43,901 nt of DNA, taken from the NCBI RefSeq assembly GCF_003946275.1, contig NZ_RHNQ01000014.1, positions 1 to 43,901 on the forward strand. Direction: 5' to 3'. The position numbers and the translations under genes were made by a program. The DNA comes from Loigolactobacillus backii (GTDB lineage: Bacteria; Bacillota; Bacilli; Lactobacillales; Lactobacillaceae). How positions within the stretch are numbered: the stretch's first letter is position 1; every line of letters starts with the position of its first letter. Shown piece after piece: positions 1 through 43,901 of the stretch. The notes beneath the pieces were generated by a model. It searched no databases and was not told the origin of the DNA. It saw only the letters and a program-made list of their open reading frames with translations.

Positions 1-1
1 A

Positions 2-32
2 ACAAAAAGCACATTCACCGAAGTGAATGTGC
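2..32 (-). terminator. Rho-independent terminator
   Basis: A perfect 10-bp stem (9-18 with 23-32) is closed on the minus strand by a UUCG tetraloop and followed by a T-rich run. It is the second of two terminators read by transcription leaving the pyrimidine phosphorylase gene. Confidence 0.75.
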
Positions 33-70
33 CGTTCAAAATCTCCACCAATACGATTTGACAGAGACCC

Positions 71-104
71 AAAAAAACGAGGCTAGGACTTTTGTCCTAG
101 CCTC
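71..104 (-). terminator. Rho-independent terminator of the nucleoside phosphorylase gene
   Basis: A perfect 11-bp stem (79-89 with 94-104) with a 4-base loop is followed on the minus strand by seven T. It lies 37 bp past the stop codon at 142. Its GGAC-TTTT-GTCC core is the same as the end of the dispersed intergenic repeat described elsewhere in this window, so it may derive from that repeat. Confidence 0.9.
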
Positions 105-141
105 ATTGCATTTATTCTTTAGACTATTTTTTAATTATTTA

Positions 142-1446
142 TTATTCCGCAACTACTTGGTGAATTAATTTAGTATCTTTACGCATTTCACCAAGCTCAA
201 TGGCGCCACGAACTTCTTCTTGGGCAGCAACTGAATCAGCATCACTACTGTAAACTGTTGCCAACACTTCGCCGGCCTCTACGGAGTCACCAATCTTTTT
301 CCGTAAAACAATTCCGGCTGCTAAATCTAATTTTTGCTCCGCATTCTTCCGCCCAGCATTTAAGGTTTGAATAGCGTGCCCCATTTGATCAACATCAATG
401 GTACTTACGTAACCTGAGCTGCTGGCCCGAACGTCATTTGTGTAAGCAGACGCAGTCAATTTTTCTGGATGATCGATAACGTCTGGATCGCCACCCTGAC
501 TAACGATTAAATCACGGAACTTAGCAAGAGCTTTCCCAGTTGCCAAGTTACCAATTAAAGCAGCCCGCGTATCTTCGGCGTTGGCCCCGTAACCACCAAG
601 CTGTGCCATGTGCGTTCCTAATTCCAGAACTAATTTACGTAAATCAGTTGGCCCACCATTTTTTAACGTCGCAATAGCTTCCACAACTTCTACGCCGTTA
701 CCAATAGCGTGGCCCAAGGGTTGACTCATATCGGAAACAACGGCCAGTGTTCGCCTACCAACCTCATTACCGACGTTAACCATAAGGTGCGCTAATTGTT
801 CAGCCTGCTCCTCATTCAACAGATCATGCCCGCTACCAGTTTTAATATCTAAAATAACGGCATCTGCACCGGTTGCGATATTCTGACTTAGCGTTGAACA
901 GGCTACCAAGGACGGAATTGCCATCGTATCAGTTTCGTGCCGCAACCGCCGTAACTTCTGTTCGGCCGGTGCCAACTCATCGACTGGGGCAGCGATTGCC
1001 AGACCAATCTCCTTGACGGCCTGGACAAATTCATCCGGCGTTAAATTAACCCGAAAACCAGGAATTGATTCTAATTTGTCTAACGTACCGCCTGAATGAT
1101 TAAACGAGCGCTGACTTAATTTAGCGACGGGAATGCCTAAACTAGCAACTAAGGGCAACAGAACCAAGGATGTTTTGTCCCCTAATCCCCCAGTAGCGTG
1201 TTTGTCCACTTTAATCCCCTGAATAGCAGATAAATCATAGACGCCGCCGGAATACGCTAATCCCATTGTAAAGTCTGTTAACTCAGTTAAATCAGTACTA
1301 TCCTTGAAAGCTAATGTCTCAAGAAAAGCACCCATTTGGGCATCAGTCACACTAGCATCGCCGAGCCCCTTGATTAAAAAGGAGATCTCATCTGCCGAAA
1401 GCGGTTCTCCGTGTCGTTTTTTAGCAATTAATTCTGTCATTTGCAT
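142..1446 (-). CDS. pdp: Pyrimidine-nucleoside phosphorylase family protein, divergent active site
   Basis: The family splits thymidine, deoxyuridine or uridine with phosphate into base plus (deoxy)ribose-1-phosphate, in cytosolic pyrimidine salvage. The 434 residues match the usual length. Visible landmarks are KHATGGLGDKTS (82-93), SGGTLDKLESIPGF (118-131), LAPAEQKL and DIKTGSG (200-206). The start at 1446 is chosen because GGAGG lies 9 nt upstream; a longer open frame to 1560 would give an atypical N-terminus. Numbering runs 2 behind E. coli thymidine phosphorylase, so His85, Arg171 and Ser186 are kept (H83, R169, S184), but Lys190 is Gln188. The SGRGLGH loop reads SQRSFNH and GSGAFM reads GSGHDLL. 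Family membership is firm. Catalytic activity and substrate are not. No deoC, deoD or cdd lies next to it. Confidence 0.85.
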   Translation of the reverse strand: MQMTELIAKKRHGEPLSADEISFLIKGLGDASVTDAQMGAFLETLAFKDSTDLTELTDFTMGLAYSGGVYDLSAIQGIKVDKHATGGLGDKTSLVLLPLVASLGIPVAKLSQRSFNHSGGTLDKLESIPGFRVNLTPDEFVQAVKEIGLAIAAPVDELAPAEQKLRRLRHETDTMAIPSLVACSTLSQNIATGADAVILDIKTGSGHDLLNEEQAEQLAHLMVNVGNEVGRRTLAVVSDMSQPLGHAIGNGVEVVEAIATLKNGGPTDLRKLVLELGTHMAQLGGYGANAEDTRAALIGNLATGKALAKFRDLIVSQGGDPDVIDHPEKLTASAYTNDVRASSSGYVSTIDVDQMGHAIQTLNAGRKNAEQKLDLAAGIVLRKKIGDSVEAGEVLATVYSSDADSVAAQEEVRGAIELGEMRKDTKLIHQVVAE

Positions 1447-1499
1447 TACGAAATACCTCCAGATTAGGTCCATAAACAAAAAGCCGTTACTTATTAAAA

Positions 1500-1529
1500 A
1501 GCATACGGCTTTAACGGGACGCTTGTCAA
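1500..1529 (-). promoter_or_regulatory. Putative sigma-A promoter of pdp
   Basis: On the minus strand TTGACA (1524-1529) is followed after 18 nt by TATGCT (1500-1505), about 54 nt ahead of the chosen start codon. An 8-bp inverted repeat (1480-1487 with 1505-1512) overlaps the -10 region and could be an operator. Confidence 0.5.
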
Positions 1530-1568
1530 ATAAAGCTAGCGTGGTAAGTAGAACGGGCAATGGTATCG

Positions 1569-1738
1569 GAGTGGGACAAAAGTCGGTTTTGAGTTTACTG
1601 CGTAACGTAGGCTAATTCAATAACCGCTCTATGATTATTGAATTAGCTGTAGTTAGGCATGTGAACCCAGACTTTTGGCGCACGTTCTAGAGTAATGCTC
1701 GGAAATAACTAGGGGTTAGGATCTTTGACCCAACCTCA
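1569..1738 (+). repeat. Dispersed intergenic repeat, family A, copy 1
   Basis: It starts with GAGTGGGACAAAAGTC, passes through a TTTACTGCGTAACGTAGG block, a 14-bp hairpin (1610-1648) and a CGTGAACCCAGACTTTTGGC block, and ends with a weakened copy of the GGACTTTTGTCCC end. The same order of blocks occurs in the copy at 4672-4838. There is no reading frame of merit inside it. Confidence 0.85.
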
Positions 1739-2212
1739 ATGGTATTCCCAAGTTTAGATCGTGTTTGGAAAATACCTTATTAGTGTTTACCTGACCAATT
1801 TAGTGTAAACGTGTTGGGAAAAGCAGCTTCCTGCGGTGACCGAGACGAACTTAGTCGAGGAAATACAGTTATGGACTTTATAACTGTGTTCCTTGTTTTT
1901 GCCACAAGAATAGACAACATTCGTAGCATCATGAGTTATTTGCGCTTTTTGCAAATAACTAACCGTAATTGCGAAGTAGTAGTTGAATGGACAACGGATG
2001 AAGCATCAAAATTATTAGCGTTTTGGGCTAATAATCCTCAATTGCGGAATAGTAGCTACAACAGCCAAATCACCTTTTTCAAAGGTGATTCGTCTGTTTA
2101 GGCTGCGACTCGGACTTCGGTTTATCCTAGATCGACATCGTTAGTAATCCTTAATCTAAGTCATGCTTGGAAAGTGCTTTTACTTTTCTTTGCCTGACTA
2201 ATCTATGGAAAC
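1739..2212. repeat. Gene-free degenerate palindromic region
   Basis: There is no credible gene here; the longest frame, ending at 2101, has no ribosome binding site and is built from repeat sequence. A GTGTTTGGAAAATACC block (1761) and a GTGTTGGGAAAAGCAG block (about 1811) are followed by a TTCCTGCGG motif. The same series returns in degenerate form at 2163-2240. A 52-bp segment at 2053-2104 is repeated exactly at 2240-2291 and carries a perfect 10-bp hairpin (AATCACCTTT/AAAGGTGATT). Confidence 0.6.
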
Positions 2213-2323
2213 GTGTTTGGAAAAGCAGATTCCTGCGGTTAGCTACAACAGCCAAATCACCTTTTTCAAAGGTGATTCGTCTGTTTAGGCTAATCCTCAG
2301 AATCTAATCGCTTTTCCAAACAC
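2213..2323. repeat. Palindromic element, family B
   Basis: GTGTTTGGAAAAGC (2213-2226) is matched by its exact reverse complement (2310-2323). AGATT/AATCT and GGTTAGC/GGCTAATC extend the pairing inward around the 52-bp repeat copy at 2240-2291. The whole folds as a branched hairpin of about 110 nt. It ends 5 bp from the stop codon of the small minus-strand gene at 2328. Confidence 0.7.
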
Positions 2324-2327
2324 TCTG

Positions 2328-2570
2328 TTATTTCTTACCGCGACCATAGCGGAAATACAGCCAGGGACCAATTGGTTGAATTAAAGTCACTGGCAACCAA
2401 ACAAATTTATTACCGCGCTTAAAACTTGAACGATGTAAAATACTGCGAATGGCCAGACCTTGCACAATAAGCTCCGCAATGGCCACCGGCACCAAAATTT
2501 GGCGGCGCCGCAATTTGCGGTAGCGTTGTTGTAATTTTTGATCTTTAGCTTTTACCTTCGTATCAGTCAT
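2328..2570 (-). CDS. Small membrane protein, PLDc_N-like
   Basis: This is an 80-residue protein with a very basic N-terminus (KLQQRYRKLRRRQ), two hydrophobic stretches (about 27-45 and 57-75) and a C-terminus containing PIGPWLYFRYGRGKK. The Pro-x-Gly-Pro...GR ending resembles the small PLDc_N or DUF-type two-helix membrane proteins of Firmicutes, whose role is unknown. Several in-frame starts lie close together (GTG at 2582, ATG at 2573 and 2570). The last gives the best spacing from GGGGA. It lies 24 bp downstream of the lipoprotein gene on the same strand, so the two are probably co-transcribed. Confidence 0.65.
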   Translation of the reverse strand: MTDTKVKAKDQKLQQRYRKLRRRQILVPVAIAELIVQGLAIRSILHRSSFKRGNKFVWLPVTLIQPIGPWLYFRYGRGKK

Positions 2571-2594
2571 CATGATCCCCACTTTCCAGTTTCA

Positions 2595-3200
2595 TTATGG
2601 TTTGGCAATTGTTGGTTGTTGACTATTCTGTGTGGCCGTTCGTTTCTGACTGCTAATCGACGCATTATTTGAAGAACGTATGCCTCTGGCCGTGGAGCGG
2701 ACAGTTGTGTAGTAAGTTTGATTAATCGATTTTTTAGCAAGCAATTTTCGAATAGCCGCATTCGAACCAACAAAATTACCGTTATCACTTAATGAACGTG
2801 CCTGTGCCAATTCATGCTGATAATTCTTTTGTTGCTTGATAACTGTTGGTAGCTTAGCTCGCAGTGTCTTTGCTTGCTTAACTAACGTTGAATTGCCATG
2901 TTCAGTTGCTGCCACTTGTTGTAATTTTTCTTTAGCAGCGGACTTTTTGGCCTGCTGAACGTCCGTATCGGCGGTGCGCATTAACTTAACCTGTTTTAAT
3001 GAAGTTTGTGCCGTCTGATCCGATTTTTTAGCAGTTAACGCCTTATTATATTGTGCTTGTGCCGTTGAATAGTTTCCTTTATCAACCGCCGATTTTGCTT
3101 GTGTCATTGCATCTTGGTAATCACTATTCGCTTGGCTACTACAACTTGCTAGTAATAAGCCGCTACCTAAAATCAATAACACGGAGACCAATTTTTTCAC
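2595..3200 (-). CDS. Lipoprotein with TPR-like or coiled-coil region
   Basis: This is a 201-residue predicted lipoprotein. A KK-initiated hydrophobic signal ends in the lipobox LLASC, so it should be anchored to the outer face of the membrane through that cysteine. The mature part is rich in Ala, Gln and Lys. It has a helical segment, SDYQDAMTQAKSAVDKGNYS, that looks like one tetratricopeptide-like unit, and a second similar segment near the C-terminus (ARSLSDNGNFVGSNAAIRKLL). The GTG at 3200 is the start because GAGGG lies 9 nt upstream and the signal begins there; the open frame itself runs 18 bp further. Function is unknown. Confidence 0.75.
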   Translation of the reverse strand: MKKLVSVLLILGSGLLLASCSSQANSDYQDAMTQAKSAVDKGNYSTAQAQYNKALTAKKSDQTAQTSLKQVKLMRTADTDVQQAKKSAAKEKLQQVAATEHGNSTLVKQAKTLRAKLPTVIKQQKNYQHELAQARSLSDNGNFVGSNAAIRKLLAKKSINQTYYTTVRSTARGIRSSNNASISSQKRTATQNSQQPTIAKP

Positions 3201-3376
3201 GGGAAAACACCCTCTCAAACCCGTTAATTAATTTGATTACAATAATTTTTTAACCAGTTACACTAAAAAGCCATGTGCTTCTTGAATACTTTCTCGTCAA
3301 AGTATACCATGTTTACGGTTACTTTTCCTGCACTAGTATATTTTAGAATTAAAAACACTTCATTAACTGCTTACAC

Positions 3377-3405
3377 TTACTACTTTTCAGAAAGTGGCGT
3401 ATACT
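3377..3405 (+). promoter_or_regulatory. Possible promoter of cfa
   Basis: TATACT (3400-3405) lies 41 nt before the cfa start, with only a weak TTACTA box 17 nt upstream. A second TATACT lies at 3412. The site is offered on position and the -10 match alone. Confidence 0.35.
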
Positions 3406-3445
3406 GTCTTTTATACTTACATTGCGAGAGGAAGGATTTTGGCAC

Positions 3446-4660
3446 ATGCTTGAAAAGACTTTTTATAAAACACTCTTCAGTCACTCATTTAATATTCCAG
3501 TTAAAGTAAATTATTGGGACGGCAAGAGTGTTGTTTACGGTGAAGGCGAGCCAGAAGTCACCATCACATTTCACGAAGTAATTCCAATGAAAGAGATTCT
3601 AAACAATGCTTCATTGGCACTTGGCGAAGGTTACATGGACGGTAAGATTGAAATTGATGGTGGACCTTACAGTATTCAAAAACTATTAACGGCGGCATAC
3701 GAGAGCGCTGGCAGCTTTATGCGTAATTCAAAATACATTCGTTTCCTACCTAAACAGTCCCACACTGAAAAACACAGTAAAGAGGACGTTCAAAGTCATT
3801 ATGACGTTGGGAATGACTTTTACCAGTTATGGTTAGACTCAACAATGACTTATTCGTGTGCTTACTTCCAATCACCAAAGGATACGTTGGAGCAGGCTCA
3901 AATGAATAAGGTTCGCCATATTCTAAATAAGCTGGATCCACAATCTGGACGAACCTTGCTTGATATTGGCTGTGGTTGGGGAACCTTGATGCTAACAGCT
4001 GCAAAAGAATATGGTCTCCACGTTACTGGGATTACTTTGAGCCAAGAACAATACAATTACGTTCAACAACAAATTAACGATCAAGGACTACAGGATGTCG
4101 CCGATATTCAGCTGACCGACTACCGCGAATTAAAACACGAACCATTTGATTACGTTACTTCAGTTGGTATGTTTGAACACGTTGGCAAAGAAAATCTTGA
4201 ATTATACTTCAAGACGGTTAGCAAATACATGAAGGACGATGGCGTGGCTTTGATTCACGGCATTACGCGGCAACAAGGTGGCGCAACCAATGCTTGGTTA
4301 ACTAAGTACATTTTCCCAGGTGGTTATGTCCCTGGTTTAACTGAAAATATGCAGCACATTATCGACGCTAAGTTACAAATTGATGACGTTGAGCCTTTAC
4401 GACGTCACTACCAGCACACGCTTGAAATTTGGGATAAGAATTTTAATGACCATTTGGATGAAGTTACCAAGCTTGAAGGTGAACGGTTTACTCGCATGTG
4501 GGACCTCTACTTACAGGCCGCCGCTGCTTCATTTGAGTCTGGCAACATTGACGTTATTCAATTCTTAATCTCTAAGGGTGCCTCCGGTAAATTTATGCCA
4601 ATGACCCGCGATTACATTTACGCTAAAGAATTGGCTAAAGAGTCTGCAACTAACGATTAA
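3446..4660 (+). CDS. cfa: Cyclopropane-fatty-acyl-phospholipid synthase
   Basis: The enzyme transfers a methylene group from S-adenosylmethionine to cis double bonds of unsaturated acyl chains in membrane phospholipids, a typical late-growth and acid-stress change in lactobacilli. The protein has 404 residues, usual for this family. [10 protein letters not shown] (117-126) is the family signature. The SAM-binding loop is [10 protein letters not shown] (171-180), and [12 protein letters not shown] and HGITR follow. The ATG at 3446 follows an AGAGGAAGG ribosome binding site; a TTG 24 bp earlier would place that site inside the gene. It is transcribed alone, diverging from the lipoprotein gene, and a family A repeat follows its stop. 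Confidence 0.95.
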
Positions 4661-4671
4661 TTACTTTAAGG

Positions 4672-4838
4672 GAGTGGGACAAAAGTCCTTTTTGGATTTA
4701 CTGCGTAACGTAGGCTAATCGAATAACCATAGTACGGTTATTTGATTAGCCGTAGTTAGGCACGTGAACCCAGACTTTTGGCGCACGTTCTAGGGTAATG
4801 TTCAGAAACAATGAGAGGCCAGGACTTTTGTCCCAGCT
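4672..4838 (+). repeat. Dispersed intergenic repeat, family A, copy 2 (best preserved)
   Basis: The two ends are perfect 13-bp inverted repeats, GGGACAAAAGTCC at about 4677 and GGACTTTTGTCCC near 4830. The centre is a 16-bp hairpin (4713-4728 with 4736-4751, one G-T pair). The 3' end, followed by TTTTTG, can form an imperfect terminator for cfa. Confidence 0.9.
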
Positions 4839-4902
4839 TCTTTTTGTTTGCATTAAAATATCATCATATTTTAATTTTCTCATTTTTAATCTAAAATAGC
4901 TA

Positions 4903-4931
4903 TTGACATCCATCAAAATCAGCCTTATAGT
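4903..4931 (+). promoter_or_regulatory. Sigma-A promoter of the T-box leader
   Basis: A consensus TTGACA (4903-4908) is followed after 17 nt by TATAGT (4926-4931). Transcription would begin near 4938, giving a leader of about 410 nt before the hydratase start codon. Confidence 0.8.
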
Positions 4932-4937
4932 AACACC

Positions 4938-5241
4938 ATATTAGAAATAGATGAGATATAAATAGACATTGATGAGGAAAAGTAATTGATTGTCGTTGAG
5001 TCAGCGAGTTTCGTTAGGTGCAAGGAAACATCACGACAATTTTTGAAAATCACCTTGGAGTTATGACGCGAAGCTTAAAGTAACCGTCATTGGTAGCAAC
5101 CATTATTTTGCTAGCGTATCGAATAATTCTGATTATTATTCCGTACGTGATGAGTTATGTTATGTGAGTAACATAAAAATTTGGGTGGTAACGCGATTAA
5201 TCGTCCCGTAAAGTAGATTTTCTACTTTGCGGGATTTTTTT
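4938..5241 (+). ncRNA. T-box riboswitch, best-fit specifier AUC (Ile)
   Basis: The T-box core GGGTGGTAACGCG (5183-5195) is followed by a strong terminator (stem 5204-5216 with 5222-5234, then six or more T). Stem I can be drawn: GAGG (4974-4977) pairs with CCTT (5053-5056), and ATTGTCGT (4989-4996) pairs with ACGACAAT (5033-5040). The loop between them has AGTA (4981-4984) facing GAAA (5045-5048). The triplet after GAAA is AUC (5049-5051), followed by the usual purine, which argues for isoleucine tRNA. AAU read directly after GAA is the less likely alternative. When uncharged tRNA binds, antitermination should turn on the downstream gene. Confidence 0.93.
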
Positions 5242-5349
5242 ATTGAAATGCACTATACGTATACTTAATATTACCCGCTTTTAAACACACTCACTTTATT
5301 GTTGAACAGTCTCACCTATTTCTAAAAACTATTTGAGGAGCTGATTTTT

Positions 5350-6150
5350 ATGTCAGAAAAGAATGTACTTGCTACAAAGAACGCCACTGAAGAAGAAGTT
5401 GCTAATGATCTGTACCAAGCCTTGGTGACCAAACGGCCATTAACTGCAACTGACTACGAGGAAAAAGTTGCTAATTTTGATACTGCCTATCGTGTTCAAC
5501 GTGCTTTTACCGAACTTAAAAATGAAGCTGTTGGCGGCTATAAAGTCAGCCTAACCTCCGAAGAAACCCAAAAAATGTTTGACTCTGATTCACCATTTTA
5601 TGGCGCTGAAACAACCAGTGCCTGGCTCAAAAATTACGCGACAGTTAAACTCAGTGATTTAATGGATCCCCTACTTGAAGTTGAAATGGTCTTCACCGCA
5701 AAAGAAGCACTTTTAGCAACGGATTCATTGGCCGAACTGCTCAGCAAAGTTGAGGTCTCGGCCGGCGTTGAGCTGCCTGACTCACGGTTCAAAGATTGGT
5801 TCCCTAGCCTTTCGAAATACTTAGTTGTTGCCGATGGTGCCGTTGGTGGCCGGGTAGTTTACACAAAACCAACGACTGCCAAGGTTGCCGTTAACGACTT
5901 GGCCGGTGTTGATTGCACCTTATCCCTTGACGGAAAACAACTCGGCACTGGTAAATCCTCTGAGGTTCTCGGAAATCCGCTCAACTCATTACAATGGCTA
6001 GTTAAAAAATTAGCCGAACAAGGTGTTGACTACCCTAAAGGTACTAAAGTTTCCAGTGGCACTTTCCTTCTCCCACCACATTTACAAACGGGCCATTACG
6101 TTGCACACTTCAGCAAATATTTTGAAGATGTTGAATTAGACGTTAAATAA
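5350..6150 (+). CDS. 2-keto-4-pentenoate hydratase/FAH-fold family enzyme
   Basis: This 266-residue protein has the FAH-type fold of MhpD-like 2-hydroxypenta-2,4-dienoate hydratases and 4-oxalocrotonate decarboxylases. The divalent-metal ligands of that family appear as E110 and E112 in LLEVEM and E141 in AGVELPDSR. GGYKVSLTS (62-70) fits the conserved lysine segment. GAGGAG sits 8 nt before the ATG. It is the only gene behind the T-box, so its expression should rise when the cognate amino acid (probably Ile) runs short. No other aromatic meta-cleavage gene is present, so the true substrate is probably not an aromatic degradation product. It could be a keto acid connected with branched-chain amino acids, which is inference. 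Confidence 0.8.
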   Translation: MSEKNVLATKNATEEEVANDLYQALVTKRPLTATDYEEKVANFDTAYRVQRAFTELKNEAVGGYKVSLTSEETQKMFDSDSPFYGAETTSAWLKNYATVKLSDLMDPLLEVEMVFTAKEALLATDSLAELLSKVEVSAGVELPDSRFKDWFPSLSKYLVVADGAVGGRVVYTKPTTAKVAVNDLAGVDCTLSLDGKQLGTGKSSEVLGNPLNSLQWLVKKLAEQGVDYPKGTKVSSGTFLLPPHLQTGHYVAHFSKYFEDVELDVK

Positions 6151-6177
6151 TTAGAGCGTGTTTGAAAAAAGAGACAA

Positions 6178-6226
6178 AATAAGCTCCAAGCCTTCAGAAA
6201 AATAGCTGAAGGGCTTGAAGCTTATT
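6178..6226. terminator. Bidirectional terminator between hydratase and racD
   Basis: AATAAGCTCCAAGCC and its near-complement form a stem of about 20 bp around a 7-nt loop. A T-rich tract follows on the minus strand and a weaker one on the plus strand. It separates two convergent genes. Confidence 0.8.
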
Positions 6227-6238
6227 TATTCGGTTAAT

Positions 6239-6964
6239 TTATTTTGCCTGTCGTTCTTGCCGTAATTTTAGAGCCAACTCCAGTGTCCGATCCGCAATTG
6301 TCGACTGAGAGTCAACAACTGGGTAATTATGATCCGGCGCCTTTTCTTCGGCCAATGATAACTCAGTGCAACCTAAAATAATGGCGTCAACCTTCATATC
6401 CTGAACCATATCAGCCAAAATTGTGTGGTAAAGTGTGGCGTCAACGTGGCCTTGTTCCTCTTTAATGGAGGTATAAATCAAGTCGTTGATTTTCTGCTGA
6501 ATTGCAGGTGTTGGATCAACTTCCGTGTAGCCAGCCTTTTTAATTATTGGTTGGTAAACGCCACTCGCGACAGTTCCTTGAGTCGCCGCCAAACCAATTC
6601 GTTTGGCCGTCGGAAATTTATGCTTGATTTCCTTAACCGTTTCTTCAGGCATATTTAAAAATGGCACGTCACTAGCTGCATTTAGCTCATCGTAAAAATA
6701 GTGGGCCGTATTACAGACCATTACCATGAAATCAGGCTTTAATGAATTTTGTTGTTCCACATCTTCTAGTAAAGTCGGCAAAAAATTCGTTTTGCTATGA
6801 TCTAATAGATAAGTTGTCCGGTCCGGTACAGTCGCGTGATTGACCAAAATATAGTTTAAATAATCTTGATCATTTTTGGCCGGCGTTCGTTGATTTAAAA
6901 TTCGAATAAAACTATCCGTCGCCATTGTGCCCATTCCACCTAAAATCGAGAAAAATTGTTGCAT
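6239..6964 (-). CDS. racD: Aspartate racemase
   Basis: A cofactor-independent Asp/Glu racemase of 241 residues, interconverting L- and D-aspartate. The two catalytic cysteines lie in VCNTAHYF (C84) and LGCTELSL (C199). The N-terminal SILGGMGTMATDSF and the NHATVPDRT segment match aspartate rather than glutamate racemases. AGGAGG sits 8 nt before the ATG. It is the last of three same-strand genes after murE and a D-aspartate ligase, and its product D-Asp is the substrate of that ligase. In Lactococcus lactis and Enterococcus faecium the racemase and ligase genes are likewise adjacent. The 186-bp gap to the ligase gene leaves room for a separate promoter. Confidence 0.93.
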   Translation of the reverse strand: MQQFFSILGGMGTMATDSFIRILNQRTPAKNDQDYLNYILVNHATVPDRTTYLLDHSKTNFLPTLLEDVEQQNSLKPDFMVMVCNTAHYFYDELNAASDVPFLNMPEETVKEIKHKFPTAKRIGLAATQGTVASGVYQPIIKKAGYTEVDPTPAIQQKINDLIYTSIKEEQGHVDATLYHTILADMVQDMKVDAIILGCTELSLAEEKAPDHNYPVVDSQSTIADRTLELALKLRQERQAK

Positions 6965-7105
6965 CCTACCAACCTCCTAAAAATGCGAGCATAAGGTTAA
7001 AACGATGAACTACATGCGAATACTTATAAAAGCGTTCCAGTCACGAGCGTTGTTCACTAAATGAAATTAAGCACGGAAAGATACTTTTTCAAGCACCTCT
7101 AACCC

Positions 7106-7139
7106 AAATTGGTTAGAAAAATACTACCATAACCAATTT
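7106..7139 (-). other. Intercistronic inverted repeat between aslA and racD
   Basis: A perfect 10-bp inverted repeat (7106-7115 with 7130-7139) lies 12 bp past the ligase stop codon. No T tract follows, so it looks more like a processing or stability hairpin, or a weak terminator that sets a lower racD level. Confidence 0.45.
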
Positions 7140-7150
7140 TCAAAGTCAGC

Positions 7151-8410
7151 CTATTCCTTATTTTCCTTGAAGTATTGGGCAAAACGTCCATTGTACAAAT
7201 AGAAAGAATAACGCTGCAAAATATACCGCTTTAAGTTGCGGTCACCCTTGTAAAAAACAGTTGTGCCGTAACGTTTGGCCGCTAATAATTTTAGGGCTCG
7301 CTGCTTATCGGCATTGTCCCGTGCGTATTTTTTGAAAACTTTAGCGGGAACACCTAGCCACAACATTTGTTTAGACTCATCTTTGTTACCATAGACAGTT
7401 GGTTTATCTTTCATTTCACCTGTGACGTAATCTTCAACTGGCATTTGTGCCAAATTATACCCATTTAAAGTAACAAAGAAGCTGCTACGACCTTGGCGCA
7501 AATTAATTTCAAATAATTTAAAGCTCTTATCCCGGGAATCATACTTCATATCGAAGTTGCAATAACCGGTAAAGTTGATTGCCTCCAAAAACTTCTGAAT
7601 CGTATCGTACAGTGCTTGATTATATTCAGGTAAAATTGCGACGTAGTTACCAATATCAGCTGGCGTTGGATCCTCCAATAATGGATGTCCCAAACACATT
7701 AACTTCACGTGGTGATACTGATCAACATAGCAGTTTAACGTGCGCATGTTGGAATCATCACCAGGAATAAAATCTTGTAAGATAACGTCGGAAGTATAGC
7801 CGTTATCGTAGATTTTGCTGACAATATCGTCAAATTCTGCCCGAGTTTTAATTCGAAACGCCTTTTTACGTCCTTCAAAATGAATGTCTAACCATTCAAC
7901 AGCATTTGAGGGTTTCAACGCAACTGGAAATTGATATGGAACATCAATTTTTGCAACGCCAGCCTTATAGTCATCCCACGTAATAATTTGGGTTAACGGA
8001 TGGGGTAAATCATACTGATCAGCCATTTCGTAAAAGGCTTCTTTACTGATTAATTTCTCGACAAGATCATAATCAACGTAAGGAACAACAAACGTTTTTT
8101 GTAGAAACTCTTTATGCTTAGAAACAAGTTCAACGTAGCCATCACCACAAGCAATTAAAATCACTTTTTTATGAACATTTTGATAACGCTTGGCGATCTT
8201 CTCCATGCTGGCAATAAAACCAGGATCCTCATTAAATCCCGGGAAGGTTTCGACGTCAACTACTTTACTGTATTTAGTTGGAGCAAATTGGACACTGGCA
8301 AAGGCCTGCACTTTTTTACCGTAGCGCTCATAAAAAGCCCGTGCCATTCCATAAACATTAATATCGCTCCCTAAAAGTACTGGGATAAAATCAGTTTCAC
8401 TTTCCATCAT
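7151..8410 (-). CDS. aslA: D-aspartate ligase (ATP-grasp)
   Basis: By family and context this attaches the beta-carboxyl of D-aspartate to the epsilon-amino group of the stem-peptide lysine in UDP-MurNAc-pentapeptide, making the first part of the D-Asp/D-Asn cross-bridge. The 419 residues are close to the E. faecium enzyme Aslfm. ATP-grasp features are the lysine in FPVALKPSNA (K166), the LQDFIPGDD segment (211-219) and the metal and ATP residues in FEINLRQG (E301, N303, R305). Its ATG overlaps the murE stop codon by one base (TAATG), so translation is probably coupled. RacD downstream supplies the substrate. The identification rests on family plus the murE and racD neighbours and is strong. 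Confidence 0.92.
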   Translation of the reverse strand: MMESETDFIPVLLGSDINVYGMARAFYERYGKKVQAFASVQFAPTKYSKVVDVETFPGFNEDPGFIASMEKIAKRYQNVHKKVILIACGDGYVELVSKHKEFLQKTFVVPYVDYDLVEKLISKEAFYEMADQYDLPHPLTQIITWDDYKAGVAKIDVPYQFPVALKPSNAVEWLDIHFEGRKKAFRIKTRAEFDDIVSKIYDNGYTSDVILQDFIPGDDSNMRTLNCYVDQYHHVKLMCLGHPLLEDPTPADIGNYVAILPEYNQALYDTIQKFLEAINFTGYCNFDMKYDSRDKSFKLFEINLRQGRSSFFVTLNGYNLAQMPVEDYVTGEMKDKPTVYGNKDESKQMLWLGVPAKVFKKYARDNADKQRALKLLAAKRYGTTVFYKGDRNLKRYILQRYSFYLYNGRFAQYFKENKE

Positions 8411-9951
8411 TAATCTTTTAATCCTCTCACAATTTCTTTAGCAACGACCATGTCAGTTGGGTAAGGCGTATCGACACCACGAACCTTTTGGTAGGCGTCG
8501 TCACCCTTTCCGGCGAGCACGACAATATCATTTTCCGTACTCAATTCAATGGCCTTGCGGATAGCCTTGGGCCGATCTATTTCAATTGTAACGTTGACTT
8601 TCTTATGGTCAATGTTTTCATCAATTTGTTTAGCAATTTTTAAAGGATCTTCAAAACTAGGATCATCTGTTGTTAAGAAAGCGACATCTGCGTACTCACT
8701 CAGAACCTTAGCAAAGCCTGCCCGGCGGGAAACTCCCTTATTTCCTGGACTACCAACGACAACAATCACTTTATCCGTCTTTTGCTGACTTTCTAGAAAA
8801 CTTAGTAATGCTTTCATACTGGCATAATTATGCGCATAATCCGCGTAGATGGTGCCATGATGTTCCGTTTGCAATGATTCCATTCGTCCTGGAACGTGGA
8901 CAGTTCTTAATCCTTGCGCGATTTCTGCTTGACTTGCCCCCGCTAAACTAGCGGTGACCGCAGCGGCTACGGCGTTACTTTCATTAAAGTTACCAGGCAA
9001 ATTTAATTCGTAAGTTGCGCCATTACCGATCTTCTTAGCCTTAGGCGTTACCGGATAAAATTCAAACTGACTTTCAATTAAATCGGCCTCATCACTTTTG
9101 AATCGGTAATCAACCGGTGGAACTGCCATTTTAGGCTGAAAATCTTGATGGGCAAATAAATAAATATCTTCTGGCTGGCTAGTTGTTTTGGCGGCCTGAT
9201 AAACATCCAATAAGTGGTCCGTTTCAGCATTAATGACGCAGATTTTCGAATTAACTAACAACTGTAACTTGCAGTGTAAATAATCCGCGAAGTTAGGGTG
9301 CTCCGTCGGTCCAATATGATCTGGTGTAATATTCAAAAAAACACCAACGTCAAAATGAAGTCCGTAAACACGTTCTTTTTTGTAAGCCTGGGAAGAAACT
9401 TCCATCACCAAGTGCGTCATCCCTGAATCCACCGCCTCGCGCATGTCGTGAAAAAGATCCAGTGATTCTGGCGTCGTTAAATTAGATTTAAATTCCTGCT
9501 CTGGTTTAGGCCCAATAATTCGATCAATCGTTGAAAATAAGGCTGTTTTATCCGATGTTGTTTCCTTTAAAATATTACGGGTGAAATAGCTCGACGTTGT
9601 CTTACCCTTAGTCCCAGTATAGGCAATGATGAAGAGTTGATTTTGCGGAAAGTCATAAAACGCCGCACTAATTAACGCCATTGCCTTTTGAATATTAGTG
9701 ACAATAATCGCAACTAGACCCACGCCCTCTTCTAGTTCGGCCTCGGCCATATAAGCCGTTGCACCATTTTTCTTTGCCGTTGATAAATAATCTGGTTTAA
9801 AAGCGCCCTTACAAAAGAAGAGTGAGGCCTCCGTCACCTTACGTGAATCGTAAGCAATCCCCTTAAAAATGACGTTTGGTGCATCAGTGACCTTTTTTAA
9901 TAGTTGATGTTCATTTAGTAATTCAATAACTTCATTTAGTTGCAACTGCAT
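8410..9951 (-). CDS. murE: UDP-MurNAc-tripeptide synthetase, probably L-lysine-adding
   Basis: Adds the third residue to UDP-MurNAc-L-Ala-D-Glu in the cytoplasm. It has 513 residues. The ATP-binding loop is TGTKGKTT (112-119), with STIDRI, NLTTPES, HLVMEVSSQA and FLNITPDHIG following the Mur ligase order and FNESNAVAA in the central domain. The specificity region reads DDPSFEDP (429-436) instead of the DNPR that marks meso-diaminopimelate enzymes, so lysine is expected. The aslA gene attached directly after it needs a lysine acceptor, which agrees. AAGGAGG lies 6 nt before the ATG. It heads the operon murE-aslA-racD. Confidence 0.93.
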   Translation of the reverse strand: MQLQLNEVIELLNEHQLLKKVTDAPNVIFKGIAYDSRKVTEASLFFCKGAFKPDYLSTAKKNGATAYMAEAELEEGVGLVAIIVTNIQKAMALISAAFYDFPQNQLFIIAYTGTKGKTTSSYFTRNILKETTSDKTALFSTIDRIIGPKPEQEFKSNLTTPESLDLFHDMREAVDSGMTHLVMEVSSQAYKKERVYGLHFDVGVFLNITPDHIGPTEHPNFADYLHCKLQLLVNSKICVINAETDHLLDVYQAAKTTSQPEDIYLFAHQDFQPKMAVPPVDYRFKSDEADLIESQFEFYPVTPKAKKIGNGATYELNLPGNFNESNAVAAAVTASLAGASQAEIAQGLRTVHVPGRMESLQTEHHGTIYADYAHNYASMKALLSFLESQQKTDKVIVVVGSPGNKGVSRRAGFAKVLSEYADVAFLTTDDPSFEDPLKIAKQIDENIDHKKVNVTIEIDRPKAIRKAIELSTENDIVVLAGKGDDAYQKVRGVDTPYPTDMVVAKEIVRGLKD

Positions 9952-10044
9952 GATGATCCTCCTTCAGATGCCCAATTAAAACCTGTTTGAAAAAGTAGCA
10001 TCGGCATTCAAAAATTACGTAAAACCGTTTTTAATACGTGATTT

Positions 10045-10050
10045 ATTATA
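10045..10050 (-). promoter_or_regulatory. Putative -10 box of the murE operon
   Basis: A consensus TATAAT on the minus strand lies about 94 nt before murE, just past the terminator of dacA. No good -35 box is seen, so the promoter is plausible but incomplete. Confidence 0.4.
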
Positions 10051-10093
10051 GCATAAAAGCCCCGTTTAAATGAGATTCTCACTTTTGTTTCCG

Positions 10094-10147
10094 AAAAAAA
10101 AGAACGGTGTTGAAAGTGCCCAGTTATGAGCAAATCTCCACCACCGT
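10094..10147 (-). terminator. Terminator of the RR-HK-dacA operon
   Basis: ACGGTGTTG (10104-10112) pairs with CACCACCGT (10139-10147) with one mismatch, followed on the minus strand by TC and eight T. It separates dacA from the murE operon. Confidence 0.7.
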
Positions 10148-10230
10148 ACTTGTTCATCATCTAAATTTAAACGCTAATCGGTAAGTAGCTATTCAGCCAC
10201 TAGGAAAAATAATTTCCGTCACGCTATCGC

Positions 10231-11514
10231 TTAAAATATGTTTTGGAAGAACCGACTAACTTGTTGGCCAAACGTTGCCTTAGCTACAGAGGTTTGTGTC
10301 ACTAAGGTCACTTTTGGTACTGAATAGCCCGGAAGATAATTGTTGGACTGAACCGTGGCCGTTCCTACTTTTTGCTGTGCCTTAACGGGTACTGTTAGTT
10401 GTTTCTTTGCGGCCGCCTTCGTTAACTGATAACTAAGTTTTATTTGATTACTAGTTGCAGCAGTTGGCGCCCAAAAAGTCAGTGCCTGCTTAGTGCCAAT
10501 TTTAACCGCTGTATTCTTCCCATTCGGTACCGCCAAGGTTTTAAGCTGGTTCACCTGTGCCCCTTTAGGTAACCAAGTCTGTTTAGTCTGCGTATTGAAA
10601 ACCTCGTGCATTAATTTTGCCGTTTCGGTAAACCGAGCATTTTTATCCTTTTCGGCCTGATTAGCGTGCATTACCACGGTAATAATTCGATTGCCGTTTT
10701 TGCTAACGGTACCAGCAAAGCATTCACCGGCCAAATCCGTTGTGCCTGTCTTCAAGCCATCCACCGGTAAATCACTGACCGCGGCCGATTCACCAGGTAA
10801 CATTGCGTTCCAGGTTTTCATAGTCGTTGTCGTTCCTGATTTTACCTGAAATGGCAGTGAGCGCTGTTTAGTTGTTTCCAGAACTTCTGGGTAGTCGGCC
10901 ATTAAATGCTGGGCAACAATAGCAACATCTGCCGCCGACATTTCATTTTCAGCCGTACTAGCCGAATTAGGGTAGCGATCATCACCTAAGTAACTATTAT
11001 TTAGACCGCTAGTATTTACGATCTTGGCATCTTCAATCCCCCAACGCTTAAGTAAAGTACGCATTTGATTAACTGCACCTGTCTGTGACCCTGCTACCGC
11101 ATTGCCCAACAGAACTGCTGCCGAATTGGCCGACGCAACTAGGGCTGCCTGGTATAAAGAACCAACCGTGTAGTGACCATTTTCTTCCAGTGGCACATTG
11201 GTTAGATCCTTATCTTGGGTTAGACGGTAGGCCAATTGATCCACTGGTACTTCAGTATTCCAAGTTAATTTGCCCTCTTTAATGGCCTGCAAAGTTAGGT
11301 AGATAAGAACCATCTTTGTCATTGAACCAATTGGCAAAACTTGTTTAGCGTTTTGCTGGTATAAAATTTGCCCACTACTAGCGTCAACTGCAATCCCAGC
11401 CTTGGCATCTAACAGTTGCCCCTGAGTTGCCGCTGCACTTGGTTGACTGACCGTAGCTACCCCTAACAAACTTAAAGTTAGAATAACAATTATTCGGCTA
11501 ACAATTTTTTTCAC
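10231..11514 (-). CDS. dacA: D-alanyl-D-alanine carboxypeptidase (PBP5 type)
   Basis: A serine DD-carboxypeptidase that removes the terminal D-Ala from stem pentapeptides outside the membrane and so limits cross-linking. It has 427 residues and a signal peptide (about 1-29, ending PSAAA). The three active-site motifs are intact: SMTK (S64, K67), SAN (128-130) and KTG (255-257). The C-terminal end VSRFFQNIF fits the amphipathic membrane anchor of the family, after a beta-rich C-terminal domain. It starts at a GTG with AGGGAG upstream, 19 bp after the sensor kinase stop. Its place as last gene of a two-component operon suggests that the system controls stem-peptide trimming. Confidence 0.95.
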   Translation of the reverse strand: MKKIVSRIIVILTLSLLGVATVSQPSAAATQGQLLDAKAGIAVDASSGQILYQQNAKQVLPIGSMTKMVLIYLTLQAIKEGKLTWNTEVPVDQLAYRLTQDKDLTNVPLEENGHYTVGSLYQAALVASANSAAVLLGNAVAGSQTGAVNQMRTLLKRWGIEDAKIVNTSGLNNSYLGDDRYPNSASTAENEMSAADVAIVAQHLMADYPEVLETTKQRSLPFQVKSGTTTTMKTWNAMLPGESAAVSDLPVDGLKTGTTDLAGECFAGTVSKNGNRIITVVMHANQAEKDKNARFTETAKLMHEVFNTQTKQTWLPKGAQVNQLKTLAVPNGKNTAVKIGTKQALTFWAPTAATSNQIKLSYQLTKAAAKKQLTVPVKAQQKVGTATVQSNNYLPGYSVPKVTLVTQTSVAKATFGQQVSRFFQNIF

Positions 11515-11533
11515 TATCCTACTCCCTTTTCCA

Positions 11534-12691
11534 CTAGTTCTGGTATTGCTTCGGTATTTCTAATTTAACCCCGTGCTTAACGGGTAAGTACATGACAAAA
11601 CTAGTTAAATGCCTGTCCGAAGTTGCGTAGATATAGCCACCATGTAAACTAACAATACTCTGAGCAATGGCCAAGCCTAGACCAGTACCTCCAGTTTCTT
11701 TAGAGCGTGATTCTTCCACCCGGTAGAAGCGATCAAATAACTGACTCAACGCTTCTTTAGGAATCGGTGAGCCATCATTTGACACTTTAATCATAACCTG
11801 AGTACCTTCTTGTTTAGCTTCCAAAAAAATATGTTTGGCATCTTTACCGTACTTTAATGCATTGCTGATCAGATTATTGAACACCCGGCTTAATTTTTCT
11901 GGATCAGCGTCCATCATTAATGGATCTGGTCGATACTTCACGTTGATTAATAATTGCTTTTTTTCGGCCTCTAGCTCGAAACTGGCGGCCAATTGCTCTA
12001 ACATCTGGCCCATATCAATTTGACTAATGGTAACTGGTGTCGAAGTTTGCCGAACCTTAGTGTATTCAAACAAATCCTCAACTAATACTTGCATCTGTTT
12101 GGCCTTTCCAAAAGCTATGTGGGTATATTTCAGAATTTGAGCCTCATTTTGATACTGGTGATCCTCAATCAGACCCAAATATCCAATTATAGACGTTAGC
12201 GGCGTTCGAATATCGTGGCTAACGTTGGTGATTAGCTCATCCTTTGAGTCCTCAATTCGCCGCTCATCATCCATTGCCTTAACCGTCGAGTCAACCAACG
12301 CGTTAATACTTAAAATAACGCGCTGCAAATCACCGCGCAACGTAAACGGAATTCTATGCTCAAAATGTCCGTCCGCAATATGGTGTAATTCACTAATAAC
12401 GTGACTAAGTTGCATCTGATGGTAGCGCCGAATTAAACGCCAATAAACAACCAAGGCATCAAAAACTAGCATAAAAATCGTAAAAATATTTTGCCAGCTC
12501 ATTAAGTGGAAATTATTGGGCCCAATTGAAACGGCGTTCTTGATTTGAAAAATACCATCGTTCAACGCTCGATTAGTGTGAATAGCCTGATTAGCCAGAA
12601 CGATTACGGACAAATTCAATAATAGTAATAAAATAACGGTTGTAACGCCCTCTATGAATAGCGCGCTTTTTTCTCGTCCGGTTAATTTCAC
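11534..12691 (-). CDS. Two-component sensor histidine kinase (VanS-like layout)
   Basis: This 385-residue membrane kinase has TM1 about 14-34, a short outside loop of about 35 residues, TM2 about 68-88 and a HAMP-like linker. The dimerisation helix carries the phospho-accepting H159 in NVSHDIRTPLTS. The catalytic domain contains the N box (FNNLISNALKYG), G1 (VSNDGSPIP), an F box (LFDRFYRVEESR) and G2 (GTGLGLAI). The start is a GTG with AAGGAGG 13 nt upstream, which is long. The neighbours are its response regulator 18 bp upstream and dacA 19 bp downstream. The small sensory loop suggests that the signal comes from the membrane or its surface. The ligand is unknown. Confidence 0.93.
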   Translation of the reverse strand: MKLTGREKSALFIEGVTTVILLLLLNLSVIVLANQAIHTNRALNDGIFQIKNAVSIGPNNFHLMSWQNIFTIFMLVFDALVVYWRLIRRYHQMQLSHVISELHHIADGHFEHRIPFTLRGDLQRVILSINALVDSTVKAMDDERRIEDSKDELITNVSHDIRTPLTSIIGYLGLIEDHQYQNEAQILKYTHIAFGKAKQMQVLVEDLFEYTKVRQTSTPVTISQIDMGQMLEQLAASFELEAEKKQLLINVKYRPDPLMMDADPEKLSRVFNNLISNALKYGKDAKHIFLEAKQEGTQVMIKVSNDGSPIPKEALSQLFDRFYRVEESRSKETGGTGLGLAIAQSIVSLHGGYIYATSDRHLTSFVMYLPVKHGVKLEIPKQYQN

Positions 12692-12709
12692 AGTTTACCG
12701 GTGACCTCC

Positions 12710-13399
12710 TTAATGTGCTTCAACTTTATAGCCCACGCCCCAAACAGTTTGAATGACCTTCTCGCCATCCGTTGCTTCCTCAATTTTATCGCGTAAATGA
12801 CTGACGTGAACCATCACCGTTTTGGCCGAAACAATACTTTCTTGTTGCCAAACACGTTCAAAAATTTCATCCGCTGAAAAAACTCGGTTGGGGTGACCGG
12901 CCAATAAGTATAAAATGCCAAATTCTAGTGCCGTTAATTGAATTTGCTTTCCAGAAATCGTTTTTACTTCATGGGAATCTTTTTTAATCTCTAAAGGTCC
13001 AACTTCAAGTACATCGGGTGTATCATCGGTTACTTGTTGTTGACTGCGGCGTAACAAGGATTTAACCCGCGCCATGACCTCTAGTGGATTGAAGGGCTTA
13101 GAAACGTAGTCATCAGCCCCACTAATTAGGCCCTGAATTTTATCCATATCAGTTGTCTTGGCCGATAACATAAGGATCGGAATCTGTGAATCTTTTCGGA
13201 CTTCACGGACAACTTCCATTCCATCCATATTTGGCATCATGATATCTAAAATCATCAAAGCAACGTCTGGATTAGTGGCCAGTTTTGTTAAAGCCTCCTT
13301 ACCATCGTAAGCCTTAAGTGCCTCATAACCTTCATTTTTAATGTAAATACTTAATAATTCAACGATATCCTTATCGTCATCAACAACTAAAATTTTCAT
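12710..13399 (-). CDS. OmpR-family response regulator
   Basis: A 229-residue regulator: receiver domain with acidic pocket D8/D9, phosphorylation site D52 (LDIMMPNMDG) and K101 (SKPFNP), then a winged-helix DNA-binding domain (about 130-228) ending in the typical WGVGYKVE. AAGGAGG lies 9 nt upstream of the ATG. It is the first gene of an operon with its kinase and a DD-carboxypeptidase. That order resembles VanR-VanS-VanY-type and related lactobacillar cell-wall systems, although no vanHAX-type genes are present. The regulon is unknown beyond probable autoregulation. Confidence 0.95.
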   Translation of the reverse strand: MKILVVDDDKDIVELLSIYIKNEGYEALKAYDGKEALTKLATNPDVALMILDIMMPNMDGMEVVREVRKDSQIPILMLSAKTTDMDKIQGLISGADDYVSKPFNPLEVMARVKSLLRRSQQQVTDDTPDVLEVGPLEIKKDSHEVKTISGKQIQLTALEFGILYLLAGHPNRVFSADEIFERVWQQESIVSAKTVMVHVSHLRDKIEEATDGEKVIQTVWGVGYKVEAH

Positions 13400-13714
13400 A
13401 GATAATTCCTCCTTGTTTCACATCAGCTAATTTTTAAACACGTTTAAGTAAATTTTATTGCGGCCGAGCACAGAATACTCTTAAAAAATTTCTTAGTCTG
13501 CTCATTAAAATTCCTTATGAACCAGCTTGCCATGATCGCAACTGGTAGTATCGGCAACTTCAAACCATTGCCTTTATTTATGTGGATCATCCCATAACGG
13601 CCACCAAGCAAGCTTGAACCGTTACTAGTCTTCAACGAACATACCACACTTTAGTAATTCTAACAAAGAAAGCTTGAGAAATAATTAAGAGTGGCACTTT
13701 TACGCCGGAAGTAC
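13400..13714 (-). other. Upstream region of the two-component operon, no clear gene
   Basis: This region should hold the promoter of the response regulator operon, but I see no well-spaced box pair. A 67-codon minus frame (13444-13647) starts at GTG without a ribosome binding site. Part of its translation (GLKLPILPVAIMASWFIRNF) looks membrane-like, so it may be a decayed small gene. I do not call it. Confidence 0.3.
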
Positions 13715-13746
13715 AAAAAAAGAAGCCCAGAAAAGTCTGAGCTTCT
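13715..13746 (-). terminator. Terminator of the mannitol operon
   Basis: An 11-bp stem (13721-13731 with 13736-13746, one G-T pair) is followed on the minus strand by a T run. It is formed by the terminal part of family A repeat copy 3, so the repeat serves as the operon terminator. Confidence 0.85.
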
Positions 13747-13882
13747 TACTATTTCCGATCATTATTCTAGAACGTGCGCCAAAAACCTGGATTCACGTGC
13801 CTAACGGGAGTGTTTGGAAAAGCGCCCAGGTTCCTGTGCTTAGTTACGCAATAAACCCAAAACCGACTTTTGTTCCACTTCC
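13721..13882 (-). repeat. Dispersed intergenic repeat, family A, copy 3 (core replaced)
   Basis: Minus orientation. Outer blocks (AAGTGGAACAAAAGTCGG, TTGCGTAAC, GTTAGGCACGTGAA, TTTTGGCGCACGTTCTAGA) match the other copies. The central hairpin is replaced by a segment containing GTGTTTGGAAAAGC on the plus strand (about 13809), which is the end sequence of family B. Confidence 0.85.
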
Positions 13883-13891
13883 AGTCCTTAA

Positions 13892-15046
13892 TTATTTAGC
13901 GGCCAATTTGCCTTGGTATGATTTTGCAATTGCGCTAATCAAATCAGCATCCTTCAAACCAGTTACTTCTTTAATAACGCTGGTTAGATCTTCGTCCTTC
14001 AACATTTGTTGTAACTTAACTGATTCATCATCTTTAGGTTCATCGTAAGTAAAGATCATGCCAACAGTATCCAACAAGGTGCTGTAATCTAATCCCTTGG
14101 CCTTCAATTCACGCATTGGTCGTACAAAGCGTTCGTCGTAGCCTAACTTACGGATTGGTGTTCGTGCAACCCGTGAGATATCGTCAGAGATATATGGGTT
14201 TTGGAAACGACTAGCAACTTTATCTTGATATTCTTTTAATTCGGCAACCGTAAAGTCAAATTCATGGCTCAACAAATCACGAGTTTCGCTCAAAGCACCC
14301 TGCAATTGTTTCCAAATTTCAGGATCTTTAATGGCGTCACCAATTGTTGTATAACCTTTATATTTACCAGTATAAGCAACAGTAGCGTGGCCTGTATTAA
14401 CTGAGAATAACTTCCGTTCGATGTATGGTTCCAAATCGGGAACGTAAACAACGGTATCAAGCTTCAATTCAGGATTCTTCATCTGGGATTCATCAACGAC
14501 CCATTCCTTGAATGGTTCAACGGAAACGGCCAAAGGATCTTCATGATGTTGAATCGGTACAATCCGGTCAACGGCAGCGTTTGGAAAACCAACGTAGGCA
14601 TCGGCGTACTTTTGTTCGTCGGCATTTAAATGCTTATAAACTTCAGTCTTTAAGAACTGACTGCCACCAATCATATTTTCACAGGCAATTGCATCTAACT
14701 TAGTTTCAGATTTTGCAGCTAAACGTGCCTTAATCCCATCAGCAATCAATGGTGCAATAAATGGTAAAATCTTAGGCCCAATGGCAGTTGTCACTAAATC
14801 AGTTTTTTCAATTGCTGCGACAACAGCCTCAGGATGATCCTTGTTATTTAAACCATCAACGTTTGCAACGTGAATCTTTTTATGGCCTTCAGCGGCTAAT
14901 TCAATATCGTATTCGTGCCGTGCGTTTAAGGCATCAATGATGGTGCTGTTAACGTCAACGAAATCAATACTAAAACCATTTGCTGCTAAAGTTTCACCAA
15001 TAAAGCCACGACCAATATTTCCTGCTCCAAAATGTACTGCTTGCAC
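13892..15046 (-). CDS. mtlD: Mannitol-1-phosphate 5-dehydrogenase
   Basis: Oxidises mannitol-1-phosphate to fructose-6-phosphate with NAD+ in the cytoplasm (or the reverse). The N-terminal Rossmann motif [14 protein letters not shown] is diagnostic, and the 384-residue length is usual. [20 protein letters not shown] and LFSVNTGHA follow in family order. The GTG at 15046 is chosen, because GAGG lies 9 nt upstream and family members start right before AVHFGAGN; the TTG 9 bp earlier touches that site. Only one base separates it from the mtlF stop, so translation is probably coupled. It is the last gene of mtlARFD and ends at a repeat-derived terminator. Confidence 0.97.
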
Positions 15047-15047
15047 G

Positions 15048-15491
15048 TTACTCAACCTCTTTCAATAAATTGATAATTTCATCTGGTGACTGCGCGTCAG
15101 CCAACTTTTCGACATTATTAATGTCGCTACAGAAAAGTGCGATTTGCGATAATAACTGTAGGTGTTCACCATTTAAGCCTGCAATACCAAAGACTACGGT
15201 CACGAGTTTTTCATCTGCGGGATCATCCGCAAAATCAACACCCCAAGGCAATTGAACAATCGAAATACCTGTCTTTTTAATATACTGCTTACCGTCACCA
15301 GTGCCGTGAGGAATTGCGATAAAGTTACCCATATAAACGGAAACATCGCGGTTCCGCGCCAGCATTGAATCAACATAAGGTGCCTCAACGTAGCCGTGAT
15401 CAACTAATAAGCCACCAGCCATTTTAATGGCATCCTCTTTGGTTTTAACTTCTTGGTTCAGCAAGATCATATCTTTATCAAGTGCGTCCAT
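15048..15491 (-). CDS. mtlF: Mannitol PTS EIIA component
   Basis: Cytosolic phosphocarrier that takes phosphate from HPr and passes it to the EIIB domain of MtlA. It has 147 residues, with the phosphorylated histidine in [11 protein letters not shown] (H62) and the family end [18 protein letters not shown]. The ATG at 15491, after AAAGGGTGAG, gives the normal N-terminus; the open frame continues 51 bp upstream into the end of mtlR. EIIA is a separate protein here, because MtlA carries only C and B domains. Confidence 0.95.
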
Positions 15492-15519
15492 ATTTCTCAC
15501 CCTTTCTCTTTTACACTCG

Positions 15520-17625
15520 TCACTCTGGCGTTGCCGCGTCATTAATCACTTTAATTTCGTCTAAGAATAGACTACTGATTAGTTGATAAACGATTGACTG
15601 CGTCCCAGTTTTATAAATTTCTAAATTTAAATCACTTTCAATGATAGAACCACTAATCTTTCCCATCAAGCTATTTTCAGCAAAATTCATATTTGCTGGT
15701 CCTAGCATTAGTAAAACACGCGTTAATGCAATCGGTTTATTATCCATACCTTCAACGTCTAGCGCATCACTCAAATCATAAATTGAAAAGAATGGTTTTT
15801 TGATTGTACTATCGGTAGTGTGAATTAAAGCCATTGCCGTCCCCGGAATACCAACTGGTGCCTTACGCATTCGCTTAATTAATAGCTCGGCGACCCGGTG
15901 CGGATCACTCAACATGAGTCCATCCAAACTGGTCGTAATTTGCGTTAAGGTTGCTAGCAAGTCTTGATTGGCATTATTAATTTTTTGAACAGTGACGCGT
16001 TCTAAAATATCATTAGCAGTTCGCATTGCTTGGTAAACCTCTTTAAAATCCTGAGTTTTTTTAGCTAGTACCTTTGAATCAGTTGTGACCTGCTTTTTGG
16101 CCACCGTTTTCGGCGTACCATATTGGGTTACAATATCATCCTTAATTTCCTTGATTTCACTTTGAAGTAGCAACGGACTAATCATCTTATACTTCATTGG
16201 AAATCCTGGTAAGAAAATAGTGGATAAAACTAAATCATACTGACTCAAATCCAAATTATTCAATTCTGAAACTCGGGAAACTTTGAAATGTTTAATTTCT
16301 GGTACATTTTTACGTGATCGTGTTTCCAAAATCTTGGCCGTTCCGATACCGTTGGCACAAAGAACCAATGCAGATACTTCAGCCTTTTTAACTCGTTTTT
16401 CGTAAGAAGAAGCGAAGTGAATCACAATGTAAGCAATTTCGCTATCAACAAAATGTGTTTCCGGAAAAACCTTAACTAAAGCTGCACTAACATCCTTGTA
16501 TAAATTAGAATACTCGGTCTTAATTTTTGTCAAAACCGGATTGTTAAGCTCTGGTATCTGAGAATGCGAGCGTTTCAAGGCGGCCGACAAATGTGCCATT
16601 AAGTCCTTAAATAGCGTATCGTCTTGTCGAAAATCCCAAGCAAAGCGTGTCGTTACATCAGCAATTAGTTCTCGGACTTGATACGATAAAGCCAAATCGT
16701 AATTTTCCAACATAATATTCTTCGGAATCGCAAAGCTCATTCCCTGAATCTGTAATGCTAAGAATTCAAGCTCCAGCATATTAACGTGATCCCGAATGGA
16801 TTCCGGAAACTGATTAAACAGGTTAATGGCCAAATGTTGGTCCTTAAATAACTCATTTTTATCAACGTGCTTTAACTCATCTAACGTTTGTTCTTCGGCA
16901 ATTCGCATTGCCGAAACCGTCAAAACAATGGTTAACTGTTGCAGCTGGCTATCAGAGAGATGCTGAAAATCGGATTTCTGGTACTTCGTAATTGCCTGAA
17001 AACTAATGGCTAACAGCTCAGAATCTAACAATTTAATGAAGTACATTGAACTGTATTCATTTTTTTGAGTAGCTCGATTATTTTTTTCCAAATACTCAAA
17101 GAATTCATATTCGTTAATTTCACTGTTGAGCACGCCACTTAAAACACGCCGACGATTACTCTCTTTTCCAGTAACTTGAATTCCTTGCGCCTTTTTGCGA
17201 ACAATCTGTAATCGATAATCCGTAAAAATTGGTTCGATTGTCGTTAAATCTTGGGCAATGGTGGCGGAACTAACACCAAAATCATCCGCAAAAGTTTTCA
17301 TTTTTACGATATCATTTGTCAGTAACAACCGACAAGTGATCGCGCTTTGCCGCCGGCGAACATCGAAATAACCAATGTTATCTTCAGTTGAAAGTTGCTG
17401 GCGCAGCTGCGTCATTGCGGCCGGTTTCCCCACCATTTGATAATAATTTTGTTTCTTAACTAATTGAATCTGTAAATGAGCAAGTGTTGTCTCAAGACTG
17501 GAAAGCTCTCGGTAAACAGTTCGCTTGCTAACGTGAAGTCGTTTCATCAAATCTTCACGGGTCATTCCTTGTGCGTTCCGTAATAGTAATAAAATTATCT
17601 CTGCTTCTCGATTGGAAAAGTACAT
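15520..17625 (-). CDS. mtlR: Mannitol operon transcriptional activator, PRD/EIIB/EIIA type
   Basis: A 701-residue MtlR-type activator. In order: an N-terminal HTH (REDLMKRLHVSKRTVYRELS), a second Mga-like HTH (about 80-165), two PRD domains (about 180-400), an EIIB-like domain starting VLCANGIGTAKIL and a C-terminal EIIA-like domain with GTAMALIHTTDST. Phosphorylation of PRD and EII-like domains by HPr and the mannitol EIIs links its activity to sugar supply in characterised family members. The ATG at 17625 has GAGG 8 nt upstream. It lies between mtlA and mtlF, and an inverted TGGCAC operator upstream of mtlA is its probable target. Confidence 0.94.
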   Translation of the reverse strand: MYFSNREAEIILLLLRNAQGMTREDLMKRLHVSKRTVYRELSSLETTLAHLQIQLVKKQNYYQMVGKPAAMTQLRQQLSTEDNIGYFDVRRRQSAITCRLLLTNDIVKMKTFADDFGVSSATIAQDLTTIEPIFTDYRLQIVRKKAQGIQVTGKESNRRRVLSGVLNSEINEYEFFEYLEKNNRATQKNEYSSMYFIKLLDSELLAISFQAITKYQKSDFQHLSDSQLQQLTIVLTVSAMRIAEEQTLDELKHVDKNELFKDQHLAINLFNQFPESIRDHVNMLELEFLALQIQGMSFAIPKNIMLENYDLALSYQVRELIADVTTRFAWDFRQDDTLFKDLMAHLSAALKRSHSQIPELNNPVLTKIKTEYSNLYKDVSAALVKVFPETHFVDSEIAYIVIHFASSYEKRVKKAEVSALVLCANGIGTAKILETRSRKNVPEIKHFKVSRVSELNNLDLSQYDLVLSTIFLPGFPMKYKMISPLLLQSEIKEIKDDIVTQYGTPKTVAKKQVTTDSKVLAKKTQDFKEVYQAMRTANDILERVTVQKINNANQDLLATLTQITTSLDGLMLSDPHRVAELLIKRMRKAPVGIPGTAMALIHTTDSTIKKPFFSIYDLSDALDVEGMDNKPIALTRVLLMLGPANMNFAENSLMGKISGSIIESDLNLEIYKTGTQSIVYQLISSLFLDEIKVINDAATPE

Positions 17626-17639
17626 CAAACCAACCTCTT

Positions 17640-17756
17640 TAATGTGAATAAAGTCGAGGCAAGGCGTTTGCGTAGCTTAATGCTACATACGGCAAAAGGC
17701 AAATTCTCCCCTAAAGAGAAAATTGGCCGCCTTTTGTGTCGTTTTTATTCACGATC
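17640..17756 (-). other. mtlA-mtlR intercistronic hairpins
   Basis: The minus strand can form an AAAAGGC.../GCCTTTT-based hairpin and a GTAGC-ATTAA-GCTAC hairpin. There is no strong terminator T tract, so partial termination or mRNA processing that lowers expression of mtlR and later genes relative to mtlA is the likely purpose. Confidence 0.45.
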
Positions 17757-19571
17757 TTATTTAAGTTCAGAGATAATTTTATCATACTCTGCAGGATCTA
17801 ACAGATTACTCATTACGATAACTTGTAAATCAGCAAATTGCGATTTAATTCGTTTAGCAGTTTCACGACTAGCAAGAACCAACACTTCTGGCTTATCTTC
17901 CAAATCGTTAACAGCAACATTGCGTGCAGTTATTTTCTTATCGTTTTTCTTTAAAGCAGTCTTAAAGGTTGAAAGGGCCATTGTTGCCGAACCAACATTC
18001 TGGTCGTGATGAACGAAATCAACTTCAGTAACTTTGCTAAAATCAACTTTATAAGCCGAAGCGTCAGTTTCCTTAGTAGTAGAATCTTGCGCTGCATTTT
18101 CCGTTGAAGTCTCGTCATCTGCTGTAACTTCTTTGGTCTTCAAGCCGGCGACAATTTCATCGTACTTAGGACTATTCAAGAAGTTTTCAACTGATACGTG
18201 GACCGCATCTGGCGTCTTCTTCAAAGCTCGATCAGCTAATTCTTCTTGTGTAACAACTAATAAACCAGATTCATCCTTCAAATTACTAATGGCCGTGTTG
18301 GTTACAGAAAGATCCAAACCAGCTTTCTTAACCTTATCACGTAAGATTGAGGCACCCATTGCGGATGAACCCATCCCAGCATCACAAGCAAAAATAATCT
18401 TACTTACAGTACCACCAGATAAGATAGCTTTAGCGTCTTTGCCATTGCTAGCTTGAGGCTTGGTGTTACCTTTCATAGCATCTACTTGTGCTTGACCAGC
18501 TTCTAAAGCAGCATCCGGATTGGTCTTATCCCGGCGCAAGATAACCATTGAAATTAAGAAGGAAACAATCGTTGCTGCAGCAACACCGGTTAAGACAGCA
18601 ACAAAGTTTCCAATACCTTTAGGTGTCATTAAGAGAATCGAAATAATTGAACCAGGTGATGGTGATGCTTTCAAGCCAGCACCTAACATACTAAAGGTAA
18701 ACGTCCCAGTTACACCACCAGCGATAACAGATAAGAATAATGCTGGTTTCATTAAAATGTAAGGGAAGTAAATTTCATGAATCCCACCAAAGAATTGGAT
18801 AATGATGGCACTTGGTGCAGATGCTTTAGCAGTCCCTTTACCAAAAATAGAAAAGGCAAGTAAAACACCAAGACCTGGACCTGGATCAGGTTCAAGCAAG
18901 AATAGAATTGACTTTCCTGCTTTAGCCGCTTGCTGAATACCAAGTGGTGTCAAAATCCCCTGATTAATAGCGTTGTTTAAGAACAAAACCTTCGCTGGTT
19001 CAATGAAGATATTTGCCAACGGAATTAAATGAATCGAAATGATGTAGTCAACACCAGTTGCTAACCAGCCACTTGCTGTTGTTACAACTGGGCCAATGGC
19101 ATAACAGCCAATAATAGCTAAAAGCATTCCAATAATACCAGATGAAAAGTTGTTAACTAACATTTCAAAGCCTTGACGAATGTGAGGCTGAACTCGATCG
19201 TCCCACTTCTTAATACACCAGCCGCCAAGTGGTCCCATTAACATAGCACCAATAAACATTGGAATGTTGGCACCAACAATAACACCCATTGTTGCAATTG
19301 CACCAACAACCCCGCCACGATGACCTGCTATTGATGAGCCACCAGTAAACGCAATTAATAATGGTAGTAAATAAGTCACCATTGGTGTAATCAATTTGGC
19401 AAGATGTGCGTTTGGCAACCAACCAGTTGCCATAAATAATGCTGTAATTAAGCCCCAAGCGATAAAGGCGCCGATATTTGGCATAACCATGTTAGACAAG
19501 GCACTACCTAAACGCTGGACTTTCGTTTTAAGTGACGATTTTTTCTTCGTCGATGTTGCTGTATTTTCCAT
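17757..19571 (-). CDS. mtlA: Mannitol PTS EIICB with an extra EIIB-like domain
   Basis: Imports mannitol and phosphorylates it to mannitol-1-phosphate. It has 604 residues. The membrane EIIC domain (about 20-345) contains the GGIHEIYFP motif (262-270). The EIIB domain starts KIIFACDAGMGSSAMGA, with the phosphorylated C396. After an acidic linker (about 475-510) comes a segment (about 515-604) that aligns with the EIIB domain: FVHHDQNVGSATMA stands in place of FACDAGMGSSAMGA, and LDPAEYDKIISELK in place of NSPKYDEIVAGLK. The catalytic cysteine position is His. EIIA is supplied in trans by MtlF. AAAGGAG lies upstream of the ATG. Confidence 0.96.
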   Translation of the reverse strand: MENTATSTKKKSSLKTKVQRLGSALSNMVMPNIGAFIAWGLITALFMATGWLPNAHLAKLITPMVTYLLPLLIAFTGGSSIAGHRGGVVGAIATMGVIVGANIPMFIGAMLMGPLGGWCIKKWDDRVQPHIRQGFEMLVNNFSSGIIGMLLAIIGCYAIGPVVTTASGWLATGVDYIISIHLIPLANIFIEPAKVLFLNNAINQGILTPLGIQQAAKAGKSILFLLEPDPGPGLGVLLAFSIFGKGTAKASAPSAIIIQFFGGIHEIYFPYILMKPALFLSVIAGGVTGTFTFSMLGAGLKASPSPGSIISILLMTPKGIGNFVAVLTGVAAATIVSFLISMVILRRDKTNPDAALEAGQAQVDAMKGNTKPQASNGKDAKAILSGGTVSKIIFACDAGMGSSAMGASILRDKVKKAGLDLSVTNTAISNLKDESGLLVVTQEELADRALKKTPDAVHVSVENFLNSPKYDEIVAGLKTKEVTADDETSTENAAQDSTTKETDASAYKVDFSKVTEVDFVHHDQNVGSATMALSTFKTALKKNDKKITARNVAVNDLEDKPEVLVLASRETAKRIKSQFADLQVIVMSNLLDPAEYDKIISELK

Positions 19572-19609
19572 AACTTAAAACGCTCCTTTCCTTCTACTTT
19601 ACGAAATTC

Positions 19610-19638
19610 ATTGTAGCCGCTTCCTGAAATCGCTTCAA
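19610..19638 (-). promoter_or_regulatory. Sigma-A promoter of the mtl operon
   Basis: On the minus strand TTGAAG (19633-19638) is followed after 17 nt by TACAAT (19610-19615), about 39 nt upstream of mtlA. Confidence 0.7.
19625..19638. promoter_or_regulatory. cre-like site overlapping the mtl -35 box
   Basis: TGAAATCGCTTCAA matches the CcpA consensus TGWAANCGNTNWCA at 12 of 14 positions and covers the -35 element, where CcpA binding would block transcription when glucose is present. Confidence 0.6.
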
Positions 19639-19647
19639 CACGAACTT

Positions 19648-19667
19648 TGGCACACTTGATCGTGCCA
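19648..19667. promoter_or_regulatory. MtlR-type operator
   Basis: TGGCAC and GTGCCA face each other across 8 nt, extended to TTGGCACA on one side, just upstream of the mtl -35 box. This fits the TTGNCACA-N4-TGTGNCAA type of operator known for MtlR in Bacillus and is the correct position for an activator. A further TGGCACA half site lies near 19690. Confidence 0.65.
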
Positions 19668-19900
19668 TCTTCTACTTTAACTAAAAAGTGGCACAAAAAC
19701 AGACTAGATTCCGCTCTGCAATAACATCAGTTTTGGCGCACTTCAAAAATAACAACATAATCACGAAACAGCATAAAGAATCGTGTTTTAACGCCCTAAT
19801 TAAATATAATTAGCAGTATAAATTCCACCGTTAATCGAATTACTTCTATATGAGAGCATGATTGTTGTTAAATAAAAAATCCAAAAAATGAGTGGAATGC

Positions 19901-19928
19901 TTGACTATTTTTCAAAACGATTTATAAT
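19901..19928 (+). promoter_or_regulatory. Sigma-A promoter of nagB
   Basis: TTGACT (19901-19906), 16 nt, TATAAT (19923-19928), 50 nt before the nagB ATG. Confidence 0.75.
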
Positions 19929-19942
19929 TGGACTATACCAAT
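19927..19942. promoter_or_regulatory. NagR/DasR-type (GntR-HutC family) operator
   Basis: ATTGGACTATACCAAT is an imperfect palindrome with perfect 5-bp arms. Its reverse complement contains TGGTATAGTCCA, close to the TGGTCTAGACCA core recognised by NagR (YvoA) and DasR regulators of amino-sugar genes. It overlaps the end of the -10 box, a repressor position. No regulator gene is in the window. Confidence 0.65.
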
Positions 19943-19978
19943 AAAGGTACGAAAACTTATGAAGAGGGGTTCTAAATA

Positions 19979-20689
19979 ATGAACGTTATCGTTGTTAAGA
20001 ATGATGTTGAAGGCGGCAAAAAAGCAGCTGATATGATCCGCGAAGGTGTTAAAAATGGTGCAAAAGTATTAGGTCTTGCTACTGGTAGCACTCCTGTTGA
20101 AATGTACAAGAACTTAATTGCAAGCGATGTAGATTTCACTAAGATGACTTCCGTTAACTTGGATGAATACGTTGGTTTGGCACCAGATAATGATCAAAGC
20201 TACCATTATTTCATGCAAGACAACTTGTTCAACAAGAAGCCATTCGCTAAAAGCTACGTACCAAACGGTTTAGCTGAAGATTCTGATGCCGAAGCCGCTC
20301 GTTACAACAAAGTTATTGCTGATAACCCAATTGATATCCAAGTATTAGGTCTTGGCCGTAACGGTCATATTGGTTTTAACGAACCAGGCTCCCCCGTTGA
20401 TGCTCAAACACGTAAAGTTGCTTTAACAGAATCAACAATCGAAGCTAACTCACGTAACTTTGAACATGAAGAAGACGTTCCTAAATACGCTTATTCAATG
20501 GGTATTGGTTCAATCATGAAATCTCAGAACATCATTTTGATGGCTTGGGGTGCTGAAAAAGCTGATGCTGTTAAGGGTATGATTGAAGGCCCTGTAACAC
20601 CAGATCTTCCAGCAAGCATTTTACAAAAGAAAGATAACGTTACAGTTATCATCGACGAAGCAGCTGCTTCAAAATTAAGCAATAAATAA
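19979..20689 (+). CDS. nagB: Glucosamine-6-phosphate deaminase
   Basis: Converts glucosamine-6-phosphate to fructose-6-phosphate and ammonia, linking amino-sugar use to glycolysis. It has 236 residues, the short bacterial form without the C-terminal allosteric region of the E. coli enzyme. [12 protein letters not shown] (32-43), NLDEYVGL with D62/E63, [15 protein letters not shown] with catalytic H130 and the MGIGSIM segment are all intact. GAGGGG precedes the ATG. It is monocistronic between its own promoter and a strong terminator, and the palindrome at its -10 box predicts repression lifted by an amino-sugar phosphate. Confidence 0.97.
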
Positions 20690-20700
20690 TTTTAAAGACT

Positions 20701-20752
20701 AAAAAAGGACCAACGACGGCGGAAATTCCGTTTGTCGTTGGTCCTTTTTTTA
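20701..20752 (+). terminator. Terminator of nagB
   Basis: AAAGGACCAACGAC pairs with GTCGTTGGTCCTTT, and an inner CGG/CCG adds to the stem. A run of T follows. Confidence 0.93.
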
Positions 20753-20847
20753 TACATTTTATTTTCTGTAACTAATTTGTCCTAAACATGCTAAAAATTA
20801 TCGTTGCTCAATTGCGGAGTAGACTCTAACCGCTTTTTAAACGCTCT

Positions 20848-22329
20848 CTAATTTGAAGCCGCCATCTTATGTTCAGCCAAAGCCAACAATCGTGAAATAC
20901 TGAAAGTTAAAACAAAGTAAATCAATGAAGCAACAATTAATGGTGAAAACGGCTTAAAGCTTGCGCCCTGAACAACACCCGTTTCAAACATCAATTCACC
21001 TACCCCGATTACTGAAACAACCGACGAATCCTTTAAGACAGTAATAAATTCATTTCCCAACGCCGGTAAAATATTTTTGATTGCTTGCGGTAACACAACA
21101 TAACGCATACTAGCGGTTTGCGTCAATCCTAATGAACGCGCCGCCTCTAGCTGTCCTACTTTAACCGAATTAATCCCCGAACGAATAATTTCTGCTACGT
21201 AAGCACCAGAGTTAAGTGATACGGCAATCATACTTGAAATTAAGGCCGATAGCCCAAGACCCAACATTTGTGCGCCAAAGAAAACAATGAAAACCTGAAT
21301 CAGCAGTGGTGTCCCCCGAATAAATTCGATGTAAATAACGGCAACGGCCTTTAATAACCAATTCTTCGATCGTTTCATAAAGGCAAGCATTGTTCCTAAA
21401 ATAACCCCAAAGAACACACCAACAATGGCCAACTCAACGGTATAAAGTGTTCCTTTAAGGAAGTAACTACCATATTGTTGGAAGAAACTACTTTTTTTGA
21501 ACATTAAAGCATTGGCGTCCTTTTTATACTTGGTCATTAACCCTTTTTGATTGATCGTAGTAATACTTTTATTTACTTGCTTTGTTAAGGCCGGCGCATC
21601 TTTGGGCATTGCAACGGCCGTTGGTTTTGTAGAATTAGCAAAACTAGTCTTAGTTATCGCAAAGTCCTTATTCTGCTGGACGTAAGCATCAGCAACTGGC
21701 TTTTCTAAAACAATTGCTTTAATTTTATTATTTTGTAAATTAAGTACTAAATCCGTTGTTTTTTGTAGTGACATCACCTTGGCACCAAACAACTCATTGT
21801 GCGCCAATGTTTCCTGAGTCGTTTGTTTTTGAGCACCGACTGCGACACCTTCATAATCCGCTGAAGTTTTAAATTTGGCGGCATCCTCTTTTTTGGCAAT
21901 TACAACTTGCTTAACGTGTAAGTACGGCTTAGAAAAAGTAACCTGTTTAGCTCGCTCTGGCGTTTCCGACATGCCCGAAATAATCATGTCGACTTTTCCT
22001 GTTTTAAGGGCACCTAATAAAGCATCAAAACCCATTTCATTAATTTTTAATTTAACACCCATATCTTTCGCAATTCGCCTGGCAATCGATACATCAAAAC
22101 CAACGATTTTATCTTGGCCATTAATTGTTTGGTGAAATTCGTAAGGTGGGTAATCGGCGGATAATCCAACCGTCATGTAGCCCTGTTTTTTAATTTTTTT
22201 CAAATACTTATCTGATTGCGTTGTTGTCTGCTCGGCGGCTAAACTTGGTGTGCTCGCCAGTACGGTCGGAACAAGTAATCCTAATAGTAAACTCATTAAA
22301 AGCAGCAATTTCTGAACCTTGTTTTTCAT
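20848..22329 (-). CDS. Amino-acid ABC transporter, substrate-binding/permease fusion
   Basis: A 493-residue GlnP-like fusion. Signal or first membrane segment is about 1-31. A type 3 solute-binding domain (about 40-265) starts YMTVGLSADYPPYEF, with GFDVSIARRIAKDMG and DMIISGMSETPERA, typical of polar and charged amino-acid binders such as those for glutamine or glutamate. A permease domain (about 285-490) carries the EAA loop SVKVGQLEAARSLGLT...LPQAIKNILPALGNE. AAAGGAG is 9 nt before the ATG. The ATPase (GlnQ type) is not adjacent, so it must be encoded elsewhere. Only one binding domain is present, against two in lactococcal GlnP. The substrate cannot be fixed from sequence alone. Confidence 0.93.
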   Translation of the reverse strand: MKNKVQKLLLLMSLLLGLLVPTVLASTPSLAAEQTTTQSDKYLKKIKKQGYMTVGLSADYPPYEFHQTINGQDKIVGFDVSIARRIAKDMGVKLKINEMGFDALLGALKTGKVDMIISGMSETPERAKQVTFSKPYLHVKQVVIAKKEDAAKFKTSADYEGVAVGAQKQTTQETLAHNELFGAKVMSLQKTTDLVLNLQNNKIKAIVLEKPVADAYVQQNKDFAITKTSFANSTKPTAVAMPKDAPALTKQVNKSITTINQKGLMTKYKKDANALMFKKSSFFQQYGSYFLKGTLYTVELAIVGVFFGVILGTMLAFMKRSKNWLLKAVAVIYIEFIRGTPLLIQVFIVFFGAQMLGLGLSALISSMIAVSLNSGAYVAEIIRSGINSVKVGQLEAARSLGLTQTASMRYVVLPQAIKNILPALGNEFITVLKDSSVVSVIGVGELMFETGVVQGASFKPFSPLIVASLIYFVLTFSISRLLALAEHKMAASN

Positions 22330-22432
22330 ACTGGAGTCTCCTTTTTTAATCCGTTTTTAATTATTGAATTTATTATACGTTAAAAATAATTTTTATGCAA
22401 ATATTATTCAATTATTAACTTACTTTAGGCCA

Positions 22433-22472
22433 AAAAAATAAGCGCTGCGGGGTTACCCAACAACGTTTATTT
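22433..22472 (-). terminator. Terminator of the adhesin gene
   Basis: An 11-bp stem with one mismatch (22438-22448 with 22462-22472) is followed on the minus strand by a seven-T run, 10 bp past the adhesin stop. Confidence 0.8.
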
Positions 22473-22481
22473 TCCTTCTAT

Positions 22482-25400
22482 TTAATTTTTACGTTTTTTG
22501 AAACCAAACATTAACAAACCACTTAATTCCAATAAAAGTACACCTAACGCACTACTACTTTGTGCTTGTGTCTCGCCAGTTTGTGGTAATTTAGTCATTT
22601 TATTTTTTTCAACAACTGGTACAGCCTTTGTCGTTGTGGCAGCCTGTTTTACTTTTTTGTTAGTAAAGCCTGTTACTAGTTGCTTAGTTTTAACTAATTT
22701 TGTACTTGTTTTCCCAGTGACGGGTATTTTCTTGGTGCTTATCTTTGAAGCAACTACTTTTTTAGTAGCCTTAGTAGTCGGCTGGGATTGTGTTGGTACT
22801 GTCGGCTGGACAGCCGTTACTCGCTGATAAACATAGGTCACCGTTTGTGGTGTTGTTGTTAATGTCCCAGTTGCGGCTGCGCTACCGGCGGCTAAACGCT
22901 CGTACGTATAACCTGCAATTGTTCCCGGACTTGTGGTATAACCCTTACCAACAAAGGCCCCATCTGGATAAACTGTGCTGCCAGTTCCAAGACTGTTTCC
23001 TTGTTCATCTTCATACTGCACGGTCACAGTTGCCGCCTTAACTGGATTTTGCTGGTAGACATAAGTCACTGTTTGTGGTGTTGTTGTTAATGTCCCAGTT
23101 GCGGCTGCGCTACCGGTAGCCAAACGATCATACGTATAACCTGTGATCGTCTTCGAGTCCGTGGTATAACCCTTACCAACAAAGGCTCCATCCGGATAAC
23201 TTGCGCTGCCAGTCCCGAGACTATTACCTTGTTCATCTTCATACTGAACGGTCACGGTCGCCGCCTTAACTGGATTTTGCTGGTAGACATAGGTCACCGT
23301 TTGTGGTGTTGTTGTTAATTTGCCACTAGCTGCAGCACTACCATTACCCAAACGCTCGTACGTATAGCCTGAAACCGTTCCCGGACTCGTAGTATAACCC
23401 TTACCAACAAAGGCCCCATCCGGATAAGCTGCGCTGCCAGTTCCAAGACTGTTTCCTTGTTCATCTTCATACTGAACAGTCACGGTTGCCGCCTTAACTG
23501 GATTTTGCTGGTAAACATGCGTCACCGTTTGTGGTGTTGTTGTTAATGTCCCAGTTGCGGCGGCACTACCGGTAGCCAAACGATCATACGTATAACCTGA
23601 AACCGTTCCCGGACTTGTGGTATAGCTCTTCCCAACAAAGGTCCCATCTGGATAAGCCGCGCTGCCAGTCCCAAGACTGTTACCTTGTTCGTCTTCATAC
23701 TGAACAGTTACCGCCGCACCATTTTGTTGGTAGACATAGGTCACTGTTTGCGGCGTTGTCGTTAATGTCCCTGTTGCCGCGGCACTACCAGTAGCCAAAC
23801 GATCATACGTATATCCTGAAATCGTTCCCGGACTCGTAGTATAACTTTTGCCAACAAAGGTTCCATCTGGGTAGGCCGCACTGCCAATTCCAAGACTATT
23901 ACCTTGCTCGTCCTCATACTGAACAGTTACCGCCGCACCATTTTGTTGGTAAACATAAATCACTGTTTGCGGCGTTGTTGTTAATTTGCCACTAGCTGCA
24001 GCACTACCATTGGCCAAACGCTCGTACGTATAACCTGCAATCGTTCCCGGACTCGTGGTATAACTCTTACCAACAAAGGCTCCATCTGGATAAACTGCAC
24101 TGCCGGTTCCAAGACTGTTACCGGCCTCATCCTCATACTGAACGTTAGCAACAGCCTTTACGGTAACAGTAACAGTCTGATCGGTTTCATTACCGTCCTT
24201 ATCCGTTACCGCGTAAGTAACATTATACGAGCCTGACTGTTTTGTATCAAAGCCACCATCATCTTTGACAACGATATTACTTGTAATATCGCCATCTTCA
24301 ATATCGTTAGCGGTTGCCGTATTTTTTAGGTTGTAATCAACATCATAATCAACAACTTGGTTGCTAACTTCAAGTGAAGGATAGAAACCATTTGTCCCCA
24401 CCTTAGCAAAAGCCGAATTTAAATTAACCACATAATGAGAGGGTTCACTCGCACCTGGTTTTGTATAATCAATTGAAAAACCATTCAAATATTGAGCATT
24501 AGGGTCAGCACCCTTAACTGCATAAGTAATCAAATAAATGGCATCTGAAGTTGTATTACCTAAATTAATTTGAAAATTATGATCACCATACGTAATTTCA
24601 TTGGCAAACTGATCCGTCACGTCAACACCCAAATGCACAATTCTAATTGAATCAGGAATTAGTGTCTGATTTGTATCATAGGTAAAACCTAATGTTACGT
24701 CACTATATGGTCCTAATTTCATACTTTGATTGTATGCATTTTGAAAATCCATTTCTCCTGAACTGAGCTTAAATAAACCATATTTGGTACCATCTTGTGT
24801 CGCGGTACCCACAAAGTTAGTAACGTTTGTCCCCGTATAGCTAGCAGTATTTTGCCAATATGGTGAAATGAGTGAGCTATCAGAATTATCGGTATTGCCT
24901 GTGACTGTGATTATTGGATTGGCTACTGGAACAGCAATAATTGTCCCATTAGTATTTAAAATATTGGCCAAAATCGGTGCACCTTGCGTTACAGAGGTAG
25001 AATTATTAACGGCAAAAACTGGAATCTTAATTGTAACCTCCCCAAGCGTAGAGATTGTTTTAAGAAATTTAAATTTAATTTGATTATTTGCCGTATCAAC
25101 CGTCATTGCTAAATAATCGGGTAAATTCAACTCACTCGACTGTAAACTAGCATAACTCAGCACTGATGAATCAACCGTTAAATCCAATTCAGTGCCCACC
25201 GGAATAGTATTTGTACTGAGATTGTTAATTGCAACACTTAAAGTAACGTTTTCATAAGGTGAAACATCTCCAGTTGCATTTGTATCAATTGTGACATTGT
25301 CGGCCTGAAGTCCTTCTGTTACTGCCAACTCACTCAATTGGGATTCATTAGTAGCAGCTGTTCGTTCTGGGCTAACAATTTTAGCCTGTCGACCTGCATA

Positions 25401-26111
25401 TTTCGCAGTGTCCATTGATTTTCCCGCACTTTGGATCTTCCCACCTACAGATGCCACGTCTGAAGTGGCTGTTGATTCTTGAGTTTGTGTCTTTCCAGAC
25501 GAACTTTGATCTGTGCTCGCTGCTGAAGTATTGGCCCCAGAACTTGCTGCCGGAGCCGCACTCGTAGCCTTTGAATTTATTTGCGCATCAGCCACTGAAC
25601 CAGTCGTTGCAGAATCAACTTGCGCGTCCGCAGACGAGCTTTGACTGGCACTTACTGCTGATGAATTTGAGTTTGCTACAGAGCTTGCGGCTGTGGCCTC
25701 GCTTGAACTTTTTGAACCAATTTGTGAATTAGCAGTGCTTTGCTTAGGAGCCGCTGAATTGGCCTGTGTGCTCGCGGACGAACCTTGATCAGAGCTCATC
25801 GCTGAGGTATTGGCCACAGAAGTAGCCACCGGTACTGCCGATTCAGCGGTAGCCGCGCTATTAACTAAAGTGACCACTTGTCCTTGATTTGAGTTTGTTG
25901 GCGCAATTGTCACTTGATCTGATTTGTTTACATTATTAGACTCATTGTTCACGGCTGCATGAACATTTCCTTGATTTAAAAATCCACCACCAAAAAAAGC
26001 AATACTTAGTAAACCAGCAAATAACCATCGTTTACCAGATTTATACATTTTATAATGTAGTTTAGTTTGTGTTTCAAACGCCCGTAATTTATTTTCTTTA
26101 ACATTACGCAC
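22482..26111 (-). CDS. LPXTG-anchored MucBP-repeat surface adhesin
   Basis: A 1209-residue sortase substrate. The N-terminus carries the KxYKxGKxW signal (KMYKSGKRW) and a hydrophobic stretch ending near HAA. Next come a Ser/Ala/Thr-rich spacer (about 55-240), a beta-rich region with no motif I can name (about 250-600, the probable ligand-binding head), one bacterial Ig/cadherin-like domain with DIEDGDITSNI (about 605-655), and six tandem units of about 73 residues starting VTVQYEDEQGNSLG and ending PQTVTYVYQQ (about 657-1095), which resemble MucBP. A Lys/Thr-rich wall-spanning region and LPQTG with a membrane anchor and KKRKN tail close it. The GTG start has a modest AAGGGA site. Mucus or plant-surface binding is inferred from family. 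Confidence 0.92.
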   Translation of the reverse strand: MRNVKENKLRAFETQTKLHYKMYKSGKRWLFAGLLSIAFFGGGFLNQGNVHAAVNNESNNVNKSDQVTIAPTNSNQGQVVTLVNSAATAESAVPVATSVANTSAMSSDQGSSASTQANSAAPKQSTANSQIGSKSSSEATAASSVANSNSSAVSASQSSSADAQVDSATTGSVADAQINSKATSAAPAASSGANTSAASTDQSSSGKTQTQESTATSDVASVGGKIQSAGKSMDTAKYAGRQAKIVSPERTAATNESQLSELAVTEGLQADNVTIDTNATGDVSPYENVTLSVAINNLSTNTIPVGTELDLTVDSSVLSYASLQSSELNLPDYLAMTVDTANNQIKFKFLKTISTLGEVTIKIPVFAVNNSTSVTQGAPILANILNTNGTIIAVPVANPIITVTGNTDNSDSSLISPYWQNTASYTGTNVTNFVGTATQDGTKYGLFKLSSGEMDFQNAYNQSMKLGPYSDVTLGFTYDTNQTLIPDSIRIVHLGVDVTDQFANEITYGDHNFQINLGNTTSDAIYLITYAVKGADPNAQYLNGFSIDYTKPGASEPSHYVVNLNSAFAKVGTNGFYPSLEVSNQVVDYDVDYNLKNTATANDIEDGDITSNIVVKDDGGFDTKQSGSYNVTYAVTDKDGNETDQTVTVTVKAVANVQYEDEAGNSLGTGSAVYPDGAFVGKSYTTSPGTIAGYTYERLANGSAAASGKLTTTPQTVIYVYQQNGAAVTVQYEDEQGNSLGIGSAAYPDGTFVGKSYTTSPGTISGYTYDRLATGSAAATGTLTTTPQTVTYVYQQNGAAVTVQYEDEQGNSLGTGSAAYPDGTFVGKSYTTSPGTVSGYTYDRLATGSAAATGTLTTTPQTVTHVYQQNPVKAATVTVQYEDEQGNSLGTGSAAYPDGAFVGKGYTTSPGTVSGYTYERLGNGSAAASGKLTTTPQTVTYVYQQNPVKAATVTVQYEDEQGNSLGTGSASYPDGAFVGKGYTTDSKTITGYTYDRLATGSAAATGTLTTTPQTVTYVYQQNPVKAATVTVQYEDEQGNSLGTGSTVYPDGAFVGKGYTTSPGTIAGYTYERLAAGSAAATGTLTTTPQTVTYVYQRVTAVQPTVPTQSQPTTKATKKVVASKISTKKIPVTGKTSTKLVKTKQLVTGFTNKKVKQAATTTKAVPVVEKNKMTKLPQTGETQAQSSSALGVLLLELSGLLMFGFKKRKN
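22826..24143 (-). repeat. Six tandem repeats of about 220 bp in the adhesin gene
   Basis: The units encode about 70-76 residues each and differ mainly in the VSGYTYDRLATG or IAGYTYERLANG segment and in the linker (QNGAA or QNPVKAA). Long stretches are nearly identical at DNA level, so copy number can change by recombination. Confidence 0.92.
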
Positions 26112-26373
26112 AATAAATCATCCCTTAACCTAACCCTTAAAGAGCTAAAATTGTGATACCAACAAGTATATGGTACTACTTTATTAAGACCGTTCGAAAC
26201 ATAAATAGGCAATATTTTCACCCAAATTCAAATTAAATTCTTATGTAATTTGATAAGAGTAATTAGATAAATTATTCCAACCTTCATTTTATGTACCCCT
26301 TACCAAAATTTATGAACCTCTAATCAAATAACTCGTTTACGAATAGATAATGCCTTAAATCATTTACTATTTT
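26112..26373 (-). other. AT-rich upstream region of the adhesin gene
   Basis: It should contain the adhesin promoter and leader. I see no pair of boxes with good spacing and no conserved RNA structure. A 71-codon frame here (26006-26221) runs into the adhesin gene out of frame and has no support. Confidence 0.3.
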
Positions 26374-26423
26374 CCAAAACAAAAAGCCCGCAAGACATTT
26401 AGCTTGAAGGCTTTTTGATTTGG
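26374..26423. terminator. Terminator downstream of the 73-residue protein gene
   Basis: CCAAAACAAAAAGCC pairs with GGCTTTTTGATTTGG and adjoining bases, with TTTTTG-rich arms on both strands. It ends 12 bp from the stop of the minus-strand gene. Confidence 0.75.
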
Positions 26424-26435
26424 AAAGTGATTCAG

Positions 26436-26657
26436 CTACCGATCACTACGCAATTCATGTCGGTGCCGTGGATGTAAATAAAGACCAAATTTATTCATTA
26501 CTACTAAAATCAAGGTTGCCATCACTAAACCAGTTAATACCAACATAATCGATGAATTGGTTGTTAGAACTGTGTATAAACAACCTAAAATAATGATAAC
26601 TTGCAAGATCGTTGTTAGCCACAATATACGCGGCGACCTGGGCCGGTCAGATTTCAT
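26436..26657 (-). CDS. Small two-helix membrane protein
   Basis: 73 residues. Two hydrophobic helices (about 10-30 and 36-54) are bracketed by basic ends, the last part reading LHPRHRHELRSDR. AAGGA lies 10 nt upstream of the ATG. It follows another membrane protein gene on the same strand at 72 bp and could share its transcript. I do not recognise the family; similar small integral membrane proteins are common in lactobacilli. Confidence 0.6.
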   Translation of the reverse strand: MKSDRPRSPRILWLTTILQVIIILGCLYTVLTTNSSIMLVLTGLVMATLILVVMNKFGLYLHPRHRHELRSDR

Positions 26658-26729
26658 CCTTCATCATTCCTTCTTTACACATTTTATACTTGTATTGTAG
26701 CATGTTTCGGTCAACTTGCTACTATTTAA

Positions 26730-27194
26730 CTACCCTTTTTGAACAACAATTGCTGTTTCGGCGGGTAACTTATCTTCCAAAAATTGGTTTAAGTCAGTCA
26801 TGTTTTGCTGAAAATCTAAAGCAATCACACGTTCCTTATCCGTTTGAAAAATAGCCTGAATTCCCTGTTTAGTTGCACGCAAAGTAACTTTTTTAATGTG
26901 TGCGTAAGCCGTGTAACTAAAGAGAACACTATCAGTTAAGATTCCTGTTTGCGTCAAACCTGCACGTAGAAAGGCCCCCGCAACACAAGCAACCGCTAGA
27001 ATTAAATTAATTATTTTCCCACCAATTGTTACTTTTTCCAAGGTCTCAATTAAAAAAACAACTGCCAAGGCACCAAATAAAATTGTGTACATCCAACTCA
27101 TTAATGCATGATATTCTAACTGTTTTTGAATACCATATAAATAAACTAATAGGGCAATCGCCGCTATTAAAAGTACTCCCATCAACCACAACAT
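26730..27194 (-). CDS. Integral membrane protein of unknown function
   Basis: 154 residues. Three hydrophobic helices (about 3-21, 31-50, 59-78) are followed by a soluble C-terminal part of about 75 residues (SYTAYAHIKKVTLRATKQGIQAIFQTDKE...). That part has the beta-alpha look of the PH-like or DUF-type tails of small Firmicute membrane proteins. AAGGAG lies 9 nt before the ATG. No motif points to a reaction. Confidence 0.75.
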   Translation of the reverse strand: MLWLMGVLLIAAIALLVYLYGIQKQLEYHALMSWMYTILFGALAVVFLIETLEKVTIGGKIINLILAVACVAGAFLRAGLTQTGILTDSVLFSYTAYAHIKKVTLRATKQGIQAIFQTDKERVIALDFQQNMTDLNQFLEDKLPAETAIVVQKG

Positions 27195-27508
27195 TAGGCA
27201 GATCTCCTTTTGTCCAATATTTCTTACTTAATTATACAAAGAAAAAGTGGGATATTTGGAAATCTCATTAAACTGTTGTAAAACGGTAACATTACCGTAA
27301 TATATAGGCTGAATTCTGTTATTATTGTAAAATTTTTTAAAAGTAAGGCGCTTATCTAAATCAACCTCCCTTAAATAAGCCATTTTTGATTTAAAATTAA
27401 GATAATCTTGGCATGTTTTAAGTGAATAAAAAATCATGAAATCAAATAATTCATCATTTTTATTTCTCAGATCCAGTCCTACTCTTTATAAAACGCCGAT
27501 AGATTAGC
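27195..27508. other. Intergenic region with a perfect palindrome
   Basis: No gene is supported; a 69-codon minus frame (27228-27437) lacks a ribosome binding site. ACGGTAACATTACCGT (27283-27298) has perfect 7-bp arms and could be an operator, but no matched promoter is visible near it. Confidence 0.35.
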
Positions 27509-27537
27509 TTTACGGATCACTTAATTCTCGTTATACT
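27509..27537 (+). promoter_or_regulatory. Putative promoter of the PocR/AraC regulator
   Basis: TTTACG (27509-27514) and TATACT (27532-27537) are 17 nt apart. The start codon follows 65 nt later. Confidence 0.45.
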
Positions 27538-27601
27538 AAAAATGGTTTATATGATTTATTACGATGTGGTGTGCAATATTTTTATAAACGGAGGTGATGG
27601 C

Positions 27602-28609
27602 ATGTTAAATCGGCAAACTTACCTAGTGTCAAATCAAAAAGTACTTGATAAAATTCTACAGGAATTTACTGCAGCGACTGATTTGCCTACAATACTTGTT
27701 GATACACAGGGTAACGCACTTACTTCTAGTCATGGCTTCACTCCTTTTTGTCGACTTATGCGGCAAAATGAGGCAACTCAAAAGCTTTGCCAAAATTGCG
27801 ACGTTGCAGGCGGCCACCTTGCCTTGAATAATAAGCGACCAACACCCTATCTTTGTCACGCCGGCCTAGTGGATTTTTCCTATCCCATCATGCTTGATGA
27901 CCAAGTCATTGCTTACATTATTTGCGGACAGGCCAAGGTTAAAGATGGTGCCGAACTCCAACCAATCACGGAACAAAAAACTACTTTATCTACGAATGCT
28001 GCTTTAAAGTCAGCCTACACAGCCCTTCCATTCGTAAACTTAGATAAAGTTAAGGCAGCGGCAAAATTGCTCCAGATGATTATCAATAATTACCTAACTG
28101 ATATTGTCGATCAAACTTTAACTGTTGGCCCCTTTAGTTCAGTACCAAAATCAGTGCAACAAGGAGTCACATCAGCAAACGACGAGGCTTGGGCAACCAA
28201 TAATCAAGCGACGCAGACCGCAAACATTGATTTTAAGATCCAACCAGCTGCGGCACAAACGGTAATTGATCATCCCCAAAAAGCCGAAATCAAAAAGGCC
28301 ATTATTTACATTAACAGCCATTTAAATGAAACCATTACACTCAATGCCGTTGCTAAGCACGTCTTTTTATCTAGCTATTATTTAAGTAAGTTATTTAAAA
28401 AAGAAATGAATATTAATTTTGTAGACTACGTTAACCGGAAGAAAATCGATCGTGCCATAATTTTACTTCAGGACGCGACGTGGTCAATTGATAGTATTGC
28501 CCATAATTTAGGCTTTTCACAAACTAGTTATTTCAGTAAAACTTTTAAAAAAACAACGGAATTATCCCCCAGCCAATATCGGAAGCAAATTCAAAAAAAT
28601 AACGAGTAA
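27602..28609 (+). CDS. AraC-family regulator with PocR sensory domain
   Basis: 335 residues. The N-terminal PocR domain (about 10-190) has four cysteines in the family pattern (C50, C63, C66, C85, giving C-x12-C-x2-C-x18-C). The C-terminal AraC domain with two helix-turn-helix units (about 228-332) includes NAVAKHVFLSSYYLSKLFKKE and DSIAHNLGFSQTSYFSKTFKK. The ATG at 27602 is 7 nt after GGAGG; an upstream ATG at 27542 has no such site. PocR regulators control propanediol and cobalamin genes in Salmonella and related diol operons in lactobacilli. No such genes are nearby, so its target is elsewhere or unknown. Confidence 0.92.
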   Translation: MLNRQTYLVSNQKVLDKILQEFTAATDLPTILVDTQGNALTSSHGFTPFCRLMRQNEATQKLCQNCDVAGGHLALNNKRPTPYLCHAGLVDFSYPIMLDDQVIAYIICGQAKVKDGAELQPITEQKTTLSTNAALKSAYTALPFVNLDKVKAAAKLLQMIINNYLTDIVDQTLTVGPFSSVPKSVQQGVTSANDEAWATNNQATQTANIDFKIQPAAAQTVIDHPQKAEIKKAIIYINSHLNETITLNAVAKHVFLSSYYLSKLFKKEMNINFVDYVNRKKIDRAIILLQDATWSIDSIAHNLGFSQTSYFSKTFKKTTELSPSQYRKQIQKNNE

Positions 28610-28623
28610 TGATAGTTGTTTGC

Positions 28624-28703
28624 GCTGGGACAAAAGCCCTTGCCTCTTATTGTTTCCGATCATTATTCTAACGTGCGCACGACCGACGTTTGTCCCACTT
28701 CCG
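28624..28703 (-). repeat. Dispersed intergenic repeat, family A, copy 4 (internal deletion)
   Basis: Minus orientation. GGAAGTGGGACAAACGTCGG is followed directly by GCGCACGTT and the AATAATGATCGGAAACAATA to GGGCTTTTGTCCC end, so the central hairpin block is missing. It lies between two convergent genes. Confidence 0.8.
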
Positions 28704-28721
28704 GCCATTTTCTTAAAATTT

Positions 28722-28771
28722 CAAAAAATACAAAAACAGTGGCAGGTCAAGTATATTATGGCCTGCCACTG
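28722..28771 (-). terminator. Terminator of queG
   Basis: A perfect 10-bp stem CAGTGGCAGG (28737-28746)/CCTGCCACTG (28762-28771) is followed on the minus strand by a T-rich tract. Confidence 0.8.
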
Positions 28772-28819
28772 CTTTCTTCTAGCGCTATAGTAGAACTTAA
28801 TCAATTTTCATTAGGGCAA

Positions 28820-29962
28820 CTATTCCAACAATTTATTAATCTCCGCCCTAACATCAACGTCGGTCTCATTAAGCAGACGTTCCTTAAAAAAGCGGTGTAA
28901 TTCGTCATTTAGACCACGGCTTAACTGCCCCACTGCCCAGACCGCAGTTAAACGAATTACTGGTCGTGGGTCTTCTTCAATCAACTGTAATAATAATGGC
29001 AGTGCACTACGATCCTTCATGTTGGCTAAAGCAATAATTGCGTTGCGTTGAAGCGGCTTCTTCCCCCGCCACGAGCCGGCTAAACGGCCAAATTGTTCTT
29101 TGAATTCACGGTTGCTTATCGTTAACATTGGTTGCAAGATTGGTGTTACTTCATCTACTCGTGGCTCCATTTCTTCGTGTAAATGAAAATCCTTTCCCCT
29201 ATTAAATGGGCAAACTAACTGGCAAATGTCACAACCATAAATAACACTGCGTATTTCGGAACGGAATTCCTCTGGCATGACACCTTTCGTCTGCGTTTGG
29301 TAAGAAAGACACCGTTGAGCATTTAACCGTCCATCCCCCATCAAGGCCTGTGGTGGACAATAATCAACGCAGCGTGTGCAAGTTCCACACTGATTTTCTA
29401 CTGGTGTATCTGGTTCAAAGGGAATATTAGTTATAATTTCACCTAAATAGACAAAAGACCCAAACTTTTCCGTTATTAGAAGTCCGTTGCGGCCAATAAA
29501 TCCTAGACCAGCACGCTGGGCCACTGCAACATCACTTAGTTCGCCAGTATCCACCATCGGTTTGAAAGTGAAATTTTCTTCTGGAACGGTAGCATTAATA
29601 AAATCCACCAATTTTGTCATGCGGTCTCGTAAAACGAAATGGTAGTCTTCCCCCCAGGATGCTCGGGCAAAACTACCCCGCCGTTTGGTTCGATCACGCG
29701 GGGCCTTTTCTTGCATCCGACTTGGATAGGCCAATGCGATTGCGATAATTGATTTAGGCTGATCAAATATTTTCTCCGGATACAAGCGCTCTGCCATGAC
29801 TTGGTGCTCAAAACCACTTGTATGCCCAGCAGCCTTTTGGGCCAAGAGACTTTCCTTCATCTCTGCAAACGGCGCTGCATCCGTGAAACCAATTTGATCA
29901 ATTCCAATTTCATCACTTGCGGCAATAATTTTACGTTTTAGATCATTATACAGGGTAGGCAC
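28820..29962 (-). CDS. queG: Epoxyqueuosine reductase
   Basis: Carries out the last step of queuosine synthesis in tRNA (epoxyqueuosine to queuosine) with cobalamin and two 4Fe-4S clusters. 380 residues. The cluster motifs are [12 protein letters not shown] and [11 protein letters not shown] plus the earlier Cys of the second set (RCLSYQT). A HEAT-like tail (about 310-378) matches QueG. The GTG at 29962 gives the expected N-terminus but directly abuts AGGGAG. A CTG three codons later has that site 8 nt upstream, so the real start is unsettled. It stands alone, convergent with the PocR regulator. Confidence 0.95.
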
Positions 29963-30055
29963 CTCCCTTTTTATGCCTGTTATTTTTAGACTGTATTTTT
30001 AAATTAGTCTCCTAAATTACGTTTAATTCTGGATGCTAAGGCCGCTTTATTGAGG

Positions 30056-30203
30056 TGAGGCTGGAGCAAAAGTCCTAGCCGCTTACTATTTCCGCGCATT
30101 ACTCTAGAACATGCACCAAAAGTCGGGGTTCACGTGCCTAACGGAAGTGCGATTAGATTAGCTTACGTCACACAGTAAACTCAAAAACTGACTTTTCACC
30201 TCT
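30056..30203 (-). repeat. Dispersed intergenic repeat, family A, copy 5 (partial core)
   Basis: Minus orientation. The TTTACTGTGTGACGTAAGCTAATC, GTTAGGCACGTGAA and TTTTGGTGCATGTTCTAGAG blocks match the other copies, but the 3' arm of the central hairpin is lost. It lies between divergent genes. Confidence 0.8.
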
Positions 30204-30240
30204 TGTTTAGCCCTACAATTATTGTCCTATTGCTTATAAA

Positions 30241-30269
30241 TTGCTTTTGTAAATCGTACTTGTTATGCT
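30241..30269 (+). promoter_or_regulatory. Promoter of the 61-residue protein gene
   Basis: TTGCTT (30241-30246) and TATGCT (30264-30269) are exactly 17 nt apart and 34 nt ahead of the ATG. Confidence 0.6.
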
Positions 30270-30302
30270 GAGTTTACACACATCAGGAAGGGAGCCACGA
30301 TA

Positions 30303-30488
30303 ATGTCACAACAAACTGACTTACAAAAGCATCTCCAGACCATTCAAAATAACGAATTTGATCCGAAAAGTATTCAGCACAACACTTTCCGTTCCTGCAT
30401 TCACCGTAGTGCTCAAAACCTTGGCTTCGTAAAGGACAACCAATTAACTAAACGCGGACACGAGCATTTAAAAATTAAACTAACTTAA
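30303..30488 (+). CDS. Small basic protein of unknown function
   Basis: 61 residues (MSQQTDLQKHLQTIQNNEF...), hydrophilic and basic, with no membrane segment. Everything needed for expression is present: a well-spaced promoter, AGGAAGGGAG upstream of the ATG, and a strong terminator 20 bp after the stop. The GFVKDNQLTKRGHEHLK end resembles a small DNA- or RNA-binding fold, but I recognise no family. Confidence 0.65.
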   Translation: MSQQTDLQKHLQTIQNNEFDPKSIQHNTFRSCIHRSAQNLGFVKDNQLTKRGHEHLKIKLT

Positions 30489-30508
30489 CTTCAGCACACA
30501 ACCATAAG

Positions 30509-30550
30509 GGTTCAGGACAAAAGCACACTTTTGTCTTGAACCTATTTTGT
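30509..30550 (+). terminator. Terminator of the small basic protein gene
   Basis: A 15-bp stem (30509-30523 with 30528-30542, one G-T pair) around a CACA loop, followed by TATTTTGTT. The opposite strand could also use it for the convergent gene. Confidence 0.85.
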
Positions 30551-30558
30551 TGTCTTTG

Positions 30559-31137
30559 CTATGCTAACGGTATTTGCCAAAGCATTTTAGCATAAGTTTG
30601 ACCAAAATGTCGTAATCGATCTTGATACGTCATTTCCTTCGGGTAAGGAGCCGGACTTAGCGTATGCTTAATACCATATTTATTAGCATAAAAACTCGCC
30701 TTCCGATTATGCCAAGGTACGGTCACGATCAGACAACGTTGCAGTTGAAACTGGCGCAATAATTTCAACGAAAAAGAAAAATTCTCAGCAGTGTTGCTGG
30801 CTTGCCGCTCGCGAATAATTGCTGCTTGCGGTATACCACGTGCGATCAATCCCTGAGCCATGACGTCGGCCTCAACGAATTGATTGTGGATTGCCCCACC
30901 AGACACCAAGACGTATGAAGCAAGCCCCTGACGGTACAGCTGGACTGCCTGATCTAAAACAACCCGTAAAGTTGGTGTTTCCCTCCCGTGAGCAGTAGCC
31001 GGATGACCTGGAATCAGAATAACATCACTACGCTGGTGCCGATTTTTTCGTGCTTTAGGGTAAGCAAACACTGGTATGCTGGTAACAATTAAAATACCTG
31101 CCAAAAAACTACCCCAAAAAGTTTTTCTCCTCATCAT
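30559..31137 (-). CDS. YdcF/SanA-like (DUF218) membrane-anchored protein
   Basis: 192 residues with one N-terminal membrane anchor (about 8-26) and a DUF218 domain outside. Family motifs are DVILIPGHPA (38-47), VLDQAVQLYRQGLASYVLVSGG, EADVMAQGLIARGIPQAAIIRERQASNTAENFSFS and IVTVPWHNRKASFYANKYG. Relatives (SanA, ElyC, YdcF) act in envelope integrity and lipid carrier metabolism, but the reaction is not established here. It lies 15 bp after an unknown gene on the same strand. Confidence 0.9.
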   Translation of the reverse strand: MMRRKTFWGSFLAGILIVTSIPVFAYPKARKNRHQRSDVILIPGHPATAHGRETPTLRVVLDQAVQLYRQGLASYVLVSGGAIHNQFVEADVMAQGLIARGIPQAAIIRERQASNTAENFSFSLKLLRQFQLQRCLIVTVPWHNRKASFYANKYGIKHTLSPAPYPKEMTYQDRLRHFGQTYAKMLWQIPLA

Positions 31138-31152
31138 CAGGTCACCCCTTCA

Positions 31153-31602
31153 CTAAATTTTACCTTGTTTAATTAAGGTTCGTAGTACTTGCACCATATG
31201 GTCACTTTTTATACCAGTAAATTGGGTCACTGGTATTGGAAACGCCAGAATTTTGGTCAATGTTGCTCGATCTAATTCAGAAGCGGTTCGGCCGGCCAAT
31301 TCCGGATCATCAATGCCAGTTAAGCGGATGCCGTGTAGAAAAAATTGAACCAACGCCTGAAAATAACGGTCATCTACCACTTCTTCACCACTTTGTTTTG
31401 TGTCGGCACGTTTCAATAAATAGATTGGCACAACGTTTTCGTTATGGTAAAAATCAGTAATAATTTGTGAATATTCCGCCGCTGATGAATTTGTATCAAG
31501 TTGAGCGTACTCCCCTGCTCGTAATTGTTGGACGGCGTTATTTACGATTAGAACACGTTGAAATCGTTGTACTGTTTCTTCGTCATTTTCCAATATAATC
31601 AC
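31153..31602 (-). CDS. Conserved hypothetical protein
   Basis: 149 residues, soluble, acidic N-terminus, no cysteine motif, no signal. The start is uncertain: the GTG at 31602 lies 2 nt after AAAAGG, while a TTG three codons later has a spacing of 11. The only clue is linkage with the YdcF-like gene, 15 bp downstream. Confidence 0.7.
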   Translation of the reverse strand: MIILENDEETVQRFQRVLIVNNAVQQLRAGEYAQLDTNSSAAEYSQIITDFYHNENVVPIYLLKRADTKQSGEEVVDDRYFQALVQFFLHGIRLTGIDDPELAGRTASELDRATLTKILAFPIPVTQFTGIKSDHMVQVLRTLIKQGKI

Positions 31603-31717
31603 TACCTTTTGAGTTAATCATAACATGCTAGTCATTAAATTTTTGTCACTATTTCAAGACCATCCCCAGAGATGTTATACTAGAAGAAACATTAGAATGA
31701 ATTGGGGTAAGAAGAAT

Positions 31718-32626
31718 ATGCGGAAATCATTAACATTACTGACAGCCGTTCTAAGTATGGGATTACTTTTAGGTGGTTGTGGCAAACAAAGTCAAAAAAA
31801 CCAGACAAAGGCCGAGTCAACAAGCCTTGCGTCCAAGCAGCATTTATCTAATTTTCAGCTCCAGCAAAAATACGTTGCCCTGACTGATGCGGCTATGAAA
31901 CCAGTTAATTTGATTAACCAACAAACTGATAGTTCTAACCAAAAATTATCTGCTAGTTTGACATCAACTAAGCAAAAAGTACAAAAGATCCAAAAAGAAC
32001 TTCGTGCCAATCAAAATAACCCTAAACTGACAAAAAGCTTGCAGCACTATGCCAAAACAATTTTGACGCTTGTCAGTTCCGTTGGCTCAAGTAATAATAA
32101 TAGTTACTCAACTAGCTTCACAAAGCTTAACACCGAGGCTCATGATATCGCTAAAACTGATTTTAATAACGAAATTCCTGATTCTTTACAAAATTCTTTA
32201 AACTATCAGGCCGAAAATAATACCTATGCCTCGGGCAATATTATTAATACTAAGGGTTTCCGAATTACCTTTACTAAAATTCAAATTGTCTCTGACGATA
32301 GTAATGGTAAGGTTGTCCTCTTCAACTACACTTACCATAACAAACATAAAACGGCTACTACACCACAAACTGATCTAAACAAATATGGTGTTTTTCAGCA
32401 AAATGGTGTTGACTTAAGCACTGGCACACCGGCTAGTTCGTATATTTCAAGTAACTCAAATTATAGCACTGCGGCACAACAAGCCACGACAGCAGTTGAG
32501 CCCGGAAAAACGGTAACGGCTGTTGCTAGTATCGAGCTAAAAGACGATAAGGCAGCGGTTAATTATGAAGGAAATAATCCTAGCACTCATAAATCAATTG
32601 GTACAATAACCATCAAATTACAGTAA
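31718..32626 (+). CDS. Lipoprotein with DUF5067-like domain
   Basis: 302 residues. The lipobox LLLGGC places the lipidated cysteine at 21. A helical Gln/Lys/Ser-rich middle (about 30-165) leads to a C-terminal beta domain (about 180-300: FRITFTKIQIVSDDSNGKVV...VEPGKTVTAVASIEL). That domain resembles the DUF5067/DUF4352 immunoglobulin-like folds of Gram-positive lipoproteins. The ATG at 31718 follows GGGGTAAG; the frame is open for 93 bp more but lacks a site. A perfect terminator follows. Confidence 0.85.
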   Translation: MRKSLTLLTAVLSMGLLLGGCGKQSQKNQTKAESTSLASKQHLSNFQLQQKYVALTDAAMKPVNLINQQTDSSNQKLSASLTSTKQKVQKIQKELRANQNNPKLTKSLQHYAKTILTLVSSVGSSNNNSYSTSFTKLNTEAHDIAKTDFNNEIPDSLQNSLNYQAENNTYASGNIINTKGFRITFTKIQIVSDDSNGKVVLFNYTYHNKHKTATTPQTDLNKYGVFQQNGVDLSTGTPASSYISSNSNYSTAAQQATTAVEPGKTVTAVASIELKDDKAAVNYEGNNPSTHKSIGTITIKLQ

Positions 32627-32632
32627 ACAGAA

Positions 32633-32675
32633 AAAAAGGGATGGGGTAAAAATAAATTTTACCCCATCCCTTTTT
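32633..32675. terminator. Bidirectional terminator between lipoprotein and addA
   Basis: AAAAAGGGATGGGGTAAAA pairs perfectly with TTTTACCCCATCCCTTTTT, so a T run follows on both strands between two convergent genes. Confidence 0.95.
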
Positions 32676-32729
32676 GCTGTTTTAAACAGCTTTTAATGAA
32701 TAAAATTCCAACCACTAACCTTTTAAAAG

Positions 32730-35700
32730 CTAATTAACTGCCACAAGCTTGCCAACCGCCAATAAATAAAGGTACTTAGCAGTTACTGGACGCTTCAAAA
32801 TTTGACCAAGTGCCGCAGCATAAAGGTTTAATTGCCCCGAATATCGTTGCTTAATTGCTTGAATTCCGGCATCTGGTTTGTTTTTAGCAACCCGATCGGT
32901 TTTGTAATCAAACAAAATTACTTGGTCAGAAAGGACTAGATAACCATCCATAATCCCATGAATTAATACCGGAGCATCATTTTGCTGGTTAAAGTCCGTA
33001 AATAATTGTTTGGCCGGTAATAACATGGAAAACGGTGCTTCACGCGTCACTTGATCAGGGTTCGCCAATAGTAATTTTCCTAACGAACTAGCAAAAAAAT
33101 TAATTAAATTGGAAACATTAACCTTTTTTGCCACGGCATCCGTCAAGATACCCGCTTCGACTAAACGCGTCAACGTTTCTCCAATTATTTCATCCGTGGG
33201 TGGTACGTGTAAATCTAGTTCTTGTAACACTAAATGAGTTGCACTCCCAATTTCTGCTGGCGTTGGTGCCGTAACTGTCTGCATAAATTTGGGCACCATA
33301 AAATCATGATTAACGAAACGATGCTGTCCTTTTGGCGCACCATTCAGTTGCAAAGGATTCATTTCACTATTATCGGGGTCATCAAATAACCGCTTCACTT
33401 CGGATACCGATTGATAGGCCGTTGTTTGGGTGGCCGTTACATCGGGATAGTTTAGATTTAGAACTTGCTCAATCTGGGCCTGCCGCTCAACGGAACCTTC
33501 TGGCTGTGTTGTTTTTGCCGTTGTTTCATCTAACCAAGTCGTCGCCGCTTCAGTCGTTGCCTGTAGCGGATCAGTTGGCAACACTTGCTGCTTATTGGCA
33601 AAAGTTATTTTGAACTCCGTTTTATCAAGTGCCAGGCCGGAAAAATCACTATTCTGTGTTAACAATTCCTGATCAAATTGCGGGTGCCGGATTAAGCACA
33701 TCCCAATCCAATCCATAAAATTAGTCACGTTACTTCTAGTGGTTTCATTCAAAACTAGATGTTCACTTTGTAGCGCTGCCTGCCATTTTTTTACAGCCGT
33801 CTTTTGATCGGGGTAAGAGCCTACAATATAGAGTTGCTGCTCAGCACGTGTTAAAGCAACGTATAATAGCCGCATTTCCTCGGCCGCCTGTCGTTTTTTA
33901 ACCTGTGCCTTGATAACTACTTGTTGCGGAGTTGGAATTTTAATTCGCTGCTCAGGCTCCAAATAGGTAATCCCAATCCCCGCACGATCATCTAGTATAT
34001 AGTCCTGCCTTAAACTAGTCTGATTAAATTCATGGTTGGCATCCATCAAGAAAACAACGGGAAATTCAAGCCCTTTACTACCATGAATTGTCATTACAGA
34101 CACAGCGTTCTCCGTTGTTTGGGTTGGTGCCTCAGCCAGATCCTTATTCTTTTCCTGCATCTTTTCGATAAAACGTACAAACTGAAAAAGGCCTTTAAAG
34201 CTGCTTGCTTCATAAGCGTGCGCCCGTTCATAAAGAGCGTGAAGATTGGCCTGCCGCTGAGCTCCTGCAGGCATGCCACCAACGTAATCAAGAAACCCAG
34301 TTTCTTGATAAATAGTCCAAATCAACGTCACTAATTGATTTTGGCGCGCTAAAGTTCTAAATTCATCAAGCTGGCCTAAAAAACGATCAATTTTCTGGGC
34401 CAATTTTTGTTGAAACTCATTACCAGTAGTAAAATTCTGGTGAAATCTAACCACTGCCGCATAATAATCACCTGTTCGCTTAGTTATCCGTAAGAAGGCC
34501 AATTCGTTTTCATCCAAGCCAACAATTGGCGAACGTAATACACTTACCAGCGGAATATCCTGATACGGATTATCAATCACACTTAGTAAAGCCATCATAA
34601 TCTGAATTTCAGTCGTTTGAAAATAATTCTGTGCATCATTAACAACAACTGGAATTCCCAGTTGTTTGAATAATTCGGTAATAACAAGGTTATTTTTGCG
34701 CGTCGGTGTTAGTAACACAATATCCTGATACTTTAAATCACGTTGTTTACCTGGATGAAGATGACGATCATATATTTGGCTATGATCAGCAATTATTTTT
34801 TTAATCCGCTGACCAGCCATCATAATCTGCCCTTGTGCTTTATCATCGATTGAAAAACTTTCATCCACTGGCTCGGCAGTTTCTTCTTGAGTCTCTTGAG
34901 TCTTTGCTTCGTAAATCATAACCTCGGCGTGGGGTTCCATTGGTGGGTACTTTGCGCTGGCAACTAATTTGGCACTGTCATCGTAAGCCATTTCTCCAAC
35001 CTGTTCATCCATTAGTTGACTAAAAAGTAGGTTAATAAAATTGGTCACATTAGTCACTGAGCGGAAATTATCGGCCAAAATAATGCGTTCACCCACCGCC
35101 GAATCGGTAAATTCCTTATATTTGGCCAAAAATAAGCCTGGATCGGCCAAGCGAAAAGCATAAATAGATTGCTTAACATCGCCCACCATAAATAAATTTC
35201 CTGGGTTATTTTTCGCAACTGTCGTCAGAATAGTTTCCTGAAGTCGATTAATATCCTGATACTCATCAACCAATACTTCACTAAATTTCTGCTGTAATGT
35301 TTGGCGTGTTTGTTGACCACTTTCGGAATCAGCAGTAAGAATCTGTAACGTAAGGTGTTCTAAGTCGCTAAAATCCAAAACGTGGCGTCGCCGTTTTTCC
35401 TTAGTAAAGGCGTCACTAAATTGACGAACGACAGCAACTAAGCTTTGAATTAACTTGGCCGCGGCCTGCATAACACTCAAAGCCTGTTGTTCATCAAGGG
35501 CAAAATAATCCACCGCTAACTGACTAATTTGTTTTTTTACTTGCTTTCGGTACTCTAATATTTGCTCTTTTGTTGCTTTAGCCTCATCGGACAACTTACG
35601 CAGCCCTGGCGCCCGCTCAAATTTAAAGTTGGCTAGATTTTGCCGAATTGTGTTCCAATTATCTGCTTCTAATGTCGTTTGTAGTTGTTGAATTTTTTCA

Positions 35701-36464
35701 CCATCACTAGCCAAAACTGGGGAAAATTTTTCCAACTCATCCACCGCTAATTGTCGCGCACTGGCTAAATCATTTTGGGCCTGAGTTAATTGTGCTTCTA
35801 ATAATGGGCGTAACTGCTTTTGAAAGAACTCACTTGCCGTTAAGCTTGAACCAGATACTTGGTAAGACGTCACTAACTGAGTTAACCAGGCAACTGGATC
35901 GGGATTGGCGTTAGCAAAATCAAACAGCCTGAACACTAAATCATTTAGACCATCGTCGTTGCGATCATTAGAAAAATTTTGAACTAACATCGTAAAATCA
36001 TTGGCCCCATCACCATAAAGCTTTTCCCGTAATTCATCCCAAACTTCTTCGCGTAGCAGTAAATTCTCTGTATCATCGGTTAATAAACGAAATTCAGGAT
36101 CTAAGTCGATAACGTAATAATAGCGCTGAATCAATTGTAAACAAAAGGCGTGTAACGTACTAATATTAGCTACTGATAATAGCGTTAATTGATGCCGTAA
36201 CTCCTGTTGCTGTTTTCCTGGTGTGGCTGCCTGAATGGCCTGCTCAAGCGCAGTCTGAATTCGCTGGCGCATCTCAGTAGCAGCAGCGTCAGTAAACGTC
36301 ACAACTAATAGCTCATCAATACTCGTACCGTGTAATATTTTTTGAATGACTCGCTCAACTAAAACAGTTGTCTTACCTGAGCCAGCCGAGGCCGACACCA
36401 AAATATTAGTTCCTTGCGCCACAACTGCTCTTTGCTGGCTTGCCGTAAAAGTTGCTTTTGCCAT
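32730..36464 (-). CDS. addA: ATP-dependent helicase/nuclease subunit A (RexA type)
   Basis: The helicase-nuclease subunit of the AddAB/RexAB complex, which resects double-strand breaks up to a Chi site for RecA loading. 1244 residues. The UvrD-type N-terminus has FTASQQRAV and Walker A SASAGSGKTT. EVLVDEYQD gives Walker B. FMVGDVKQSIYAFR, SVMTIHGSKGLEFPVVF and RLLYVALTRA are the later helicase motifs. The C-terminal nuclease domain shows FDYKTDRV. The ATG at 36464 is one base after the addB stop, with AGGAAG upstream, so translation is coupled; the frame also runs 51 bp into addB. Confidence 0.97.
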   Translation of the reverse strand: MAKATFTASQQRAVVAQGTNILVSASAGSGKTTVLVERVIQKILHGTSIDELLVVTFTDAAATEMRQRIQTALEQAIQAATPGKQQQELRHQLTLLSVANISTLHAFCLQLIQRYYYVIDLDPEFRLLTDDTENLLLREEVWDELREKLYGDGANDFTMLVQNFSNDRNDDGLNDLVFRLFDFANANPDPVAWLTQLVTSYQVSGSSLTASEFFQKQLRPLLEAQLTQAQNDLASARQLAVDELEKFSPVLASDGEKIQQLQTTLEADNWNTIRQNLANFKFERAPGLRKLSDEAKATKEQILEYRKQVKKQISQLAVDYFALDEQQALSVMQAAAKLIQSLVAVVRQFSDAFTKEKRRRHVLDFSDLEHLTLQILTADSESGQQTRQTLQQKFSEVLVDEYQDINRLQETILTTVAKNNPGNLFMVGDVKQSIYAFRLADPGLFLAKYKEFTDSAVGERIILADNFRSVTNVTNFINLLFSQLMDEQVGEMAYDDSAKLVASAKYPPMEPHAEVMIYEAKTQETQEETAEPVDESFSIDDKAQGQIMMAGQRIKKIIADHSQIYDRHLHPGKQRDLKYQDIVLLTPTRKNNLVITELFKQLGIPVVVNDAQNYFQTTEIQIMMALLSVIDNPYQDIPLVSVLRSPIVGLDENELAFLRITKRTGDYYAAVVRFHQNFTTGNEFQQKLAQKIDRFLGQLDEFRTLARQNQLVTLIWTIYQETGFLDYVGGMPAGAQRQANLHALYERAHAYEASSFKGLFQFVRFIEKMQEKNKDLAEAPTQTTENAVSVMTIHGSKGLEFPVVFLMDANHEFNQTSLRQDYILDDRAGIGITYLEPEQRIKIPTPQQVVIKAQVKKRQAAEEMRLLYVALTRAEQQLYIVGSYPDQKTAVKKWQAALQSEHLVLNETTRSNVTNFMDWIGMCLIRHPQFDQELLTQNSDFSGLALDKTEFKITFANKQQVLPTDPLQATTEAATTWLDETTAKTTQPEGSVERQAQIEQVLNLNYPDVTATQTTAYQSVSEVKRLFDDPDNSEMNPLQLNGAPKGQHRFVNHDFMVPKFMQTVTAPTPAEIGSATHLVLQELDLHVPPTDEIIGETLTRLVEAGILTDAVAKKVNVSNLINFFASSLGKLLLANPDQVTREAPFSMLLPAKQLFTDFNQQNDAPVLIHGIMDGYLVLSDQVILFDYKTDRVAKNKPDAGIQAIKQRYSGQLNLYAAALGQILKRPVTAKYLYLLAVGKLVAVN

Positions 36465-36465
36465 T

Positions 36466-39400
36466 TTAGTCTTCCTTCCTCTGCCGTTTTTCAGCCGCCA
36501 ACATAGCCACAACATCCTCTGGCTGGAGTGTATTTAATTGGTGATAATTATTTTCCGGTAGCATAGCGTCAAATTGGAAAATTGACTTATACGGTGAGTA
36601 CTGTAAGGCAGTATGATTATCTGGCCACTTAACCGGATTTAATTTTAAATCCCCATTAAAAATACCCTGTGCCGCCTGTCTAATTAACGTCTCGTTATGC
36701 TGAAGTAGCAACTCTAACTCACTTTCAGTAACCAGATTACTTTGGTGAGGACTGTAGCCGCCACTTGCCTTTTTATAAAGCGGGTAAACCTGTGAGTAGC
36801 CACTCTTTTTATCAGCTAAATCTTGATCCAAATTATCAAGTAACGTTAAATCATTTAATAAAATCCCATCATATTTATTGGTTGCTAGTAATGCATCATC
36901 AAACCCTTTGCTAAGTACATCCTTTAGCTTTAACTTAGGATTCTGTAAATGCATGTATAGTGCCCCAGCCAGCTTTACCGCGTTACCATCGGCCAATTGA
37001 CCCACATTCTTTTTCATTGCGTCTAAATAGGTTAACATCTGCAAGGCCAGTCCATAGTAAGCATCGCTGAAACTAAATTTGTGCTCACTAGATTTATAGT
37101 CCACAATTCCTAAATAACGTTCTTGGCCAACAACCAATTGATCAATGCGATCAATCTTCCCTCGAACGTGAACCGCACGTCCCTGTGGCAGATTAAAGTC
37201 TAATGATTTCAGCCCTTCTTTACTACCGACATGGCCAAATAAAACTTCCGTTCGTAGTGGCGCCATCCGTGATTTTTGGCCCTGATGTTGCAGCGCATGA
37301 CTCATTTGTTTAACCGTTCCAGCCAGTTGCCGAGCAATATAGGCCATCCGGTTAGAACTATTTAAAATCTGAAATTGAGGCAACTCGCGCATTTCGTTTA
37401 AAATATGATCTACTAAGTGATCGATTTCCGTTAGTTTTAATTCGGCGATCGTTCGCCCATCGGCCTGTACTTGACGTAATAAATGATCCAACGCCATATG
37501 GTAAAATTCTCCCGTACTAGCCGGTGACAGTTCGAAAACATCACGCTCACGTAATTTTAAACCGTACTTTAGAAAATAAGCGTATTCATTTTGATAAAAT
37601 TCCTCGAGCTTTGAAATGGATGTATTAATCGATTTACCATACAAACTGGTAACAATGTCAGGCTTTAATTGCACTGGAATATTCCGATAATTCAAACTGG
37701 CCATTAACTTTGCCGTTAGCTGTTGATAATTAGGATCTTGACGTAATCGGCGGTAAACGTAAAGCCAAGCCACTGGCAGCTCTTTCTTCTGCGCAATTGC
37801 ATCTCGACTGATTTGAATTAAATTAGTCAAAGCACTTCGCTTCGAGCCTACATACGTTGCAATTTTATTTGCCGTCAACTGCGGGCGCGTCGGGCAATAC
37901 TGCCAAGTTAAATGAAAATAGCGCCGAATTCGTTCAACGTATGGCGACGGCTGTAATGAAGCACCATCATCCCCCGTCATAGGGTAAGTAAAAATAAGCC
38001 GCTCTTTCCCGCTCAAAAACGCTAAATAATTAAGGTACGGTTCAAAGGCCATCTGGGCCAACGCGCCATCTGGTAAATAATGTTCCGCCGGTAGTGTCGC
38101 GGTTAGCTTTTCTTGATCACTGTCTGAAAGCAATTGGTTTTCACCTATTCGGTCAGGCATGACCAAATTAGTGGCGCCAATCATAAAAATTACTTTACGC
38201 TCATCAGTTTGAACAATCCCCGTTTCCGAAACTAGCACCTGATCCAAAGTTGATGGAATTTGTGAATAACTGGCGCCCTGAAATCCAGCCTGAAAGAGCG
38301 CCAAAAAATTAGCACTATCAAAATCACTATCGCCTAAAATTGTGACGTATTCATCCAGCATACTGCAGAAAGTTTGCCAAGTTTGTTCTGGTTGTGCTGC
38401 GGCCGTTAAATCACCACGTTCAACCGCCTGATCACGCCAATTTAATAGTTGATCAGGTACGCCCCATTTGACTAAAAATTGATAAATTGCCACAACGGCC
38501 TGGCTCCCAGTTTTAACCTGATCTAACTTTTTAAAAAGCGGTGGTAAACTTTGCTTAATAAAATTCCGAATAATGTTAACTTGCTTAGTTATCACTTGAT
38601 CACGGTCCGAGACGGTTCCAAAATCTTGCTCATCAAAGCGGTAGTACTGCCAGTCGTCTTTACGTAACCATTGTTTTCCGGTAAAGCCAAACTTCAACAC
38701 CATATTTTCGGTTAAATCAACGGCCTGCCGAAAATCTTCGAGTGCCATTGTTTTACCCTGAACCTTAGGTAAAAAAAGCTCTGTTTTTAATAAACGCATC
38801 ATATCCTGATAACGATAAAAATGATCTTTAACTGCAAACAGCGCATTAATTAATTCAACTAAAGGATGATCAACCATGCTGTGTTGTAAATCATCAAAGT
38901 AAGGAATTTGCTGCTTTTGAAAAATTGGTGCCAAAATTGTTTCGTAAGCATCTAAATGCCGTGTTAACACCAAAAAATCCCGGTAGTGGTAACCCTCTAG
39001 CGCAACCATTTGCCGAATTTTAGTCGCAACACGCATAACTTCTGCATACCGAGTGTCAGTACACATTAATTGGAGCGTGGTCGCTTGCGTTAGGGTTTCA
39101 CTTTGAATATTCCCGCCGTTGGTTGACTGAATCCAATAATTTTCTAATTGTTGTAAGCCCGCACTCACCCGCGGCTGTTGAGCCCGCAAATCCGTCGCAA
39201 TTGGAATATGAAAACGGCGTGCAGTTTGATAGAGTTGGTGGTAAACCTTACCTGATTGAAAAAAGAGATTTTCTAAAGTGGGCAATTCATTAGTATAGGC
39301 TTGATCAAGGGTTAAACTAACCGTTACTTTAGCCGCGTGTGTCAACAAGGTTGTTAGTAAACGATATTCTTGAGCCGATAATTGTGCAAAGCCTTCAATG

Positions 39401-40020
39401 TAAAAATAACTGTGACTTAAATCTTCCTGGGCCAAATAGTCACTTAAAGCGTTGAGTAAATCTGTATTTGCAACGTACCGGCCAGCCATCGCTGCATCAA
39501 ACGCCTGATAGATTACCGCTAAATCGGCCACTTTAGCCGCAATATCTGCCTTAGGATCTAATTTTTCGCCGATTGCTTGTAGATCTTCGCTAGTAACACA
39601 GCCAGTTTTTAAGTTCATTAACTGATCAACCAATTGGGCAATGAAACCTGGCTGCGTTAACTCGCCCCGAAAAATTGTTAGTTCGGCCGCATGCTGCGTA
39701 ACAGTTTGATACATCAGCATATTCAATCCAGCCTTATCTAACCTTGGCAATTGATAATAAGGTGTGTTCTTCATGAAATGCCAAGCCAACCGTGAAAACG
39801 AAAAGACCTGTACGTTTTGTTCAGCGTAAACCATTGAAGTCTTAGCTTGCCGCTGCTGTAACGCATTTAAAATGGCAACTTCTGAACTAAACTTGATGTG
39901 GTTAGGAATCAAATAAAAAAAATGGCCCTCTGGATCAGCATCTAACTGCCGACCCAACTGTGCTAACATCACTCTTCGGTGGTCTTGGCTGGCCTTTCCA
40001 ATTACAAACTGTAAGCTCAT
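36466..40020 (-). CDS. addB: ATP-dependent helicase/nuclease subunit B (RexB type)
   Basis: Partner of AddA. 1184 residues. The N-terminus, LQFVIGKASQDHRRVM, stands where Bacillus AddB has a Walker A loop, and the motif is lost. The C-terminal nuclease motif is kept (LGIVDYKSSEHKFSF). The four Fe-S cysteines of Bacillus AddB are all replaced: the first by N811 in FYQNEYAYF, and the C-x2-C-x5-C set by L1139, S1142 and F1148 in LQYSPYKSIFQFD. This is the RexB pattern. AAAGGAAG lies 6 nt before the ATG at 40020; the frame opens 60 bp earlier without a site. It is the first gene of addB-addA. Confidence 0.95.
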   Translation of the reverse strand: MSLQFVIGKASQDHRRVMLAQLGRQLDADPEGHFFYLIPNHIKFSSEVAILNALQQRQAKTSMVYAEQNVQVFSFSRLAWHFMKNTPYYQLPRLDKAGLNMLMYQTVTQHAAELTIFRGELTQPGFIAQLVDQLMNLKTGCVTSEDLQAIGEKLDPKADIAAKVADLAVIYQAFDAAMAGRYVANTDLLNALSDYLAQEDLSHSYFYIEGFAQLSAQEYRLLTTLLTHAAKVTVSLTLDQAYTNELPTLENLFFQSGKVYHQLYQTARRFHIPIATDLRAQQPRVSAGLQQLENYWIQSTNGGNIQSETLTQATTLQLMCTDTRYAEVMRVATKIRQMVALEGYHYRDFLVLTRHLDAYETILAPIFQKQQIPYFDDLQHSMVDHPLVELINALFAVKDHFYRYQDMMRLLKTELFLPKVQGKTMALEDFRQAVDLTENMVLKFGFTGKQWLRKDDWQYYRFDEQDFGTVSDRDQVITKQVNIIRNFIKQSLPPLFKKLDQVKTGSQAVVAIYQFLVKWGVPDQLLNWRDQAVERGDLTAAAQPEQTWQTFCSMLDEYVTILGDSDFDSANFLALFQAGFQGASYSQIPSTLDQVLVSETGIVQTDERKVIFMIGATNLVMPDRIGENQLLSDSDQEKLTATLPAEHYLPDGALAQMAFEPYLNYLAFLSGKERLIFTYPMTGDDGASLQPSPYVERIRRYFHLTWQYCPTRPQLTANKIATYVGSKRSALTNLIQISRDAIAQKKELPVAWLYVYRRLRQDPNYQQLTAKLMASLNYRNIPVQLKPDIVTSLYGKSINTSISKLEEFYQNEYAYFLKYGLKLRERDVFELSPASTGEFYHMALDHLLRQVQADGRTIAELKLTEIDHLVDHILNEMRELPQFQILNSSNRMAYIARQLAGTVKQMSHALQHQGQKSRMAPLRTEVLFGHVGSKEGLKSLDFNLPQGRAVHVRGKIDRIDQLVVGQERYLGIVDYKSSEHKFSFSDAYYGLALQMLTYLDAMKKNVGQLADGNAVKLAGALYMHLQNPKLKLKDVLSKGFDDALLATNKYDGILLNDLTLLDNLDQDLADKKSGYSQVYPLYKKASGGYSPHQSNLVTESELELLLQHNETLIRQAAQGIFNGDLKLNPVKWPDNHTALQYSPYKSIFQFDAMLPENNYHQLNTLQPEDVVAMLAAEKRQRKED

Positions 40021-40040
40021 CGTCAACTTCCTTTCATAAA

Positions 40041-40193
40041 GTGTTTGAAAAAGCGCCCGGGTTCTACGCCACAAATACAATTACAGGACCCACAATTATG
40101 CTTTCCAAGCTAATTTGTCTAAGCGCGCCAGTCATTGCAAAAATTAGCCAAACAAAATATGGCGGGTACAGTAATCTACTTTTTCACACACGT
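40041..40193. repeat. Palindromic element, family B, upstream of addB
   Basis: GTGTTTGAAAAAGCGCCCGG at one end faces CTACTTTTTCACACAC at the other, with 11 of 13 outer positions pairing. The GTGTTTG-AAAAGC end is shared with the element at 2213-2323. It lies 20 bp upstream of addB. The rest of the region to 40312 shows an AGTATAAT box near 40260 but no gene. Confidence 0.45.
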
Positions 40194-40312
40194 TTAAATC
40201 GGTTTGGAAAATACGATTAAACTACCTTCCTGCTTACTTTAATTTTACCATAAAACTTAGTATAATCCTCGTTTGCTTTGAACGTATGTTTGCTTTTGAT
40301 TTTTAAAATAAT

Positions 40313-40349
40313 GGTAGTAAATTTGCAAGCGTAACGCAAATTTACTACC
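40313..40349. terminator. Hairpin terminator downstream of the dipeptidase
   Basis: A perfect 14-bp stem GGTAGTAAATTTGC/GCAAATTTACTACC with a 9-nt loop and T-rich flanks on both strands, about 70 bp past the dipeptidase stop. Confidence 0.65.
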
Positions 40350-40418
40350 ACTATTTTTAAAGATAACTCATTCATTTAATTAAACTACACAAACAAATCT
40401 CCAGAATATTACCTTGCA

Positions 40419-41840
40419 CTATAAATTATCGCCTGGCTCAAAAGTAATCGGTGATAAGTTTAACGATTGCTTGACTAATGAGTCCATTAATAATTTAGTG
40501 TTTTTAGTAATTTTAGCTGCCGCTAACTCATTTTGTTGCGTTAAATAATCGGTTAATTTGGCCCCACTTAGCTCAGCTGCCTGTTGGTCAGTTAACTCAA
40601 CGGCATTCCGTACTTGCGCTTGGCAAGCATCGCGATACTCATTAATTTGCTCAACAAAATCATGATAGTGAGGTTCAACTAGGACGCCCAATGACTTATA
40701 AAGCCAGTAAGCATTGTCTAAATCAACCGCTTTAGTCGTATTGCGATAATTTTCTGGCGTATCATTAATGTTAGTGAAGAACGGCACGTACGGGCTGTAT
40801 GCAAAAAAGCCCATCGCTATCCACTGAATACCGGCGTACTCCGGCGCCACATGGTTACGAATCTGTAAAATATGTGACACTTGATTACGATCTAACGCAA
40901 TTGAACGGAAAGTTGTTTTCTGTTCTTTTGTTCCTTTTCCAAAAGGATCATACGGTGTTTCTTGATAATGCGAACTCAAAAAGTACTGTAAATCCTCCAC
41001 TGCTAATTTACGGTCAGCGTGTTGGATAAACGGAATTTCTTGACTCGTTGGCTCTTGTTCAACACTCGGTGTAAATAAGCGCTGACCATACCAAGCTCGA
41101 GGCGTATTATAATGGGCATCACTTTCAGTGTGTGTTCCAAAAATTTGCCGATAATTAAAGTGCCCTGGATGAGCATTTAAATGATGATCGGCAACAAATT
41201 TAGCCAAATCAGTTGACCACATAAACTGTTCTGGTTGGTCAAAATCAATTTCCTGAATATTAATCTGATTAGGGGCAATGGCGTAAGCGTCATCAGGAAT
41301 TCGTTGGGCAATCCAATGGTGCCCACCTGCTGTTTCCATGTACCAAACCTCATCATGATCAGAAAAAGCAATTCCGTTACTTTCACCTGTTCCGTATTTT
41401 TCAATTAAATCGCCTAATCGTTGAACACCAGCGCGGGCCGAGTCAATGTATGGTAAAACAAGCGTCGTCATTGCCTCTTCATTAAGCCCATTCAGAACCA
41501 GTGGATCAAAACCTAATACCCGGGGGTTTGTAAAAGTTGTCTCCGTTGCGGACATAGCAACGTTCTTTTCGTTAATCCCGGCTTCTTCATAAAAGCCATC
41601 GTTGGGCCGATAATTAGGCTCTGCTGTGTAACGGTAAGCGTGCGCCGGTAACGGCACAACCATCCCAGTTTCTGGAGAAGTAAACACTTCACCCTTTGAA
41701 GCTCTTGCGGCATGTACAACGAATTTTTTTGGATTGATTGGTCCGTATCCATCCTCGTTTCTGGCAATCATAGTTGAACCATCGAGACTTGCCTTTTTTC
41801 CGACCAAAATGGCAGTACACGATGAGTGTTTAGTTGACAT
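40419..41840 (-). CDS. pepD: C69-family dipeptidase
   Basis: A cytosolic N-terminal nucleophile peptidase that cleaves a wide range of dipeptides; lactobacilli carry several. 473 residues. The catalytic cysteine is C8 in SSCTAILVGKKASLDGS, followed by TMIARNEDG and later ESNGIAFSDHDEVWYMETAGGHHW, all family hallmarks. The ATG at 41840 has AAAGGGAG 7 nt upstream and places the cysteine in the normal position; an 18-bp N-terminal extension of the frame has no site. It is monocistronic. Confidence 0.95.
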   Translation of the reverse strand: MSTKHSSCTAILVGKKASLDGSTMIARNEDGYGPINPKKFVVHAARASKGEVFTSPETGMVVPLPAHAYRYTAEPNYRPNDGFYEEAGINEKNVAMSATETTFTNPRVLGFDPLVLNGLNEEAMTTLVLPYIDSARAGVQRLGDLIEKYGTGESNGIAFSDHDEVWYMETAGGHHWIAQRIPDDAYAIAPNQINIQEIDFDQPEQFMWSTDLAKFVADHHLNAHPGHFNYRQIFGTHTESDAHYNTPRAWYGQRLFTPSVEQEPTSQEIPFIQHADRKLAVEDLQYFLSSHYQETPYDPFGKGTKEQKTTFRSIALDRNQVSHILQIRNHVAPEYAGIQWIAMGFFAYSPYVPFFTNINDTPENYRNTTKAVDLDNAYWLYKSLGVLVEPHYHDFVEQINEYRDACQAQVRNAVELTDQQAAELSGAKLTDYLTQQNELAAAKITKNTKLLMDSLVKQSLNLSPITFEPGDNL

Positions 41841-41963
41841 TTTGCCACTCCCTTTCATACTTTAAGTTTAGTCGTTTGCCAAAAACAACGCAATAGTGGT
41901 GGGAGCGTTTAGATTTTGAACATTAGTCCAAAGCACGTTCAGAAATACTTCTTTTAACCTACT

Positions 41964-42006
41964 AAAAAAGCACAGTTACTCCTACCTAATCGTGGCGTAA
42001 CTGCAC
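41964..42006 (-). terminator. Terminator of the CxxC protein gene
   Basis: CAGTTAC-centred arms (41971-41982 with 41995-42006) are followed on the minus strand by a six-T run. It lies 18 bp past the stop at 42025. Confidence 0.65.
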
Positions 42007-42024
42007 CCAATAAATTTATTATTT

Positions 42025-42519
42025 TTATGATGCCACTAACGACGTTCTTACCCGACCTATCATTCCGGTAAAATCAGGGTGCTTTTGCACAAAAACAGCC
42101 AGATTTCGTTCAGGCAAATCCGTTAGCGGAATAGTCTTGTATAGCGTTGGATCAATTGTCGCGTAGGCTAACACTTTTTGATTGTTCGTCAAAACAACCT
42201 GAATGGCCGCGGCCAAACTAACCGCCCGCACCAAATAAACTTCCCCCACACGGACCGTCAAACGGTAAATTGGTACACCAACGTTTTGTTGTTGCCGCGG
42301 TCGGCGACTACGCCTAATTGAGCCGATTTTTTCAGAATTTTTTAATTCTTGAGCCAAATCCGTCGTAATTTCATGAACCACTTTTATTTCATGACAAATT
42401 GCACAATTGGCCGGCCGGCTTCCTGCTTCGTGGTCAGCAACATGTTGTGTATAAAGGTCCGCTAAATAAATCAACATTTTTCGTTGTTTTTCCTTCAACA
42501 ATTGTCGTTCTGTTTCCAA
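42025..42519 (-). CDS. Conserved hypothetical protein with CxxC motif
   Basis: 164 residues. A charged N-terminal helix (ETERQLLKEKQRKM) leads to ANCAICHEIKVVHEI, in which two cysteines and two nearby histidines could bind zinc. A basic segment, RRSRRPRQQQN, follows, then a beta-rich C-terminal half (VPIYRLTVRVGEVYLVRAVSLAAAIQVVL...). The TTG at 42519 is chosen because AGGTGAT lies just upstream; a GTG 9 bp earlier overlaps that site. The family is not recognised. A regulatory or nucleic-acid role would suit the basic stretch, but that is inference. Confidence 0.7.
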   Translation of the reverse strand: METERQLLKEKQRKMLIYLADLYTQHVADHEAGSRPANCAICHEIKVVHEITTDLAQELKNSEKIGSIRRSRRPRQQQNVGVPIYRLTVRVGEVYLVRAVSLAAAIQVVLTNNQKVLAYATIDPTLYKTIPLTDLPERNLAVFVQKHPDFTGMIGRVRTSLVAS

Positions 42520-42590
42520 CAATATCACCTACAATCAAAAGAAAAATTATATTTATTACATTTATATTACAATAGTATTACGACAAAGTC

Positions 42591-42636
42591 AAAAAATAGC
42601 AGGCTAAACCCAGAATTAAACCCGGTTTAACTTGCT
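42591..42636 (-). terminator. Terminator of the NlpC/P60 gene
   Basis: A 13-bp stem with two G-T pairs (42598-42610 with 42624-42636) is followed on the minus strand by ATTTTTTG. Confidence 0.75.
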
Positions 42637-42722
42637 ATTTATGAAAAATGATTATTTAAATTAAAAAAGTAACTGGGCAGCTACTTTGCCACAAGAACGG
42701 CCATCGTACACAAAATTAAGAA

Positions 42723-42769
42723 ACTGGGACAAAAATTCTAGCCTCTTATTGTTTCCAAACACTCCCTAG
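42723..42769 (-). repeat. Dispersed intergenic repeat, family A, fragment 6
   Basis: Only the 3' end remains: GGAAACAATAAGAGGCTAGAA to TTTGTCCCAG on the minus strand, joined to GGGAGTGTTTGGAAAC, which resembles the family B end. It touches the stop of the NlpC/P60 gene. Confidence 0.7.
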
Positions 42770-42770
42770 T

Positions 42771-43526
42771 TTATAAAACATGGACACCAAATGATGGCAT
42801 AAAGTAATTTGAAATTGTCTCGATTTCAACGCTTTGTCCTGGTTGTGGTGCAGCAACATATTGATTATTTCCAATATAAATGCCTACATGGTAGGTTGCA
42901 CCAACGCCACCCCAAAATACAAGGTCACCAGGTTGCATTTGATTAAGCGCAACTTGCTGGCCGGCGCTTTCCTGAGAAACCGTGTAATGATTCAGTTGAA
43001 CCCCAGCCTGACTATAGGCGTAGGCAGTTAACCCTGAGCAATCTAGTCCCTGACCGGGTGTTACACCGTCCCAGACATAAGGAACACCAATCTGTGACTT
43101 AGCAGCAGCCACCACTTTTTGGGCCGCAGTTGTTGTTTGTTCAGTTGTCGTCGTTGTTTGCTTTTGATTAGTCGTTGTTGCTGCAGTTGGTTGTGCCGCT
43201 GTCTGCGCTGTCGTTACAGTAGTCTGATCATCAGTTGCCTTTAAGTACTTCGCCGGTACCCATTGATCGTTACCGATGTTATACCATTTTTCACCTAAGG
43301 CCTGTTTTGTGCCTTCAATATTAACGGATTGTCCTTCAACTAAATAGCGTAAGGGCCGTGGTGCATTTGAGTTGTTATCCCAAACAGTCGTCGCACCACC
43401 ATGATATGTAACGGTCCCCTTGGTTGCAGCATCAGCACTTGTTGTCTGGATGCTCAATAACGTTACACCGGCAATTCCAACCACACCAGCCGTTATAACC
43501 TTCGTTAAATTCTTTTTTGCTGTCAT
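42771..43526 (-). CDS. Secreted NlpC/P60 peptidoglycan hydrolase with SH3-like domain
   Basis: 251 residues. A signal peptide (about 1-34, ending SADAA) is followed by a bacterial SH3-like domain (about 38-97, ending KWYNIGNDQWVPAKYL), a Thr/Gln-rich linker (about 98-135) and an NlpC/P60 domain (about 136-251). Its catalytic C163 lies in LDCSGLTAYAY and H213 in YHVGIYIG; the third position is probably the Gln in APQPGQ. Such enzymes cut D-Glu to diamino acid (here Lys) bonds in stem peptides. GAGGGG lies 9 nt before the ATG. It stands alone with its own terminator. Confidence 0.95.
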   Translation of the reverse strand: MTAKKNLTKVITAGVVGIAGVTLLSIQTTSADAATKGTVTYHGGATTVWDNNSNAPRPLRYLVEGQSVNIEGTKQALGEKWYNIGNDQWVPAKYLKATDDQTTVTTAQTAAQPTAATTTNQKQTTTTTEQTTTAAQKVVAAAKSQIGVPYVWDGVTPGQGLDCSGLTAYAYSQAGVQLNHYTVSQESAGQQVALNQMQPGDLVFWGGVGATYHVGIYIGNNQYVAAPQPGQSVEIETISNYFMPSFGVHVL

Positions 43527-43901
43527 AATATGTACCCCTCACTAAGAATGAACTTTCTAACTCCAACCACCACTATAACTGACCGAAATTACAGGCCTAT
43601 GACTTGCATATGACAGCCCCATTACAAATGAAAAATATTAGACAAATATTTTTATTAATAGCGTTGTTAATAAGAATGGCTCTAGCAGTTTACTATGGCC
43701 AGCACTTTTCTAACATCATTACTTAACTTTGCGAATAACAATTTGAATCCAAGCGAAGGTCTGGCTTTTAGGCGCAACTTCTTGTATTATTAACATATTA
43801 GAAACAAAACCTAATTGAACAATAAAGACTTGTGGTCAGAAGTCAAGTAGGTGATACGTAAAATATTGATAGTTCTAATTGTGAGGAGAGTATACTTCCC
43901 C
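43527..43901. other. Intergenic region at the window end
   Basis: No gene is supported. It must contain the promoter of the NlpC/P60 gene on the minus strand (a TATAGT near 43577 lacks a good -35). The last 25 bases, with GAGGAGAGTATAC, resemble the 5' side of a T-box stem I or simply a ribosome binding site for a plus-strand gene beyond the window. Confidence 0.3.

Follow-up and report, generated by a model that had tools for sequence, protein, structure and literature searches.

A family of folded repeats lies dispersed between the genes of Loigolactobacillus backii, and we consider it likely to be a MITE of the EFAR/Efa-1 kind that is spread over the Lactobacillales, uses an IS1182-type transposase in trans and inserts at DNA hairpins. 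We analysed the family in one stretch of 43,901 nucleotides (the window), in the source genome to which this stretch belongs (G000; 2.57 Mb in 143 contigs), in its close relative Loigolactobacillus iwatensis (G004) and across the order. The features of a MITE were observed directly: IS1182-like ends, a non-coding body, and filled and empty alleles of one and the same site.

An earlier note on this DNA had listed six copies or fragments of the repeat in the window. All six places are real, as their E-values, which range from 3e-54 (copy 2) to 1.7e-5 (the fragment at 42723-42769), exclude chance. The ends that it had quoted are exact in copy 2 only; the 3′ end of copy 1 is mutated and the fragment at 42723-42769 has the 3′ end only. 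The copies and their parts, together with a copy of a second subfamily and a weak candidate that are both additional to the earlier note, are the following.

1567..1742, + strand: copy 1, complete element, with a 9-bp flanking direct repeat CAATGGTAT
4670..4845, + strand: copy 2, complete element, in sense and 10 bp 3′ of a cyclopropane-fatty-acid-synthase-like gene
4674..4786, + strand: long imperfect hairpin of copy 2, with similar inverted motifs, GTGGGACAAAAGTC / GACTTTTGGCGCAC, as feet; fold z -8.3; covariation
4713..4751, + strand: central (apical) hairpin of copy 2, with the inverted tip AACCATAGTACGGTT
4815..4845, + strand: 3′ terminator-like hairpin and T-run of copy 2, GAGGCCAGGAC TTTT GTCCCAGCTTC
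13717..13882, - strand: variant copy, the centre replaced, apparently by a second-subfamily remnant (..GCTTTTCCAAACACTCCC..)
30052..30207, - strand: variant copy with a shortened centre (model borders 30052-30206)
28617..28707, - strand: deletion form of 91 nt that has lost most of the long hairpin (model borders)
42723..42769, - strand: 3′-end fragment, made of the linker tail and the terminator hairpin (E 1.7e-5)
2171..2327, - strand: second-subfamily copy (model R2, 104.8 bits), in a composite repeat block at about 1754-2327
71..104, + strand: possible 34-nt fragment of the 3′ tail, weak (22.7 bits, E 6e-4)

Copy 1 is full length in G000, and its orthologue in L. iwatensis is a 126-nt form in which 50 nt of the centre are missing. 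The window copies at 13717 and 30052 contain sequence that looks like remnants of composites of the two subfamilies. Pieces of the composite block at 1754-2327 match dozens of L. iwatensis places, which are scattered. Just after copy 2 and before an ORF at 5350-6150 there is a T-box leader (4960-5211; 108.6 bits with Rfam); Pfam gave no family for this ORF.

The complete element is about 176 nt long and has three parts: an imperfect hairpin of 113 nt, then a linker, and last a hairpin resembling an intrinsic terminator. It starts at the 5′ end with GGGAGTGGGACAAAAGTC, the linker reads GTTCTAGAGTAATG.TCGGAAACAATAA, and the terminator-like hairpin, GAGGCYAGGACTTTTGTCCCAGCCTC, is often directly followed by T's. 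Similar motifs of a terminal-repeat-like kind, GAG..TGGGACAAAAGTC, stand at the feet of the long hairpin and at the far 3′ end. Most full copies measure 163-179 nt, and no gene lies within the element. The RNA fold predicted for copy 2 has an energy of -79.3 kcal/mol (z -8.3), which none of 200 shuffled sequences equalled. Folds and cross-genus covariation agree on two adjacent, independent stem-loops. No Rfam family scored above its gathering threshold on the repeats, either in the window or, at E-values up to 0.1, in nine loci.

We then placed 46 hits, from the window and from stretches of G000, relative to open reading frames of at least 100 amino acids, which a simple caller had picked longest first. 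None of the hits overlapped a kept reading frame by more than 40 bp, which upholds the earlier statement that copies occur only between genes. The neighbouring gene on the 5′ side was in sense with the element in 36 of the 46 hits (34 of 43 after three split copies were merged); 19 hits were convergent, 17 tandem in sense, 7 tandem in antisense and 3 divergent. In 30 of the 36 hits with a sense neighbour, that gene ends within 100 bp of the element. As sense genes end just 5′ of it, the element commonly makes up the 3′ end of a transcript, for which its own 3′ hairpin, judged by its sequence, could act as the terminator.

In a search of the genus with model R1, at least 74 distinct places were found in G000 and at least 76 in L. 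iwatensis, all scoring at least 82 bits, and the six other members of the genus had 21, 3, 3, 0, 0 and 0 matches. The matches themselves numbered at least 150 in either of the two genomes, a figure that may count antisense matches to one and the same palindromic copy. The three members with no match at E<=0.001 were G001, G003 and G006; the family was therefore either expanded or lost within a single genus. Among named genomes, the conserved 21-mer was found only in L. iwatensis JCM 18838 (24 stretches), in a search from which records of the own genome were possibly excluded. The same architecture was recovered by R1 in 73 of 301 Lactobacillaceae genomes and 22 of 40 genera (E<=0.001), and by model R2, built from 29 sequences, in 102 of 395 Lactobacillales genomes, 34 of 81 genera and six families (E<=1e-5), the own genome being counted in both cases. 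A single genome of another family had up to 36 R2 matches at E<=1e-6. In a sample of the phylum (398 genomes, E<=1e-6), none of the 397 genomes besides our own had a match; two other Lactobacillales were among the 21 genomes listed.

Relatives of the element were also present in plasmid and phage records, where Enterococcus accounted for 107 of 117 matching records in one search and 61 of 72 in another, and Lactiplantibacillus, Lactococcus and Aerococcus records and two Listeria phage records also carried them. Searches of plasmids, phages and IMG/VR with a window copy or the conserved 21-mer gave no match. Several queries taken from other families matched plasmids or phages, and two did not. 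An Enterococcaceae copy (query H24) matched nine places in E. faecalis NZ_CP143580, at best with 80.4% identity over 70% of its length; R2 gave a full-length match of 48.8 bits in this record, the only one in the 100 kb scanned out of 747 kb. NZ_CP143580.1 is labelled as an E. faecalis plasmid, but its gene content, with lysS, ftsH, mfd and an operon for ribosomal proteins, makes it look like a mislabelled part of a chromosome. OL539428.1, labelled as an E. coli plasmid, and NZ_CP151545.1, labelled as a P. aeruginosa plasmid, both match an Enterococcus-type copy. The match in OL539428.1 adjoins genes annotated as efrA and efrB, and we take it to be probably Enterococcus contamination.

Sites of G000 and L. 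iwatensis were compared for copies of at least 120 nt with flanks that could be placed; for 42 places in G000 and 29 in L. iwatensis no partner was assigned. We dropped five shorter G000 fragments that had been classed as below 70 nt in L. iwatensis, since this cut-off says little about short fragments. Of 18 long G000 sites, L. iwatensis had 6 empty, 2 of different length and 10 shared, and as the comparison had no outgroup these counts do not separate gains from losses. In the reverse direction, 4 of 11 long L. iwatensis copies had an empty site in G000 (one of them with a 54-nt tail) and 7 were shared.

Three of the sites (C89, C52 and C67:56626) had been picked for their flanks. At C67:56626 the insertion is clean and accompanied by a duplication of 12 bp. 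Here CATTTAAAAAAA stands twice in the filled allele and once in the empty one, where a strong terminator-like hairpin follows it immediately. A hairpin with a perfect outer stem of 24 bp makes up the empty allele of C89:12787, and in the filled allele of G000 the lower stem is kept on both sides while the top of the hairpin is replaced by the element. At C55:11782, L. iwatensis has a terminator hairpin at the place of the G000 element. The remaining empty sites are less clear: C52 has an element-like hairpin, C67:49161 has about 30 nt and no strong hairpin, and the flanks of C56:42877 are diverged. Replacement of a stem-loop is clear at C89:12787 and C55:11782, but not at C67:56626, with its clean duplication, or at C67:49161.

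Of 58 copies, 13 were flanked by inverted repeats of at least 7 bp, with 5.85 expected (reached in 5 of 2000 permutations), and those of at least 10 bp flanked 3, with 0.17 expected (0 of 2000); a neighbouring copy is involved in two of the 13 (L017 and L078), and L078 is also among the three longer ones. Direct repeats of at least 9 bp occurred twice (0.16 expected; 15 of 2000 permutations), and those of 6 or 7 bp were not enriched (7 bp: 3 of 58, with 2.4 expected). We therefore rejected target duplication as a general rule, as it was clean at one site only and 7-bp repeats are not enriched.

The earlier note had named a non-autonomous mobile element and a mobile terminator as competing explanations, and had suggested looking for empty sites and target duplications. 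The former was supported by the presence/absence sites, by one clean target duplication and by the replacement of hairpins and terminators. The latter is also supported, as terminators were replaced at some sites and the 3′ end of the element appears, from its sequence, to be built like an intrinsic terminator. Empty sites were indeed found in the relative, at 6 of 18 places, but the 12-bp duplication remained the only clean one.

Besides full copies, there are forms of about 78-165 nt that have lost the centre, and several of their junctions lie, by eye, at short microhomologies between the arms. Among 40 G000 copies, 5 have the central hairpin tip inverted en bloc, 30 have it forward and 5 neither; by a simple string test, AAAA is the terminator loop of 5 copies and TTTT that of 20, the others being unassigned. 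We regard the tip inversions and the AAAA loops as signs of hairpin events at the DNA level. The inverted tips further suggest that paired changes can also arise from DNA hairpins or template switching. At C55:28727-28904, L147:9285-9406 and L139:4956-5098, a complement of the linker extends the stem of the 3′ hairpin into the flank, which reads as if it had been copied back from a folded 3′ end.

A second subfamily was recognised from a copy in locus L154, whose alignment to an element from a different genus scores 121 (the maximum in 200 shuffles was 42). Sequence of this subfamily lies inside the first one at one identical junction in four L. iwatensis loci (L092, L093, L096 and L099). Because the nesting junction is the same at all four, the composites appear to travel as units.

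Selection on the fold was examined in a cross-genus alignment (A4) of 29 sequences and 56 pairs, made of 27 of 28 search hits (the short form L169 was left out), the window copy and L012. The stems were set by hand on this alignment because RNAalifold performed poorly on the within-genome alignment, and each sequence is the best model hit of its genome, a choice that favours intact pairs. Standard pairs filled 90.5% of the cells, compared with 71.5% after shuffling and 35-47% when the partners were slid; a double change was present in 46 of the 56 pairs, and the covariation score was 0.523 as against 0.175. We also used a tree-preserving null, in which the changes of each column are placed randomly on the FastTree tree. 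The mean G was 21.3, as against 4.7 in 200 such nulls (the highest being 6.4), and 35 of the 56 pairs had p<0.05, 19 of them at the floor. The outcome that the earlier note would have taken as a refutation, covariation no greater than phylogeny predicts together with borders that the copies do not share, did not occur: the covariation far exceeds the null.

One-sided transitions tell selection on a single strand from selection on both, since a G-T pair holds on one strand but reads A-C on its complement. In the long hairpin, the counts across genera were 55 wobble and 7 A-C (p 2e-10), and the terminator hairpin of the same sequences, which served as an internal control, had 15 and 20. When the window row and L012, both from Loigolactobacillus, were removed, the long hairpin still gave 53 versus 7 (rare variants, 14 versus 4). 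For the within-genome alignment (A1), 43 rows were reduced to 40 by dropping L032 (minus strand), L038 and L046. In these 40 G000 copies the long hairpin had 84 wobble and 74 A-C (p 0.47), and variants present in at most 2 copies had 24 and 22. The single stems, however, differed: stem 2 had 41 versus 18 (rare variants, 6 versus 6), stem 4 had 7 versus 0 and stem 5 had 21 versus 37.

The one-sided counts in G000 are near what no selection would give. As the within-genome changes look strand-neutral overall, selection on the fold seems to act less on every single copy than on the lineage that propagates. In our reading, a single strand is under selection in this lineage over the long term, and settled copies drift almost neutrally. 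The two paired changes that had been pointed out between copies 1 and 2 (T-A to C-G and C-G to G-T) are present in the sequence. Selection on the fold, which had been deduced from them, is strongly supported across genera, but these two copies alone do not show it, given the strand neutrality within G000. Wobble and A-C counts, compared once among lineages and once inside a genome, are a simple means of separating a fold that is needed for moving from a fold by which each copy is functional.

The same data bear on two other explanations. The repeats might be a functional structured RNA, a 3′-UTR or a small RNA, with copies kept for their action, for example termination plus processing or mRNA stabilisation, and with mobility incidental. 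The very strong conserved fold with its covariation, the bias of wobble pairs to the sense strand across genera, the within-genome lean to wobble in stems 2 and 4, and the frequent position just after genes in sense would all be expected of such an RNA. We nevertheless consider it quite unlikely, because the whole long hairpin is strand-neutral within the genome, among rare variants too, stem 5 leans the opposite way and the lean of stem 2 vanishes among its rare variants. Many copies are moreover centre-deleted or composite, a third of the compared sites are empty in the close relative, and there is no Rfam family. An element of chromosome architecture, like BIMEs or gyrase sites, that acts as a DNA cruciform would likewise be intergenic, dispersed and present in both orientations. 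A cruciform uses both strands and thus predicts equal numbers of wobble and A-C, which is contrary to the cross-genus counts of the long hairpin; and copy numbers from 0 to at least 74 places within one genus also speak against it. We regard this last explanation as extremely improbable.

We return to the mobile-element reading and to the machinery that might move it. Both IS1272, of the IS1182 family, and TnSha1, which carries IS1272, are reported to insert into hairpins and to remove part or all of the stem-loop, and five of seven TnSha1 sites are described as confirmed terminators (PMC5678879, PMC4923244). The ends of ISSau3 of S. aureus, another member of the family, are GAGGCTGGGACATAAATC / GAGGCTGGGACATTAAGT, close to the element ends GAGAGTGGGACAAAAGTC / GAGGCTGGGACAAAAGTC. 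In 9 of 12 IS1182-family loci, the 5′ end matched at 13 or more of 18 positions, which 6.7% of 5000 random placements did; five loci matched at 15 or more (2.2% of random placements), and six matched at 12 or more at both ends (2.7%). These windows were set after the ISSau3 match was known, and the 12 loci amount to fewer independent cases since some are close relatives (L275/L280 and L273/L282).

An E. faecium IS has GGACCTGGGACAAAAA at both ends and one from Ligilactobacillus salivarius has GAGGATGGGAAAAAACT at both ends; GAGGCTGGGAAAAAACTC is found at the 5′ end of a Limosilactobacillus oris IS and also at the terminator end of element copy L228 in genome G486. Three of the 12 loci (L271 and L272, both of the ISEfa7 type, and L281) had no matching ends. 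Among 13 other IS in two of the plasmids, only one scored 13 or more, and it adjoins a copy of the element. The element is thus probably moved by IS1182-type transposases, as far as its terminal sequences tell.

No IS1182-type transposase was detected in about 500 kb of distinct G000 sequence (ten queries) or in the window (two queries), and the L. iwatensis loci, 491 kb if overlaps are counted, had none either. With the window, the G000 search covered about 544 kb of distinct sequence, roughly a fifth of the genome, and contigs below 3 kb, where a collapsed IS would lie, were masked as N. A search of the loci for pairs of the terminal motifs gave 15 pairs around long ORFs, none of which looked like a transposase by eye over the first 60 residues. 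As the G000 and L. iwatensis sequence searched had no such transposase and short contigs were masked, we infer the mobiliser. In the open-access literature, outside which most subscription journals fall, we found no paper linking EFAR-type repeats to IS1182 or naming a mobiliser for them.

A MITE of the same kind could instead be moved by other machinery, either a single-strand transposase of the IS200/IS605 or RAYT type or template switching between hairpins, in which case the likeness to IS1182 would be convergent. A single-stranded DNA intermediate would suit the cross-genus excess of wobble over A-C; the inverted tips and the AAAA loops show DNA hairpin events, and the IS1182 partner is missing from the sequence searched in G000 and L. 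iwatensis. However, several diverged IS1182 elements have the terminal motifs at both of their ends and correctly oriented, and hairpin replacement is the behaviour reported for IS1272 (PMC5678879, PMC4923244). We therefore give this alternative a minor share of our confidence.

For the preferred reading, movement by an IS1182-type transposase, we propose the following course of events. A transposase supplied in trans would recognise the ends of the element and insert it at DNA hairpins, which would often be terminators. Insertion would usually remove the target hairpin and sometimes duplicate about 12 bp. The 3′ hairpin of the element would then end transcription of the upstream gene, and we suggest that insertions are tolerated because of this. 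The fold would be kept by selection in the lineage that is still moving, and the fate of settled copies would be drift, a deletion that takes out the centre, or service as a target of further insertions.

A wider version of this proposal is that a single ancient MITE superfamily spread through the Lactobacillales by structure-guided replacement of terminators, in which an IS1182-type transposase would read DNA hairpins and put the terminator of the element in place of that of the host. Single-strand selection would maintain the fold for as long as the element is moving, and no longer. The Loigolactobacillus repeats and EFAR/Efa-1 would then be lineage versions of one system, whose subfamilies integrate into one another and spread in composite form. 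We hold this version tentatively, with slightly less than even confidence. If the preferred reading is right, a selfish element is the source of the terminator at many operon ends of lactic acid bacteria, and the IS1182 link provides a testable mechanism for EFAR-class repeats.

Several known systems resemble the element in part. The REP/BIME repeats with RAYT are palindromic, dispersed, non-autonomous and mostly downstream of genes; REPs are of 20-40 bp with GTAG or CGTC tags, whereas the element is about 176 nt and has longer terminal motifs (PMC3733652). Membership in REP/RAYT, which a 20-40 bp palindrome with a GTAG/CGTC tag would indicate, was rejected on the size and ends of the element. 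BOX, RUP and SPRITE of Streptococcus pneumoniae are likewise small, folded and intergenic, and SPRITE is terminator-like and lies after genes; they have other ends and are reported to be nearly absent from streptococci other than S. mitis (PMC3049150). The IS1182 family (IS1272, ISSau3 and IS1182) shares with the element the form of the terminal repeats, GAGGCTGGGACA.AA in several members, but the element is non-coding. Replacement of stem-loops by IS1272 is reported to occur without target duplication, whereas at least one copy of the element has a 12-bp duplication (PMC5678879, PMC4923244).

By description, the element is like EFAR/Efa-1 in its size (about 163-170 nt), in its two adjacent stem-loops and in having a homologous multicopy element in E. 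faecalis. According to Venditti et al. 2007, EFAR is reportedly modular and integrates into stem-loops of 24-37 bp with partial loss of the stem-loop. To our knowledge, EFAR/Efa-1 has been described only in enterococci. Efa-1 of E. faecalis has 163 nt and 65 copies, is of the intergenic type and folds into a pair of adjacent stem-loops (PMC2267715), and EFAR is listed among enterococcal MITEs (PMC3733652). The present analysis differs from these descriptions in the order-wide range, the cross-genus test of the fold, which found selection on one strand across genera, and the match of the ends to IS1182; the empty sites between close relatives of a lactobacillus and the nested second subfamily are further additions.
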